This document shows, piece after piece, positions 1-64,000 of a stretch of 64,000 bases of DNA. Source of the DNA: Ophiocordyceps camponoti-saundersi (nom. inval.) (taxonomy: Eukaryota > Ascomycota > Sordariomycetes > Hypocreales > Ophiocordycipitaceae); contig PDHQ01000142.1 in assembly GCA_003339415.1 (NCBI GenBank), positions 23,327 to 87,326 on the forward strand, given 5' to 3'. How positions within the stretch are numbered: the first letter of the stretch is position 1; each line of letters starts with the position of its first letter. The position numbers and the translations under genes were made by a program. Below the pieces are notes generated by a model. The model worked only from the letters and a program-made list of their open reading frames with translations. It did not search any database and had not been told where the DNA came from.

Positions 1-754
1 CAACTCCAACTGACCCTACCCGGCTGTCCAGTGTGTAAGTTCAAGCGAATTCCCCCGTGAAGCTGCAGAGTATGTACTGACATGGCTGGAAACACTAGAT
101 TGTGAGTCCGCCCCTCGATATGGAGACGAGCTGGTTAACGTCAGTCCTAACACGATGGACGAATAGCCTGTAAGTTGAATTGCTATTCCTACCCAAGAAT
201 CACATGACAGATGATTTGAAACTAATACGACTAAAAATTCTAGTATGTAAGTTATATTCCACGGCCTTTGTATAAAGGGCCGATGCTGATGCTTCTGGCG
301 ATACCAGGGCGTAAGTCTAACCCCGTCACGTCACGTTGCACGATTGACGAAAGTTTGACAACGAACAAAAAAAAAACCTCTAGGCGGTAAGTTCTAAATA
401 CAGCTTACCCATGACTCATTGACGATGGTATGCTGATGATGTTGGACTTACTAGGTCGTAAGTGCAAGCCCGTGAAGAGCACCCGACATACATATGTGCA
501 TCAGAGGAGCTGGCTAATATGTCCGTCGATTACCAGCAATAAATTTCAAGCTGGATCGGTATCGAGAGACGAGTTATCCGAGGCGACGAGTCGATGGTTG
601 GCTTGGGTTTCGGTTGATGGGCGGAGCTGCAAAGGGGGGTTTCGACGATGGGAAAGGCAGGGAAAATGTGTCGAGAGTAGGAATCAGAGAGGAAATGACA
701 AGGTTCGACGAACACTACAGAGACATGCTTCGCAGTATCAGCGCCGTTCGCTAG
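1..754 (+). CDS. 3' part of a gene with seven 3-nt exons, product unknown
   Basis: The gene begins left of the window. Eight consecutive 3' splice sites and seven 5' splice sites are visible. The exons between them are 32-34 (TGT), 99-101 (ATT), 167-169 (CCT), 244-246 (TAT), 308-310 (GGC), 384-386 (GCG) and 455-457 (GTC), and the last exon starts at 537. Three reading frames are possible. If introns fall after codon position 1, the microexons read Y-S-L-W-R-G and the last exon continues for 71 residues to TAG 752-754, ending in a charged helix-like stretch (EEMTRFDEHYRDML). If introns fall after position 2, the frame runs to TGA 814-816. If introns fall between codons, it reads C-I-P-Y-G-A-V-Q and stops at 540-542. 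I prefer the first because its C-terminus looks most protein-like, but this is a judgement. No family is recognised. Confidence 0.72.
35..536 (+). other. Tandem array of seven complete short introns
   Basis: Introns, all seen directly: 35-98 (64 nt), 102-166 (65), 170-243 (74), 247-307 (61), 311-383 (73), 387-454 (68), 458-536 (79). Six begin GTAAGT and one GTGAGT; six end TAG or CAG after a branch-point match (TACTGAC at 75-81, CCTAAC at 146-151, ACTAAT at 221-226, TGCTGAT at 284-290, TTGAC-type near 355, TGCTGAT at 431-437, GGCTAAT near 512), and all seven end YAG. An eighth intron is cut by the window edge and ends at CAG 29-31 after ACTGAC 9-14. The introns are not copies of each other, so this is not a recent introner burst. 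Confidence 0.85.
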
Positions 755-816
755 CTGTGCTCGGGACGTTGCATTTTGTATCTGCGAGGTCTGACCGGAT
801 TGTCGCCCGTTGGTGA

Positions 817-1210
817 TGTTGAAAAGCTCCCTCCCTCTCAGGAAACAAGTGATGATGTCATCTCCTCCAGTCGAGATGTATGTGGTATGTAGGTATACAG
901 TATTGGTGACATAACATGCCTAATGAACAGATGATGACTTCCTTCATAAACTGAGGTGCATGAACCACCGCGATGCGATGAGGTGACACAGACAAATTAC
1001 AATATATCCGAGGCTTGCACAAGTTGGATGAGTGCTTTCTTAGTCAACTACCACCTTGTGTACAGGCCATGCATGCGGGGATCCGAGCCCTGCTCCATCT
1101 CAACTCCTCCTCCTCCTCCATCAACAGTTTAGGCCCGAAGAAGCCGAAAGCATAAACTCAAGATATCCCTTTCCAACCACCACCATCCATCCATCCAGCC
1201 AACAGCTGCC
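817..1210. other. Intergenic, no gene seen
   Basis: This is the spacer between the multi-intron gene and the EthD-like gene. It carries CT-rich sequence (about 1090-1200) typical of a fungal core promoter and 5' leader just before the EthD start. Nothing else is recognised. Confidence 0.6.
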
Positions 1211-1522
1211 ATGTCCGCCGTCATCATCTTCTCCTATCCTCGCACCGCCGACGTCAAGTTCGACCACGACTATTACACAGCGAGACACATGCCCTTCGTC
1301 GCCCGGACATGGGCCAAGCGCGGCATGCGCTCTTGGGAAGCCTTTCGCATGGCCGACGACGAATCAAGCGTGGCCGAGTGCGCCCTTCGCTGGGACAGCA
1401 TCGAGGCTTTCGAAACGGCCATGAAGGAAGAGGCGACCGAGGTTCTCGCAGACGTCAAGAATTATTCCAACGTCTCCCCAATCATCCGCAAGGGAACCGT
1501 TGAAGGGCAGGGGTCAGCATGA
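1211..1522 (+). CDS. EthD-domain small protein
   Basis: Single-exon 103-residue protein. It begins MSAVIIFSYP and carries the short ferredoxin-like dimeric alpha/beta-barrel pattern of the EthD family: an opening beta strand, then Y-Y-x-x-R-H-M-P (residues about 26-33), and a closing A-D-V-x-N-Y-S-N-V-S-P segment. EthD proteins were named from ether-degradation operons; in fungi many are small accessory proteins or aromatic cyclase/decarboxylase-like enzymes. The sequence does not identify a substrate. The start is the first ATG after a pyrimidine-rich leader, and the length is typical for the family. No biosynthetic cluster surrounds it, so a housekeeping or detoxification role is as likely as secondary metabolism. 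Confidence 0.85.
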   Translation: MSAVIIFSYPRTADVKFDHDYYTARHMPFVARTWAKRGMRSWEAFRMADDESSVAECALRWDSIEAFETAMKEEATEVLADVKNYSNVSPIIRKGTVEGQGSA

Positions 1523-1945
1523 GTGGATGGCTTCGCCGGGGGAAGGTCAAGTTGATGCTTAGTTAGGTAGGGTAACAAGACAGAAGAGAAGCGGAAACAT
1601 GTGCCCTCTTCCTCCGACGACTATGAAGCACGTGTAAACAGCGTCTTCTCTCATAGACACGGAGTTGACGCTTCTCATGACGCATATTACAGAACCCCGG
1701 CGCTATCTAGAGATTCCAGCCCTACATTCACTCACGCAGTGAAGGCCATCGCCTGCCCCTTCCTATAACCTCGGATGATGTACATGTCCTCTGGCCTCTC
1801 TTGGTTTGATATCATGCACACATGCCAGCATGCCATTTCGAACGTATAATCATAACGCAAGAAAGCAGGGAAACAATAACACAGAATTAGAGAGGCGAGA
1901 GTAAAAGGGACAAAACAACAACAAAAACAACAACGAGAAGCGCCG
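1523..1945. other. Convergent 3' spacer
   Basis: This lies between the 3' ends of the EthD-like gene (+) and the BTB gene (-). It is an A-rich 3' UTR-like sequence with no additional gene. Confidence 0.6.
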
Positions 1946-4900
1946 TCACTCTCTATCACCCTTGACGCACTTCCCTTTACCCTTCCCCTTCCCCCTTCCC
2001 TGTCCCTTACCTTGCCGTGAAGATTCCCCCCCGGCAGTACGAGTAGCCTCGTTCGCCCTAGCGTTACCTCGCCTCCCCGGCCTATGCGTACTTCCAGTGC
2101 CCGGATCCTGCAGTTTGGTCTGTCGCTTGGCCTCTTCCTCCTGTGCTCGTCGGCTCTCTAGATCCCACCACTCCTGAAAGGCCTGCTCCTGTTGAATTTC
2201 CTGCAGCGAGCGCTTGGCCACGGCCTCTTTCGCTAGCTCCTGCTCACGTTTCTGTTGTCCGATGATGTCTGCCATGCTCGCCCCCAGCGACGGGCCCGCC
2301 TTGGGTGCTGCCGTAATGTAGGATCTGGAATGGGGTACCAACGGCTCCTTCTTACTGGGGCCGGCAGCTCCCGGCACCACCGCCGCCGCCGAGCCGCTCA
2401 TCCGTCCCTGTCCCGAAAATCTCGTGTCGGGAGAGCCTGTCCGCCTCGGGTTCAAATATGGCCGTGTTTGGGGGGAAACAGCTGATGGCTTCTTGACCTC
2501 CGCTGCGGCCCGTTCCGCCGGCAGGGTGGTGTCAAACGATGTCTTCGAAGTCGCTCCGACCACCTTCCACGGCTGTGGTCGGCTGCCTGCCGTGATTTCA
2601 GGATTCCCAGAGGCCTGCAGCGGAGACTTTTCGACTTGCGTGGCCGCCTCCGCCTGCATCTGCAGATGTTTCTTGCGCTCCTTCTGTGACATCTTGACTG
2701 GTGCTCTGCTGGAAGACGGACTCCTGCTGGCCTGCGCCGCCAGGCCTGAAGTGAGCGTCGATTTGGAGGATGCTTCAGACATGATGTCTCGGAGGTCAAC
2801 TCTCGACCCGCACAAGGCCGGAGATGCCCAGGGCCCACTCGCCTTTCTCAAAGGCACATTGGCTTCCAGAGGGGCCTCTCCGCCGACTCGCTCGGTGCCG
2901 TGGGTCCAACCTGGGCTGAGAGGTGATATTGTTTCCTCATCTGCTGGCTTCTTTCCTGTGCCGCTTCGCCACGCATCCGGCAGTTGCTGCAAGTTCTCCA
3001 GACCAAAGTGCGGACTTGATCCCGAGACACCTGGCATAGACGAGAGCGGACTGGCGGCCTCGAATGTGACTTCATCGTCCATACTGAAAATCAGATCCCC
3101 TTGAGATTGCTTGGAGCGCAGAGTCGGGCTGGCTTGTTCGCTTCGGCTTGCTTTGGGAGTCGTGCGATTTCTTTCGACTGGCGGTGTGACGGTAGAAACC
3201 TCGTCCAGACTCCCGACACGTGCCTTGTACAGAGAAGGAATCCTTCTCTCCTCGTCCTTATGCGTGAGCTTGAAAGCCATCTCTCTCACTCGACGCCGAC
3301 GCTCTTCATCAATATCCGCCACGAGGTCTGGGTAGTTTTGATGCAAGAAGAGCTCGAACCTGCCGCTTCGAGTTATGGGGTATCTCGCCAATTGGTTACG
3401 ACGGACCACTTGGTCCAGATCTTGAAGGAGCTCTTCATCAAGAGAGTCGAGCAGGTGGTTCTCCAGCATACACTCCAAGTGTAAGGCCATGAACTCCAGT
3501 CCGGCATCCTTGAACTCGGTCACTGAGCAGGGGCTGATCTCATTTAGGAGATTGCAGATATTTCGCGTCGTGACAAACCTTCCAATCACGGACTGGCAGA
3601 TCTGAGATAGGCGATCGAGCATGAGTTCGTTCGCAGCGCCCATGACGTTGAGGACAATCTCCGAGAAATCGTCGACAGTAGGCATCGCTACCTCGTGAAA
3701 CATTTCCTCGCCAACATCGGCATAGAGATATTTGAGGACATAGCGGAACGTGTCAAGGCTGATGTGTTTCAGGTCGATGCTCACGAGCTTTGAGGCGGGA
3801 GACTCGCTGCGTCGCTGGAACAGCCATTGTCCCCGCGACCTTCCCTGGAACATACCCTCGAAGAACGGGCACCTCTGGCACATGAGCTGGCTGTGCACAA
3901 CGACATCCCCACCGTGCAGCTGGAGAAGGACGTCGCCGTCGTCGAAAAATGCGGGATCGGAGATGGCTTCCATCATGTCCGCGTTCAGGGAGCGTTTAAC
4001 CCCGGTTTGCAGCCGCGCGGCCGCCTCAAGTTGTGGCATGTGAAGCTTCGTTGCCAGCTTCATGACCTCAGACCGAACTTGGCGAAAGCGGTTCCGGGAA
4101 CTGCACGCGTGTCGCCAGCCCGACACGATCGCGTCTTGATATGCAAACAACACCACATTTAAGATGGTGTGGACGTCAACACCCGCAAAGGTAATCACGA
4201 CTTTGCCATTGTCGAACTCGAGACAAAAAGTGTCCGAGTACGAGGTGCTCATTGTCCCCCGACGAAATGCGGAAAAGGCCTCTCGCAAGACGCGACTTCG
4301 CGCGGCGAGAACAAAGCCGTGAACTGGAACCGTTATATTGGGAGCAGCGGTAGTTCGGATTCCGACATCCAGACCCGCGTGTTGAAAACAGCAAGGGGCT
4401 AAGTCCCGTTCCACGTCTAGAGACCGTAGTATCTCATAAGGCACCGGGGTGAGCTTGTCTTTCAATGCAGCCTGCTCCCAAGAACTATTCGACTCATTAA
4501 TGTCACTGAATGGCTCGGAAGGCTTGAAGTCTCGCAGGCAACACAAACGAGCTGTGTCTGCCCAAAGCGACTGCTCTGCGATCTTGATGCTATCGGACAT
4601 GATGCTCTTGTCTCTTCTCACGGCAGCGAATGCTCCGAAGACAGAGCTCCGAACGTTGACACAGTCGGTAATGTACGGCACTCTCTCAAACTTGAAGTCC
4701 TTCTTGATACTCGACGACGGGAAGCCCGTGACCTGGACGTTTGGACGTTCGACTCGCTTCCATACGGCCCCGGATTTCGTACACAGAATGACCGAGCCAT
4801 TTTCACCGACGCTGACTGAGGAGACACCGTCCTTTTTCGAGTTCCAAATGCGCTTGGGCTGCGTCACAGCGCTTTTCATCTTGACTGGATTGGTGGTCGA

Positions 4901-6661
4901 GCCGGCGGGCTGGCTGGTATCTCCCTGGTGGTTGATCTGCATGGTAAACAAATCGCCGCGAGACGTAACGGCCGCAATCGTTTCGCCGCCCGACGTGATG
5001 TATCGAATCTCTCTCCAGCTGTAGTCGAGGCTGCGGGAGAAGGACTTTCCCACTAAATAATTATTGCCCAGGATGTCGGGAACAGGAAACTTGACCAGAT
5101 TATAGCCGTAATTAGTGAAGACCCAGACGGTGAAGTTGGAGAGCAAGCAACTCGTGGCCTTATCAATGGCAGAGACCATCTCGATAGGCGACGACAGGAG
5201 CGATGCCGCAACTCTTCGAGGCGTCTGTTGCACATCGAGGGATCGAGAGTCCGAGTCGACGACGGCAAGCTGACCAGCGTTGCGTCCCCAACAATACAAG
5301 GATGAGCTCGTATGTGCAACCGAGTGGATGGCGGAGGCGGCAACTCCTATGATAAGTTCTTTCTTCAGAGCGCCGAAGACCTGGCGCGGCGTCAAGCTCA
5401 TTGGCTCTTCGTCGGCCCTAGCTGGCGGGGGAAGAGCGTAGCCGAGTTGTGCATCTGAGTTGAGTCCGCACGTCCAGAGCTCGCCATTGTCCGTAACGAA
5501 CATGGTGTGGTTTTGTCCGAGAGCGACAGCTTGTATTTTGCGGTCTGCGAAGGGGCCCTGCACGGGTAGAAACTTGAACTGGGTGTTCTCGTGGCCTAGT
5601 CCGAGTCTCCCACCTCTTCCAACTCCACACATGTAAATATTTGACACTGGGTCAGTCGTCAAGACTGCGCTGTGGAGTTTCGACATGACGACTTCTTGAA
5701 TGACGATCGGTTTGTCCCGTATCAGATTGGGGATGTTCTCGATTTCTGGCGGCGATGAGGGGCAGTCCGTATCCCGCCCTTGTGTAGGCGACATGTGAAG
5801 GCGACGAAGCAACCCATCCGGCCGCTGAAGCGAAATGCGCTTTGGGACTTTGTAGTCGTCATCTAATAGCCCGAGCGACACGTTCTTATTGCTGCCGAAG
5901 ACATAGAGCTCGCCGCCTTCAAACGAGGGGCTCCTGCCATGCGATGGGTTCATACCGCTGGGACTAGGTCAGCTGGCGTTCCAGTCGGGTAGGAGAGGGT
6001 ATACCGACACTTGGGTCGCTTCATCGCTGCTATCACTGTCTTCGGATCCATCTTTCAAGCGCCGTGACTCTAGATCCTCCGTACACGCAGTTGTGGACAT
6101 CATCAAGTTGTAGAGGTCAAAGGGGCTGTTTCCTTCATGATCTTTCATCTTGAAGAGCTGGCCAACCTTGACAAGGGAGTGCGGCGCACAATTCACCGGG
6201 GCGCTTCGCTCGGCAGCTAGCAGCAGGCGCGCGATAGAGATATTACCCGAGTACAGAGCTCGGTGGAGTGCATTCCAACCAGACTCGGGATCTTGCACGT
6301 ACAGATCGATGGAGGGATGCTCGGCGAGGGTTTGGACAAACTGTATTGCACGAGTGTCAGTCGAGGAGGCAGCGCGCAGCAAAAGCGTCAGCCCAACGTA
6401 ATCACGGCTGTTGACCTCGCTTCTGCCCAGGCTCGTGCCGCCATCTCTGGACCTCGAAGTGGCCGAGGAGAAAGCTGAAGGCCTGCGGTTCTTGTAGGCA
6501 TTGCGCGGCGATGTGCCCAGGCCGCCGGGACTCGATCCGCCGGATCCTACCGCCGTGCTTTTGGCAGCGCTGGCGTGCGAGGTGAAGCCGCCAGGAGCCA
6601 ACAGACGCCGAAACCGGTCGACATCGTTTTCCCAGTAGTATTTCCACAGCAGATGACTCAT
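1946..6661 (-). CDS. Ankyrin-RCC1-BTB-BTB protein, IBtk/Btb3-like
   Basis: Exon 1 (6661 to about 6005) encodes an N-terminal ankyrin region (MSHLLWKYYW start; GWNALHRALYSGN at about residue 135). The second exon (open from 5953 to 1946, 1335 residues from its first Met) encodes RCC1-type repeats (about 12-400) and two BTB/POZ domains starting near residues 530 and 675. A long low-complexity tail ends in an RG/KG-rich basic stretch. This order matches animal IBtk and fission yeast Btb3-type proteins, which are Cul3 ubiquitin-ligase adaptors (family knowledge). A clear GTATAC donor (6004) and GCTGAC-CTAG-TCCCAG acceptor region (5959) lie between the exons, but exon 1 ends in phase 0 and every nearby acceptor leaves one base, so the joined frame breaks. 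An indel in the sequence or an unusual splice is needed. Confidence 0.85.
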
Positions 6662-8706
6662 GGGCCGAAAGCGACGAGGGAGCTCTGCTTGGCGCTCGAA
6701 GCGACACCTCGCTGTGACTCTCAGTGACGGATCACGGCTTGTTTAAAGGTGCAGCTTGCGGCGCCAAGGTGCTTCGAGAAACAAACAGGAATCGACGGTC
6801 AGTTGAATCGTCCGAGGGGGGTCTGCGACGGGAGGATACGGAGTTGAGGAGGCTTCCGAGATGAGTCCGAGATGGCTGGGGGTGAGGAACGGAGTTGTGT
6901 TGAGATGGCGCAAATGAATTGTGGTTACCTAGCTTTCGTGCGTACCTTAGAGGCTTAGTCCCCTACAGGCTGGCTACCAGGCAGTCTGGAGCTTTAGAGG
7001 TGGGCACCTAGGTTCTCGAGAGTCTAGAGTGCGAGTCACGTGTCCTTATGCACATGAGTGTACGTATAGTATCCGAAGATCCGGCTAGATGCACCCTTGC
7101 GCATTCCCTTTTGCTCCAGTAGTGTTTACCCTAACCCTGAGGACGACGTGCCTCAGCAGCTCACCCTAATCTTTCTGGCTGTTGCTCTAACCCGGCTGTC
7201 TCTTCTTTTTATTTTCTTGGCTACCCGTGTCAATCCTTACTTTACCCCGGAGCCAAGTTTCCATCGGTATTGAAAGACTTGGAAAAAGGCTTTCAACTTC
7301 CCCTTCTAATGTGTCTCCATTCCAAGCCCACATACATACATGCAACATATGTGTGGCAAAACCTCACAGTTTCCTCGACTGCATACATATGTATCCTGGT
7401 TCTGTGCTAGGATCCGAAGAAAACCACCCACGTACCTATCTAGGTAATCAATCTGATATCTCGTGGTTTGATTGCATAGACAAATTTTCCGGTCCTGACT
7501 ACCTACATGAAGTTCCATATAACGAAGAGCTCCTTCACACTTTAACGCGATTGTAGGGAGCATAATCGAGAGTACGGTCTAAGCAAAGATGATAAAGTGA
7601 AAGCTTCTCCTACCGAGCACGCCGTGGCCGAAAGTACGTGTATCGACAGTCTCCGTTCGTTGAGTTCGGTTTGGACAAATAAGCAAACAAGCTCGTCGTC
7701 TGATGTTTATTAGATCTTTGCCCCCCCCCGTGTTAGCACCGGGCTCGCAATCTGCACAGCCTCCCTATGTATGTATGTATGTATGCATGTATGTATGTAA
7801 GTAATTCTTCTTCTTCTGAATAGCTCTTGTCCTTGACTCATCGTCTGTCTTGTGGGCGTTTCAAATGTCATATCACGAGGTTTCATGCTTCCGACTGATA
7901 TGACTACGTCAGTATTCGTGGCCGACGGCTAAGGCTCTAGTGTCCCCGTCTTGTCGTCCCTGCCATGAACGGTCAACCCCCTCCCGTCCCGTATCGAGTC
8001 TGAGGATTCAGAAGCATATCCCCTCTCTGCTCCCGAAACTCGAGCATGGATGAGAAGGAGGGACACCATCTATGCTTATTGCCTAAGCTTTGAAGGGTGC
8101 TCTGCAACGCTCATTTCGCATTGTCTCAGGCAACCTGCGAGAGAGTTAGGTATCCCTGGCATAGCTTTGATCCCCAACGATTACGACTTAACAAGTGTCC
8201 TGCACGTTAGTCAGTTGCGGGCAGGCACATGTGCCGAAGAATTCTTCACGAGGGACGGATGTCGTGACTAAAACGGACGAGATCAACCTTTCTGCCCCTG
8301 ATTCTGAACCTATCTACCTACTAGAAGCATGAGGTGAGCTTTTCAAGGACACGACTCGCTCGTCTGAGGCACTGGACTGAAACTAAACCGTCCCAAGTCA
8401 TGGAGCACCAAAGGAATCCGTTCCCCGGAGTAGTGTATGTCGTCGCGACGGCCGCCGCCATACCGGCGGCCGCGGTAGTCTCATCGTAACTTGCAGACTA
8501 GCGAGAATTCACCTGTCCTTTCCTTCGGACGAGCCCGGCTTCTCCTTACTCGAGCCATCGTAAAATGTTTCGAGAGGCCGTGAACTAACCCGCCATGTTT
8601 CTTTACAAGACGTATTAGTCTTGCTTATTTATATGCGTCGACTCTCTGCTTTTCAGTTTTCTCTCAACTACTTTCATCAGTCAATAAATTTCAGTTCATC
8701 GCCAAC
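6662..8706. other. 2-kb gene-free region
   Basis: This is the promoter side of the BTB gene and the upstream region of the carboxypeptidase gene. It holds an ACCTAGGT palindrome (7006-7013), a short CCCTAACCCT telomere-like stretch near 7128-7138, a TACCTATCTAGGTA near 7433-7446, an ATGT microsatellite (about 7767-7802) and a 9-bp-stem hairpin (8449-8472). A 109-codon open frame at 7227-7556 has no protein-like features. Confidence 0.6.
7767..7802. repeat. ATGT/TATG microsatellite
   Basis: About eight tandem copies of TATG with one variant (TGCATG). Similar short TATG arrays recur in other spacers of this window, near 20860-20882, 21329-21345, 22757-22781, 63041-63063 and 63415-63428. Confidence 0.9.
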
Positions 8707-10561
8707 ATGCATTTTACACATCTTCTCGGTATTTCTGTGCTGGCCGCATTGCCGAAATGTTTTGGACAAGAAGATAATAAAACCGCTCCGAGTTTGACAG
8801 TCAGAGAGATACCAGTAAGACCCGAAAGCGATACCATATCTTCATCTGCCTTGCATTCGTCTGACAATTGCCTGCTCATAGGCTGAGATATGCGGGAACA
8901 AAAATTCTTTCGCAGGTTTCGTCAAGTTCCCGCCCAAAACAATGATAACGATCCCACAACCCAACCAGATGAACTACTTCTACTGGTATTTCCCTGCTCA
9001 AGAGAAACCCGAAGAGTCACCTGTCGTTGTATGGCTGAACGGTGGGCCTGGAGCAACGGGTATGACCGGGGTCTTCACAGAAAATGGTCCCTGCAGAATC
9101 GATAAAGACCTGAAACAGAAGCCGAATCCCGACTCATGGAATAAGAAATATAACATGTTGTATATCGATCAGCCAATCCATGTCGGCTATAGTCATGATG
9201 TCCCTACTAAGGGTATCGTGGATTTGGTTGATGGCGATATTCTTCCCAACGCGACACCTGAAAAACTTGGACTGGAAGACGAATTATCGTTCCTTCCAGG
9301 AACCTTTAGTTCTCAAGATCCGGCATCTACTGCCAACACTACGCTAACTGCGGCTCGACACTTTTGGAATTTTATGCAGGTATTTTCTAAAGATTTTCTC
9401 AAAGATCACCCTTCAGATGGCACTTTAAGTATCTGGGCGGAGTCTATTGGGGGTCACTACAGCCCCGTCTTTGCCCGATTTATTCAGGACCAGAATATCC
9501 GGATCTCGAAGGGTAAACTACCCGACTCGAAACCCATCAAGCTGTCCACTGTCGGCATCATGAATGGTTGCGTCGACACGGAGACAGAAGGTCTCTCAAA
9601 AGCAGACTTTGCCTTCAACACAAACACTTACGGCATTCAACAAATCTCCGAGGCCGAACGAGATAAGGCCCATGCCTTGTTCGAAGAGAAGGATGGGTGC
9701 CGAGACCTACTACGCCAATGCGAAGCACTAGGGGCTGCTCAAGACATTGCATATGAGGGGAAGAACAAAGAAGTGAACAAAGCCTGCTCAAAGGCGGAGA
9801 AAGTCTGCTTCGAGTCAACTTGGGGCGCATATTTCAACCAAACGATTCAGAGATCGACGTTCGACATCACACAATGTGGTTTCGGCGGAGACCCTTTCAG
9901 CGAGCCCTTCCAGGAGTATTTGAACCAAACCAAGATAATCGAGGCCTTGCAAGTTCCCGTCAGCTTGACTGCCTTCTCAAATGCCTGCTTCAAGGGGTTT
10001 CAAAAGACCGGTGACGGTGCTCGAGGACATATGCGTGCGATTGCTTCTCTTCTAGACATCGGCATTCCTGTAGCCATGGTTTACGGGGACCGAGACTGGA
10101 TTTGCAACTGGAAGGGCGGCGAACAAATCAGCAAGGCCATCAATCATACCCAAGCCGATCTCTTCAGCCAATCTGGATACACCAATGTGGAGGACGACGG
10201 CAAAACCGTCGGCCAAGTCCGCCAACAGGGCCTGCTTTCATACACGCGGGTCTTTCAAGCCTCCCATTTTGTCTCCTATACTCAGCCCAAAGCTTCCTTC
10301 ACCATCTTTGACCGTGCCATGCAGGGAAAAGACATCGCCACGGGAAAGATTACAATCGACGGTGACTTCACTTCCCAGGGCTCGGCTGAATCCACGGCTT
10401 CCTCTGAAAAGCCTGCAGTCACCCCCCCGGTCTGCCATCTTCTGGCTTTGCGTGCGACTTGCTCAGAGGGGCAGATTAAAGCTGTGGAGGATAATTCGGC
10501 AAAGATTGAGAATGGCATCATCACAAGCCCGGGTATCGAGTCGGGAGCGTGCCCGGCATAA
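8707..10561 (+). CDS. Secreted serine carboxypeptidase (peptidase family S10)
   Basis: Two exons, 8707-8814 and 8882-10561, with a 67-nt GTAAGA...TAG intron joining in phase 0 to give 595 residues. A signal peptide is visible (MHFTHLLGISVLAALPKCFG). S10 landmarks appear in order: the substrate-binding VVWLNGGPGATG segment, the nucleophile Ser in W-A-E-S-I-G-G-H-Y (about residue 223), the Asp in Y-G-D-R-D-W (about 438) and the His in A-S-H-F-V (about 497), so the triad is intact. The nucleophile elbow reads ESIGG rather than the usual ESYGG. Family members remove C-terminal residues from peptides in the vacuole or outside the cell. The signal peptide and secreted neighbours favour export. The ATG was chosen because it gives the signal peptide and a phase-compatible intron. 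Confidence 0.93.
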
Positions 10562-10836
10562 GTAGCCCGCGATAAAGTCAACAAACCGTTTAGTTGAGAA
10601 GATACATAGGCAGTTGAAAACACTAGTTCCTACAACATCATTCACTGAGCTGTTCAAAGAAATTGACTTGATTGAAGTTTGAGAACAACAGGCAGATTCC
10701 GTACTAGCAGTTCAAAAGAAACCTGGGACCAGGACCCCAGATGTTCAATACAAGAGTCATGGCAATGAGTTATGGAATACCCAGTCAAGGCCTCGTATGA
10801 CACGCGGTATATGACAACCCGTCCCAAGTTTCCTCT

Positions 10837-11088
10837 TCATTTGCAACCCCATGAGCAGGAGCAGTCACTTTGAGCTCCTAGGTAGGTGCAGCATTGCCAG
10901 AAAGCAGATAGATTGTCCGAGATGGTTCCGGATGGGCAGCCCTTTTCCTGACCTCGATATTCCCCGCCAGCCTTTTCGCAACAGGTTTCCGTATATCTGT
11001 CATGCACCGTTTCGTTTTTCCAGCATTTGCAGGCGAGTGTAGCAGATAAGAGAGACATGGAATAAGTTATTGTGAGGCCGTACTTCAT
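10837..11088 (-). CDS. Small cysteine-rich secreted protein
   Basis: From the Met at 11088 the protein has 83 residues: a signal peptide (MKYGLTITYSMSLLSATLA) followed by a mature part of about 64 residues with 10 cysteines. The cysteine pattern starts C-K-C and includes C-C pairs twice, ending C-S-C-S-W-G-C-K. An upstream in-frame Met at 11127 would bury the signal peptide, so the inner start is preferred. Size, secretion signal and paired cysteines fit effector-like or antimicrobial-type secreted proteins. No family is recognised and no function can be assigned. It lies next to, and convergent with, the secreted carboxypeptidase gene. Confidence 0.7.
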   Translation of the reverse strand: MKYGLTITYSMSLLSATLACKCWKNETVHDRYTETCCEKAGGEYRGQEKGCPSGTISDNLSAFWQCCTYLGAQSDCSCSWGCK

Positions 11089-12521
11089 GTTGGCGATTCT
11101 TGATGAGGCGTTTTGAGAGTAGAGCACAGCAACGTTGAAGACCTATGAAAGATTGGAACGTTGAACCGCGGCGCAGTGCTCGTCCTCCTCCTCCTCCTCC
11201 TTATTAATGCTTTTCTTCGATGGCTCTGTAAATAGGATTTTGCTATCGAACACAACCTTGAACCCATTTCGGGCAGTTAGCTTTCAAAACGAGCAAACGA
11301 TTGAAGTTAAGTGCATCATCTCCTCCATCTTACAGTTGATTTCCGTTTAAAACTCAATTCCCAATGCCAATCCATAGGTACTGATAGATCATCTTGCAAG
11401 TACCAAACCAAAGGAAGTATTTGTCGTTTGCAGGCGAAAAGGCATCGAGATCCCAAGATAAATCCCGTCGGAAGCTTCTCGTCATGTACTTAGCAGGCTT
11501 CTCATATGAACTCGTAAACCAATGTGACTTACATATTTCTTCCCGAGTATTTTGAATACGATAGTACGACTCGGGACAGGTTTAAAATAAAGGCAAACTC
11601 CAGGAGTACGCACTACGGCGGCGATTTCATGCTCGTCGATGTCACACAGGCTGGGTACATGTAGTGAAAGCCCTCCATCACGTATTTCCAATTTGCCGCC
11701 TTATAACCATTCAGACTGCGGGAGTGAGTGAGGCTAATTGGGACTTGTGATTTGCAATACACATCTTGAAGGTCGCAGCGCGACATGGAAAAACCGGAGA
11801 TTCTCAAGCTAACACATCGTAATATAAACTTCGCTAGAGCTCTGGAGACAACATATATCCCTAAAGTTTTGCTCGTCGACGCCTGCGGTACGAAGTAGAC
11901 TGATTCGATATATGCTACTGTACCGACTGATGCAATGCTCTTCACCCCTGGCCGCGCGTTTCCAGACGCTTGTTTGATGCCACGCCGCTCGTAGTAAACT
12001 CGAGGTCACGAATACAGTATGTTGAAACCTTTTGGTCTGTTGGTAGAGATATTGCGTACGAAGGAGAACAATTTCTTCAGATACGTATGAATGCGACATA
12101 CATGCATACATTCGTCCGCGGTTGCGACCCAAGATGAGCAGAAGCGTAAGCAGAAGCGTATGGCGAAAGCACAAATGCACCTCTTCATGTATGTGTGCTT
12201 GTCTTTTATGGCAACTCACTGACAGACATGCTGTTGAGCCGGTCATCAGAAGCTATTGGTCTCGCATATCACGACATAACTATGTAGCATTCCCCAGGGT
12301 TTGCTTCGAAGGGAGAGTCTACTAGAGCTTATCCGTCTTCCAGCGAGTGACGTCAAATCGGTAAGGCAACATATTTAGGCATATCACGACAATGCGTCCT
12401 GTATGTTCTTTCGTTGTAAGAACTTGCAGCCAAGTAAATTGTCTATGCAAGCTACATATACGAAGCATGAACCAAGGAACAACTAGACTTGGTTAGCCAG
12501 AGCAATGAATCATGGCAAGAG
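11089..12521. other. 1.4-kb gene-free region
   Basis: Relatively AT-rich sequence. Open frames here (for example 11809-12246 minus) overlap one another, show no domain-like features and have no convincing splice context. No transposon ends were seen. Confidence 0.5.
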
Positions 12522-14052
12522 TTAAGCGGAAACCATCCGTTTACAGTTCTTCGGCGAGAATGGACGAACGGCTGAAATTATGTAGTTACCAAGCGTCCGG
12601 GTGCAGAAGCCAGCTTCGCAATAGGTAAAGTAATACTGCGCAATGTCAAAGTTGGGAAGAGTCCGAGCTTCATAAAAAGGAGGCACTCACTACCCATCTC
12701 CGCCTGTAGGCCTCGATCTCCGTCTCCGTTGCGTTCGGCTTCGCCTTGACGAAGATGGCTTTCGTCTCAGGCCAGGTACGCTGGAACTTTTCGCGCCAGC
12801 ACTGCAATGTCCGGACGTAATGCGGCCCGATATTCTCCACAGTCTCAACTTCCAGGGCGCCGTCAGATCCATCGTGAATTGCCATGAGAAGATCATGGCT
12901 CGAATGAAGATAACCCCCAGGGAAGAAGTAACGTCTCATGAAAGTCTCCATGTTTGGCGAGGACTTTCTGGCCAGCACCTTTAGCTTCCTCGTTCACAGC
13001 ATCAGACGAAATTTGAGAGTTGAAATGCACACTTACTGATTAGTTGTGGTTCCTGAAGCTACCATGATGCCGGTTTCGGGGTTCAGGAGAGTAGAAATCT
13101 CCTCAAAGAATCGGTTAATGAAATTGCTTCCAACGTGTTCTAGCATCTCGATGGAAATGACTTGGTCGTATCCTCCCTCGATCTTTGGCGCCTCTCGATA
13201 GTCGCAGAGTACGATGTCAATCTTGTCTTGCAAACCTGCAGCCAAAATTCTCTTCTCAGCAAACTGTTTCTGTTCTTCAGAGAGCGTCACGCCCGTGACT
13301 CTGCACCCCGTCTGCTTGGCGGCCTCGATGGCCAGGTGGCCCCATCCACATCCAATTTCAAGCACATGGTGGGAGGATGAGATCTTGGCTCTGCTGATGA
13401 TCCGGTGAACTTTGCGCAACTGCGCTGATTCGAGGGACTCGTCTACCTTGCCGGACCATATTGCCGAAGAGTAGTTCATGTCTTTCGATAGAAAATTGCT
13501 GAAGATCTCGTTTGATTCATCGTAGTGAAAAGCGACATTCAATTTCGACTTTGCTGGGATATTGCCCGGATCGAGATAACGGGCAGCCAGCGGGAGCAGT
13601 TGGAAGAAGGTGATGTCGGTAGAATGGCCGAGAGTATCTAGGTTTAATATATGAAGCTAATCACAACGTCAATGCAACTCTCTTCCCGTGTTTTGGGAAT
13701 ACTCTCACGCAAAATAGGCCTAAAAGATCGTGGCACTGAACCTCTTGCATCATATAGGCCTCTGCAAATCCCTAAAGACACCGAATCCGGTCAGGTTCCC
13801 CTTGATCTGAGTTTCTAACAGCACAAGACGTACTAAATCCATCGACTGGAACATTCTCACCCAGGCATGGGCGTTTTCAATTATCACGGCCACAGCATGG
13901 TCCGACCCGTCGGCAAAAGGCAGTCCCAATACGATATCAGGCTCGTCATTGCCGAGATAGCTTAGCTTTAGGCGCAGCTGTCCATGGCTTATGCGACTCA
14001 AAGCTCGGCAGATAAGCGATCGAGCGAGCGACTGAGACCAGCTCTCAGCCAT
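12522..14052 (-). CDS. Cyclopropane-fatty-acyl-phospholipid synthase-like methyltransferase
   Basis: Five exons: 14052-13834, 13771-13709, 13656-13037, 12988-12691 and 12635-12522. They sum to 437 residues with every phase consistent. Homology guides the junctions: exon 2 supplies G-F-A-E-A-Y-M-M-Q-E-V, the conserved segment before the catalytic domain. Exon 3 carries the SAM-binding V-L-E-I-G-C-G-W-G-H and the S-I-E-M-L-E-H-V-G motif. Exons 4-5 supply Y-F-F-P-G-G-Y-L and Y-Y-F-T-Y-C-E-A-G-F. The family (PF02353) transfers a methylene group from S-adenosylmethionine to unsaturated fatty acyl chains; some fungal relatives act on other lipids. The product here cannot be told from sequence. The first exon is short and divergent, as usual for the family's N-terminus. 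Confidence 0.9.
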
Positions 14053-15058
14053 GGCTCTCCGAGGTAGAAGACCGGGATTGAAGTGTGGGAGACGTAGAAG
14101 GAGAAAGACGTAGAGAGTACTAAAGAGTACCCAGGTGAGGTCGACGAGGAACTGGGAAAACTGTCATTATATGAACCTACCTATGTGTATATACTATCCT
14201 GGCTTATCGGCATTTTGGCATCAAGCAAGCCGACATACGGTTTCTTTCGTGTGTCATTGACTCATTGTAAATGATGAAAGCATTAAGCCGAATGTGAGCC
14301 TGAACCACTCCAGATAAACTCATGATTACCTTTCCGAGCGGTCTGCAGTATTATATGTATGCATATGTCACCCTTCCAAAGGAACAGGGAGGGCAATCCC
14401 GTGGACAAGCTTGGCCAGGTACTGCTCGATTGAATGGGACGGTTTGAACACGCCTCCCTCCTACCCTTGCTCAGACGCCCATTCTCGTCTCGTAACTGGT
14501 CAGGATCCTACGTACCAGGTCATATCTGGTAATCGGATTAAAATCGGCCGTCCAATCGATGGACCTTGCAGTCCAAAAAGAAAATAAAAAGGGGCGAGGC
14601 GTGTCATGCGTAACAAGACGATCCAATAGGATGGCCGAGATAACGGACAACATGAGTAACAGACTCGAGTTCATCGGATCACAGGGGGAGCGACACGGAA
14701 GGGCTCGAGGGTTATGTGGGTTCGTGAGGCCGTGATTCAATGGGTCGTTGCCGCACATCTTTCACATACTCTTGCTAGAATACTTCAAACATCTGCTCGC
14801 CGACATGTTGTAACCAACTCGTCGTAACCCACTCGCCAAGGAAGCGTAGGAAGAACCGATAACGCACTTGATAATGAGCTTTGCAAACGGCGGCAAAAGG
14901 TGAAGAGAGAGTTCTGTCAATTTGGTTGCCTGCTGATGGGTCACTATATCTGTCTGCATGTAACAACGGGCCTCGCCTCTCAGTTCCATGACTTGGACTA
15001 CTTCTCTCCCGACATCGAATGCCGCCCCCATCGCTCTTCCGTGCAGGATCAGTTTCCC
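14053..15058. other. 1-kb gene-free region
   Basis: Upstream region of the methyltransferase gene and downstream region of the Cys-repeat gene. Several overlapping short open frames on both strands look non-coding. No RNA gene was recognised. Confidence 0.5.
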
Positions 15059-17581
15059 TCAACTACGTCCAGCGGCACGCTCAGAGAGGTCTTGAGCCGA
15101 TCCTCGAGCGGGCCAGTCAAGCGGGTCTCTTTCATCCTTACGAACTCCGGCGCCCTGCGGCGGAGGGTTACGCACTTGCTGCTGATTTGAGGCGTTAGGA
15201 ATGTTATTCGCTGTATCTTGTTGCTTCTTCTGGGCTGAGGGGCCGTGCAGGGAATTTGCTCGAGCGGCAACGTCTTCAGCGGATCCTCGCTTGTGCCAGT
15301 CATCGTCGTCAACAGGCTTCGGCTTAGACACTTGCTCCTCTCGAGGGGGGATCTTGTCAGTCGGACCTTGCGCGCCTTGGTTGCCGCCTTTGGTTCGCTG
15401 GGAGATGTCCTCAGAAGAGCCCCGCTGCGGCCAATCAGTGTCCGGCTGCTCGCCTTTATGAAGAGAGTCGTCATGAGTCTTGTCGCCATCTGCCTTTCCG
15501 GGAAGTTCGCAGTGGATGCCCTCAGAATCGACCCAGCATCGCTGCCCGCCAACCTTGGAAGGGCAGTATTGGAATTCGAAACAGTCGTCGGCAGCCAGGA
15601 CGCAGCTCTGTCCGTTGTAGACCTCGCCATCAGGGCAGTGCGGCCTTGTCTCTGAGACGCAATCCTTCAGGTTCTTGTCAAAAGTTGTTCCCTTGGGGCA
15701 CTCTGGCCCAGTAACTGCCACACAGCTCTTCGCCTTGCTATCGAACTTGAAACCGTCGGGGCAGACAGGAGCAATATGAGAAGTGCATTCTTCGCCGTCG
15801 AGAAACGTTCCGTCGGGGCATCTTGGGCCTTCAGCTATGCAGACGGAGCCGGTGTAGATGAACCCCGGCTTGCACTTCGGCACTGACCTCGAGATGCACT
15901 GGCCGGCCTTCAGCACATATCCCTCCGGGCATTGCTGCTCCTGTTCTTTGGCCACGCAGACGCCGTTGATGAGTTTGTGGTCTGGGGGGCATCCGGGCCC
16001 ATCGATAGACTCGCACCCGGCCTCTCCAACGACAAAGCCCGGCGGACACTTGGCGCCCCTCACCATGCAGGCGCCGCTGCGGAGGCTGAAGGGCGGAGGA
16101 CATGATGGCGGGACGCTCACAAGGCAGTCCCCGTCCCTGTTCAGCACCGATCCGGTAGGGCAGTTCGGCACCAAGTCTCTCCCAACACAGCGCTCCCCAT
16201 CGAAGTAAGAACCATCGTGACAGATGGCCTTGGTGCCCTTGATGCAGTCGTTCATGTCGAGGAAGCCTTCTGGGCAGCTTGGCTCCCCATGAAGAGACAC
16301 GCATTTCTGTCCGCTCCACATGAACGAGTCCGGACAGATGGGCTCAACCATGATGACACACCTTCCCTGCTGCGTGACGGAGCCAGGTGGACAGATAGGT
16401 CGGTTGAGCTGGACGCATTCTCCTCCGCGAATGAAGGCTCCTTCTGGACAGGTCGGTCTCTGCGTGGTGCTGCAAGTGTCGCCATCTCGGTGAAAGTCCT
16501 TGGGACACTCGGGAGGTGAGCGACGGACACAGCGAGACTGATCCAGTCGGTAGCCCGTGGGACAGACAGGGACAGGAGTCGCGTGCCTCACGCAGCGACC
16601 TCTGACGGGGGGCTTGCCATCAGGACACTTGCCATCCACGGCCGTCATGCCACATGTCTCTCCGTCCCAAGTCATACTCTCCGGGCAGCAGCGGCTGCTC
16701 TGACCCGTCTCGTCGACCGAGAGCTTCATGCCTTTGAGACACGTGGGGCTGTCGATGAGAACACAGGTCTTGCCCACGAGCTGAGTTTCGGGAGGACACT
16801 GAGGCTTCTCAACGGCGTTGCAAGTCGATGACTCTGGGTTGAAGGTGGTATCGCCCGGACAGCCAGGTTTCTGACCATGGACGCAGTATCCGTCCTGCAG
16901 CAGGGTACCCGGCGGACAGGAGGGCTCGTCACGGGCGATGCAGCGACCGCTGGCCTCGTCGAACCGGGCGCCCTCGACAGTGCATTTGGGCAGCTCCCTG
17001 CTGACGCAGACGCCTTGTTCGGGCTTGGATCCGTCCGGGCACACGGGACCCTTGACCGAGGCGCAGACCCGGCCGTTGAATTGTTCTCCGGACGGACAAG
17101 TGGGCGGCTTCTCGGAGATGCACACATTGCCCTTGGGCTTGAATCCAGGGCCGCAAGTCGCCCCCCCTGGCTTGATGCAGTATCCTCCCTTGACTATGGT
17201 CCCGGCCGGACAGACGGCATCTTCGTGGGAAACGCAGACCCCATCCTTGAAGTACGAGTTGCCCTGGCAGACCGGCTTGACGTGCTGCACGCACTTGTCG
17301 TTGACCTTGACGGTGCCTTCGGGACATGAGGGCCCGTGACCGATAAGGACGCACTGAGAACCGTCGAATTCGGTTCCCAGAGGACAACATTTGATCTTGC
17401 CTGAAGCCTGGTCGCGGCTGGGGATGATCTGATTTAAAGGGAGTTTGAACGGTTGCTGGTTGGGAGAGCTCATGACCTTTTGGTTCACGTTCGGCAAGTC
17501 TGCCGCAGCAGGGAGAGCCCAGAGAAAAATTGCTATGAGGAACATTATCTTGCCTCGATCAAAGATGGAAAATGGAGGCAT
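15059..17581 (-). CDS. Secreted Cys-repeat protein, oocyst-wall-like
   Basis: Single-exon 840-residue protein with a hydrophobic N-terminal signal (FLIAIFLWALPAAA). Roughly residues 55-680 are a long run of units of about 20-25 residues built on C-P-x-G-x-x-x-x-x-x-x-C-V. This resembles the cysteine-rich repeats of apicomplexan oocyst wall proteins and related fungal cell-surface proteins (family knowledge). After a Cys-containing junction (F-E-F-Q-Y-C-P-S) the last 150 residues lose cysteines and instead hold three copies of a W-x-x-R-G-S-x-x-D-x-x-x-R motif. The start chosen has an upstream basic segment before the hydrophobic core. The likely place is the extracellular space or spore/cell wall; the role is unknown. 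Confidence 0.88.
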   Translation of the reverse strand: MPPFSIFDRGKIMFLIAIFLWALPAAADLPNVNQKVMSSPNQQPFKLPLNQIIPSRDQASGKIKCCPLGTEFDGSQCVLIGHGPSCPEGTVKVNDKCVQHVKPVCQGNSYFKDGVCVSHEDAVCPAGTIVKGGYCIKPGGATCGPGFKPKGNVCISEKPPTCPSGEQFNGRVCASVKGPVCPDGSKPEQGVCVSRELPKCTVEGARFDEASGRCIARDEPSCPPGTLLQDGYCVHGQKPGCPGDTTFNPESSTCNAVEKPQCPPETQLVGKTCVLIDSPTCLKGMKLSVDETGQSSRCCPESMTWDGETCGMTAVDGKCPDGKPPVRGRCVRHATPVPVCPTGYRLDQSRCVRRSPPECPKDFHRDGDTCSTTQRPTCPEGAFIRGGECVQLNRPICPPGSVTQQGRCVIMVEPICPDSFMWSGQKCVSLHGEPSCPEGFLDMNDCIKGTKAICHDGSYFDGERCVGRDLVPNCPTGSVLNRDGDCLVSVPPSCPPPFSLRSGACMVRGAKCPPGFVVGEAGCESIDGPGCPPDHKLINGVCVAKEQEQQCPEGYVLKAGQCISRSVPKCKPGFIYTGSVCIAEGPRCPDGTFLDGEECTSHIAPVCPDGFKFDSKAKSCVAVTGPECPKGTTFDKNLKDCVSETRPHCPDGEVYNGQSCVLAADDCFEFQYCPSKVGGQRCWVDSEGIHCELPGKADGDKTHDDSLHKGEQPDTDWPQRGSSEDISQRTKGGNQGAQGPTDKIPPREEQVSKPKPVDDDDWHKRGSAEDVAARANSLHGPSAQKKQQDTANNIPNASNQQQVRNPPPQGAGVRKDERDPLDWPARGSAQDLSERAAGRS

Positions 17582-18785
17582 GGTGATAGAGAAAGATAGA
17601 GTTGATGTGTTCGAGGGGAAGCCAAATGTGGTTGATAAAAGTTGACGAGGTGACTAGCCTAGAGTTACGACACAAGCTGCCGCTGCCAACAGAATATCGT
17701 TCTTTATATAGACATGATTTCCGTTAATTCTCATATCTGTGTCATTATGCAGACGGTCGTCTTAAGTCGCAGCATGAAACCCCAGCCTCTGTCCTGAAAG
17801 GGAAACCCTGGAGTTTGTCTTCCACCTTTCAGCCATCCGCCTCCTCGACACATAATCTCCGAGTGCTTGAGAGACAACTCCAAGCGCGGTAATTACTATT
17901 GGCGAACAGTCCTCGTCTCGGAGACACGAGCTGCGGCAGGATTCGCGAGACACGAGCTGCGAGAGGAAGATAATCAGGCTGAAAAGCAACACTTCGCTGC
18001 AATCCATCGAGTCTATCGAGCCCGTCGCCACGACGAGAAACGTCCGGCTAATTTGCTCAATCAGGCCATTCATGGATTGGTTGTGGCACAGGCTACAGCT
18101 ACTACAATGAGTGGAACTTGATCGACGCGAGTGGCTTTTCTGGTTGGAGATCACCAGTCTTGGGAAGCAGTTGATGCCTGGATGGCGGTGAAAGTTGTAA
18201 GATGGACTGGCTTGAACTCTACACCCCATGGGAGTGTGCATTGAGGACACCATGAGACAGCCAATTACACATCTTCCGTGAGTGATGGATGGTTCCCGTG
18301 CCCGGCTTCAGCTCTACGGCAATTGCGAGCCACTTTCGTCAGATTGTCTCAAGCCTCCTCGTATTTACTCACAATATGATAGCTGCAGCTGCAGATTGTC
18401 GTGAAGTCGTGTGGCTGCAGACAGCGTTGAACTCGTGTGGTTGCAGATCGTCGTGACTTCGTGCTAAGACAACACCTGAGGAGTTTCGGGGCAGGGATTG
18501 GAAGACTCAGAGGAGCTGGAGCAGCCCCGATTAGGACAGTGCACCGCCCTGTTGACTGGTGTAAGCCGCGACCTCAAATCCTCCCATGTCTCTACGGAGG
18601 AACCGAACATGCATGTACATACAGTTGAACAACAAAGGCAATATGAGGGCTTACGTGTAAGTATCTAGGTCGGCAGAAGTTCATGGAGGACGGTATATAT
18701 ATACGGCATGGTTCTGCTCCCCGGTATAAGCTATCGTCACTCCAATTACTCCCATCATCCCTATCATTATTACTTTACGTTCGTC
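17582..18785. other. 1.2-kb gene-free region
   Basis: Contains short direct repeats: GAGACACGAGCTGCG at 17921-17935 and 17947-17961, and an imperfect 21-bp pair at 18391-18411 and 18443-18463. A TATATATATA box lies at 18694-18703, 83 bp before the next start codon. A 163-codon open frame at 17762-18253 (minus) is not convincing. Confidence 0.5.
18694..18703 (+). promoter_or_regulatory. TATA box of the small secreted protein gene
   Basis: TATATATATA sits 83 bp upstream of the ATG at 18786, leaving room for a transcription start and a short leader. This is a match by sequence and position only. Confidence 0.5.
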
Positions 18786-19331
18786 ATGAAGCTCAGCTCC
18801 GTCGTCGTCGTCGCCTTTTCGGCGGCAGCCAAGGCTTATCAGAAGATTTCTCCAGTGGAGCTTCAAGACTGGCGAACTTGCATCTACAATGCCTTGGACA
18901 ACTTTGATCACGGAAATGATGGTTCCGACATTGCATGCAAAACCTACGAGTGTATCCAGAACACGGGCGAGAAATGGAGTCGCGGTGGCCTTCTCAACAA
19001 GGGCGGGAAATTCCTAGTCCTCGGCTGCCAGCTTCTTCCCTTTGTGAGTTTCATCCAGTTGGGCGTGTCTGCTTATCTCGAATCGACAGAGCTGACAGGA
19101 TGACGAAACTAGCAATCATATCATCAGGGCCATAAAGTCACGCCGGAAGAGGAGCAGGAGTGGAAAACCTGTCTCAATAACCTACTTCATGAGTACGAGC
19201 TTGGGCGTGATGATCGCCACAGCTCCTGTCAGTTCTGGCGCTGCCTGCAGCATAAGTCGGAAACGTTCCATCGCGGAGGCGTTGCCACGAGCTTGTCTCA
19301 TCTTGTTGACGGTGTTTGCTTCCTTGCTTAG
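18786..19331 (+). CDS. Small secreted protein with two homologous Cys domains
   Basis: Two exons, 18786-19043 and 19128-19331, with an 84-nt intron (GTGAGT, branch GCTGAC, end CATCAG) in phase 0 giving 153 residues. A signal peptide is present (MKLSSVVVVAFSAAAKA). The mature protein is an internal duplication with one copy per exon. Each copy has W-[RK]-T-C, then C-x-x-x-x-C in K-T-Y-E-C or F-W-R-C, a Q after that, R-G-G about 8 residues later, and a final G-C or G-V-C near L. Each copy holds four cysteines. No known family is recognised. It resembles effector-type secreted proteins. Confidence 0.78.
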
Positions 19332-19749
19332 TGGACATGTTATGCGAGCACCTTAGTAGCGCTGTGATGTCGAGGGATTTGCGAGGGTTCATAGCACTCG
19401 GCTCAGCAAGTTCAGGTGACTGTTTACCTAGTAGGTAGCTACAACTCGACGAAACGTGATATTCTCGAGAAAGCCTCCCTACTAATGAATCTATTGAATC
19501 CATGATTGGGCGGGTACAACCATCTAGGTCGGTATGGGTGCATGCTGAAGCAGTATCCCTAGTAAAGAGTCGATAGAGTATACTTCCTACGTAGTTGCAA
19601 GACTGAATTGGCCATCTACCGAGATGTTTCTATCAAATAAATATTAATATTGAAGTAGTTCTGCGTTGAGAAGTCATATTGACATATCATATTATTGGTA
19701 TCATCACCACGCACAGCCGTATCGCTGTGTCGTTGTGAGCGGCCAGAAA

Positions 19750-19812
<63 letters not shown>
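19750..19812 (+). repeat. Poly-G run, 63 nt
   Basis: Uninterrupted G homopolymer. It could form a G-quadruplex if real, but runs this long at the same locus type as the 26.2-26.5 kb assembly defect may be a sequencing artefact. Confidence 0.9.
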
Positions 19813-19813
<1 letters not shown>

Positions 19814-19881
19814 TATGGGAAAGTCACCTGGGGCTGCGAGAGTGTCTTTTAATTTCTTAACAGGAAAAAAGGAAGGGGTGA

Positions 19882-19939
19882 TGTTGAGGGTTGAGGGTTG
19901 AGGGTGAGGTTGAGGGTGCGGGTGAGTTGAGGGTGAGGT
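19882..19939 (+). repeat. TTGAGGG/GTGAGGG degenerate G-rich repeat
   Basis: About eight units of (T)TGAGGG with variants. This is one base different from the fungal telomere unit TTAGGG, in the G-rich orientation on the plus strand. Confidence 0.75.
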
Positions 19940-21509
19940 GGCATACAGATAGGCTGCTTCATATCACAAGACGTCAAGCTCGAAATCGGGTGTCCTGAAA
20001 GATGACTGAAGGTGTTGAGGGGAGGATGTGGATGTTTGGATGGTTGTCATGGGAAGATGCAGAGCCGTAGTCTCCATCGATACCTACCTAGGTATCATGA
20101 TGTCGAGCAATTTCCAGAAACAGGCTGCCTTTACATTGACATGTGCAACTGAAGAGGAAGGGGGAAAGGTTCTTACATACAAGAGGTTTCGCTGCTTGGT
20201 ACGAAGTAGGTAAGCGGTAAGCTGGTTGGTGATGGGTGAGAAAGCAGAGTCGGATGATTGCGAGGGGTGCCCGTGCTTTTTTCTTTGATGGCTGAGGAGA
20301 GAGGAGAGAGGTGCGTTGGAAGTTGGAAGTTGGGTAGGTTGGTCTGCAGGAACGGGGATCACGAGATGATGTTGTAGCGGTTCAATCTCTTCTGTTGCTT
20401 GTCTTGGGGATGGACTTTGTCTTTGCAGCGGGAAGCACAAGGACGTGTGGTGTGAGGCTATATAAACGGATATATACGGATATATGTATGTACATAAACT
20501 GCCTTGATTCGTTGACGTGTGGACTTGTGACTTTGTGTCACTGCATTGTGCGTGTCGTTGACGGGGCGAAGTGATTGGTGGCTTTCTCGCGAATGCGAAG
20601 CAGGCTTTCACGGTAAGATTCTTCCCTAGGTGTATCCTCACATAGTGCATACATATAGTACATATGTGTATGCATGCTTTACCTGCATAGTACATGTATT
20701 ATGACGGATAGAAACTCAGCTTATGAAGTTTCTTTCCATGGCACTGTTTATATACTTACCTAGGTGAGAGTAAGGTTGAGACAGAATGCCATTGATGACG
20801 AGACACACTTTCTTCTACACTGCTTCTTTTACCCCTACATTCCTGCAGTAGTGAACATGTACGTGTGTATGTATGTATGTAGGTTATGAGAATAGGAGCG
20901 TGTGATGACGATGACGATGAGCTTTCCTCCCCTTTGTTTTGGGTGGCCTCCTCAACTGCCCCCGCGTACATATGTATGTATGTATGTAAATCCCCTCCAT
21001 GTTCGCCCGGAGAGCTGGGAGACGCTAAGTCAAGCTAAGGATAAGTTGGCAGTGCCGGAGTAGGGATGGCTCTTCTTTTTCTTTTGTTTCCTTTGCTATG
21101 GCTGCAAGATGGTGCAAGCTTTAGTGTACATATGTAGTGTGAGTGTTGGACGCCATGTCCTTGCTATATACCTAGTGTCGTTGTTGGGGGGAAAGAGGAG
21201 GAGAAGATGAGTTCAAATCAACAAAGCTGGTCATCTCGAAGAGGCTTAGACTGGTTGTTAGATGGGTAGAAAGATGGAGAGAGAGAGAGGGACAAGAGAG
21301 TGAGAGAGAGAGAAGGATGGGGATGGATAGTATGTATGTATGTAGAGGTAGGTAGGGTAGCATCCGAGCCCCCTGCTGATCTCCCTACCTCTCTCTCTCT
21401 CTCTGTCTTAAAGTTAAATGCTTATTTCGAGAATCACGGGGGGGGAAAAAAACAGTAGGATTCCATTACATCCGTTCGTTCTTTTTCTTTTCCCCCTTTT
21501 CTGTGGACC

Positions 21510-22543
21510 ATGTATTTCGCCGCCGCCACGGCTGTTCTCTTGCTTGCAGCCTACAACACGCGAGCGGCCATCTCACAGGTTCAACTGGGCAGCGACAATG
21601 GAGGCAAATGCATCTCCAAGAGCAGGGCGAATCCCATCTCGTCTCAATGGCCGGCTCGAGTGACGGGCAACCTAAACGGCACGACCATCATCGTGCCCAT
21701 CCCCTTCGAGCTGGCGAGGAAAGTGATACCCTCGGAATACGAGATCCTCAGCAGGGCCTATCAATCTTTACTGCCTAGCCTGCCTAGGGACAGGTATCCG
21801 ATGATGGTCAGCGCCCTTTACGATCATGATGTTATGCTCAAGGATGCGAACCTATCGCTGGCCGACTTTAGTGTGAGTTTTTTTTCCTTCTTCTTCTTCT
21901 TCTTCTTTGTTTCTGTGGTGAAGCTCGGATCGGAAGACGTGATGGATGGGGGGAAAGATTTGACTGATATATGTATGTCCAGCGCGCCGCTTTCGAATTC
22001 CCCTTTGTCGATCGCTTGCACGATGGATACTCTTCCTTTCGCTGGACGGGTACCATGTTGATCACCGCAGGCAGCGAGGCCATCAAAGGCTCCGAGGGTT
22101 ACGGAATCAGGGTTCACCCAGCCACGTTCGACCCCGAATGCGACGCCTACAAAGGACAGGGCAAAGGTCTCACCACGTTCGCGGCCAAGGCTTCCAAAGG
22201 CGAGAGGTTCCTGTCTCTCTCTTCGCGGCCGGATTACGACTACGTGCCCTATCCGCTCGACTTCATCCGCAACATCACGAACCAGCCTGCGTTTGCGACG
22301 TCGGATCATCAATGCGACAACTACATCCGCCTGTTCAACACGTCGCTCAGCGAGGCGCCTTTCAAGCCGACGCCTGTACGGGCCGATGTCAGCGCCAGGT
22401 TGGATCCGCTGGCTTCGGGGGGCGGGGAGCATAGATGGTATGATGTTTACGGTTGGAGGCTCAGTACGGCTTTTGTCGAGCCGCCTCTTCCGGTGGCTTG
22501 CGAGTCGCTCAAGGGTTACTCTGGAACGGGACCTGGAGACTGA
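21510..22543 (+). CDS. Secreted protein, possibly acetoacetate-decarboxylase-like fold
   Basis: Two exons, 21510-21872 and 21983-22543, with a 110-nt intron (GTGAGT, branch near ACTGAT 21963-21968, end GTCCAG) in phase 0, giving 307 residues. A signal peptide (MYFAAATAVLLLAAYNTRAA) is followed by V-P-I-P-F-E-L-A-R-K-V-I-P, which recalls the strand that opens acetoacetate-decarboxylase-like domains. The sequence F-P-F-V-D-R-L-H-D-G-Y-S-S-F follows the intron. The fold suggestion is from memory of family shape and no catalytic lysine is assigned. Three N-x-T/S sites near the C-terminus are compatible with secretion. It closes the secreted-protein-rich block. Confidence 0.8.
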
Positions 22544-24077
22544 ATGGGTTTTGATCTTTCTTTTCTTGCTGTTTTGATGTTGGAGAAGAAGAAGCGAGAA
22601 GCGAGAAGCAGCGTAGCGTTCGAGGTCAAAGGAGGTGAGGAGGGAAATATGATGAGATATGACATTTTGGGGGGGGAGGGATTCGTCACGATTTTGACGG
22701 CCTACATAGCTCTGACCCGTATCCGTTGACACTGAAGGGTAATCTTTTGTTTCTGTATGTATGTATGCACATATGTATGTGTATTTTGTGAGTTAGTATG
22801 CTAATGTGTATGAATATGATGCTGGCAAAAGGTTCGAGGCATATCTAAACATTTGAGCACACACGCACAGAGGTATGTACACACTCGCACGCACGCACGC
22901 AAATGCACACGCGCGTGAGCGGCGCAAGACATGGACATGTTAGTGTTTAGTAAACCCAGCTTGACATGAGGTTTTTTTTTTTTTTTTGGTAAAGATAGCA
23001 AAGCGAAGCCAAGAGCAGGCGAGTCAAAACCTTGTTATGACAAAAAAGAAACAGGTCTGATGCTAATGATGACCAGAAGCGGATTCATGTGAGAGAGAGA
23101 GAGAGACGGAAGCATGAGTCTGTACATACATACATCCAGTGGGTGTCCGTGTATGTAGATAGCCGTAGGGCCGTAGGGACTAGGAGCCAGGTGGTAGTCT
23201 CCGCTGGCTCTCTCGCCTCTACCCAAGACAAGGCCGGATGCGGCGGCGTAACAGCAAGGCGTATGGTGATGTGAGTGGCGGATGTGCGCAAGACAAGACA
23301 AATCAACTTACCCTATAGTCCAGCCCGTCCTCTTGGAGTGGGAATTTTTATTTGACAAACGGGGAGAGTCTGTGACTCGGGCCAACCACAGATGGTGAAA
23401 GCATCACCCCGCCTTTTCTCCATCTCACGACTTTTTTTTTTTTGGTTACGGCGTCGAATCGAAAGCCATCATCCCATATCTCTGATCTGAGCCGAGGGGG
23501 GTGGAGAGAAGGGACCCGCTAAAGAGACAGCAACACTAAGGAGAAGAAGAGGAAGAAGAACAAACAGCAAGAAACAGAAACAGAAACAGAAACAACAAAG
23601 ATCAAGATCAAGATCGAGTAAAACAAAAAAAAAAAGTCGGTGCGGGCCCTCCCTTGCCTTGACTCTTTACTCTCACCTCTTCCTCTCTCTCTCTCTCTCT
23701 GTCGCTTTCTCTCTCTCTCTCTCCACATCAGTTCATACCACCTGACCAACCTACCATTTATATTGTGTGTATGTAAGTACATACATACAGCCGAATCGCA
23801 TGCCCATTATAGTCGGCTCAGCAGCGTCTGAGCCGCAAAAGCCGTCGTCTCCGTCACCACCGTCGCCGCGCTCGCCGTCGAGTTGGATAAGGAGGAGGAA
23901 GAGGAAGAAGAAGAAGAAGAAGAGGAAAAAGGAGAACGAGACGGAGAAGAAGAGGACCAAGAGCTGTAGGAAGCGGCGGTTAGGTCCTGTCTTTGCCGCT
24001 TTCGTTCGCCGCTTGCTACTAGAAAGTCGTCAAACTCTTTCTGTCTCTCCCTTCTCTCTCTCTCCTCTTCTCTGTCC

Positions 24078-24114
<37 letters not shown>

Positions 24115-24411
24115 TCCCTCCCTCTCTCATATAGGGCGCGGACCGCTTCCGAACAAGAGGGTCTCTGCAAACACGCGCTACGCATCATATCCTGCCGCAC
24201 ATACCTTACCTTCTACCAATCCGTCGTCGTCGTCAATCCCGCAGTTACCGCTACACCCTACTTTGGAAACCCCCCTCCCCCCCCACGCCTCCTCCACCCT
24301 CCTCTCCTCTCTCTCTCCCGCCGGTCCCGGCCCGAGTCGTCATTCTTTTTCCTTCAATCACACCCCCCCCACCACACACACCCCCCCTCTTTTCCCCTTC
24401 TTCCCGACCAA
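22544..24411. other. 1.9-kb spacer and long leader of the kinase gene
   Basis: The first half has TATG and CACGCACG microsatellites and T runs. The second half (about 23500-24411) is strongly purine/pyrimidine-asymmetric, with AAGAAG- and CTCTCT-rich tracts, as expected for a long promoter and 5' UTR of a fungal PKA gene. The kinase frame stays open upstream to 23767 but the sequence there is low-complexity translation, not protein-like. Confidence 0.6.
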
Positions 24412-26151
<1,740 letters not shown>

Positions 26152-26390
26152 AGGCCATTGGACGACGGATGGAGGGAAAGGAAGGGAGGAGGAGAATTGG
26201 GCCGGGAGGGGGGGTTTTTGGACATGGGAAGGGGGGGGGGGGGGGGGGGGGGCGGGGAAGGGGGGGGGCGGGGGGGGGGGCCTCAACGCAGGAAATCCCC
26301 AGCGACGCTCCTTTTAAAGAGGGGTTTGTTTCTGTCTTGCCCCNNNNNNNNNNTTTTGTTGTTTTGTGTGGGGGGGGGGGGGGGGGGGGT

Positions 26391-26458
<68 letters not shown>

Positions 26459-27084
26459 TGGACGGTACACTGTGATGGCGGCGGCGGCGGCTTCAACCTA
26501 GGAAATCCACAGCGACGTTCCTTTTAAGTAGTTGTTTGTTTCTTTCTTGTCCCTTTTTTTTTATTCTCCATCGTTGTCTTTGTTCCTCTTCCTCTTCTCC
26601 TTCTTCTTCTTCTCTTGTCTTTTTTCTTATTCTAAAACTAGGTATTGTTTTCGACTACAGTGAAATACAGAACAGTGCCGTAGGGGCTCACCTACATACA
26701 GTTGTATCTCAGACAGACCAGACAGACATGCAGAGAGACGGACGGAGAGCGAGAGATAGCGAGAGACAGAGCGAGAGAGAGTGAGCTAATAAAGGCAAGG
26801 CTGCAGGCGGGCTTGGCTTGGCTGAGACGCTGACAACTAACTACCTGCAGGACGAGACGCTGACACTTCTCCGTTACTACCTACCGACTGACCTGCAGGC
26901 TCAGCACGTTGTAAGAGCCGAGAAGAGGAGGCGGTAAGAGGCACAAAAAAAATAGAAGAGGCTGGATCGAGGGTCTTTTTTTTCCCCCCCTCCCTCCTTG
27001 TAACCTCCTTCTGTCCTTTTCGCCAGTCTCTCGTCCTCTCTTTATCCCGTACATACATACACACTTGGTCTTGATTCATACATA
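26152..27084. other. Spacer with poly-G tracts and assembly gap
   Basis: Contains interrupted G tracts (26231-26280 and 26369-26457), a 10-N gap and two imperfect copies of the same 63-bp segment. The rest is GA/CT-rich 3' and 5' flanking DNA of the kinase and transporter genes. Confidence 0.7.
26344..26353. other. Assembly gap, 10 N
   Basis: Ten Ns between a G-rich tract plus segment 26281-26343 and a second G tract followed by the similar segment 26491-26553. The two segments match at 52 of 63 positions. Confidence 0.98.
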
Positions 27085-28532
27085 ATGGACGACTACATGT
27101 TTCGGCATTACGTGGGCGAGTGTCGGGTGGTGGAGGAGACGACGAGCTATCTCGAGCTGCTAAATTATTCGGTCAGTTTTGTTTCCTTTGTCTCTCTCTC
27201 TCTCTCTCTGTGTGTGTGTGGCGATATTTGGGGGCTGACGGGGATGGAAAATTGGGAGGGGATGACTTTAGGATCCTTCGTTTAATTCGTGCGAGGAGCA
27301 TTTGCTTACGAGTGATGAGTTTGAAAACTTTTTGCGACGTCGAGTTCGTTCTTCTTCTCCTTCTTCGCTGTTTTGCTTGGAGATGGAGAGGGAGAGGAAG
27401 AGATAATGCAGATGGTGGGATAATGAGAGAGGAGAAAGAGACACAGGCTGAGAGTCAGGTTCTTTTTTTCCTTTTCTTTCTTCGAATAGGGAGCTTTCGA
27501 GCCGGTCAAGTTACGCGATGGGGTGAAGCTGCTGAGCGGCATCCGACTGGTGTGAGCCTTGTTCCCCCTTCCCCTCCCCCTTTCTCCCAAGGAATTTTCA
27601 CCGGATGATCTTGAAGCAAGGAAGGAAAAAAAAAAGAAGAAGAACTGACTTCTGTGTCTATAACACGTGAGGAAAAAAAAAGGGTACAGAAAAACGCAAA
27701 GGACAAGGACACGTTCGCGCCTAGAGTCATCTCCTTGCCGAAAGAGGCGTACGAGAAGATGGTGAGGCTACTTCGGTTGCCGTTTCGAGGGATCGAGACG
27801 TCTGCTGTTGTTGGACCGTTTTTTTGGAGTTCGTTTGATCAGGAGGAGGAGGATGGTGGTCATCTTCGTGAGGACATTTCCCCCTTTCCCCCCCTTTTCC
27901 CCCTTTTCCCGTCTCTCTCTCTCTTCTGTGACCCCCCTTGGATGAGAAGGAAAGGGTGTGGCTCTCAAGAGGAGAGAAAAGCTAAAGACAGTCGACGATT
28001 AGAAATCATCCATCGAAAATCCGACGTCCGCAAAAAAGGAAAGACACGCGGATGGGAGATCCTCCTCTCCCACAGCTTCAGCACCAACCTGACGACGGGC
28101 TTCGTAAAGGGGACCTCAAGCTCGGACGTCACCTCTGCACTCCAGCACGTGAAATCCTGCTGCGGCCAACACGCGGCGGCAACGGGCCACGCGCTCTTGC
28201 TACCGACCATCATGCTATCGCTCGACCTGTCGCCTGCCAACGATCAGAAGCAGAGGGATGCTAGGGATTGGTTGCGCCATCTGGAGAATGCGGTGAGTCT
28301 GAGGGATGAGGTCGAGCCGCATGAGAGGTATGCGCCGGACGGGCTGTTGGAGATTGATGGGCTTAGTCGCGATCTTGTCGAGTGTCATGGTCATGTTATG
28401 TGGAAGAGGCCGCAGGCTTATCGGGCTCTTGTTAAGGAGATGGAGGTGGCGATGGGGAGGTTTCGGGAGGGGTTGGTTAAAGGGGGGAGTGGTTGTCGTC
28501 GTCGTTGTCGTGACCGTGGCCGTCGTCGTGGC

Positions 28533-28567
<35 letters not shown>

Positions 28568-29435
28568 CTGTGGTGGTGGTGATGGTGATGGTGATGGTGG
28601 TGATGATGACGAAGATGATGATGGTGATGATGTTGTTGTCGAGGAGCAGAGGATCAAGGATCTTCTCCGCATGCACGCAAGCATCATGGCAAGACTCGAA
28701 TTCTACCGCGTCAAACTCACCGGTCTAGAAAACTACGTCCACATCACACTGGCACGACTCAAGGTCCAGCGCGAAGCCGTACGTGTTTCCCCCCCCCTTC
28801 CCCCCCTTTCCTTTTCCATCTACACCCCCTTTTTAAATCCTCAGGAAAATGAAGCTGACGATATGACACGGGAAAAAAACATGCGGGGAAAAAAAAAAAA
28901 GCTCTACAACATCATGTCCCAGCGAGAAGCAAGACTCAACCTCGAAATCGCCGGCGAGCAAAGACGAATCGCCCACGCCAGCAAACGAGACAGCACAGCC
29001 ATGAAGACAATCTCCCTCATGGGCGCCCTCTTCCTTCCAGGGACCTACCTAGCATCCGTCTTTTCCACCTCGTTTTTCGACTTTAAGCCGAGTGCGTTGT
29101 TCTCCTTCTTCCCCCTTATCTTCATCTTCATCTTCAACCCCCTCCTTTCCTACATCTCTACCAACTAACAAAGACGATTAAAAAAAAAAGCAGCTTCTTC
29201 TCGTGTAGCATCAGACCTATGGATCTACTTCATCGTCACCATCCCCCTTACAGCTGCCATCGTCGGCTCCTGGTGGTGGTGGGATAAACGTCGAGAGGAG
29301 CAGTTCGCTCGTGATGATGCGGATCTGGAGAAGAACATTGATAAGATGGAGAGGGATATCATGTTTCATCTGAGGAAGAGGACGATGAGTAAGGCTCATA
29401 CTTGGAACTCTGTCAGTGCGCAGCCTAGGCCGTAG
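27085..29435 (+). CDS. CorA-like divalent-metal transporter
   Basis: Proposed exons are 27085-27171, 27490-27549, 27690-27867, 27970-28778, 28902-29091 and 29209-29435, 516 residues in a consistent frame. The last four are firmer than the first two, where the donor at 27550 or 27552 is unclear. Soluble landmarks of fungal CorA-like proteins are V-V-G-P-F-F-W, R-K-S-D-V-R-K-K-G-K-T-R-G-W-E, and the coiled-coil Y-N-I-M-S-Q-R-E-A-R-L-N. Two C-terminal membrane segments follow: M-G-A-L-F-L-P-G-T-Y-L-A-S and W-I-Y-F-I-V-T-I-P-L-T-A-A. The classic G-M-N motif is absent, as is common in these fungal members. An 11-His run and an acidic stretch lie in exon 4. A role in Mg2+ or Zn2+ transport is inferred from the family. 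Confidence 0.85.
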
Positions 29436-29661
29436 CTTCGGACGGATCTTGCTGTGCTGTCTACCGTCACCATCTAGCATCTACACACCATCAACATCGC
29501 CATCTACATACACATCATCTTCGACCCTTGTTATACAGAGACAGAAAGAAAGAACTGACCGCCCCCGTCTATTGTATGCACTTGCAGTCGCCGTAATCAT
29601 ATCCTAGACGCCAGCCGGTTTACAGAACAGACACGGCCAAGTAGACGCTCATGCCTCTCTC

Positions 29662-31775
29662 TCAAAGACGAATCCGGCCTTCTCCCGCTCCTCTCGCTCC
29701 TCCCGCTCCTCCTCCTCCTCCTCCTCCTCCAAACCATCTCCGAAAGTCCACATCTCCCCTTCCATCCGTCGGAAACAGCTCCCCATCCTCTCCCATCCAC
29801 TTGGTGTTCTTGATACCCTGTCCAATCTCCTGCAGCCACCGCGGCGTCTCCATCGTATCAATCGTATTCTTCATTCGGTGCCCGAGAATCTGCAGTATAT
29901 TATCGTCCTCCGGCTCCGTGGTCGAAAACTGCCCGCGCGGAGGCAACCTCGGCCTGGGTGAAGTAACGACCGGACGCAACGACGAGTCCCTTGCGGCCGG
30001 AACAGACACGGCCGGCCTGTTGCCCGCCACGGCAGAGAGCCCCGTCGCCGTGTCTTGGCGCCGGCGGAATGCCGCGTCTCCGTCCGCATCCTGCTCCAGC
30101 AGTCGTTGACCCTCGCGCCGGCCGTAGCTCGTCGGATTGTCATCGTCCCTCTCTTCGTCCCCGTCGTCGTTGACCATGCCAATGCCGAACAAGAGCCGCT
30201 TGACTCTTCCGTAGAGCCCGAACAGCGTGGCCAGGACCGGGAAAAGGAGGATGATAGGAAACAGATCGTCGAACCAGCGGCCCGGCGCCGTAGACTCAAT
30301 CTGCTCACCCAGGAAGCGATAAAACGTCGTCTTCTGATACACCTCGGGCGTGAGAAAGGTCACGTAATTGTATGAGAGAGGGATGCAGAGCTTGGCCACC
30401 TGCGACGAGTACCAAAATGCCGATTCGTACGCCGTGTTCCGCTTCACCAGAGCACGACCGCGCCACGCCTTGACCTCCGTTACCGACACCAGCGCGGCCG
30501 CACACATGTAGCAAATGTATAGACAGGATATCGTCTGGCCCGCGAACCCGACTTGCGCCTTGCCGCCCACCCAATGGTGGATCACGCTGAGACGGATGAT
30601 GGATAGCTTCGGAAATGCGAACCTGATCAGCTCCGACCAAAGGATGCAGATGGAAGCGACCGCTAGTAGTCCGCCCAGGGCTAGGTGCATGCAGGGTGCC
30701 ACTTGGTAGTGGTAGAGGTATCGCGTGTAGGGCGTGAGGATGCTCGACGCTCCGCTGCCAAAGTCGAGGCTCTGTGTAGCCGCCGAGTTTAATATCGCTT
30801 GAGTTTCCGTCGCCTCGCGCTTCAGACAAGTCCACTCGTCCACGTATCGGCTTCTCGCGTGACGCGCGCGCGTGAATCTTCTCGTCAGGTCGGCAAGATA
30901 CTTTTGCGTGATGACGACGGGAACCGAGCTGTGGGGGTTTCTCTCATCAACCATCGCCGGTGTTCGGTTGGGCGTGAGGCTGGCCAGCTCTTCTATCCAG
31001 TCTTGGAATTCCACGCAGCTCCCGACCTTGCGCCGCCGCACCTCAAGAACCTCCTCCTCAACCTCTTCGAGCACGACGAGCGAATCTTCCATCTGCTCGT
31101 GCACCTTGACAGCCCGACCCTGAAGCCGTCGCAAGTTCCCACTGATGCTGGCGCCACGGATCAGACGCCTTGGTATAGACACGAGTCCGTGACCCATGAG
31201 GTAAATGGCAAAGACCAGACCCCAACAGTACGACGCGGCCATTACGAATGCCTTGAGTGATGCGAAGTCGAGACTGTAGACGACTGCGGTGTAGACAAAT
31301 CCGGCAAGCCCGGCAAGGGCAAAGACGGCGTAGAACTGGGCATTCTGTCGCAACGAGTATCTGAGCTTGTCGTCGGGATCACGGTAGCCGGCGTCGGAGT
31401 ACTCGGCAAGGATGGGAAGAATGAACCTGAGCTCCTATTAGAGAATGGAAAGACGACCTCTCGGAGAGGACAGTACCAAGTCAGGGCAAACGTCAGCCAA
31501 TATGTGATCCTCCACGATACCAAGATGGCCCGTTGAGGAAGCCATATGCCCCTTGTTGCCTCGTCATCGGTTGCTGCGCTCGAGGCGAGGTCTACAGGGA
31601 CGAGAATGACGGCAATGGACGGAAGCCAGAGAGCGAAGAAGATGGGGACGAGATAGAAGGCTGGCGTCGTGCGAAGAGGAAGGTAGTGACGCAGTATCAG
31701 CAGCACGCCGAGCGAGATGACGAGCAGCGCCAGGAGGCAGAAGACGGTCGATCCGGCGCTGGAGGCGTGCGGCAT
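29662..31775 (-). CDS. LMBR1-like multi-pass membrane protein
   Basis: Two exons, 31775-31477 and 31426-29662, with a 50-nt intron that restores the conserved L-T-W-F-I-L-P-I-L segment, 687 residues. Hydrophobic helices are spread over the first 150 and the middle-to-late part (about nine in all), split by a coiled-coil cytoplasmic region (E-E-V-E-E-E-V-L-E-V). The layout matches the LMBR1/LMBD2 family. The C-terminal 150 residues are hydrophilic and end in a run of eight glycines. LMBD-type proteins act at the plasma membrane or lysosome/vacuole in signalling or trafficking; no specific fungal role can be read from the sequence. Confidence 0.9.
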
Positions 31776-32220
31776 GGTGAGGAGTAGACGACCGAGGCCA
31801 TGAGATACTGATTATGTCGGGGGCAGAAGAGAAGAGAAGACCGATGAAGTATGAGTCCGGGCCCTGAGTCCGGTCGTTCCAGGGTCAAGGCTTAAATACC
31901 TACCTAGCTAGGGGGTTTGTTAACGATTTGTGAGGAGCGGCCACATGTGACGCAACTCGTTGAGGAATGGGAGGAATGGATGCCACACTGTTGGCCCATA
32001 CATATGTACATCATGCATGTGCTTATATAAGAAGCTGCTATTCGCACAGCCCACTCAACACGGGCGCGTCTCTGTACCTCCGGATAGGTACCTACCACGC
32101 GCGTGCGTGAATGCCCGTATTAAGGTCGGTAGATTATCATCGTAGTATGTATGTAATCACAATTTCGAGCTTCCCCTCCAAATTCGCCAACTTCAACCTC
32201 TTCCACGCTGCATCGGCATC
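31776..32220. promoter_or_regulatory. Divergent promoter, LMBR1-like gene and HAT1
   Basis: 445 bp between two divergently transcribed start codons. It contains TACCTACCTAGCTAGG around 31897-31912 and a pyrimidine-rich leader just before HAT1. No factor site is identified with confidence. Confidence 0.55.
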
Positions 32221-33809
32221 ATGGCTTCGCTGTCCGAGAACGAAGACTGTCAGTGTCTCCCCTTTAAGCAACCCTCGCTGAATCATGGCGCTAACTCGTC
32301 GAGACAGGGCTCACGAGCTCCAACGATGCCATCTCCATCTCTCTCGTGTCGCCCACGGCAAATGGCCTCCGCCAGGTCGCCAAGTTTCATCCCAAATTCA
32401 CCTACTCGATATTTGGCGAGGACGAGAAAATCTTTGGCTACGAAGGCCTCAAAATAAGTCTTCGATTCCGTGCCAACGACATGCGACCTCATCTGCAAGT
32501 TCACCACGATAAGAAGCTCAAGCCTCTAGCCGGCCAGAGAGAGCCTGTCGATGTGACCGCCGTCTTTCGCGACGGAAACCATCTGCCACAGGGTCATTTC
32601 CCCCTTCTTCATCCACTATGCGCGTCATCTCGAGCCTTATTTACTGACTCGAATCCAGTCGCCTTCGCCAAAGCGTCCGACTTCGAAGCTGGCTCCAAGC
32701 AGCTTCCTGACGACTGGACGCCCCCGGGCACTCTGCACGCCACTGTCGATGCCGCAGACGGTCAATACGAAGTCTGGAAGGGCAGCTTGGCCGATCTCTC
32801 CGTCCAGCAGCTCAACAACCGCATCCAGATCCTCGTCCCTCTCCTCATTGAAGGGGGCACCTACATTGGACAGTCTGCTGACCCGGACAACGCCGAGCCT
32901 GATCTCTCCGATGCAGATCGTTGGACTGTTTTTCTCCTTTACAAGAAAGAAAAACTCCCAGACAATGACTCCAAGATGTCTTACGTCTTTGTCGGCTTCG
33001 CAACCGTCTATCGCTTCTTCTACTTCCAGCCTCCCGAGCCGGCAGCATCTCACCCAAACGACTGGGAATTACCCAAGGAGCAGATTAACCTAGCTGATCT
33101 GCCGTGCCGAACGAGGATCTCGCACTTTGTTATTTTACCGCCCTTCCAAGCCAAGGGCAACGGCAACCGCCTGTACAAGACAATCTTCGAGTACTACCAT
33201 CAGCACCCGCAGACGCACGAGCTCACCGTGGAGAACCCGAGTGAGGCTTTCGACGATCTCCGAGACATCTGCGACCTAGCCTTCCTCCGCACCTTGCCCG
33301 AGTTCGAAGCGCTCAGTCTAGACGCCTCGGCCAAGGTGCCCGAGTCTGGCCTCATGCCGCCTCTAGTCGTTGGCAACGACAAGCTCGAAAGCATACGGAA
33401 AAGGGCCAAGATTGCCCCGCGCCAATTTTCGCGAGTCCTGGAAATGCATCTCATGTCGAAGCTGCCGGTCTCGGTGCGGCCGACTTTGGACCTCGACGCG
33501 GAAATCCCGTCGCCCACCGAGGGAGACAAGCATCTCGAGAAAATCTGGCAGCTATTTGTCAAGCAGAGACTCTATCATCACAATCGAGATGCGCTGTCGC
33601 AAATCGAGCTGCGGGAGCGTATCGACAAACTGCGTGAGACCTTGGCCAGCGTCGAGCTGGATTACGCCCGCGTGACGGCGGCTTATGAGCGGGCCATGAA
33701 GCACTCAAAGGCGCAGCCGCAACTACAGTCCAACGGAAAGCGTAAGCTTGACGAGCTGGAGGCGGAAACTGACGCAGTCAACAAAAAGGCGAGAGTCGAG
33801 AGCACATGA
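32221..33809 (+). CDS. HAT1: Histone acetyltransferase type B catalytic subunit
   Basis: Three exons, 32221-32248, 32308-32592 and 32659-33809, 487 residues. Intron 1 (GTCAGT, branch GCTAAC) joins to make E-D-W-L-T-S-S. Intron 2 (32593-32658) is 66 nt, has no in-frame stop, and carries a strong ACTGAC branch point and TCCAG end; removing it gives the family-like P-Q-V-A-F-A-K. The acetyl-CoA site is visible as H-F-V-I-L-P-P-F-Q-A-K-G-N-G-N-R-L-Y. Hat1 acetylates newly made histone H4 at K5 and K12 with its Hat2 partner, in cytoplasm and nucleus (family knowledge). The C-terminus has a basic, nuclear-localisation-like end (K-R-K-L and K-K-A-R). Confidence 0.95.
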
Positions 33810-34088
33810 GTGTGACGAGGACCATCACTTTGATTTTGGTAAAACGGATCAATTGCGTATTTAGGCAAATATTGGCCTATGCGGGCGTTGAGGCTCTCTA
33901 TGACAAGGGCTCTCTACGACAAGGGCCGCGCAGGCAGATGCCTACTGTGTCTATACCACCAAACCTTCTAGAGCAAGGACAAAAAAAAATGAAAACCATC
34001 TCGTCGTGTACAGACGGAGAGACGATGGGGTATCGAACGTGACCCGTATTGCACTTGACCGGATGAGTGAGTTGTTGCGGGCGACCAC

Positions 34089-35107
34089 TCAATCTTTCAG
34101 GGGGGGTCTGGTCCCGTTGACCCCCTGGACGCCTTTGCCAAGCTGGCTGGCGACACATGTGGTTTCCCGTATGGCACGAGAGACGGCGCCTCGAACACCG
34201 CCTTCCTCGAGGACGAGAAGCCCGCCGATTGTGCAGCCACCGGGCGTGGAGACCTTTTCCCTAAGTACAGTCGGGTGCTCTCCGGCCTGGATGAGGCCGG
34301 TGGTGCCGCGCATAGCCTGCGTGGCCATTCGCTGCGCGTCGACGCGGGTGAGTCCCATGGCGACAGCGCCGTCGACGGCGGCCTCGAGCATCAGGGAGAA
34401 CATGGCAGGCGCGGATCCGACCAGAGCGGTGGTGACGTCCATGGCGCTGTCGGGTAGATGGATGACGTCGCCGACGCGTTTGAAGATCCAGGTGACGAGA
34501 GTCTTGTCTTTTGGGGGGAGCGGAGGGTCGCTGATGCCTATCACGGTCATGGACTCGCGGATCAGGGCGGCGGTGTTGCACATGGCACGAACGAAGATGG
34601 TGCTTTCGTCGGGCACATGAATGCTATCATCTTGCAGCGCTCTTCTCAAATGCTGGACGGAGATGCCGGCGCAGATACTGATGATGAGTTTCCCCCGTAG
34701 CGCATCCCTCAAGCCGGGCTCGCCCAGCACCTTATCGACCATGTAGGGCTTGCAGGCGAGGAGGATGACGTCCGCCTGCTCCGCGGCCTTGACGTTGTCG
34801 TTCCGCACCACGCTCACGACTGAAGAGTGTGCTTTCAGTGCGGCGGCTACTCTTTCGGCGCTCTGGGCGCTGCGGACGCAGGCGATAAAGCGAGATGGTA
34901 GGACTTGTGGTAGCTCCTCTGCGGGACTCGAATCGCCTGATGGCGAGGGTGTCGGTAGCGGCTTGGGCTCGTGGAGGGATGTGAGGACGCCGTTTAGGAT
35001 GGCTATGCCCATTGTTCCTGTGATGCGTGAGTATGGCGGAGATTCAATTCTTGTCTCTCTCACGTACCGCAGCCCAAGACGGCCATTGTGAGGTTGGACG
35101 AGGCCAT
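34089..35107 (-). CDS. Pyrroline-5-carboxylate reductase
   Basis: Two exons, 35107-35068 and 35017-34089, joined by a 50-nt intron that splits the dinucleotide-binding loop to give G-C-G-T-M-G-I-A-I-L, 322 residues. The N-terminal Rossmann fold is followed by the C-terminal P5CR signature (about residues 265-300: G-L-I-Q-A-G-E-H-P-x-x-L-R-E-K-V-S-T-P-G-G-C-T-I). The enzyme reduces pyrroline-5-carboxylate to proline with NAD(P)H, the last step of proline synthesis. Length and residues are normal. The gene is divergent from CTK3 across a 735-bp spacer and convergent with HAT1. Confidence 0.96.
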
Positions 35108-35842
35108 GGTGAAGCGAATTTGACGATCTGAGCCCTTGTTCTTCTCTGAGCGGGGAGAGTGTGAAGTAGGCAGAACGGATAAAGTTAGTTCTCAATTGTA
35201 GGAGAGTTCAGGCTTTCGGGTTGTACAGAAAGTTGAACCAACGGCCGAATGCCTATCGTGTCGCGGCTCCGATGACCGGAGCATTGCCGTCACCCTGGCA
35301 ATCTTTTTTCCTTCACCGAACCGCTCACCGACGTCGGCTTTCATCCGTACGTAATCAAGTCTCGGCGTGCTGGTAAAGCGGATTAACTGACGGACCGCAG
35401 AATCGCATCGCATCGCGAGAGATGCCTTTTTTCCATGCGACTTCTCAACAATCTGATGGCTTTGCCCCAGGAATTTCCGGCTCTACGACTGAATCCAAAG
35501 CTTGCCAGGTCTTTGAATCCTGGCGCGTGATGGAAAAGCTCGACGTCTGCACGAGGTAGACCCTTTGGGCTCCTAAGGGGCTTACAAAGGCACTTTCACC
35601 CTCCTCTTTCGGAAGAGAACGCGGCTCGTTCTCACTTCAACCGATTTCAGCTTTTGGCACTGGTTGTCCACGATCCCACTACTTTGCGTGGTAGGAGCTC
35701 TTCCAAGCGAACACACTGAACAGACAATTTGTCAGTGTCGACTGATGCTACGCCCAATACTAACAGGTGACTACCTTCCTAGTCATTCAAAGTCTCCTCT
35801 TGAGCCTCGCAACCTTCTCTCCTGCACACCAAAGCCCTAGAC
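35108..35842. promoter_or_regulatory. Divergent spacer, P5C reductase and CTK3
   Basis: 735 bp separating two divergent start codons. CT-rich leader sequence (about 35775-35840) precedes CTK3. No RNA gene or other element was recognised. Confidence 0.55.
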
Positions 35843-36749
35843 ATGGCCGACCCCTTCGAGGTTCGCATGCGCTTCAGCTCGCAGCTTCAGCATCTCAATG
35901 CTTCTGTCAACTCGTCCCAAAAGGCGGCTCAATATGCGCTCAAGTACAAGGACATGGACGAGGACCTGCACTCGTGCATTCTCGAGCAAGTCGAGCGGGT
36001 ACGTCCACTGACATCTCGAAAGACGAAAGACGAAGAAGACCAAGGACCACTGAGCCATGCCGCAGAACAACATGAATACGCGAGCCAACATCATGTACTT
36101 TATTGAACATTTTCTCGACCTGGCTAAGGAGGGACATGCCGACTACGTTCGAATGATGTCACGCGACATCATCCGTGTCGTAGATGCTGTTGCCCCGGAC
36201 GACGGTTCTGGCGCTGCAAACGTTAAGGTTGTTCGTAAGGTGAAGCGGTACCGCCTTGATGACGCCGACTGCCGCTAGCTGACGCGCTGAGCTTCTGCAC
36301 AGGTCCTACAAGGCCTCCGGGATAAGGGCCATCTCGAGTCCCAGGTTGTCAGCCAAATCGAGGACGTGCTGCGGGAGCGGGAAATGAACGACGATGACCT
36401 CGGTCTCGTCTCTTCGCCTCCCACTGGCGATGTAAATATGGTGGACGGCCCGCCATCGCAGACCACTCCCAGGCCGGCTGCAAAACGGCCGGCACCCCCG
36501 CCGCTCGACAAGCGACAGATCGAGCAGCGCATTGAGGAGGATCGGGAAAGGCACAAGCGTGCGAGGGAAAGCATCTGGGCTACACCCAAGGGAGAAGATG
36601 CCGAGATGAACAAGCTCTGGGAAGAGACGAGCGACTTTGGCGACGACGATGATCGTTTATTGGCCGAAGAGGCCGAAGAGTTCACCAAGGAGATGGCTAT
36701 GCAGCTGTGTCCGCACAAACGGGCTGCTGCCAATGGAGAGCACTCTTGA
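35843..36749 (+). CDS. CTK3: CTD kinase subunit gamma
   Basis: Three exons, 35843-35998, 36066-36239 and 36303-36749, 258 residues. The N-terminal 135 residues form a CID-like helical domain (F-E-V-R-M-R-F at the start, N-N-M-N-T-R-A-N-I-M-Y-F-I-E-H-F in exon 2). The C-terminal half is proline-rich, then a charged coiled coil (R-Q-I-E-Q-R-I-E-E-D-R-E-R) and an acidic end. Ctk3 pairs with cyclin Ctk2 and kinase Ctk1 to phosphorylate Ser2 of the RNA polymerase II C-terminal domain (family knowledge). All three exons join in phase 0. Confidence 0.94.
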
Positions 36750-37004
36750 TGCGGCGGAGGACTGGCGTATGGGGGGCAGAGGGAAGCATAATATTTTGTG
36801 TAAAACGTCGTGTCAACATCGCGATGAACTTGGACGGCATGGCTATCTTGTTAGAAAAGCGGCTGGCTAGGTACTCTATATACCCGGTTTCGACTCAGAG
36901 CTCGACGTCTCATGAGACTCCGCTTGGTGATTTTGTACACACACACAAGATTGTTTGAACATGCACACTTGCCGTTAACCGTCCTGTCCGGCGGATGGCT
37001 CCCA

Positions 37005-37634
37005 TCACTCCATGACAACCACAGCGCCCAGCTCTTTCATCTTGGTGACGATACCTTCTCCCTCCTCCTTCGATACGTTTTCTTTCATCATCTTGGGTGC
37101 GCTCTCGACGAACTTCTTGCTCTCCACTAGACTCAAGCCCAGCAAGGCCTTGACCTCCTTGATAATCTTTGCCTTGGCCGCCGCATCAAAGGATTGCAAC
37201 TTGAGCGTAAACAACGTCTTCTCGACCACGGGCGCAGCCTCCTCCTCGGCCTCTGGAGCGGCAGCGGCAGCAGGGGCAGCAGCAGCAGCGAAGCCGCCGA
37301 CGGGCATGTCTGGAATATTGAGCTTGCTCTGTACGTAGTTGACGAGTTAGTTGCTTCAAGGCGCCGATTGAATCTTCTTCTCCCTTTCTCTGACTCTCGA
37401 TTAACTTGCCTTTAGACTAGACACGAGATCTGCCGTCTCCAGAAGTGTCAGCTGGCTGATTTGCTCGACCAGCTGTGCTATCTTGGGGCTTGCCGGCGCG
37501 GCGGCCTCGGTCGAGTTGAAGCGTCTTGTCGTTGATGTTACCCGCCATGTCTGTGAGCAACGACTCGCGACTCCGCCGAGGGACCGTATCTGACGGGAGC
37601 AGCTCCTCGCTGCGCATTGACAGGGTATCATCAT
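37005..37634 (-). CDS. Mitochondrial ribosomal protein L7/L12 (bL12m)
   Basis: Two exons, 37634-37410 and 37328-37005, 182 residues. The N-terminus is basic with R-R-F-N-S, a mitochondrial presequence pattern. Then comes the dimerisation helix (I-A-Q-L-V-E-Q-I-S-Q-L-T-L-L-E), an Ala/Glu-rich hinge, and the C-terminal factor-binding domain with K-I-K-E-V-K-type helices (A-K-I-I-K-E-V-K-A-L-L-G-L-S-L-V-E-S-K). It forms the stalk that recruits elongation factors in the mitochondrial large subunit. The 81-nt intron has a GC donor (AAG then GCAAGT), a CTAAC branch point and a TACAG end. Two adjacent ATGs at the start are both possible. Confidence 0.94.
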
Positions 37635-37877
37635 GTTCTGCAGCGGGAGCGAAGCAGTAATATCTCGTGTAGATGCGATGTGATGGCCCGTTCTTTTGGA
37701 GTTGAAGTAAAAGCTCTCTCTATCTTACGTAATCAGAAAATTGATATCGCCAAAAAGGAAAAAACCCTGCTCTCTGTGTGGCTCACACATAAAAACTGGA
37801 GCGACAGTGAGAGAGAGAGAGAGACAGAGACGGAGAGTGAGAGAGAGAAACATGTTTTCACCTACAAAAACGCCATC
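37635..37877. promoter_or_regulatory. Short divergent promoter, bL12m and midasin genes
   Basis: Only 243 bp lie between the two start codons. It includes a GAGAGA-rich stretch near 37808-37850, close to the midasin start. The midasin frame is open through it but the translation is not protein-like. Confidence 0.6.
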
Positions 37878-40800
37878 ATGACTTCCTTTGATCTCTCACG
37901 GCAGACGAGGTCGCTCCTGGAGGACGCGACTGCTTTGCATCATCTGCCGCCGGATTTACTCGATATTATACGGCAACATTCACCGACGACGCTCCTGGAC
38001 GCTGTCGCAGAGGCGGCACTGAATCCTTCACTTACAGACAGAATATTCGTTCATTATGAAGATGTCTTTCCTGATATTTGCGCAAGATGGATCCTCACCG
38101 CAAACTCTGAGAAGCAAAGGTTGATTGTTGCCGCCGCCTTGGCCAGAATTTTACCCTTTGCCCCTTATCTGGCCGAGTTCATCAGATGTTCTCATCATTC
38201 GAGCCAGGATCGACCGTCTCTTCACCTGGATTTGATCAAAGTCGATGAGAATCTTCCGTGGCTGCTGGACTCGGACGAGCTGCTGTTGGCTCTCATCACG
38301 CAATGGAGGCTGTTGAGTTTCGACCTACGCTTGTTTAGACCTGTTGTGTCGCCGCTCTTCATCCAGTCCTTGTTCCGGCGCGGAAGCAGAGCTGTACGAT
38401 ATGTTGCCATTCGCATCTATTGTCAGCTGCTTCGTGCATCGGACAAGAAGCTTGAGACTCTCATTCTTGAGCATTGTGGTCGCGAGAGCGCCATCGTCGC
38501 CGATTTTGACGGGATGCCGGTGGATTTCGGCTTTTTATCAGTGCATGAGCATCGGCGTGCTCAGCGGATCATCGCACTGAGAGACCATGTGAAACGACAC
38601 AGTCATGTTCCTGGTGAAAGTCCTCTTCTTCAGACCCTGACCTCCTATGTTGTGCCGTACGGAAATGTCGTCCTTCCACGGCCTTCGGGATCTGTCGGAG
38701 AGCCGTCAATCCTGGTAATGACGGAAACGACTACGAAGAATCTCCAAGACCTGGCTTCGGTGCTACGAGAGACGGATCCAATTCTTCTCCGTGGCCCACC
38801 GGGTGCGGGAAAGACTGCCTTGGTTCATGAGCTCGCGAGACAGCTCGGCACATATGCCAACATGGTCACTTTGCACCTGAATGAGCAGACCGACGCAAAG
38901 ATGCTCATTGGCCTTTATTCGACCAACTCGAAGCCCGGTAGCTTCCAATGGCGTCCTGGTGTGCTAACCACGGCCATCAAAGAAGGGAGATGGGTGCTCA
39001 TCGAGGACCTGGGCCGGGCGCCGACAGAGGTTCTGAGTATTCTGCTTCCTTTAATAGAGCGAAATGAGCTGCTCATACCATCTCGCGGAGAGACTATCCG
39101 CGCTGCCAAAAGTTTTCGTCTTTTCGCTACCATTCGTACGGCACCGAGCTTGGACGACAGGAAGAATCTGCCCAACCTGGTCGGGATACGTCTTTGGCAA
39201 TCCCTCTTCATCGAGCCCCTGGCCTCGGCTGAGTTGGAAGACGTCATCGTGCAAACATATCCGATTCTGCGAAAATTCGTCACTGGCATACTAGCAGTTC
39301 ATCAGCGACTTTCCCGGCTGACGGGCAGCCCGGCTTTCATGGCCCGTGGACGGAGCGTCATGGATCGTCAAATAAGCCTCAGAGACCTTCTCAAATGGTG
39401 TCGCCGGCTCAGGGAGTGTCTTCTATCGGCGGGGTCAGTCTCGGGCGATGAGCCCATCAGTGAAAACACGCGAGATTGTATGTTCATGGAAGCGCTGGAC
39501 TGTTTCGCGGGGAACTGCCCTGATCCTGCGCTCAGTAAAGAGCTTGCGTTTGCTATTGCCGAGGAAATGCATATATCCAGAGACAGAGCAGAACATTACA
39601 TTTCCGCCAATATACCTGTTTTGGAGGACGGCGATCTGATGCTTGGCATCGGAAGGGCTCAGCTTCGGAAGAAGAAGAGAAGTTTAACGGGTCGGATGCA
39701 GAGATCGAGACAGCCTTTCGCCAGCACCACCCATGCAAAGAGGCTGCTGGAGCAAATCGCCGTGGCGGTCAAGCTGCAAGAACCCATCCTTCTCGTCGGC
39801 GAGACGGGGATCGGTAAAACCACCGTGGTTCAGCAGCTTGCAGAGTCTCTGGGACACAAGCTCATTGCCGTCAATCTCTCACAACAGAGTGAGGCAGGGG
39901 ATTTGCTCGGCGGCTTCAAGCCAGTCAACGTTCGAAGCCTAGCCGTCCCGCTGAAGGAGGAGTTTGAAGATCTGTTCGCAGCCACTGGCATATCCGCCTC
40001 GAAGAACCACCGATATCTGGAACAAATTGGCAAGTCCTTTGCCAAAGGACAATGGTCCAAGGTGTCGAAGCTATGGAAGGAGGCGCCGCGGATGTTCATC
40101 AAGATTGTCGCCGAACTCGAACGCATCCAGTCGGAAACTCGTGACGATGCTGCACAGCCGGCAAAGCGCCGTAAGACGCAGTCCAAATTGCAGACTCTGT
40201 CAGAATTGCGGCCGCGGTGGGACTCTTTCGCTCGCAAACTCGAGCAGTTCGACGTTCAGTTGTCGGGCGAGACCGGAAGCTTCGCGTTTTCTTTCATCGA
40301 GGGCAACATTGTCAAGGCTGTTCGAAATGGCGACTGGGTGCTCTTGGATGAGATTAACCTCGCTTCGCCGGACACGCTGGAGACCATTGCCGATCTCCTG
40401 ACCGGGCCGGACGAGCGGCCTTCCATCCTGCTCGCGGAAACGGGCGAGCTTGAGAAAGTCGTCGCTCATCCGAATTTCCGCATCTTCGGCGCCATGAATC
40501 CTGCAACGGATATCGGTAAAAAAGATCTGCCTGTCGGCATCAGGTCAAGGTTCACGGAACTCTACGTTCGAAGCCCCGATGGGGATCACAAAGATCTGCT
40601 CACCATCGTCAAGGCGTATCTGGGGAGCAGCAGCGCCAAGAATGACCAGGCAGCCGACGACATCACACGATTGTATCTCAACACGAAGCGAATGGCGGAG
40701 GAGAAGCGGCTGGTAGACGGGGCTAACGAAGTCCCTCATTTCAGCTTGAGAACGCTGACACGAGTTCTGACCTATGTCAACTCTATCGCGCCGTTTTATG

Positions 40801-43800
40801 GCCTGCGCCGCGCTTTGTTCGAGGGATTCTCGATGGGTTTTCTCACATTATTGGATAAACAATCCGAGACAATGCTGCTTCCTCTCATCCATCATCATCT
40901 CCTTGACAAGCATGGGAACCCCCAGTCTCTACTCTCGCAGACGCCACAGCATGCCAAAGACGGTAAGCAATACGTCAGATTTCGGAACCGGAGTCGGGAT
41001 CGTCAATACTGGCTCTTGCAAGGCGGACAGACCCCTACTGAAAGAGACGACTATATCATTACCCCGTTTGTGGAGCGGAACCTCTTGAACCTGGTGCGAG
41101 CAACGTCAACACGGCGGTTTCCGATCCTTATACAGGGACCAACGTCTGCTGGAAAAACGAGTATGATTGAGTATCTGGCCAACTTCACTGGCAACACCTT
41201 CGTGCGCATCAATAATCACGAGCATACCGATCTTCAGGAGTATCTCGGAACGTACATCTCCGGGCCAGACGGCAAATTGCGCTTTCAAGAAGGTCTCCTT
41301 GTTGAGGCCATGCGACAAGGCTACTGGATCGTGCTGGACGAGCTCAACCTGGCGCCTACGGATGTGCTCGAAGCCTTGAACCGCCTCCTTGACGACAATC
41401 GCGAACTGCTGATTCCCGAAACGCAGGAAGTTGTCAGACCTCACGAAAGCTTCATCCTGTTTGCTACGCAGAATCCGCCGGGTCTTTATGGTGGCCGCAA
41501 AGTACTTTCTCGGGCATTCCGTAACAGGTTTCTGGAGCTACACTTTGACGATATTCCCGAAGATGAACTGGAGTATATCCTGCAACAGCGCTGTCGTAAC
41601 ACGTCTCCACCCGACTGTCGACGGATCGTCAATGTCTACAAAGAGCTTTCGAGGCTTCGTCAGTCCAGCCGACTTTTTGAGTCAAAGGATAGTTTCGCAA
41701 CTCTGCGGGACCTCTTTCGCTGGGCTCTAAGAGATGCGGACACAAGAGAGGCGATCGCTGTCAATGGCTTCATGCTACTGGCGGAGAGGGTTCGGAACGA
41801 AGAGGAGCGTTTGGCTGTCAAGGGGGTCATCGAGAAGGTCTTCAAGATCGACATTAACGCCGATGAACTCTATTCGGAAACTTCTGCGCCTGAATTGAAA
41901 CATCTCATCGGCGTCTCCAACTGTCAAGATGTGGTCTGGACTCATGCTATGCGGCGTCTGTATGTGCTGGTCTCCAGAGCTCTTCGTAACAACGAGCCGG
42001 TTCTTCTCGTCGGTGAGACTGGTTGTGGAAAGACTACAGTCTGTCAGGTGCTTGCCGAGGCTATGGGAAAACAGCTGAGCATCGTCAACGCACATCAAAA
42101 TACGGAGACTGGAGATCTCATAGGCTCGCAGAGGCCAATTCGAAATCGAGGCGCGATTCTTGATGCTCTTGATCACGAGCTTGCATCCGCTTTGGGGGCC
42201 CTTGGCTTGACCATCCCATTGTCGACTGAGGAGAAACTTCAAGTATATCGATCTTTGGACGAGGCTTCGATCGCAAAGCTGCCTCGAGAGCTCCTCCAAC
42301 GTGTCTCAGCGAACGAGACGAGAGCCAAGGCCCTGTTTGAATGGCCCGATGGAGCTCTGGTGGAGGCGATGCGAGGGGGATACTTTTTCCTCCTCGACGA
42401 AATATCACTGGCGGATGATTCAGTTCTTGAAAGGCTCAACCCGGTCTTGGAGCCTAAGAGGACACTGCTTTTGGCCGAAAAGGGCGTAGACAACCCCCTC
42501 GTCGTGGCGTCTGATGGGTTTCAGCTCCTCGCAACCATGAATCCTGGTGGTGATTTCGGCAAGAAAGAGCTGTCCCCTGCCTTGCGAAACCGCTTCACGG
42601 AAATTTGGGTCCCGCCTCTATCAGAAAGCCATGACATCTATTCCATCGTGCAGACGAAACTCCTGGGAGGAGTCAAGCATCTTGCGGATGACATGGTCCG
42701 GTTTGCCGTGTGGTTCGGACAGACGTTTCGGCCGATGGCGACAACGCCCTTTTCGGTGCGAGAGCTGCTTGCTTGGGTCCATTTCATCAATTCTTTTGAA
42801 GCGGCCGATGCTATGATGTCCTTCGTTCATGGAGCGTCTGCCATTTTTATCGACAGCATCGGGGCAAGTCCCTCTGCGATGCTCATGATTGACTCCAAGG
42901 CGATCCAGCAACAGAGAAACGAGTGCCTTAAGAAGCTGGGAGATCTTATCGGGTGCGACGCGTCCGAGGTGCATGGGTCAAATCCTGAGGTCGTCGTGAC
43001 AGTCGACTCCTTGACCATTGGAAAGTTCAGCGTGCCGCGTTGCTCAACCAGGATGACTGATGCGGGCTTCGCGTTCCACGCGCCAACAACGAGGCTCAAC
43101 GCCATGAGGATCGTGAGGGCACTTCACACGCGCAAGCCCATTCTCCTCGAGGGCAATCCTGGCGTTGGCAAGACGTCGCTGGTCGCGGCCTTGTCCCAGT
43201 CCTGCGGCCGCCCCTTGACGCGCATCAACCTATCCGATCAGACAGACTTGATGGATCTTTTCGGAACAGATGTGCCGGTTGAAGGGCAAGAGGCCGGCAA
43301 CTTTGCATGGAGAGACGCCCCTTTCTTGCAGGCTATGCAAAAGGGCGAATGGGTTCTTCTTGACGAAATGAATCTCGCCTCTCAGTCTGTTTTGGAGGGT
43401 TTGAACGCCTGTCTCGATCATCGCGGCGAGGTCTACATCTCTGAGCTCGACCAGGTGTTTAAACGCCATCCCGACTTCAGACTCTTTGCGGCTCAGAACC
43501 CTCACCATCAAGGCGGAGGACGTAAAGGCTTGCCTGCGTCATTTGTGAACCGGTTCATTGTCGTCTACGCGGATGTTCTTCAAGACGAAGATCTGAGGCT
43601 TATCGCGACTCATAATTTCCCTGATTTGAGTTCCGAAACTGCCAATCTTGTCATCAACTTTATCTTCCAGCTCGATCACAAGCTTTCAATCGAAAAGTCA
43701 TTCGGATTGCAAGGCGGTCCCTGGGAGTTCAATCTACGTGACGTCCTCCGATGGCTGGATTTGTTGAACTCGAAGGACCCCTTGCTGCGGACAGCTCGTG

Positions 43801-46800
43801 TTGACGATTTCCTGCAAATCATCGTCCGGCAACGCTTCCGTACACAAGAAGACCGAGATAAGGTGGAGAAGCTCTTTGGCCAACTTGCTGGGTGGAAACC
43901 CCGGACGCACTCACTTTACCATGATGTCAACTCTTCGTTTAGCCAGGTCGGCCTCGCCCTTCTGCGCAGAAACCTTGACTATCAGCCTGAACGACTGCCC
44001 GACTTGGAGACCGTGGCCATCCTCCCCGAACTTGAGTCTGTGATGATTTGCGTGGAGAAGAACATTCCCTGCATTCTGAGCGGCCCTTCTGGCTCCGGAA
44101 AGTCTGCTCTTTTGACTTACGTCGCTGCGTTGGCGGGAAAGCCCCTTGTGGTGTTCCCCATGAACGCAGATATCGACACGATGGACCTTGTTGGTGGTTT
44201 TGAGCAGGCAGACCCCCTCCGCGAGCTGAACTCGACCTTGCGCAGTCTCCGCGACCATTTACGAGATACCCAGGCGTTGAGTGCTCCGGCGGAATTGCCC
44301 CCTGAGGTATTTCGAATGCTGCATCTGCTGGATGCGTACGCGGGGGACGGAAGCGACACTGGAGACATACAATCTGCCTTGGAGTCCCTGCAAGCATTGA
44401 GTGAAGTCGATCTCAACGTGGGCCTTTGGGTGCAAAAGGCTGCGAGGCTGTTGCGGGAACCACTCGTCCTTGCGAATCCGAAATTCGAGTGGCTTGATGG
44501 AATTATCGTCAAAGCCCTGCAGACGGGACAGTGGCTCGTGCTCGACCATGCCAACATGTGCAACGCCTCTGTTCTTGACAGACTGAACTCGCTGCTTGAG
44601 CCGAATGGATTCCTGTGTATCAACGAGCACTGTGACATAGACGGGAAGCCCAAGATCATCAAACCTCATCCGGATTTCAGGGTTTTTCTGACTATGGATC
44701 CAAGCTACGGCGAGCTTTCGCGCGCGATGAGAAACCGGGCAATCGAAGTCCATCTCCCTTCACGACCTTGGATCAGACATCCTTGTTTTGACAAGATAGC
44801 CGAGATCGAGAGCGGGCTTCGAAGAATCAAGAATGCCATGGACTATTGCGAAACACTCTCGTCGACGGACTCTGCCGCGTACGCCTGTCAATATGCCTGC
44901 GAGAATCTGTCCCTGGAAGATGTGTCACTGCTGCCGCGGTTTGTGGATGGAAAGTTTTGGGGAGAAGCACAAGATCAGTCTTCTTTCGAACCGATGACAA
45001 ACTTGATGGGATTTTTGCAGTCGCCCACTGGAAGTAGCAATGTCAAAGCAATCGAGAACACGCTCTCGACTATTCCAGGGGCCACGCATTCGCTGGTCGT
45101 CGCTCAGGTAATCACTTTCGGAGTTAATTACGATGAAGATAAGTTGGCTAACCGATTCCAAGCCTATCAACGCATTGAACAATTACCTGGTCTCGCAGCT
45201 GCTTCCCAGACCGGGAGAGGCGCAGTGGGCGGGTTCACGGTTTGAATTCTCGCGCCTAATCCATGACATGCAGGGCACTGTTCAGCGGCATTGTGGCGAG
45301 GCACGCTCTACCGGGTTGGCGTCACTGACTCGGCTGCAACGATCCTCCATCAGCGCTCAGGCCGCGGTCGTATCTAAAGACTCAACTGTGAAGCTATGTG
45401 TCTTTCTTTCAGCCGCTATGAGTGCTGTGCGAAACTACATTGCTCTAGATTTTCCGTCTCTGGAGCTATGGATGGTAGGAGAGCCAGCTTCTGCGGATAC
45501 CCCTTGATATAGCTAATTCTAGTTCAGGAGCGTTCTCGTCTTTGCCGCTTTGTGGTCCATTACCTGGATCAGACGATTGTCCTTTCGAGCCGAGAAACCT
45601 TTGATGAAGCAAGATTCCAAGCTCATCTGGCTGTTGGAACAAGCGTCTTTGAACCTCTTGTCGCAGCGCTGAATGACTTTCGAGATTCCGACTTCTTGGC
45701 GATGGTGCTTCGCCTTCTTGGCAGCAGCTTCAAAAGCGGGTTCCAACTATCAACTGGCCTCAGCATGGAGCGTCTCTGGCATGTGCTGCGGGCCACTCCG
45801 TTCCCCGACAAGTCTGCCTTTGATCAGTCTATAAGATTGGATAGATTGGCTAGCCGATTCGATGCCATCCGCTGGAAAGCGCACGCCTCCGTATCGGATC
45901 TCACGCAGGCTCATGATGCGTTTGAGCAGGCTTACATGATTGTCCGTGGTGGAAGAGGTTCAGCGGACGAGCTTGTCAGTGACTTGACAGTCGCCGTGGA
46001 CTCATTGGAGCTACGCATTGGCGACCAGGAGACCGATCTGCAACCTTTCTTCGTCCGAGAATTCGAGTATCTCAGGCAGATTTTCATGCTTTCCTCTTCA
46101 GATGTCCATCGTCAAAGAAAGACGTCGATGAGCAATCTGGCGGTTTTATCAGGTGTCCCGACTAAAAGCAGCATCATGTTCGCCATCACGAATGGGCCAT
46201 CTGCACTTTTGCAGTCTGTTGATTGCTTGATCTGCCAGGACATTCAATTATGGGACGGGAAGGTCGCGGCCTCTGTTTGGCATAAACTACAGAATCTGGA
46301 TGCCGTCAACCTCCGCTCGCTATCTCTTCTCGAATCTGAGATGCCGGCCCTTGGGCAGTGGGTTTCCGAATTGAGCATCGACATTGCATCGGATCCCTTG
46401 ATGAAGTTGAACGATCTTCTCTGGCAGCTTTTGTCGGAAATATTTGCGGCTCATGAGCCACAGCTCAAGGACTTGATAGCGTCGGCGCACTCCATGGCGC
46501 TACAACACCAAGACTCGGCTTTGGACGTGACGCAAAATGGACTTGGTGACGGCCACTCTCATTTTGATGGTATTCTCAAGCAGATTGACGCGCAGCATCT
46601 CCGACAAATCTCCAGATATCATCTCATTCCAACCGTGGTTGGGCTTGTTGCAGCCGAACGCGACACAACCAAAAGAGCCTTTTATTCCGCCTTGGCCTGG
46701 ATGCAGTTCAGCGTGGGACTAGTGAAGCTGTACGTCCCTGACCGTGTCTTTGATCCTCATCTCCGGCCACTTGTCGAGCAGGAGTTCTTCGAGAGCTTGC

Positions 46801-49800
46801 AGATGCGGTTGAGAGAAAGACTATCTGCCTTGCGGTCCCTGGAGCGGTTGTCAAGCGGACAAGACACGAGCCTGCGGATAGAATTGTTGGAAGAGCAGCT
46901 GTTGCAAGTTACGCTGCCACGTCAAGATCTCAAGCCTGTTTATCGGCCAGACATCTCTGAACTCGACAGACTTCACGCTGAATGCTCTAACGTACTCAAA
47001 GTCGTCACCGGCACCAGCATGTCGTCACTTCTCCGACAGCTTGGCGCATCGGACTCAGCGGACGATGCCAGCAGGCTTCTGCAATTCATGAAACAGAATG
47101 TTCAGAGCCTTGTTCATCGATTCTCGTCACAGTTCGCGGCTTATCAAGACATGACAAACATCATCTTGAATGCCTTGCGATGTCTTTTGGTGGGAATCTC
47201 TCTGTGCGACGCGACTGTAGCGGATGGTTTGCAAGCTTCTACCGACCAACTCGCCAGCGCGACACCCTTCTTTGACGGCATAGGCTGGAATGCCAGCGTC
47301 GAGAAGCCTTACCGGAAGAACTTTGAGTATCTCAGCCTTGTGAGCGCCTCTGTCGCCGTGGAGGGGGTCGACAGCCTCTCGCTGGACTCACGCGAATCCA
47401 TTTTTGAGTGCTTCCACAGCTTTTACGATGACTGGTGCAAGAGACTTGAAGTGGATCGCAAGGCAGAAGAGACGAGAACCAGCTTATATCGATTCCACGG
47501 CTCGATGGAAGACGAGGAGGAGATAGACATGAATGAGTTCAATGAGCTGTTCCCGACATACGATGGAGACGGTTCCACGGCTAAACGCTCCGCGTCGCTC
47601 GACCAAGTCCGCGACACCTCGCTGAGGGTGGCGGAAGCCCACCGTGCCATCTTCCTCGACAGGCGGGACCCAGCTGCGGCCATCCGGGAAGCGTGCATGG
47701 CAGTCGGTCAACTGATAGCTAATGAGACTGAAGAACCTCTGAACATTGATCGACGTGTCAATGCAAAATTACTCTGCACCTTGACCCTCCGCCTCAGCGA
47801 GAAGCTGGAGAGTCTTCAATCCATGCCGGTGGATAAGCCCAGCACGGAAAAGATCGTCAACTTCTACACGGATTCCAATCTTGTCGAGGCTCGGAAGCTG
47901 GTCTTGCTCGCTCAGAGGGTCAAAACACGGTTCAGAGAGTTGCAACGCGTTGACGAGATTGGTCATATGCAGCCACTGGCAGATGTCGTTGAGTCGTGTG
48001 AGAGGCTGCTTGATCAAGTTCACATGGAGCCTCTCGCGAAGCTCATCCCAAAGGTGGAGCAACTTCACGCTGTTGTCTACGAGTGGCAATTTGGCGGATG
48101 GGCCAGCAAGGTCTACGCCGTGCTTCCTCTTCACGATGCGCTCACAGATACAATTATTCGCTGGCGGCGGCTCGAACTGATGACGTGGGCTAAACTGTTC
48201 GACATGGAGGAAGAGAAGTGTCGGAAGGATGCTTATTCCTGGTGGTTTATGGCCTACCAGGTGGTTCTGGCCGTGCCACTGTCTATGGTTAACTCACCGT
48301 CGGAACTGAGAGACTACGCAACGTCGTTGGTGCGAAGCCTAGAGGACTATCTTTCAGAATCCTTCGTCGGCCAATTCAAGACGCGCATTGGCCTGCTGCG
48401 GCAGCTCTCGAGCCACCTCAGCCTCTTGGCTAGGGACTATCCGACCTTGGCGGTGGTAGACGGCGCCATTCACAACTTTGTCAACTACTTTGCACGATTT
48501 GAATCAGCTGCCGATGCAGCCACCAGAGACGGACGAGCGCCAATCGAGAAGAAGATGAAGGAAGTGCTATTGCTGGCTAGCTGGAAAGACACCAACATCA
48601 ATGCTCTACGTGAGAGCGCTCGGAAGTCTCATTTGAAGCTCTTTAGACTGGTGCGAAAGTTCCGTGGCGTCTTGGGTCAGGACATGAAGGCCATTGTCGG
48701 CAAAGGCCTGCCAGACGAGACGTTCCATTCCGACAGTGTCAGCGCCCGCAAGGTTCCGACGATTGATTCCTCGGACGTACAAGTAGTGTCCCTGAAGGAG
48801 GTGCTCCCTGCCTGGTTGGACAGTCACCGGAGGCTTGCCAACGTGGTGACGACAGTTTCGGTGCTGGAGAGGGTGGCGCAGAGTCTGGACGTTATGGATA
48901 ATGCTGCCAGCGTCGTCAATGACTTCGTTTCGAGCTTATTGGCCTCAATGGATGAGCTGAAACGGGAGACGCCGGTATTCATGAACGACGAGACGAAAGA
49001 TCAAGTCAAGCATCTCAAGACGAGAAAGAGGAAGCTTCTGGCAGATACGTTGAGAGACTTGCGGATGATGGGAGTGAGGCACAACTTGGCTCAAAATAAG
49101 CTGGCCTCACAAGACTCACTCGCTGTCATCTTGGCGACGATGGCACCTCTGCAGACTTCGAGCCTGCCCGAAATGGCAGAAGCTGATTACTTTCTTCAAC
49201 AGTTGCTTGATCTGGCATCGAGGGCAAGGAACGCGATGCGGGAGCACTCTGAGGATCTGACCCGTGCAGAGGTCAGTCGATGCGTCGGGTTGGTCGAAGG
49301 CTTGATCGACATATCCCTTTCACAGCGAGGCAGCATCGCCCTGGCAATCCAGCCCCTTACGCTGCTGCAGCACACAGCGGCAGAGTTTCGACGGTTTGGA
49401 GGCTCCCAGAAGCTATCCCGACGCAAAGGCCAAGGAAACTGGCTTGGATTCCTCCCCTGGCTTTCTCAAATACTGCGGTTTGGCTCCAAATTGGTTGAGG
49501 CACAGGGGAAACTGGGACGGAGAGACGTCGAAGAAGTGACTCAGAAACTTGAAGGATGGGCTGATCGCGCCGACTTTCATGTTGCCACTTCGAACGACTT
49601 GGGCAAACTCTCTGGGCAGGTTGTTTCCGAGGCACATGCACAGCTAGAAGTGGCGGTTACCAACGACATCCAGTCTCTTCGGGAGGAACTCGATGAGCTC
49701 AATCGCAAGCGACCGGACTTGTCGCTCATTCTCCAGCAAATCTCAGTTTGGACGCATATCAAGGATCAACCTGCGGACTCAGCAACAGCTCCTTTCATGG

Positions 49801-52796
49801 AGTTGAAGACATGGGCTGATTCTGTGTCGACCCTGGTTGACACCTTGCTGGTTGCCGTCGAGAGCACGAAGAAGACGGCGACATTGCACATACCAGGGGA
49901 GGACGAGGCGGGATGGCTGAGAAAACATAGCGACCTTGTCTTCGCTTCCGTTCAGCAACTTCACATGACGGATATCGAGAGGGAAGCTCGCCATTGCCTG
50001 GAGCAGATGCAACAGCTTGACGTTGACGATGAGACAATCAGCACAGCAACAACGAGTGTGATTTGCCTCGCAAGCCCGGTGATTGACGGCTTTCTGGAGC
50101 TCTGTCGGCAGTGTGTCGGCCGCGGCATAGCCCTACATCGCGCCACAGTCCACATGTCGGCCAAGCTGACGAAATCCTTTACGCAAATAGCTTCACAGGG
50201 ATTCTGTACGCCGCAAGAGAAGTCTGACGAGACTTCAGGTGATTCCGGACAGCTGGAGTCCGGGACGGGGCTCGGCGAGGGCGAGGGGGCTGAGGACATC
50301 AGCAAAGACATTCAGCCCGACGAGGACCTCAGCGAGCTAGCGCAAGAAAAGAATGAGGGTGAACAGAAGGACCTGGAAGATGAGAAGGACGCGGTGGACA
50401 TGGCCGACGAGGAGTTGGAGGGGGAACTTGGCAGCGTGGACGGAGCGCAAGACGATGAGAACGGATCCCAGAGCGGGGAAGACGGGGAGGAGAAGGATGT
50501 CGAGGAAGAAGCAGGTGAAGTCGATGACCTGGATCCCACGGCATTGGACGAGAAGATGTGGGATGGAGACGACGAGAAGGCAGACAAGGACCAGCAAGGC
50601 AACAAGCCAGCAGGTCGCGAAGAGGACGACGAGGTAATGGCCCCTGAGGAAACACCCGAGGGCAAAGAGGCGGAAGAAAAGGCCGAGGCCGAGGAGCAAG
50701 ACGTTGAGGACGAGCCAGAGGCAGAGGAGGATGGTATTGCGACGCAGGACGAGATCAACCGACAGGATCAGAATGTACAGGAGAAGGATGCGTTGGAGCT
50801 GCCTGATGAGATGAACTTGGATCTCGAGGACGGAGTATCAGCGTCTTCTGCAGACGATGACTTGGATGACATGTCGGACGTTAATGAGGAGAAAGAAGAA
50901 AAGGGAGAAGAAGAAGAAGGAGAGGACTGCGGCAAGGACGAGACTAAAGACGAGGAAATGAAGGACCAGGCGGATACCAACGAGGAGGAGCAGCAGCAGG
51001 AGGAGGAAGAAGCGGCAGACAAGGCCGGCGGCGAGGAAGACGTGCAGGATGAAGTCAAGTCGGACATGGATGCAGATGAGCAGGCGGAGGAACAAGGCGA
51101 AAACGAGGCACCGACCTCAGCAGATACGGCCAAAGCCGACATGGATAATGCGGCTCCCAGCGATGTCAAAAGCTCTGGACGAGACCCGACCGCCGATCAG
51201 AAGGACGCGGACGAAGCGTTCAGGGCTGAAGCGGCACAGCAAGACGGAGGGGAGATGGGTGATAGCGCGGCAGATCGGGATACCAGCGCAGGGAAGCAAG
51301 GGGAGACGGCGTCACGATCACAGGCGGAGGGTCCAGAGCAAGAGAAGCAGGACGTCGCGGACTGCGAGAAAGACGAGGCCAGAGGAAGTAACCCTTTTCG
51401 GAAACTGGGAGACGCGCTCGAGAAGTGGCACCGACAGCAGGCGGAAATACGAGACGCGAGGCCGGACGATGTCGAAGAAGCACAAGAGCAAGTCGGTATG
51501 GAGTTTGAGCATATCAAAGAGGACGATGAAGATGTTGGGGACACGCAGGCCATGGGTGCGGCGCGCGATGAAGAGGCGGTCCCCTTGGACGAGTCTATGG
51601 CTATAGAGAGTGATGACAAGGACAGGCAAGAGAAGGTGATGGAGGCAGAACAACAAGATGAAGAAGAGGAAGTGGGAGAGGAGAAAGGGGTGGACGATAT
51701 GGATAGCCAGTCAGAGCAAGGCCCAGACGGCAGGGCTGGCGATGATGACCGTTCCGGAAGCAAGATTCACCAAGGAGGAGCCTACAAGGACGAGATGCAG
51801 ACGCTGGAACCAGAGCAGGACGACGACGACGACGACGACGACGAGCAGCTAGTGGAAGAGACGGGGGAACAACTATCGCGAACGCACATGACGGAAAGGG
51901 ACCTGGACGAATGCCGGCGACAATGGTCAGAGCTAGAGCGCAAGACTCAGGGGCTATCACAGTCACTGACGTCCCAACTGCGGCTCATCCTACAGCCAAC
52001 CCAAGCAACGAAGCTATCCGGCTCCCACCGCACCGGCAAACGCCTCAACATCAAGCGAATCATCCCCTACCTAGCATCAGGCTACAAGCGCGACAAGATC
52101 TGGATGCGAAGAAGCGTCCCTACCAAGCGCCAATACCAGATCCTAGTCTGCGTAGACGACAGCAAAAGCATGGGCGAGACCTCAGCCGGTTCCCTAGCTC
52201 TCGAAGCCCTCGTCATGCTATCGACTTCCCTGACCATGCTCGAAGCAGGCCAGATCGGCGTCTTCGCCTTTGGAAGTCACGTCGTCACAGCCCACGACCT
52301 GTCTTCTTCACCTTCTCTGGCGGGAGAAGCCGGCGCCAGAGCTCTTCAGAGGATAAGTTTCAGCCAGGAAAAGACGGACATGGCGCAACTGGTGCAGAAG
52401 ACGACGGAAGCTCTCCGCACAGCTCGCAGGATCCAATCTTCTTCTTCTTCCTCGTCGGCAGGTCAACTATGGCAGCTAGCAGTCGTCCTCTCAGATGGTC
52501 TGACCCCCTCGTCAGCCCACGACACGATAAGACGACTTCTGAGGACGGCGGCGGAGGAGCGCGTGATGATTGTCTTCGTCGTCATCGACGGCGCAAGCGA
52601 AGGAGGCGGAGTCCTGGATCTGAAGGAGGCGCGGTTCGTGCGCGGCTCTGACGGGGAGAGCTCCGTCGTTGTCGAGCGGTACCTTGATTCTTTCCCCTTT
52701 CCTTACTACCTTGTTGTTCGGGAGGTTGAGGAGCTTCCGAAGGCGTTGGCTGGCCTTTTGAGGACTTGGTTTGCTGAGGTGGAAGAGGGGGGTTGA
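37878..52796 (+). CDS. MDN1: Midasin, dynein-related AAA ATPase of 60S assembly
   Basis: Three exons, 37878-45107, 45163-45474 and 45528-52796, all phase 0, 4936 residues, the normal giant size for Mdn1/Rea1. Six AAA domains are marked by Walker A motifs: GPPGAGKT (about 306), GETGIGKT (640), GPTSAGKT (1086), GETGCGKT (1377), GNPGVGKT (1757) and GPSGSGKS (2066). A long linker follows, then an Asp/Glu-rich region (about 4100-4625) and a C-terminal MIDAS/vWA domain with V-D-D-S-K-S-M-G-E (about 4722). Midasin removes assembly factors such as Rsa4 and the Ytm1 complex from pre-60S particles. The ATG at 37878 is preferred over upstream in-frame codons because protein-like sequence begins there (MTSFDLSRQTRSLL). 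Confidence 0.97.
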
Positions 52797-52942
52797 TTGA
52801 GCCTAAGCTCTCATGATGATGAGTGTATCTAGATGGATGATGGATGATGATGATGTTGGTATGCAGTTTGAATTTTCCCTTGAACAAGTGATTAAAGATC
52901 TCGCTCTCCATCTCTCTCCATAACACAGACAACACATACCAT

Positions 52943-52980
<38 letters not shown>

Positions 52981-53015
52981 CCCTTTCCAACCAATCCTTC
53001 TCTCTCTCCCCCCCT

Positions 53016-55649
53016 TTACGCCATCGCTCCTCGAGGCTTCCTCGCATACCCATTGAGCATCCGAAAAGCCGACTTGCAATTTCTCCCCTCCTCCACAATG
53101 GCATGAACCCCCTCCAGACACTTGCCAGCCTCCCTCATAGCCTCCCCCGTCGTCACCGTATCCGCGAGCCTCAGTTCGCCCGCCACCTTTTCCACCTCGC
53201 ACCGGAGGAGCCACCGTTCCCAGCTCCACCCGCCGACGATGCTGCACACGTTGGCCATGCTGTCGCTGTTGCACATGACGGTATCACCGCCTTGCGTCGA
53301 CGGCACCGCAGGCATCGTCCTCCTCTTAGCTCCCATCGGGAGACACATCCACGCGCGTCGCACGTCCTCGAAGCCGGCTCGGTTGAGGCGCCTCGGCCAC
53401 AGCTTGGACGGGCTAGGATCGTAACCCAGCGTCTTGAGCGACAGGGAGAACTCGACGCTCTTGGCGAGGCCCAGCGGTCCCGCGTTGATGATGTCGGCGT
53501 CGAGGATGGAGAATTCAAGGTAGCCGTCAGGCTTGAGAACCCTCATGCATTCCTCGAGACAGGCGTCCCATTCGTCGTCGCCGTCCTTGCCGAACATCTT
53601 GAGGATGCTGTGAAGTTCGCGAGCCGAGATGAGGTCGAACCAGTTGTCGGCAAAGGGGAGCTGCGTGAGCCGCTCGACAGCCACTTGACGGTGGTTCGGC
53701 GGACCGCGGATGTTGGAGTTCGACAGTTGCCGGATAGACTTGGTGGTAACGGTATAGACCGTGGCGTCCGGATACTGCAGGGCGCAATGCCATCCCCAGT
53801 CGCAGGCCGCCTGACCTCCGAGATCGAGCACCCTGGCCGGACGACGCAGTACTTGTCCAGTCTCTCCGCCGCAAGAGCTCCGGCCAAGCCGCTTCCCGAT
53901 GGGCGCCGTGATGAGACGGCCGCCATTGAGGAACTTGACAGCAGCGACGTGCCACGCCGACATCGCCATCTGTCCCGCCGCCTCAAACTCCTTTTCCTTC
54001 CGCAGCTTCTCCGGGTCGTCAGTCAGGACGAGATCCCCGCGCGCCACGTTTGCGCTGAGGCGCTTCTTGGCTGACTGGGGAACGACGCTGAGCTGGTACT
54101 TGCCAAGCAGCTGGTTGCGGTGAGTCTCGCGTAGCGCCACTCGCTGGGCCTGAAGAGCCTCGAAGCGGGCGAGCTGGTGGACGACGACATCGCGCTGCTG
54201 CGTTCGGACCATGTAGTCCAAGAAGGCGCGGTAGTAAGCCGATTCCTGACGATGCAGTTTCGGCGGGAGACTCTTGGGCTCTTGAGTGGAGAAGCGGACC
54301 ACCTTCTTCTGCCGTTGGACATCCTCGGTCCGCTCTTCCTTCTTGACGGCTGCGACCTGGGGCGTTGCGTGCTCCGCCGGTCCGTTGACGCCCTGCAGAT
54401 AGACACGCTGAGCGAAGAGCCAATGTTCTGTACGCTCGAGATTGGACAGGGCGATTGTCTGCTGCTTCCGGGCATAGTCCGGATCGTAGTCGATCACGAT
54501 TTCGGTTGCCGGACCCTGCGGGCGAGGCGAAGTCGGGGCTTTCCGCGGGTTGGCAGCGACGTCGGTTTGTTTTTGTTCCACCAGCGCCGCGTGCCGGTCA
54601 AAGGTCCTGTAAAAGTCTTCGGCGGCGTTCCATGGACAGCGGTAAAACTGCTCGGCCGTAGTGGACGTGGCAGGACGGATTCCATCGGGGGAGCTCATGT
54701 GCCAGGTGTTCCTGGTTCGCGGAGAGAAGTCGGCGAAGAAGCCTGCAGGAGATGGTATCTCCAACCGGGAAAGGTCGGCGAGAGACGATCGACTCGTGCT
54801 TGACGATCGGGAGACGTCATTTGGCGCGAAGCTGGTGATGAGCCGGGATGGCTGTTGGCGCATCTCGGGAACCGGAGACGAGGTCCGGGGGATCTCGAGA
54901 AGACGCGAAGGCTGTTCAAGGACGTCGGTCTCGCTGCTTGCCAGCGTTTGCAAAATGGCCAACGCGCCAGGCTGAAGGTGAACGCCGGTCCAGGCCTCCT
55001 CGGGCGAGGCCTCGTCGTTACCGATGACGGGCGTGACAGGTGCGCTCATGGCAGCGAGCTGGTCAGACGAAAGACTACCGTCGAGCGAGGGAGGCGCCGA
55101 TATGGTCGGGACTTCGAGAGCCTGCTGCTTTCCCATGAACTCGACCTGCCCTGGCGACATATGCAGCTGGGCCGAGGCGGTAGGCGGCACGTGCGGCAAC
55201 AGCTTTGTGTGATGGTCTGGGATGGTCAAAGGCGCCGGCTGCTTCGAGGCCAGGCAGTGGTCCGACTGAGGCCGCATCTTCCTGACTGAGGCAGACCGGC
55301 TTAGACGGTGTTTTTCGTGGTTGAGATCGTCGTCGGACACATCGTACAGGTCCTCGAACTCGGTGTTTTCGGTGGCCAGGCTCGCTCGGTTCCATGGGTT
55401 GGACACGTTCGTGGGCGAGCTGCCGGCCGTGGACGGCGAAGACGGCAGGATGGGGGCTGGAAGGTAATGCAACCCTCTTGGGGTCGGGAACTGGTGGCAG
55501 TCCGGTGAGAGCCAAGCCTCGATCTTCATGCGCCCCGACCTGTCCTTTGTAGTATCATCGCTGTCCTCTTCTATTATCGGATTAAGCAGTCTCCTGTGTC
55601 CTCGACCCAGCAAGGACTCGCGAGACTGGCACCTTTCCTGCGTGGCCAT
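53016..55649 (-). CDS. UMTA-like SAM-dependent methyltransferase
   Basis: Single-exon 877-residue protein. The first 550 residues are Ser/Pro-rich and low in domain content. The methyltransferase region is about residues 600-800, with V-L-D-L-G-G-Q-A-A-C-D-W-G-W (SAM-binding loop), L-P-F-A-D-N-W-F-D-L-I-S-A-R (post-II region) and E-C-M-R-V-L-K-P-D-G-Y-L-E-F. It belongs to the fungal-specific UMTA group of class I methyltransferases by pattern; the substrate is unknown. The gene is convergent with midasin, 219 bp apart. The first in-frame ATG (55649) is used. Confidence 0.85.
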   Translation of the reverse strand: MATQERCQSRESLLGRGHRRLLNPIIEEDSDDTTKDRSGRMKIEAWLSPDCHQFPTPRGLHYLPAPILPSSPSTAGSSPTNVSNPWNRASLATENTEFEDLYDVSDDDLNHEKHRLSRSASVRKMRPQSDHCLASKQPAPLTIPDHHTKLLPHVPPTASAQLHMSPGQVEFMGKQQALEVPTISAPPSLDGSLSSDQLAAMSAPVTPVIGNDEASPEEAWTGVHLQPGALAILQTLASSETDVLEQPSRLLEIPRTSSPVPEMRQQPSRLITSFAPNDVSRSSSTSRSSLADLSRLEIPSPAGFFADFSPRTRNTWHMSSPDGIRPATSTTAEQFYRCPWNAAEDFYRTFDRHAALVEQKQTDVAANPRKAPTSPRPQGPATEIVIDYDPDYARKQQTIALSNLERTEHWLFAQRVYLQGVNGPAEHATPQVAAVKKEERTEDVQRQKKVVRFSTQEPKSLPPKLHRQESAYYRAFLDYMVRTQQRDVVVHQLARFEALQAQRVALRETHRNQLLGKYQLSVVPQSAKKRLSANVARGDLVLTDDPEKLRKEKEFEAAGQMAMSAWHVAAVKFLNGGRLITAPIGKRLGRSSCGGETGQVLRRPARVLDLGGQAACDWGWHCALQYPDATVYTVTTKSIRQLSNSNIRGPPNHRQVAVERLTQLPFADNWFDLISARELHSILKMFGKDGDDEWDACLEECMRVLKPDGYLEFSILDADIINAGPLGLAKSVEFSLSLKTLGYDPSPSKLWPRRLNRAGFEDVRRAWMCLPMGAKRRTMPAVPSTQGGDTVMCNSDSMANVCSIVGGWSWERWLLRCEVEKVAGELRLADTVTTGEAMREAGKCLEGVHAIVEEGRNCKSAFRMLNGYARKPRGAMA

Positions 55650-56511
55650 GATGCCTATGAGGAGGTATGTAGGTGTAAGTCAAGTAGGTATATAAAGCGA
55701 AAACGACTGATGTCGAAGCGACAAAAATAGGAGCAAGATGTTGCTTGAAGGTTCTGAAGAATAAGTCGACGACCAGCGTCTGGAAGTGAAGACAAAGAGC
55801 GAAAGAACAAAGGTAGGCTGCTTCGATCAACGAGGCATCTAGAGAGGAAGCTCTACAGCATCAAGCGTAAAGTCCAAAAGAAGAGAATAGCGAACAGAAA
55901 AGGGAACCACCATCAGGGCAGTTCGGGGGAGGGAGGGGGCCTTAAAGTGGTGTTGCAGCGACGATTTGGAGGCGCCGAGCCAACGGGCGGTAAACGAGAG
56001 AAGCGAGCGAATTGGAGTCAAGTCGAACCGCCCTCTATATTTGGGACCAACAGGGGTCGAGCGGCCAATAGGTCGCCTGTAGCGACACCCCGGGCGCGTA
56101 AAGCCATGGCCGTTTGTGTGCGTGACTTGTCGATCGGAAGACGGCTCCCAGTCGGCTGTTCACCGGGCCGCCACTAGTAGAACGAGATGCAGGCTTGTCT
56201 GTCCGTCTGTCATGAGATGAAAACGAATCTATCGTGGAAAGGCGGCAGCCCGACGATGCGGGGATGGTTTCTGCCTGAGGCTCTGCTTGAGCTGCCTGAG
56301 GCTCCCATCCTCTTTCACTCCTAGCTCCCCACACCCCTCCGCTCAGCCTCGTCCACGCAAACAAGGCTGTCTGCTATTACCTAACACCGGCAACGGCGAT
56401 TCAACGGACCGACCGATGGACATGCCCAAGCCCACCTGAATTAAAACCCCGTCCCGCCTGCCATCTGCAGCTTGCTTACACGCGCGCGCCTCGCCTTCAA
56501 TCTCCTCACTG
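55650..56511. promoter_or_regulatory. Divergent spacer, UMTA-like and TMA22 genes
   Basis: 862 bp between divergent starts. The methyltransferase side is A-rich leader sequence; the TMA22 side is CT-rich near the start codon. Nothing else is recognised. Confidence 0.5.
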
Positions 56512-57390
56512 ATGGCAGACGCAGAGCAGCCCGAGGCGGAGCCACAGGGCCGGCACATCATCTACTGCGGTGGTATGATCCCAGAGTCCTCCTGCCTCCA
56601 ATGTCCCGCTGACCCTCTTGGCCCCATAACAAACAGTCTGCAGCCTCCCCCCCGAGGTACGACGAGGCCCCCCTCCCCCAACCCCTTTCTTCCTCACCAG
56701 GCCGCCATTCTCCTACATGCGCGCGCGCGATTGACCACTGACGCGCGCTCCGTCGTCAAGTATTGCGAGTATGGCGGCACCGTCAAGAAATGCCAGGAAT
56801 GGCTCCAATCCAACCAGCCAGACATGTACGGCCGTATCTGGTCTGCAGGTTCGGCTGCTCCTCTTTACACCCCGCTCCCCTCAGCGCTCGGATATGCGAC
56901 TGACTTGCCCACTGCAGAGGCGTTAGAAGCCGCCACTGCCTCCCTCTCCGTCGAGGCCCAGGCGAGAGCAGCCAAAGACGCTCAGAAGAAGACGGCCAAG
57001 GCCGAAGCCGCCGAGCAGAAGCAGGCTGACAAACTTGCCAAAAGCCTCGTCACCATTAAGCGTATTGAGCGAAACAAGAAGAAGTTTGTCACTGCCATCG
57101 TCGGCCTGGAGGCCTTTGGCCTCGACTTGAAAAAGGTGAGCGCTCACTCCATTTTGTTCGTCCTGCCCCCAATCGCTCACGCCCAGAGCCAGGTGGCCAA
57201 AGATTTCGGCAAGAAGTTCGCGACCGGATCATCGGTTACGAAGCTTCCCAGCGGAGGCGAGGAAATCGTCGTACAGGGTGACGTCAGCGACGAGGTGGAG
57301 GAGTTCATCCTGGAAAAGTATAAGGAGATACCCGAGGATAACATTGAGCTTGTCGACGACAAGAAGAAGAAGAAGGCGGCTGCAAAATGA
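56512..57390 (+). CDS. TMA22: Translation machinery-associated protein 22 (DENR homologue)
   Basis: Five exons: 56512-56572, 56637-56656, 56761-56848, 56918-57135 and 57193-57390, 194 residues with every phase consistent. Exon 2 is only 20 nt and supplies V-C-S-L-P-P-E between Y-C-G and Y-C-E-Y-G-G; the joined Y-C-G-V-C...Y-C-E is the zinc-binding N-terminus. The C-terminal half is an SUI1 domain (K-F-V-T-A-I-V-G-L-E-A-F-G, then F-A-T-G-S-S-V-T, E-I-V-V-Q-G-D-V). With MCT-1/Tma20 it recycles post-termination 40S subunits (family knowledge). Sequence left in the intronic reading frames is not protein-like, which supports splicing. Confidence 0.93.
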   Translation: MADAEQPEAEPQGRHIIYCGGMIPESSCLQCPADPLGPITNSLQPPPRGTTRPPSPNPFLPHQAAILLHARARLTTDARSVVKYCEYGGTVKKCQEWLQSNQPDMYGRIWSAGSAAPLYTPLPSALGYATDLPTAEALEAATASLSVEAQARAAKDAQKKTAKAEAAEQKQADKLAKSLVTIKRIERNKKKFVTAIVGLEAFGLDLKKVSAHSILFVLPPIAHAQSQVAKDFGKKFATGSSVTKLPSGGEEIVVQGDVSDEVEEFILEKYKEIPEDNIELVDDKKKKKAAAK

Positions 57391-57619
57391 AACGGTAAAG
57401 CGCCGCATCTCAACTGTCCGTTGCCCAGCTTGACGCATCCTTAAAACTCCATACCCGTAACATGTGCGTCGTGACAAATTTTTCCCACCGGCATCACCAT
57501 GCGAAACTGGAGAGTCACTAGCCAAAAGAACGCCGCTGGATGACACAATGGAGAAGGAAAGAGGAGAAAGGAAAACAGGTAACATAGGCCATGATAATCG
57601 TCAAATTCTAAGGTGAAAT

Positions 57620-58814
57620 TCATGTCCGCTTTCGCAATGTGCGTCCGGTCGTTTTGGTTGCCGTAGCCGGAGCAGCAGGTTTCGCCGCAGCCTTCTTCGT
57701 CCCGCCGCCGGCGACGCCCTTCCGGATGACGCCCATGGTCCTCTTCTTCGAAGCGGCGGCTGCGGCGGCCATGGCAGCCGTGTTCGTGGCGGCCTTCCTG
57801 ACGACGGTGGTGGTGCTGCCTTCGCTGGACTCGCTCGTACCACTGGCACGGGCGCGAGTGACCGGCCTCGTCGCCGCGGCTGGCAGGGCCTTGGCCGTGG
57901 CGGCGGCCCGCCTAGCCCTCGTCGCCGCGGTCGTGCTACTCGATCTGGACGAGGCTGCGGTCGCTTTGCGCAGAGACCCGTAGCGCGTGGCCTTTGCTCG
58001 CTCGACCATGCTCGATAAAACGCCCGAGACGGCGGCGGTCCGGCCTGTTCCCGACGTCTTCAAGGGCGAGCCTGGCTGTGCGATCTGCGTCTTGGGCGGC
58101 GATGCCGGTCTGAGGCGAGTTGCCAAGCGCGAATTTGACGACGTAGGTGACAACACTTGAGTCGGACGGACAGTGCCAACGTCTGCGCCTCGCGTCTTCT
58201 TCTTGCCCTTGAGACTCGCCCCTTCGTTCTCCTTGTCCCTAGCAAGCTCCGTCCTAAAGGCGACATGATCAGCCTTCAACCGGATGCGAAAGGAAGAGCG
58301 CATATAAGACTTACCCAACGGCATGATAGGCGCGACCGGGGACTTGCGAGCGCGTGGCGGGTTTGGCAGCTTCTTTGACGGGCATCGGGGGCGCTGCTCG
58401 ACTCTGCTCCTGCTCCAGATGCTTGAGCAGCAAATCGCCCATCTTGAGTTTCCGCAAGGATCTAGGAATTCGATTGACTCGAATTTCCACACGCGATCGC
58501 AAGCCCTGCGCCTGAAGACTGTATTGCGCTCTCAGTCGTCGAGCGCGTTCCGTGACTGCGTCTGAGCTTTAGCATATGCGCCCGCCCTACCGCCTCGGGC
58601 TACCAAACAAACCTTCTAGTTGCAGATTGTCGATCAACGCCTGCTTCTGCTGCAAGTTGATGCCGTTTTTTCGCTTCTTTATGGGACTTTTGTGATGAGG
58701 CGTGCAAGGGCTGCCTTTGAGGGGAATCTTGGTGCCGCGACTCGCGTCATCGCGTCTCGTCGCCGGGGTCGTCGTCGACGAGTCCGAGGGCCGGCTCCTT
58801 CGCGCAGGAGCCAT
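57620..58814 (-). CDS. Borealin/Nbl1-like chromosomal passenger complex subunit
   Basis: Three exons, 58814-58613, 58561-58315 and 58253-57620, 360 residues with consistent phases. The N-terminal borealin helix is rebuilt across intron 1: Q-K-Q-A-L-I-D-N-L-Q-L-E then E-R-A-R-R-L-R-A-Q-Y, followed by R-V-E-I-R-V-N-R-I-P and K-M-G-D-L-L. The remainder is basic and Ala/Ser/Thr-rich, ending T-G-R-T-L-R-K-R-T. Nbl1/borealin binds survivin (Bir1) and INCENP (Sli15) and directs Aurora kinase to centromeres. The basic tail is far longer than yeast Nbl1, as is usual in filamentous fungi. Confidence 0.88.
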
Positions 58815-59255
58815 GATCGTAGGAAGCGGTTTCTAGGGTTTTTTTTTTTTAGAACGAGGCTTGGGTGAGGAGGATGAGGCGAAACAGGAAGATGAGAAGG
58901 ACTTGAGACGAGGCAGCGGGAATAAAGAGCAGTTGAACGACGAAGTAAACAAAGGACTCGACTTCTTTCAAGGGAGGATCTTTGTGTTAGGTAATCGAAC
59001 GCGACAGTTGCTTGGCGGTCAACCAGGGTTAAATCTATTCGCACAATATGTACCAATAGTATATGATGGGTAAGGTGGGTACTACTTGCTAGGCTACTAT
59101 TACAGGTCGCGGCAGCTTCACGGAGCTGCATCTCAGCCGCCTTCATCAACACTCAGCACTATAACACAGCATCTACCGCAACCCTTGATATACAGCCTCG
59201 CACTCGCAGATCATATCGTCGAGACTCTAGACTATATATAAGCTGAGAAGAGAAA
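58815..59255. promoter_or_regulatory. Divergent promoter, borealin-like gene and RPN10
   Basis: 441 bp between divergent start codons. TATATATAA at 59233-59241 is only 14 bp before the RPN10 ATG, too close to act as a usual TATA box for that start. Confidence 0.5.
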
Positions 59256-60199
59256 ATGGTTCTCGAAGCCGTCATGGTCGTGGTGGACAACAGCGAGAGC
59301 AGCAGAAACGGAGACTACCAACCGACTCGTTTCGACGCCCAAGTTGACGCCGTCAACGTGCTTTTCCAGAGCATCACCCAAGGCAATCCAGAGTCTTCAG
59401 TGGGTCTGATGAGCATGGGTGGCAAGGGCCCCGAGGTTCTCGTCACCCTTACGACAGAGCAGGGCAAGATACTCGAGGGCTTGCATCGGACGAAGAAGAA
59501 TCTTGGCGGATCTTCACATCTCAAGACGGGCATCCAAGTCGCTACGGTTAGTTCTTCTCCGACTGGTAATCTTCTTCGGTCCCTCTTTGGCTGAAAAGGG
59601 AAACCCGACAGCTCGCTCTCAAGCATCGACAGAACCGATCGCAGAGGCAGCGAATAATAGTCTTTGTCTGCTCGCCCGTCGAAGAAGACGAAAAGGAGCT
59701 CACGCAGCTAGCAAAGAAGATGAAGAAAGGCAACATTTCAGTCGACTTCGTCCTTTTCGGAGACCTCGAAGATGACAGCACGCAGAAGAAGCTACAGGCG
59801 TTCAACGATGCCGTCAAGGGCAACGAGGGTTCGCACATGGTGGTGGTGCCGCCCAGCGGAAAGCTCCTTAGTGACCAGCTCGTCGCTACGCCCATCCTCC
59901 TTGGCGAGAACGCGGCCGGGCCCGGAAACTCGGGCGGTATGGGAGGCGGCGAAGAGGAGTTTGAATTCGGCTTCGACCCGGCCATGGAGCCGGAGCTGGC
60001 CCTCGCCCTTCGCATGAGCATGGATGAGGAGAAGGCGAGGCAGGAGAAGCAGTTGCGAGAGCAAGAAGAAGCTGCCAAGAAGGCTTCCCTCGAGGGTGTC
60101 AAGGAGGAAGACGAAGCCGGGCAGGCGAGCGGTAGCGGGACACAGAAGGATCAAGCTGGCAGCAAAAAGGATGATAACGACAAGATGGATACGTCGTGA
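59256..60199 (+). CDS. RPN10: 26S proteasome regulatory subunit, ubiquitin receptor
   Basis: Two exons, 59256-59546 and 59612-60199, 292 residues. The vWA domain opens with M-V-V-V-D-N-S-E-S-S-R-N-G-D (MIDAS-like) and includes R-I-I-V-F-V-C-S-P-V. A ubiquitin-interacting motif follows the Gly-rich linker: E-L-A-L-A-L-R-M-S-M-D-E-E (about residue 215). The tail is acidic/Gln-rich. Rpn10 sits between base and lid of the 19S particle and captures ubiquitin chains. The intron (GTTAGT, end CGACAG) is phase 0 and rebuilds A-T-L-A-L-K-H-R-Q. Confidence 0.97.
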
Positions 60200-60390
60200 T
60201 GGTCGGTGCGACTACGATGTGTTTATTTGTTTCGTCATCGACAACGACACACATGTACAATATTAGACGACGAGGTTCCGGACGACGCACAATTAGCCTT
60301 AGAGGAGAAGTCTAGGTTAGTGAGGGAGAAACAGAATACAAGGTAGAGACGTGTTACGACGATGAAAGGCTCGCATAAGCCGCATCCTGT

Positions 60391-61032
60391 TTAACGATTG
60401 TTGATCTCTCTAATGTAGGAAAGCAATTTCCGATCAAAAATATCGCAACGGATGGGCATCTCGAGGGAATAGAAAGGGTTCTTCATGACGTAGTCGGAGT
60501 ATAGGTCGTATATCCTCCTCAGCGTCAGGTCGACATTAGCCTGGGTGGTGTCGGTGAAGAGCAGGAATTTGGTGCCGGTGAGGGTATTGAAGCACTGCAT
60601 GCGAAAGTTTTCCGTCTCGAGCACTTCAAGACCAGACGAGGGCTCCGGCCGATGCTGAAGGTTGGGAATCGAGGACGGGTTCGGCGGAGGCGGAGGTGAC
60701 TTGACAGGGTTCAGACGGGCGGCAATGGCGTGGACGCTGGTACTCGAGAGAGAAGAAGAAGAAGGGCGAGACTGGTGAGATATGGAGATTTGGGAAGAGG
60801 AGATTTTGAGGACCCTTTTCAAGAACGGCTTACCCATGAAAGGTTCCGGCGAGAACGAGATAATCGTTGGTGCTTATCTTGTTGAGACCTCCTTCGTGGA
60901 AGGTCTTGTTGTAGACCAGGCCGCCGGCCTTGTTGATGATGATGAGGGCGAAGACGGTCCTGTAGGTGGTGGATGAGCTCGAGGACGGCGACGGGTTCGC
61001 GAGGACGAGGGAAAGAAACAGGATACGCACAT
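60391..61032 (-). CDS. TRS23: TRAPP complex subunit Trs23 (TRAPPC4)
   Basis: Three exons: the coding part starts with A-T at 61032-61031, then 60959-60834, then 60736-60391, 157 residues. A 71-nt intron (GTGCGT donor at 61030, CTACAG end at 60960) splits the start codon as AT|G, producing M-T-V-F-A-L-I-I-I-N-K-A-G-G, the conserved beginning of the family. Intron 2 (60833-60737) rebuilds F-H-G-V-H-A-I. The longin-like fold continues through N-F-R-M-Q-C-F and T-G-T-K-F-L-L-F-T-D to Y-V-M-K-N-P-F-Y. Trs23 is a core subunit that contacts Ypt1/Rab1 for nucleotide exchange at ER-Golgi membranes. Confidence 0.9.
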
Positions 61033-61487
61033 GGCGTCGCGCAATCTTGGAAGTCCGCTATATGCCACATGTCCAGGCAGCCATGACCTTTTTGGGGGGG
61101 GGGGATCCTATCTTCTTCTCACAGCTCGTCAGGCTCTTAGGTGCAGTGGTGATGGCGATGGTGGCGATGGCGGTAGTGATGATGGTAAAGACGTGACACA
61201 ACCGCAAGGCTGCGCTTCTGCTTTTCCTGGTCCCCTTATCACCAGTCACTCACTTTCATTGGCCAGCACAGCTAGTGAGCCAGCCTAGCTGCATACTAAA
61301 CTAGTGGCTGTGCCGATGGATTATTAGGTCAGCCTCGTCAGCCTCATGCTCTCACTGGCTGTTGGGTGGTAGTTAGCAGCTGTCAAGGTACGAAGCAAAG
61401 CCTTGCCTTTGAAACCCTTTCACAGCATGTAGCCGGCAGACGAATAAACGGCCGAAGGACACAACATACACACCCTACCATTCAACC
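61033..61487. other. Divergent spacer, TRS23 and ATG17
   Basis: About 455 bp with a 10-G run at 61093-61102 and a GGTGATGGCGAT-type short repeat (about 61145-61185). No gene is supported. Confidence 0.5.
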
Positions 61488-63015
61488 ATGGCCGTCTCGT
61501 CCGCCGCCTCCTCGCGCCGTAGCGCAGCCTCTTCGTCGGCTTCATTGAGACGATCCGCCGACCGACAACAGCAACAGCATCAGCCCGCCGCCGCCGCCGC
61601 CGCCGTCTCGGCCGACGTGCTGGTGAGTCACCTGCTAGTAGCGAAGCGGTCTCTATCGTCGATGGGGCTGGTCCTACGGGCCAACGAGATCGCAACGGCG
61701 GCGCGTGCCGCTCACGAAGATACCGTCATGTTGGCGGCCCATATGCGCTTCCTTGGCGGTTCCATCGCCGATCAGGTCACTCTCCTCAAGCGGCTACGCA
61801 GAGGCTTCCAGGCTACGTACGAGTGGGGAAAACGCGACTTTAAGAAGCTCATCCGCGCCATGGACGAGGCTGACGGCAAGCTCGGCTCCACCATGGAGAT
61901 GCTGCGTGGTACCGAGGTGCAGGATGAGATGAGGCCGGTTGGCGAGGAAAGACGCAACTTGCTGGACTTTGTAGACGAGACGGGCGTGCACGCAATGCGT
62001 GAAGCCATGAAGAAGAGCATCGAGGAACTGCAGGTGAGGTCGATTCGGCTTCCCCGGTGCCCCTTATTTTAGGAATTCATATGCTGACTTGACGGGATGT
62101 GACAAGGGCATACAACAGTCATTCGATGGAGATCTTCTTCGATTCGACAACGACATTCGTCATCTGAAAAAGGCAACGGCCGAGCCACAGCAGCAGCAGC
62201 AGCAGCCGGCGGACAATCAGGCGACAGGATCGCTGGAACTGCTACTCAGCCTCGAAGATCACTCAGCCACCATGGCCCAGCTGCTGGCCTCGCTGACGAA
62301 ACACTTTGACATGTGCGTGACAGCCATCCGTACGACGGAAGGCGCCGCGGCGCTGGCGAGACGGCGGGCAGCCGAGGTGACGCAATCGCAAGAGGGCGAC
62401 GGCGTGTCCATCTCGGGCGTCATCGCAGAGGGTGAGTCCAGCTCGGTCGGCGGCGACCTCGAGCCGGAAACGGCGCAAGACCGAGCGGAGATGCTGCGGG
62501 TAGTGACGCAAGACGCGGGCGAGGTGGAAGACGTGGTGGGCGAGATCCAGCAACGGCTGTCCGAGATGGAACGCTCGAGCGCCATCCTGGACGAGCGAAG
62601 ACGCTGGGCCGAAAACAGGCACGGGGGCGCATCCGAGGCCTTTACCGTCCTCGCCGAGGTGGGAAACCGGCTGGCAGACTACCTCTCAGCCGAGGAGCAC
62701 TTCCGGGCCAGCTGGGAGACGGAAAAGGAGACGGTCATCGGCAGGCTTCGAGACATGGCGGAGATTCGCGACTTTTACGAGGGATACGGAAGCGCATACG
62801 CCAGCCTCCTCCTCGAGCTTGAGCGGAGGAGGAACGTGGAGCGGCAGGTGGAGGCCCTCTGGCGAAAGGCTCGGGAGGGAGTCGATCGGCTCCTGGAGGC
62901 GGATAGGGAGGCTCGGGATACGTTCCGGGCCAACGTCGGGGACTTTCTGCCGGCTGAGTGGGCGGGGGTGGGACCGCCTGCGGTTCGGAGGTGGAAGATA
63001 TTACCGGATGAGTGA
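61488..63015 (+). CDS. ATG17: Autophagy scaffold protein Atg17
   Basis: Two exons, 61488-62033 and 62107-63015, 484 residues, joined in phase 0 across a 73-nt intron (GTGAGG donor). A low-complexity Ser/Gln/Ala N-terminus is followed by all-helical sequence: [12 protein letters not shown], then [10 protein letters not shown]. The C-terminal end holds [11 protein letters not shown] and [10 protein letters not shown], hallmarks of the Atg17 family. Atg17 dimers form the crescent scaffold that, with Atg29-Atg31 and Atg13-Atg1, starts phagophore assembly. A short poly-Gln lies just after the intron. Confidence 0.95.
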
Positions 63016-63897
63016 AGAGTGAAGAGTGTGAGAGTGTTTCTGTATGTATGTATGTATGTATGTCTGTGTGTGAGTAGGTAGGTATGTAAGAAATTATGAG
63101 GGAGGGGATATGGAGAGAGGGAGGGAGGGAGGGAGATGAGTCTTATGGTGTGCTGGGTTGTGAGTTGTAAGCTGAACTGGTAGTTGCTATAGTAGCCGTT
63201 GTAGTAGGCAGAAGACTCAACTATGACGGTCTGACGAGGAGGTTCGCAACAACAGGTATGTATGTATGTAAGATGGATGGGATGAGGTTGAAAGACGTTG
63301 TTATCGATAGTCTCTGCCGGGACAGGTAGGTTTATATTGTATCTCGTGATGTTAGTTGTGTTGTCTGTCTCTGTCTGTTTAGAATCTCAACTTCCTATAT
63401 CGTCGTGATATATATGTATGTATGTATATGCATTCTTTTGAGAAACTGTGTTGGTAAAAGTTTAGGGCTCAACCCACGTGGAAGTTATAACCAGAAACAG
63501 GTTCGTCAACGCCCATGATTGTTAACGTATCTATGTATTACAGTTTACACACAGACACGACGAGGGTTGGTCTCCTCTCTACCGATACTCCATAACCCTA
63601 AACCATCCATCCATCCATCTCTATCCACCATATTATTATTACTATCCACCCATCAACCAAACACCCGTGAACGGAAACAGTAAAATCACGCACGTATGTA
63701 TGTATTTTCCATTCATCCACAGTTATAAAGACGGTTAATGCAAGGAAACAAACAAACCCCCCCCCTTTTTCCCTTTCCCTCTCTTTTTCCATCTCCCCTT
63801 TCCAACCCTCTTTTCATCAACGGAAACTCTTAACTCGAAAGAAACAAGTAACGTAGTAAAGCAGAAGAAAGCAAGCATAAACCCCCAACACGAAGCT
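63016..63897. other. Gene-free right end
   Basis: TATG microsatellites (63041-63063, 63255-63270, 63415-63428), a GGGA-type tract (about 63117-63135), CCATC repeats (63604-63620) and pyrimidine-rich sequence. No gene is seen. Confidence 0.6.
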
Positions 63898-63922
63898 CCC
63901 CCCCCCCCCCCCCCCCCCAACC

Positions 63923-64000
<78 letters not shown>
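63898..64000. repeat. Poly-C tract to window end
   Basis: About 100 nt of nearly pure C with a few A and G interruptions. It resembles the poly-G tracts on the other strand and may mark the edge of reliable assembly. Confidence 0.9.

Follow-up and report, generated by a model that had tools for sequence, protein, structure and literature searches.

How finely can introns divide a protein-coding gene? The question is raised by the first few hundred bases of a stretch of 64,000 nucleotides (C47:23327-87326, hereafter the window) from Ophiocordyceps camponoti-saundersi, a member of the O. unilateralis complex of ant-infecting fungi (PMC11057048, in whose main text neither "intron" nor "exon" occurs). 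An initial annotation of this DNA had described a chain of introns separated by seven exons of exactly 3 nt. That reading is supported except for its count: the chain begins upstream of the window and contains 24 such exons, not seven.

Layout of the chain gene

The start of the window falls inside the chain gene, of which the window covers only the 3' end. Read from the sequence of the window and of the region upstream of it, the gene has 26 exons and 25 introns. Exon 1 comprises 78 nt from an ATG at C47:22016, 1,311 bases upstream of the window, which itself holds the last 542 of the 1,853 bases from ATG to stop; exons 1-18 lie outside it, within C47:22016-23292. The 24 internal exons are consecutive, each of exactly 3 nt and each in phase 0, and the acceptor-NNN-donor sites that delimit them (n = 24) follow one another without interruption at a spacing of 54-79 nt. 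The introns are 51-79 nt long (n = 25) and amount to 1,697 of the 1,853 nt between ATG and stop (>90%). The terminal exon opens with CAA TAA (Gln-stop), immediately after a last acceptor at window positions 534-536. The joined exons make up 156 coding nt, 72 of them carried by the 3-nt exons and almost all of the remainder by exon 1, and give a conceptual product of 51 residues, MKISIALFSVLAGLAAAYPCEKHPTDPGCRWEPNIFNPGGPDVCIPYGAVQ, followed by the stop. An alternative in-frame start further upstream (L002:7995) was set aside because the reading frame from there crosses TACATA repeats. Within the window, the gene is laid out as follows:

1..31 (+): 3' part of intron 18, with CTGAC branch site and CAG acceptor; its donor lies upstream at C47:23293
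32..34 (+): 3-nt exon 19, TGT (Cys44)
35..98 (+): intron 19, 64 nt, GTAAGT...CTGAC...TAG
99..101 (+): 3-nt exon 20, ATT (Ile45)
102..166 (+): intron 20, 65 nt, GTGAGT...CTAAC...TAG
167..169 (+): 3-nt exon 21, CCT (Pro46)
170..243 (+): intron 21, 74 nt, GTAAGT...CTAAT...TAG
244..246 (+): 3-nt exon 22, TAT (Tyr47)
247..307 (+): intron 22, 61 nt, GTAAGT...CTGAT...CAG
308..310 (+): 3-nt exon 23, GGC (Gly48)
311..383 (+): intron 23, 73 nt, GTAAGT...TTGAC (weak branch site)...TAG
384..386 (+): 3-nt exon 24, GCG (Ala49)
387..454 (+): intron 24, 68 nt, GTAAGT...CTGAT...TAG
455..457 (+): 3-nt exon 25, GTC (Val50)
458..536 (+): intron 25, 79 nt, GTAAGT...CTAAT...CAG
537..542 (+): coding part of the last exon, CAA TAA (Gln51, stop)

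The seven 3-nt exons listed here are those originally proposed, and the details given for them hold as well: seven YAG-NNN-GTRAGT sites are present (at window positions 29, 96, 164, 241, 305, 381 and 452), the window donors are GTAAGT or GTGAGT in 7/7 cases, and the window acceptors are YAG in 8/8. The strong branch point claimed for nearly all of these introns was found as CTRAY near the acceptor in seven of the eight, the one at 311-383 having only TTGAC. An AATAAA at 538-543 shares bases with the chain gene's stop codon, and a poly(A) signal could accordingly coincide with the 3' end of the coding sequence.

Introns of the U2 type in filamentous ascomycetes are short, with a GT or GC donor, a CTRAY-like branch site and a YAG acceptor, and the chain introns agree with this description in donor, branch site, acceptor and length. 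All 25 end in AG, the acceptors being 13 CAG, 11 TAG and 1 AAG (24 YAG), and all begin with GT except one, which begins with GC. Their donors include 9 GTGAGT, 8 GTAAGT, 3 GTACGT and one each of GTAGGT, GTATGA, GTAAGA, GTAAGC and GCAAGT. In introns 1-5 the donors depart from the consensus (GTAGGT, GTATGA, GTACGT, GTACGT and GTAAGA), and introns 13-25 have GTAAGT or GTGAGT throughout. A YTRAY motif lies no more than 45 nt from the acceptor in 24/25 introns. Scored with a matrix that we wrote ourselves from the consensus, the best branch site has a mean of 7.4, whereas shuffled introns reach 1.9 on average and 3.5 at most over 300 shuffles; branch sites are weak in introns 2, 6 and 23. The median distance from branch site to acceptor is 18, and this interval is free of AG in 18 of the 25 introns (11.2 expected), the other seven having an extra AG. 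Each of the 24 internal exons, flanked in the DNA by a splice site on either side, is at 3 nt within microexon size, and the chain gene may be regarded, on its DNA anatomy, as an extreme variant of a microexon gene.

The gene next to it upstream (L002:5520-6425) encodes the beta, or regulatory, subunit of casein kinase II (156.7 bits to Pfam CK_II_beta), and TACATA/TGTATG repeats are, by eye, frequent between the two. On the other side, within the window, an ORF of 103 codons at 1211-1522 (+) has one protein match (61%), Ophiocordyceps australis CDD81_4180, named EthD domain-containing. It is followed at 1946-5968 (-) by a BTB/RCC1/ankyrin ORF of 1340 codons that is 100% identical to O. camponoti-saundersi CP533_5650, whose record protein, with 1554 aa, is longer than the ORF. 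The AAA and midasin lid domains identify the ORF at 37557-45245 (+) as midasin (MDN1). The ORF at 45513-52796 (+) has a single VWA match, weak at 25.2 bits (cut-off 27), towards its end, and a strong purine skew at 50-52 kb; it probably encodes the remainder of midasin, including the acidic tail. The G+C content of C47 is 53.7% over 83 kb and that given for the O. camponoti-saundersi genome 40.00% (PMC11057048), a difference that large AT-rich regions elsewhere may explain.

Departure from chance and search for copies

The chain is far from what chance arrangements of the same bases produce. In the 64-kb window, YAG-NNN-GTRAGT occurs nine times on both strands together, seven of them in the chain, against 1.31 expected from 100 shuffles, none of which reaches nine. 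A looser pattern, HAG-NNN-GYRNGN, matches 24 times in the 2,100 bases from the ATG, and 24/24 of these matches are the sites of the chain. Throughout the intron region of the gene, the loose pattern finds 24 cases in which acceptor and donor stand 3 nt apart and the strict pattern 17, and no other distance between 0 and 30 is found more than five times (loose) or once (strict). In 2,000 dinucleotide shuffles, the distance of 3 appears 1.3 times on average and six times at most (loose), or 0.04 times and twice (strict). The longest run elsewhere is two in 83 kb of C47 and three in a 200-kb sample of C111, as opposed to 24 in the chain. A strict CTRAY rule splits the chain into pieces of 8, 7, 3 and 2 introns; elsewhere, in a 200-kb sample, pieces do not exceed 2. 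A sequence model derived from 23 chain introns gives 30 matches at E<=10 in 83,891 bases, some of them counted twice where sources overlap, and all of them inside the chain. Because the model was trained on chain introns, only the lack of matches outside the chain is informative.

We searched the whole genome (45.7 Mb in 733 contigs) for further copies. At the DNA level the chain gene matches only itself, and a search with exon 1 turns up no further match at E<=10. The pattern YAGNNNGTRAGT occurs at 1586 places, compared with 629 for its reversed control (2.5 times); many of the matches listed are TAGTAAGTAAGT-like and probably represent AT-rich repeats. For CAGNNNGTGAGT the excess is small (198 vs 146 for the reversed control), and for CAGNNNGTAAGT there is none (120 vs 123). 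Among the matches listed (100 of 1586, 100 of 198 and 100 of 120, respectively), clusters of at least three are confined to C47. Close pairs outside the chain include five overlapping GTGAGTGAGT pairs among the listed CAGNNNGTGAGT matches, one of which lies on C111 within the 200-kb sample, and, among the pattern matches listed, C15:3890/4197. Another pair, C16:51145/51235, proved on reading to be a tandem repeat with a unit of ~90 nt; the surrounding C16:50500-52000 (L032) is an AT-rich tandem repeat of ~90 nt with TAGGAGGTAAGT in two successive copies. Six stretches with single or paired matches (in C605, C1, C8 and C180, and two in C29) contained no run when inspected. The suggestion that genes of this kind could be missed widely finds no support here; in the fungus's own genome, the pattern matches listed include no second chain. 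In a collection of 5.8 billion predicted proteins, none shares three 5-residue words with the product, in a search that is insensitive for a query of 51 residues, and Pfam has no match to the product at E<=10. Absence from protein collections carries little weight, because a gene of this build would rarely be predicted by gene finders.

Coding potential, splicing and alternative explanations

The strongest argument for a coding function is that start codon, constant phase and stop fit together. Exon 1 (26 codons) reads MKISIALFSVLAGLAAAYPCEKHPTD and then meets its donor; with a K near the N-terminus, a core of hydrophobic residues and an end rich in Ala, it resembles, by eye, a signal peptide. 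The triplets are stop-free in 24/24 cases, an absence that alone has P = 0.21 for intronic triplets. Their codon-usage score of 1.4 lies between the values for intronic triplets (-10.4, sd 7.1) and for real codons (5.3, sd 2.8), nearer to the latter, and is reached by 1.8% of intronic draws (P = 0.018); the score was trained on nine long window ORFs (9,890 codons) taken as genes without individual checking. Codon usage thus lends modest support to coding, in part reflecting the missing stops once more. We infer a secreted peptide of 51 residues as the putative product, 24 of them coming from single-codon exons. Cleavage of the leader after Ala17 would leave a mature peptide of 34 residues with three cysteines, in which single-codon exons would contribute 24/34 residues.

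Our preferred reading, which we consider probable from the sequence at hand, is that of a protein-coding gene from which the spliceosome would remove 25 introns one by one, leaving an mRNA for the 51-residue secreted peptide. By intron definition, ordinary U2 spliceosomes would treat every short intron as one unit of recognition; with all 25 introns removed, each internal exon would contribute one amino acid. Removal would probably be sequential, because a 3-nt exon gives the machinery little room at both of its sites together. Exon 1 plus the next triplet would then form the upstream exon for the following donor, in a ratchet-like splicing that retains 3 nt per step. Several points count against this model: the searches yielded no homologue, the codon-usage test is weak, and some splice signals are irregular, namely the donors of introns 1-5, the branch sites of introns 2, 6 and 23, one GC-AG intron, one AAG acceptor and the extra AG in seven introns. 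A further point is the arithmetic of 25 introns, in which an efficiency of 99% each yields ~78% correct mRNA and one of 95% about 28%. Since the exon length is constantly 3 and the phase 0, loss of an internal exon would remove a single residue and leave the reading frame intact. The single-codon exons might thus act as a codon-by-codon cassette, by which the peptide is varied residue-wise in the RNA or its output tied to near-perfect splicing, although this idea, drawn from the gene layout, seems unlikely to us. Frame-neutral skipping would be built into the design; that it is actually used is speculation.

Such use is the substance of one alternative, combinatorial splicing, in which any of the 24 codons could be skipped and one gene would generate a family of related secreted peptides. 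As 24/24 internal exons measure 3 nt and keep phase 0, every skip would indeed be frame-neutral, and donor strength does differ along the chain, being lowest in introns 1-5. Frame neutrality, however, comes with any 3-nt exon and is hence no sign of use, and the GTAAGT/GTGAGT donors of introns 13-25 are equally compatible with constitutive splicing, so that we hold this alternative to be quite unlikely. Removal of the whole chain as one long intron, joining the 26 codons of exon 1 to Gln-stop with the internal sites as stepping stones or decoys, is very unlikely. The exon 1 donor and the last acceptor exist, and joining the two exons would preserve the reading frame, but this intron would measure 1.77 kb, far above the 51-79 nt units of the chain. 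Moreover, once internal sites were used at all, the triplets would remain in the RNA, because every donor starts 3 nt past its acceptor; zero-length sites, with AG directly followed by GT, number 0.

Introner-like elements have near-identical intron sequences. An introner-like or tandem-duplication origin was rejected for the chain, as its introns show no clear mutual similarity and the gene matches itself alone in the genome. Among 300 pairs of intron cores the best score is 13, and 20 shuffle sets reach up to 14, with an average of 11.6. Neighbouring introns are no closer in sequence than distant ones. The 44-nt segments at window 283-326 and 430-473 are 75% alike, a figure that includes their shared splice signals. 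Mean similarity is slightly above that of mononucleotide shuffles (local 6.98 vs 6.26, global 0.094 vs 0.073), so that the introns may, judging from these alignments, have a very old common origin. If they do share an origin, dissimilar interiors beside intact splice signals would fit current selection, which speaks against a relic, that is, a chain once used whose transcription has since been lost. A relic would accord with the failure to find a homologue or a second copy and with the weaker sites at the 5' end; the acceptor-donor pairs are nevertheless intact in 24/24 cases and stop triplets number 0, and we give this alternative very little credence.

A non-coding transcript with the introns as its product (host of a small RNA or snoRNA) is the least probable explanation, since, for all the intronic share of the gene (1,697/1,853 nt from ATG to stop), it would leave the signal-peptide-like exon 1 and the open phase-0 triplets without explanation, the window has no Rfam match at threshold, and the introns fold no better than shuffles. 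The whole window yielded 0 Rfam matches at the gathering threshold, and a tRNA search none. Permissive Rfam searches gave none in the upstream part (L002:8150-9991) and one at 927-983 in window 1-1250 (E 0.78, 14.6 bits vs a gathering threshold of 45), well under that threshold and outside the chain. Intron folding energy relative to shuffles has a mean z of -0.01 (25 introns), with one intron at -2.9. Neither a known family nor a stable fold of the kind expected of snoRNAs or other intron-hosted RNAs was found in the introns.

Significance and comparison with known systems

If RNA confirms the predicted structure, the chain gene would be an extreme split gene, with 24 successive amino acids each on its own three-base exon. 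An mRNA as modelled would mean that the spliceosome copes with 24 consecutive one-codon exons, a case that, if true, lies outside exon-definition models and tests both intron definition and the order of splicing. Gene finders and short-read aligners usually fail to place 3-nt exons, and similar genes could escape annotation. A further question is how 25 introns reached successive codon boundaries in one small gene, a packing of introns seen nowhere else in the genome among the pattern matches listed.

We found no description of a chain of single-codon exons among the matches listed from open-licence PubMed Central, in agreement with the initial remark that no described fungal gene of this build was known. 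In overall plan, the chain gene resembles the micro-exon genes (MEGs) of schistosomes, organisms of another kingdom. Schistosome MEGs encode small secreted proteins through chains of tiny exons with lengths that are multiples of 3, and skips keep the frame; their exons are longer and of mixed length. The chain gene shares with them a long series of coding microexons of length divisible by 3 (24/26 exons), a likeness of gene plan. Ratchet points of recursive splicing have a zero-length exon, in which AG is directly followed by a GT donor; in the chain gene the acceptor-donor distance is 0 in no case and 3 in 24.

The Hypocreales, to which Trichoderma virens belongs, offer a further comparison. 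The T. virens gene Xlr2 contains a switch-like microexon (PMC11121469) and, as presented in extracts of that 2024 paper, shares with the chain gene its occurrence in a hypocrealean fungus and differs as a single microexon in a transcription factor. The same extracts state that functional microexons had previously not been described in filamentous fungi, and mention those of schistosomes. Stwintrons and recursive splicing (PMC8469720, PMC9024468 and PMC6224609, in extracts) likewise involve successive splicing events at one place, whereas in the chain gene every intron is complete in itself, with donor, branch site and acceptor, and a 3-nt exon is left between neighbours. No chain intron interrupts the signal of an external intron, as the internal intron of a stwintron does, neighbouring introns lying 3 nt apart. 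None of five terms for tiny exons occurs in PMC6616335.

Exons of 3 nt or of very small size occur in Drosophila homothorax (PMC7392893) and among plant microexons (PMC8831610). According to extracts of these papers, they too are of one codon or tiny and have their own splice sites, but they lie within ordinary genes, and no chain of 3-nt exons appears among the matches listed. The nearest fungal case among these matches is lipS of Dactylellina haptotyla, with two 3-nt exons and >10 introns (PMC5639578). As far as the extract of that paper describes it, lipS is likewise a many-intron gene of a filamentous ascomycete with spliceosomal 3-nt exons, and it differs in having two of them where the chain gene has 24 in succession. 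Isolated 3-nt exons are already known, and an unbroken chain of 24 would go beyond them.
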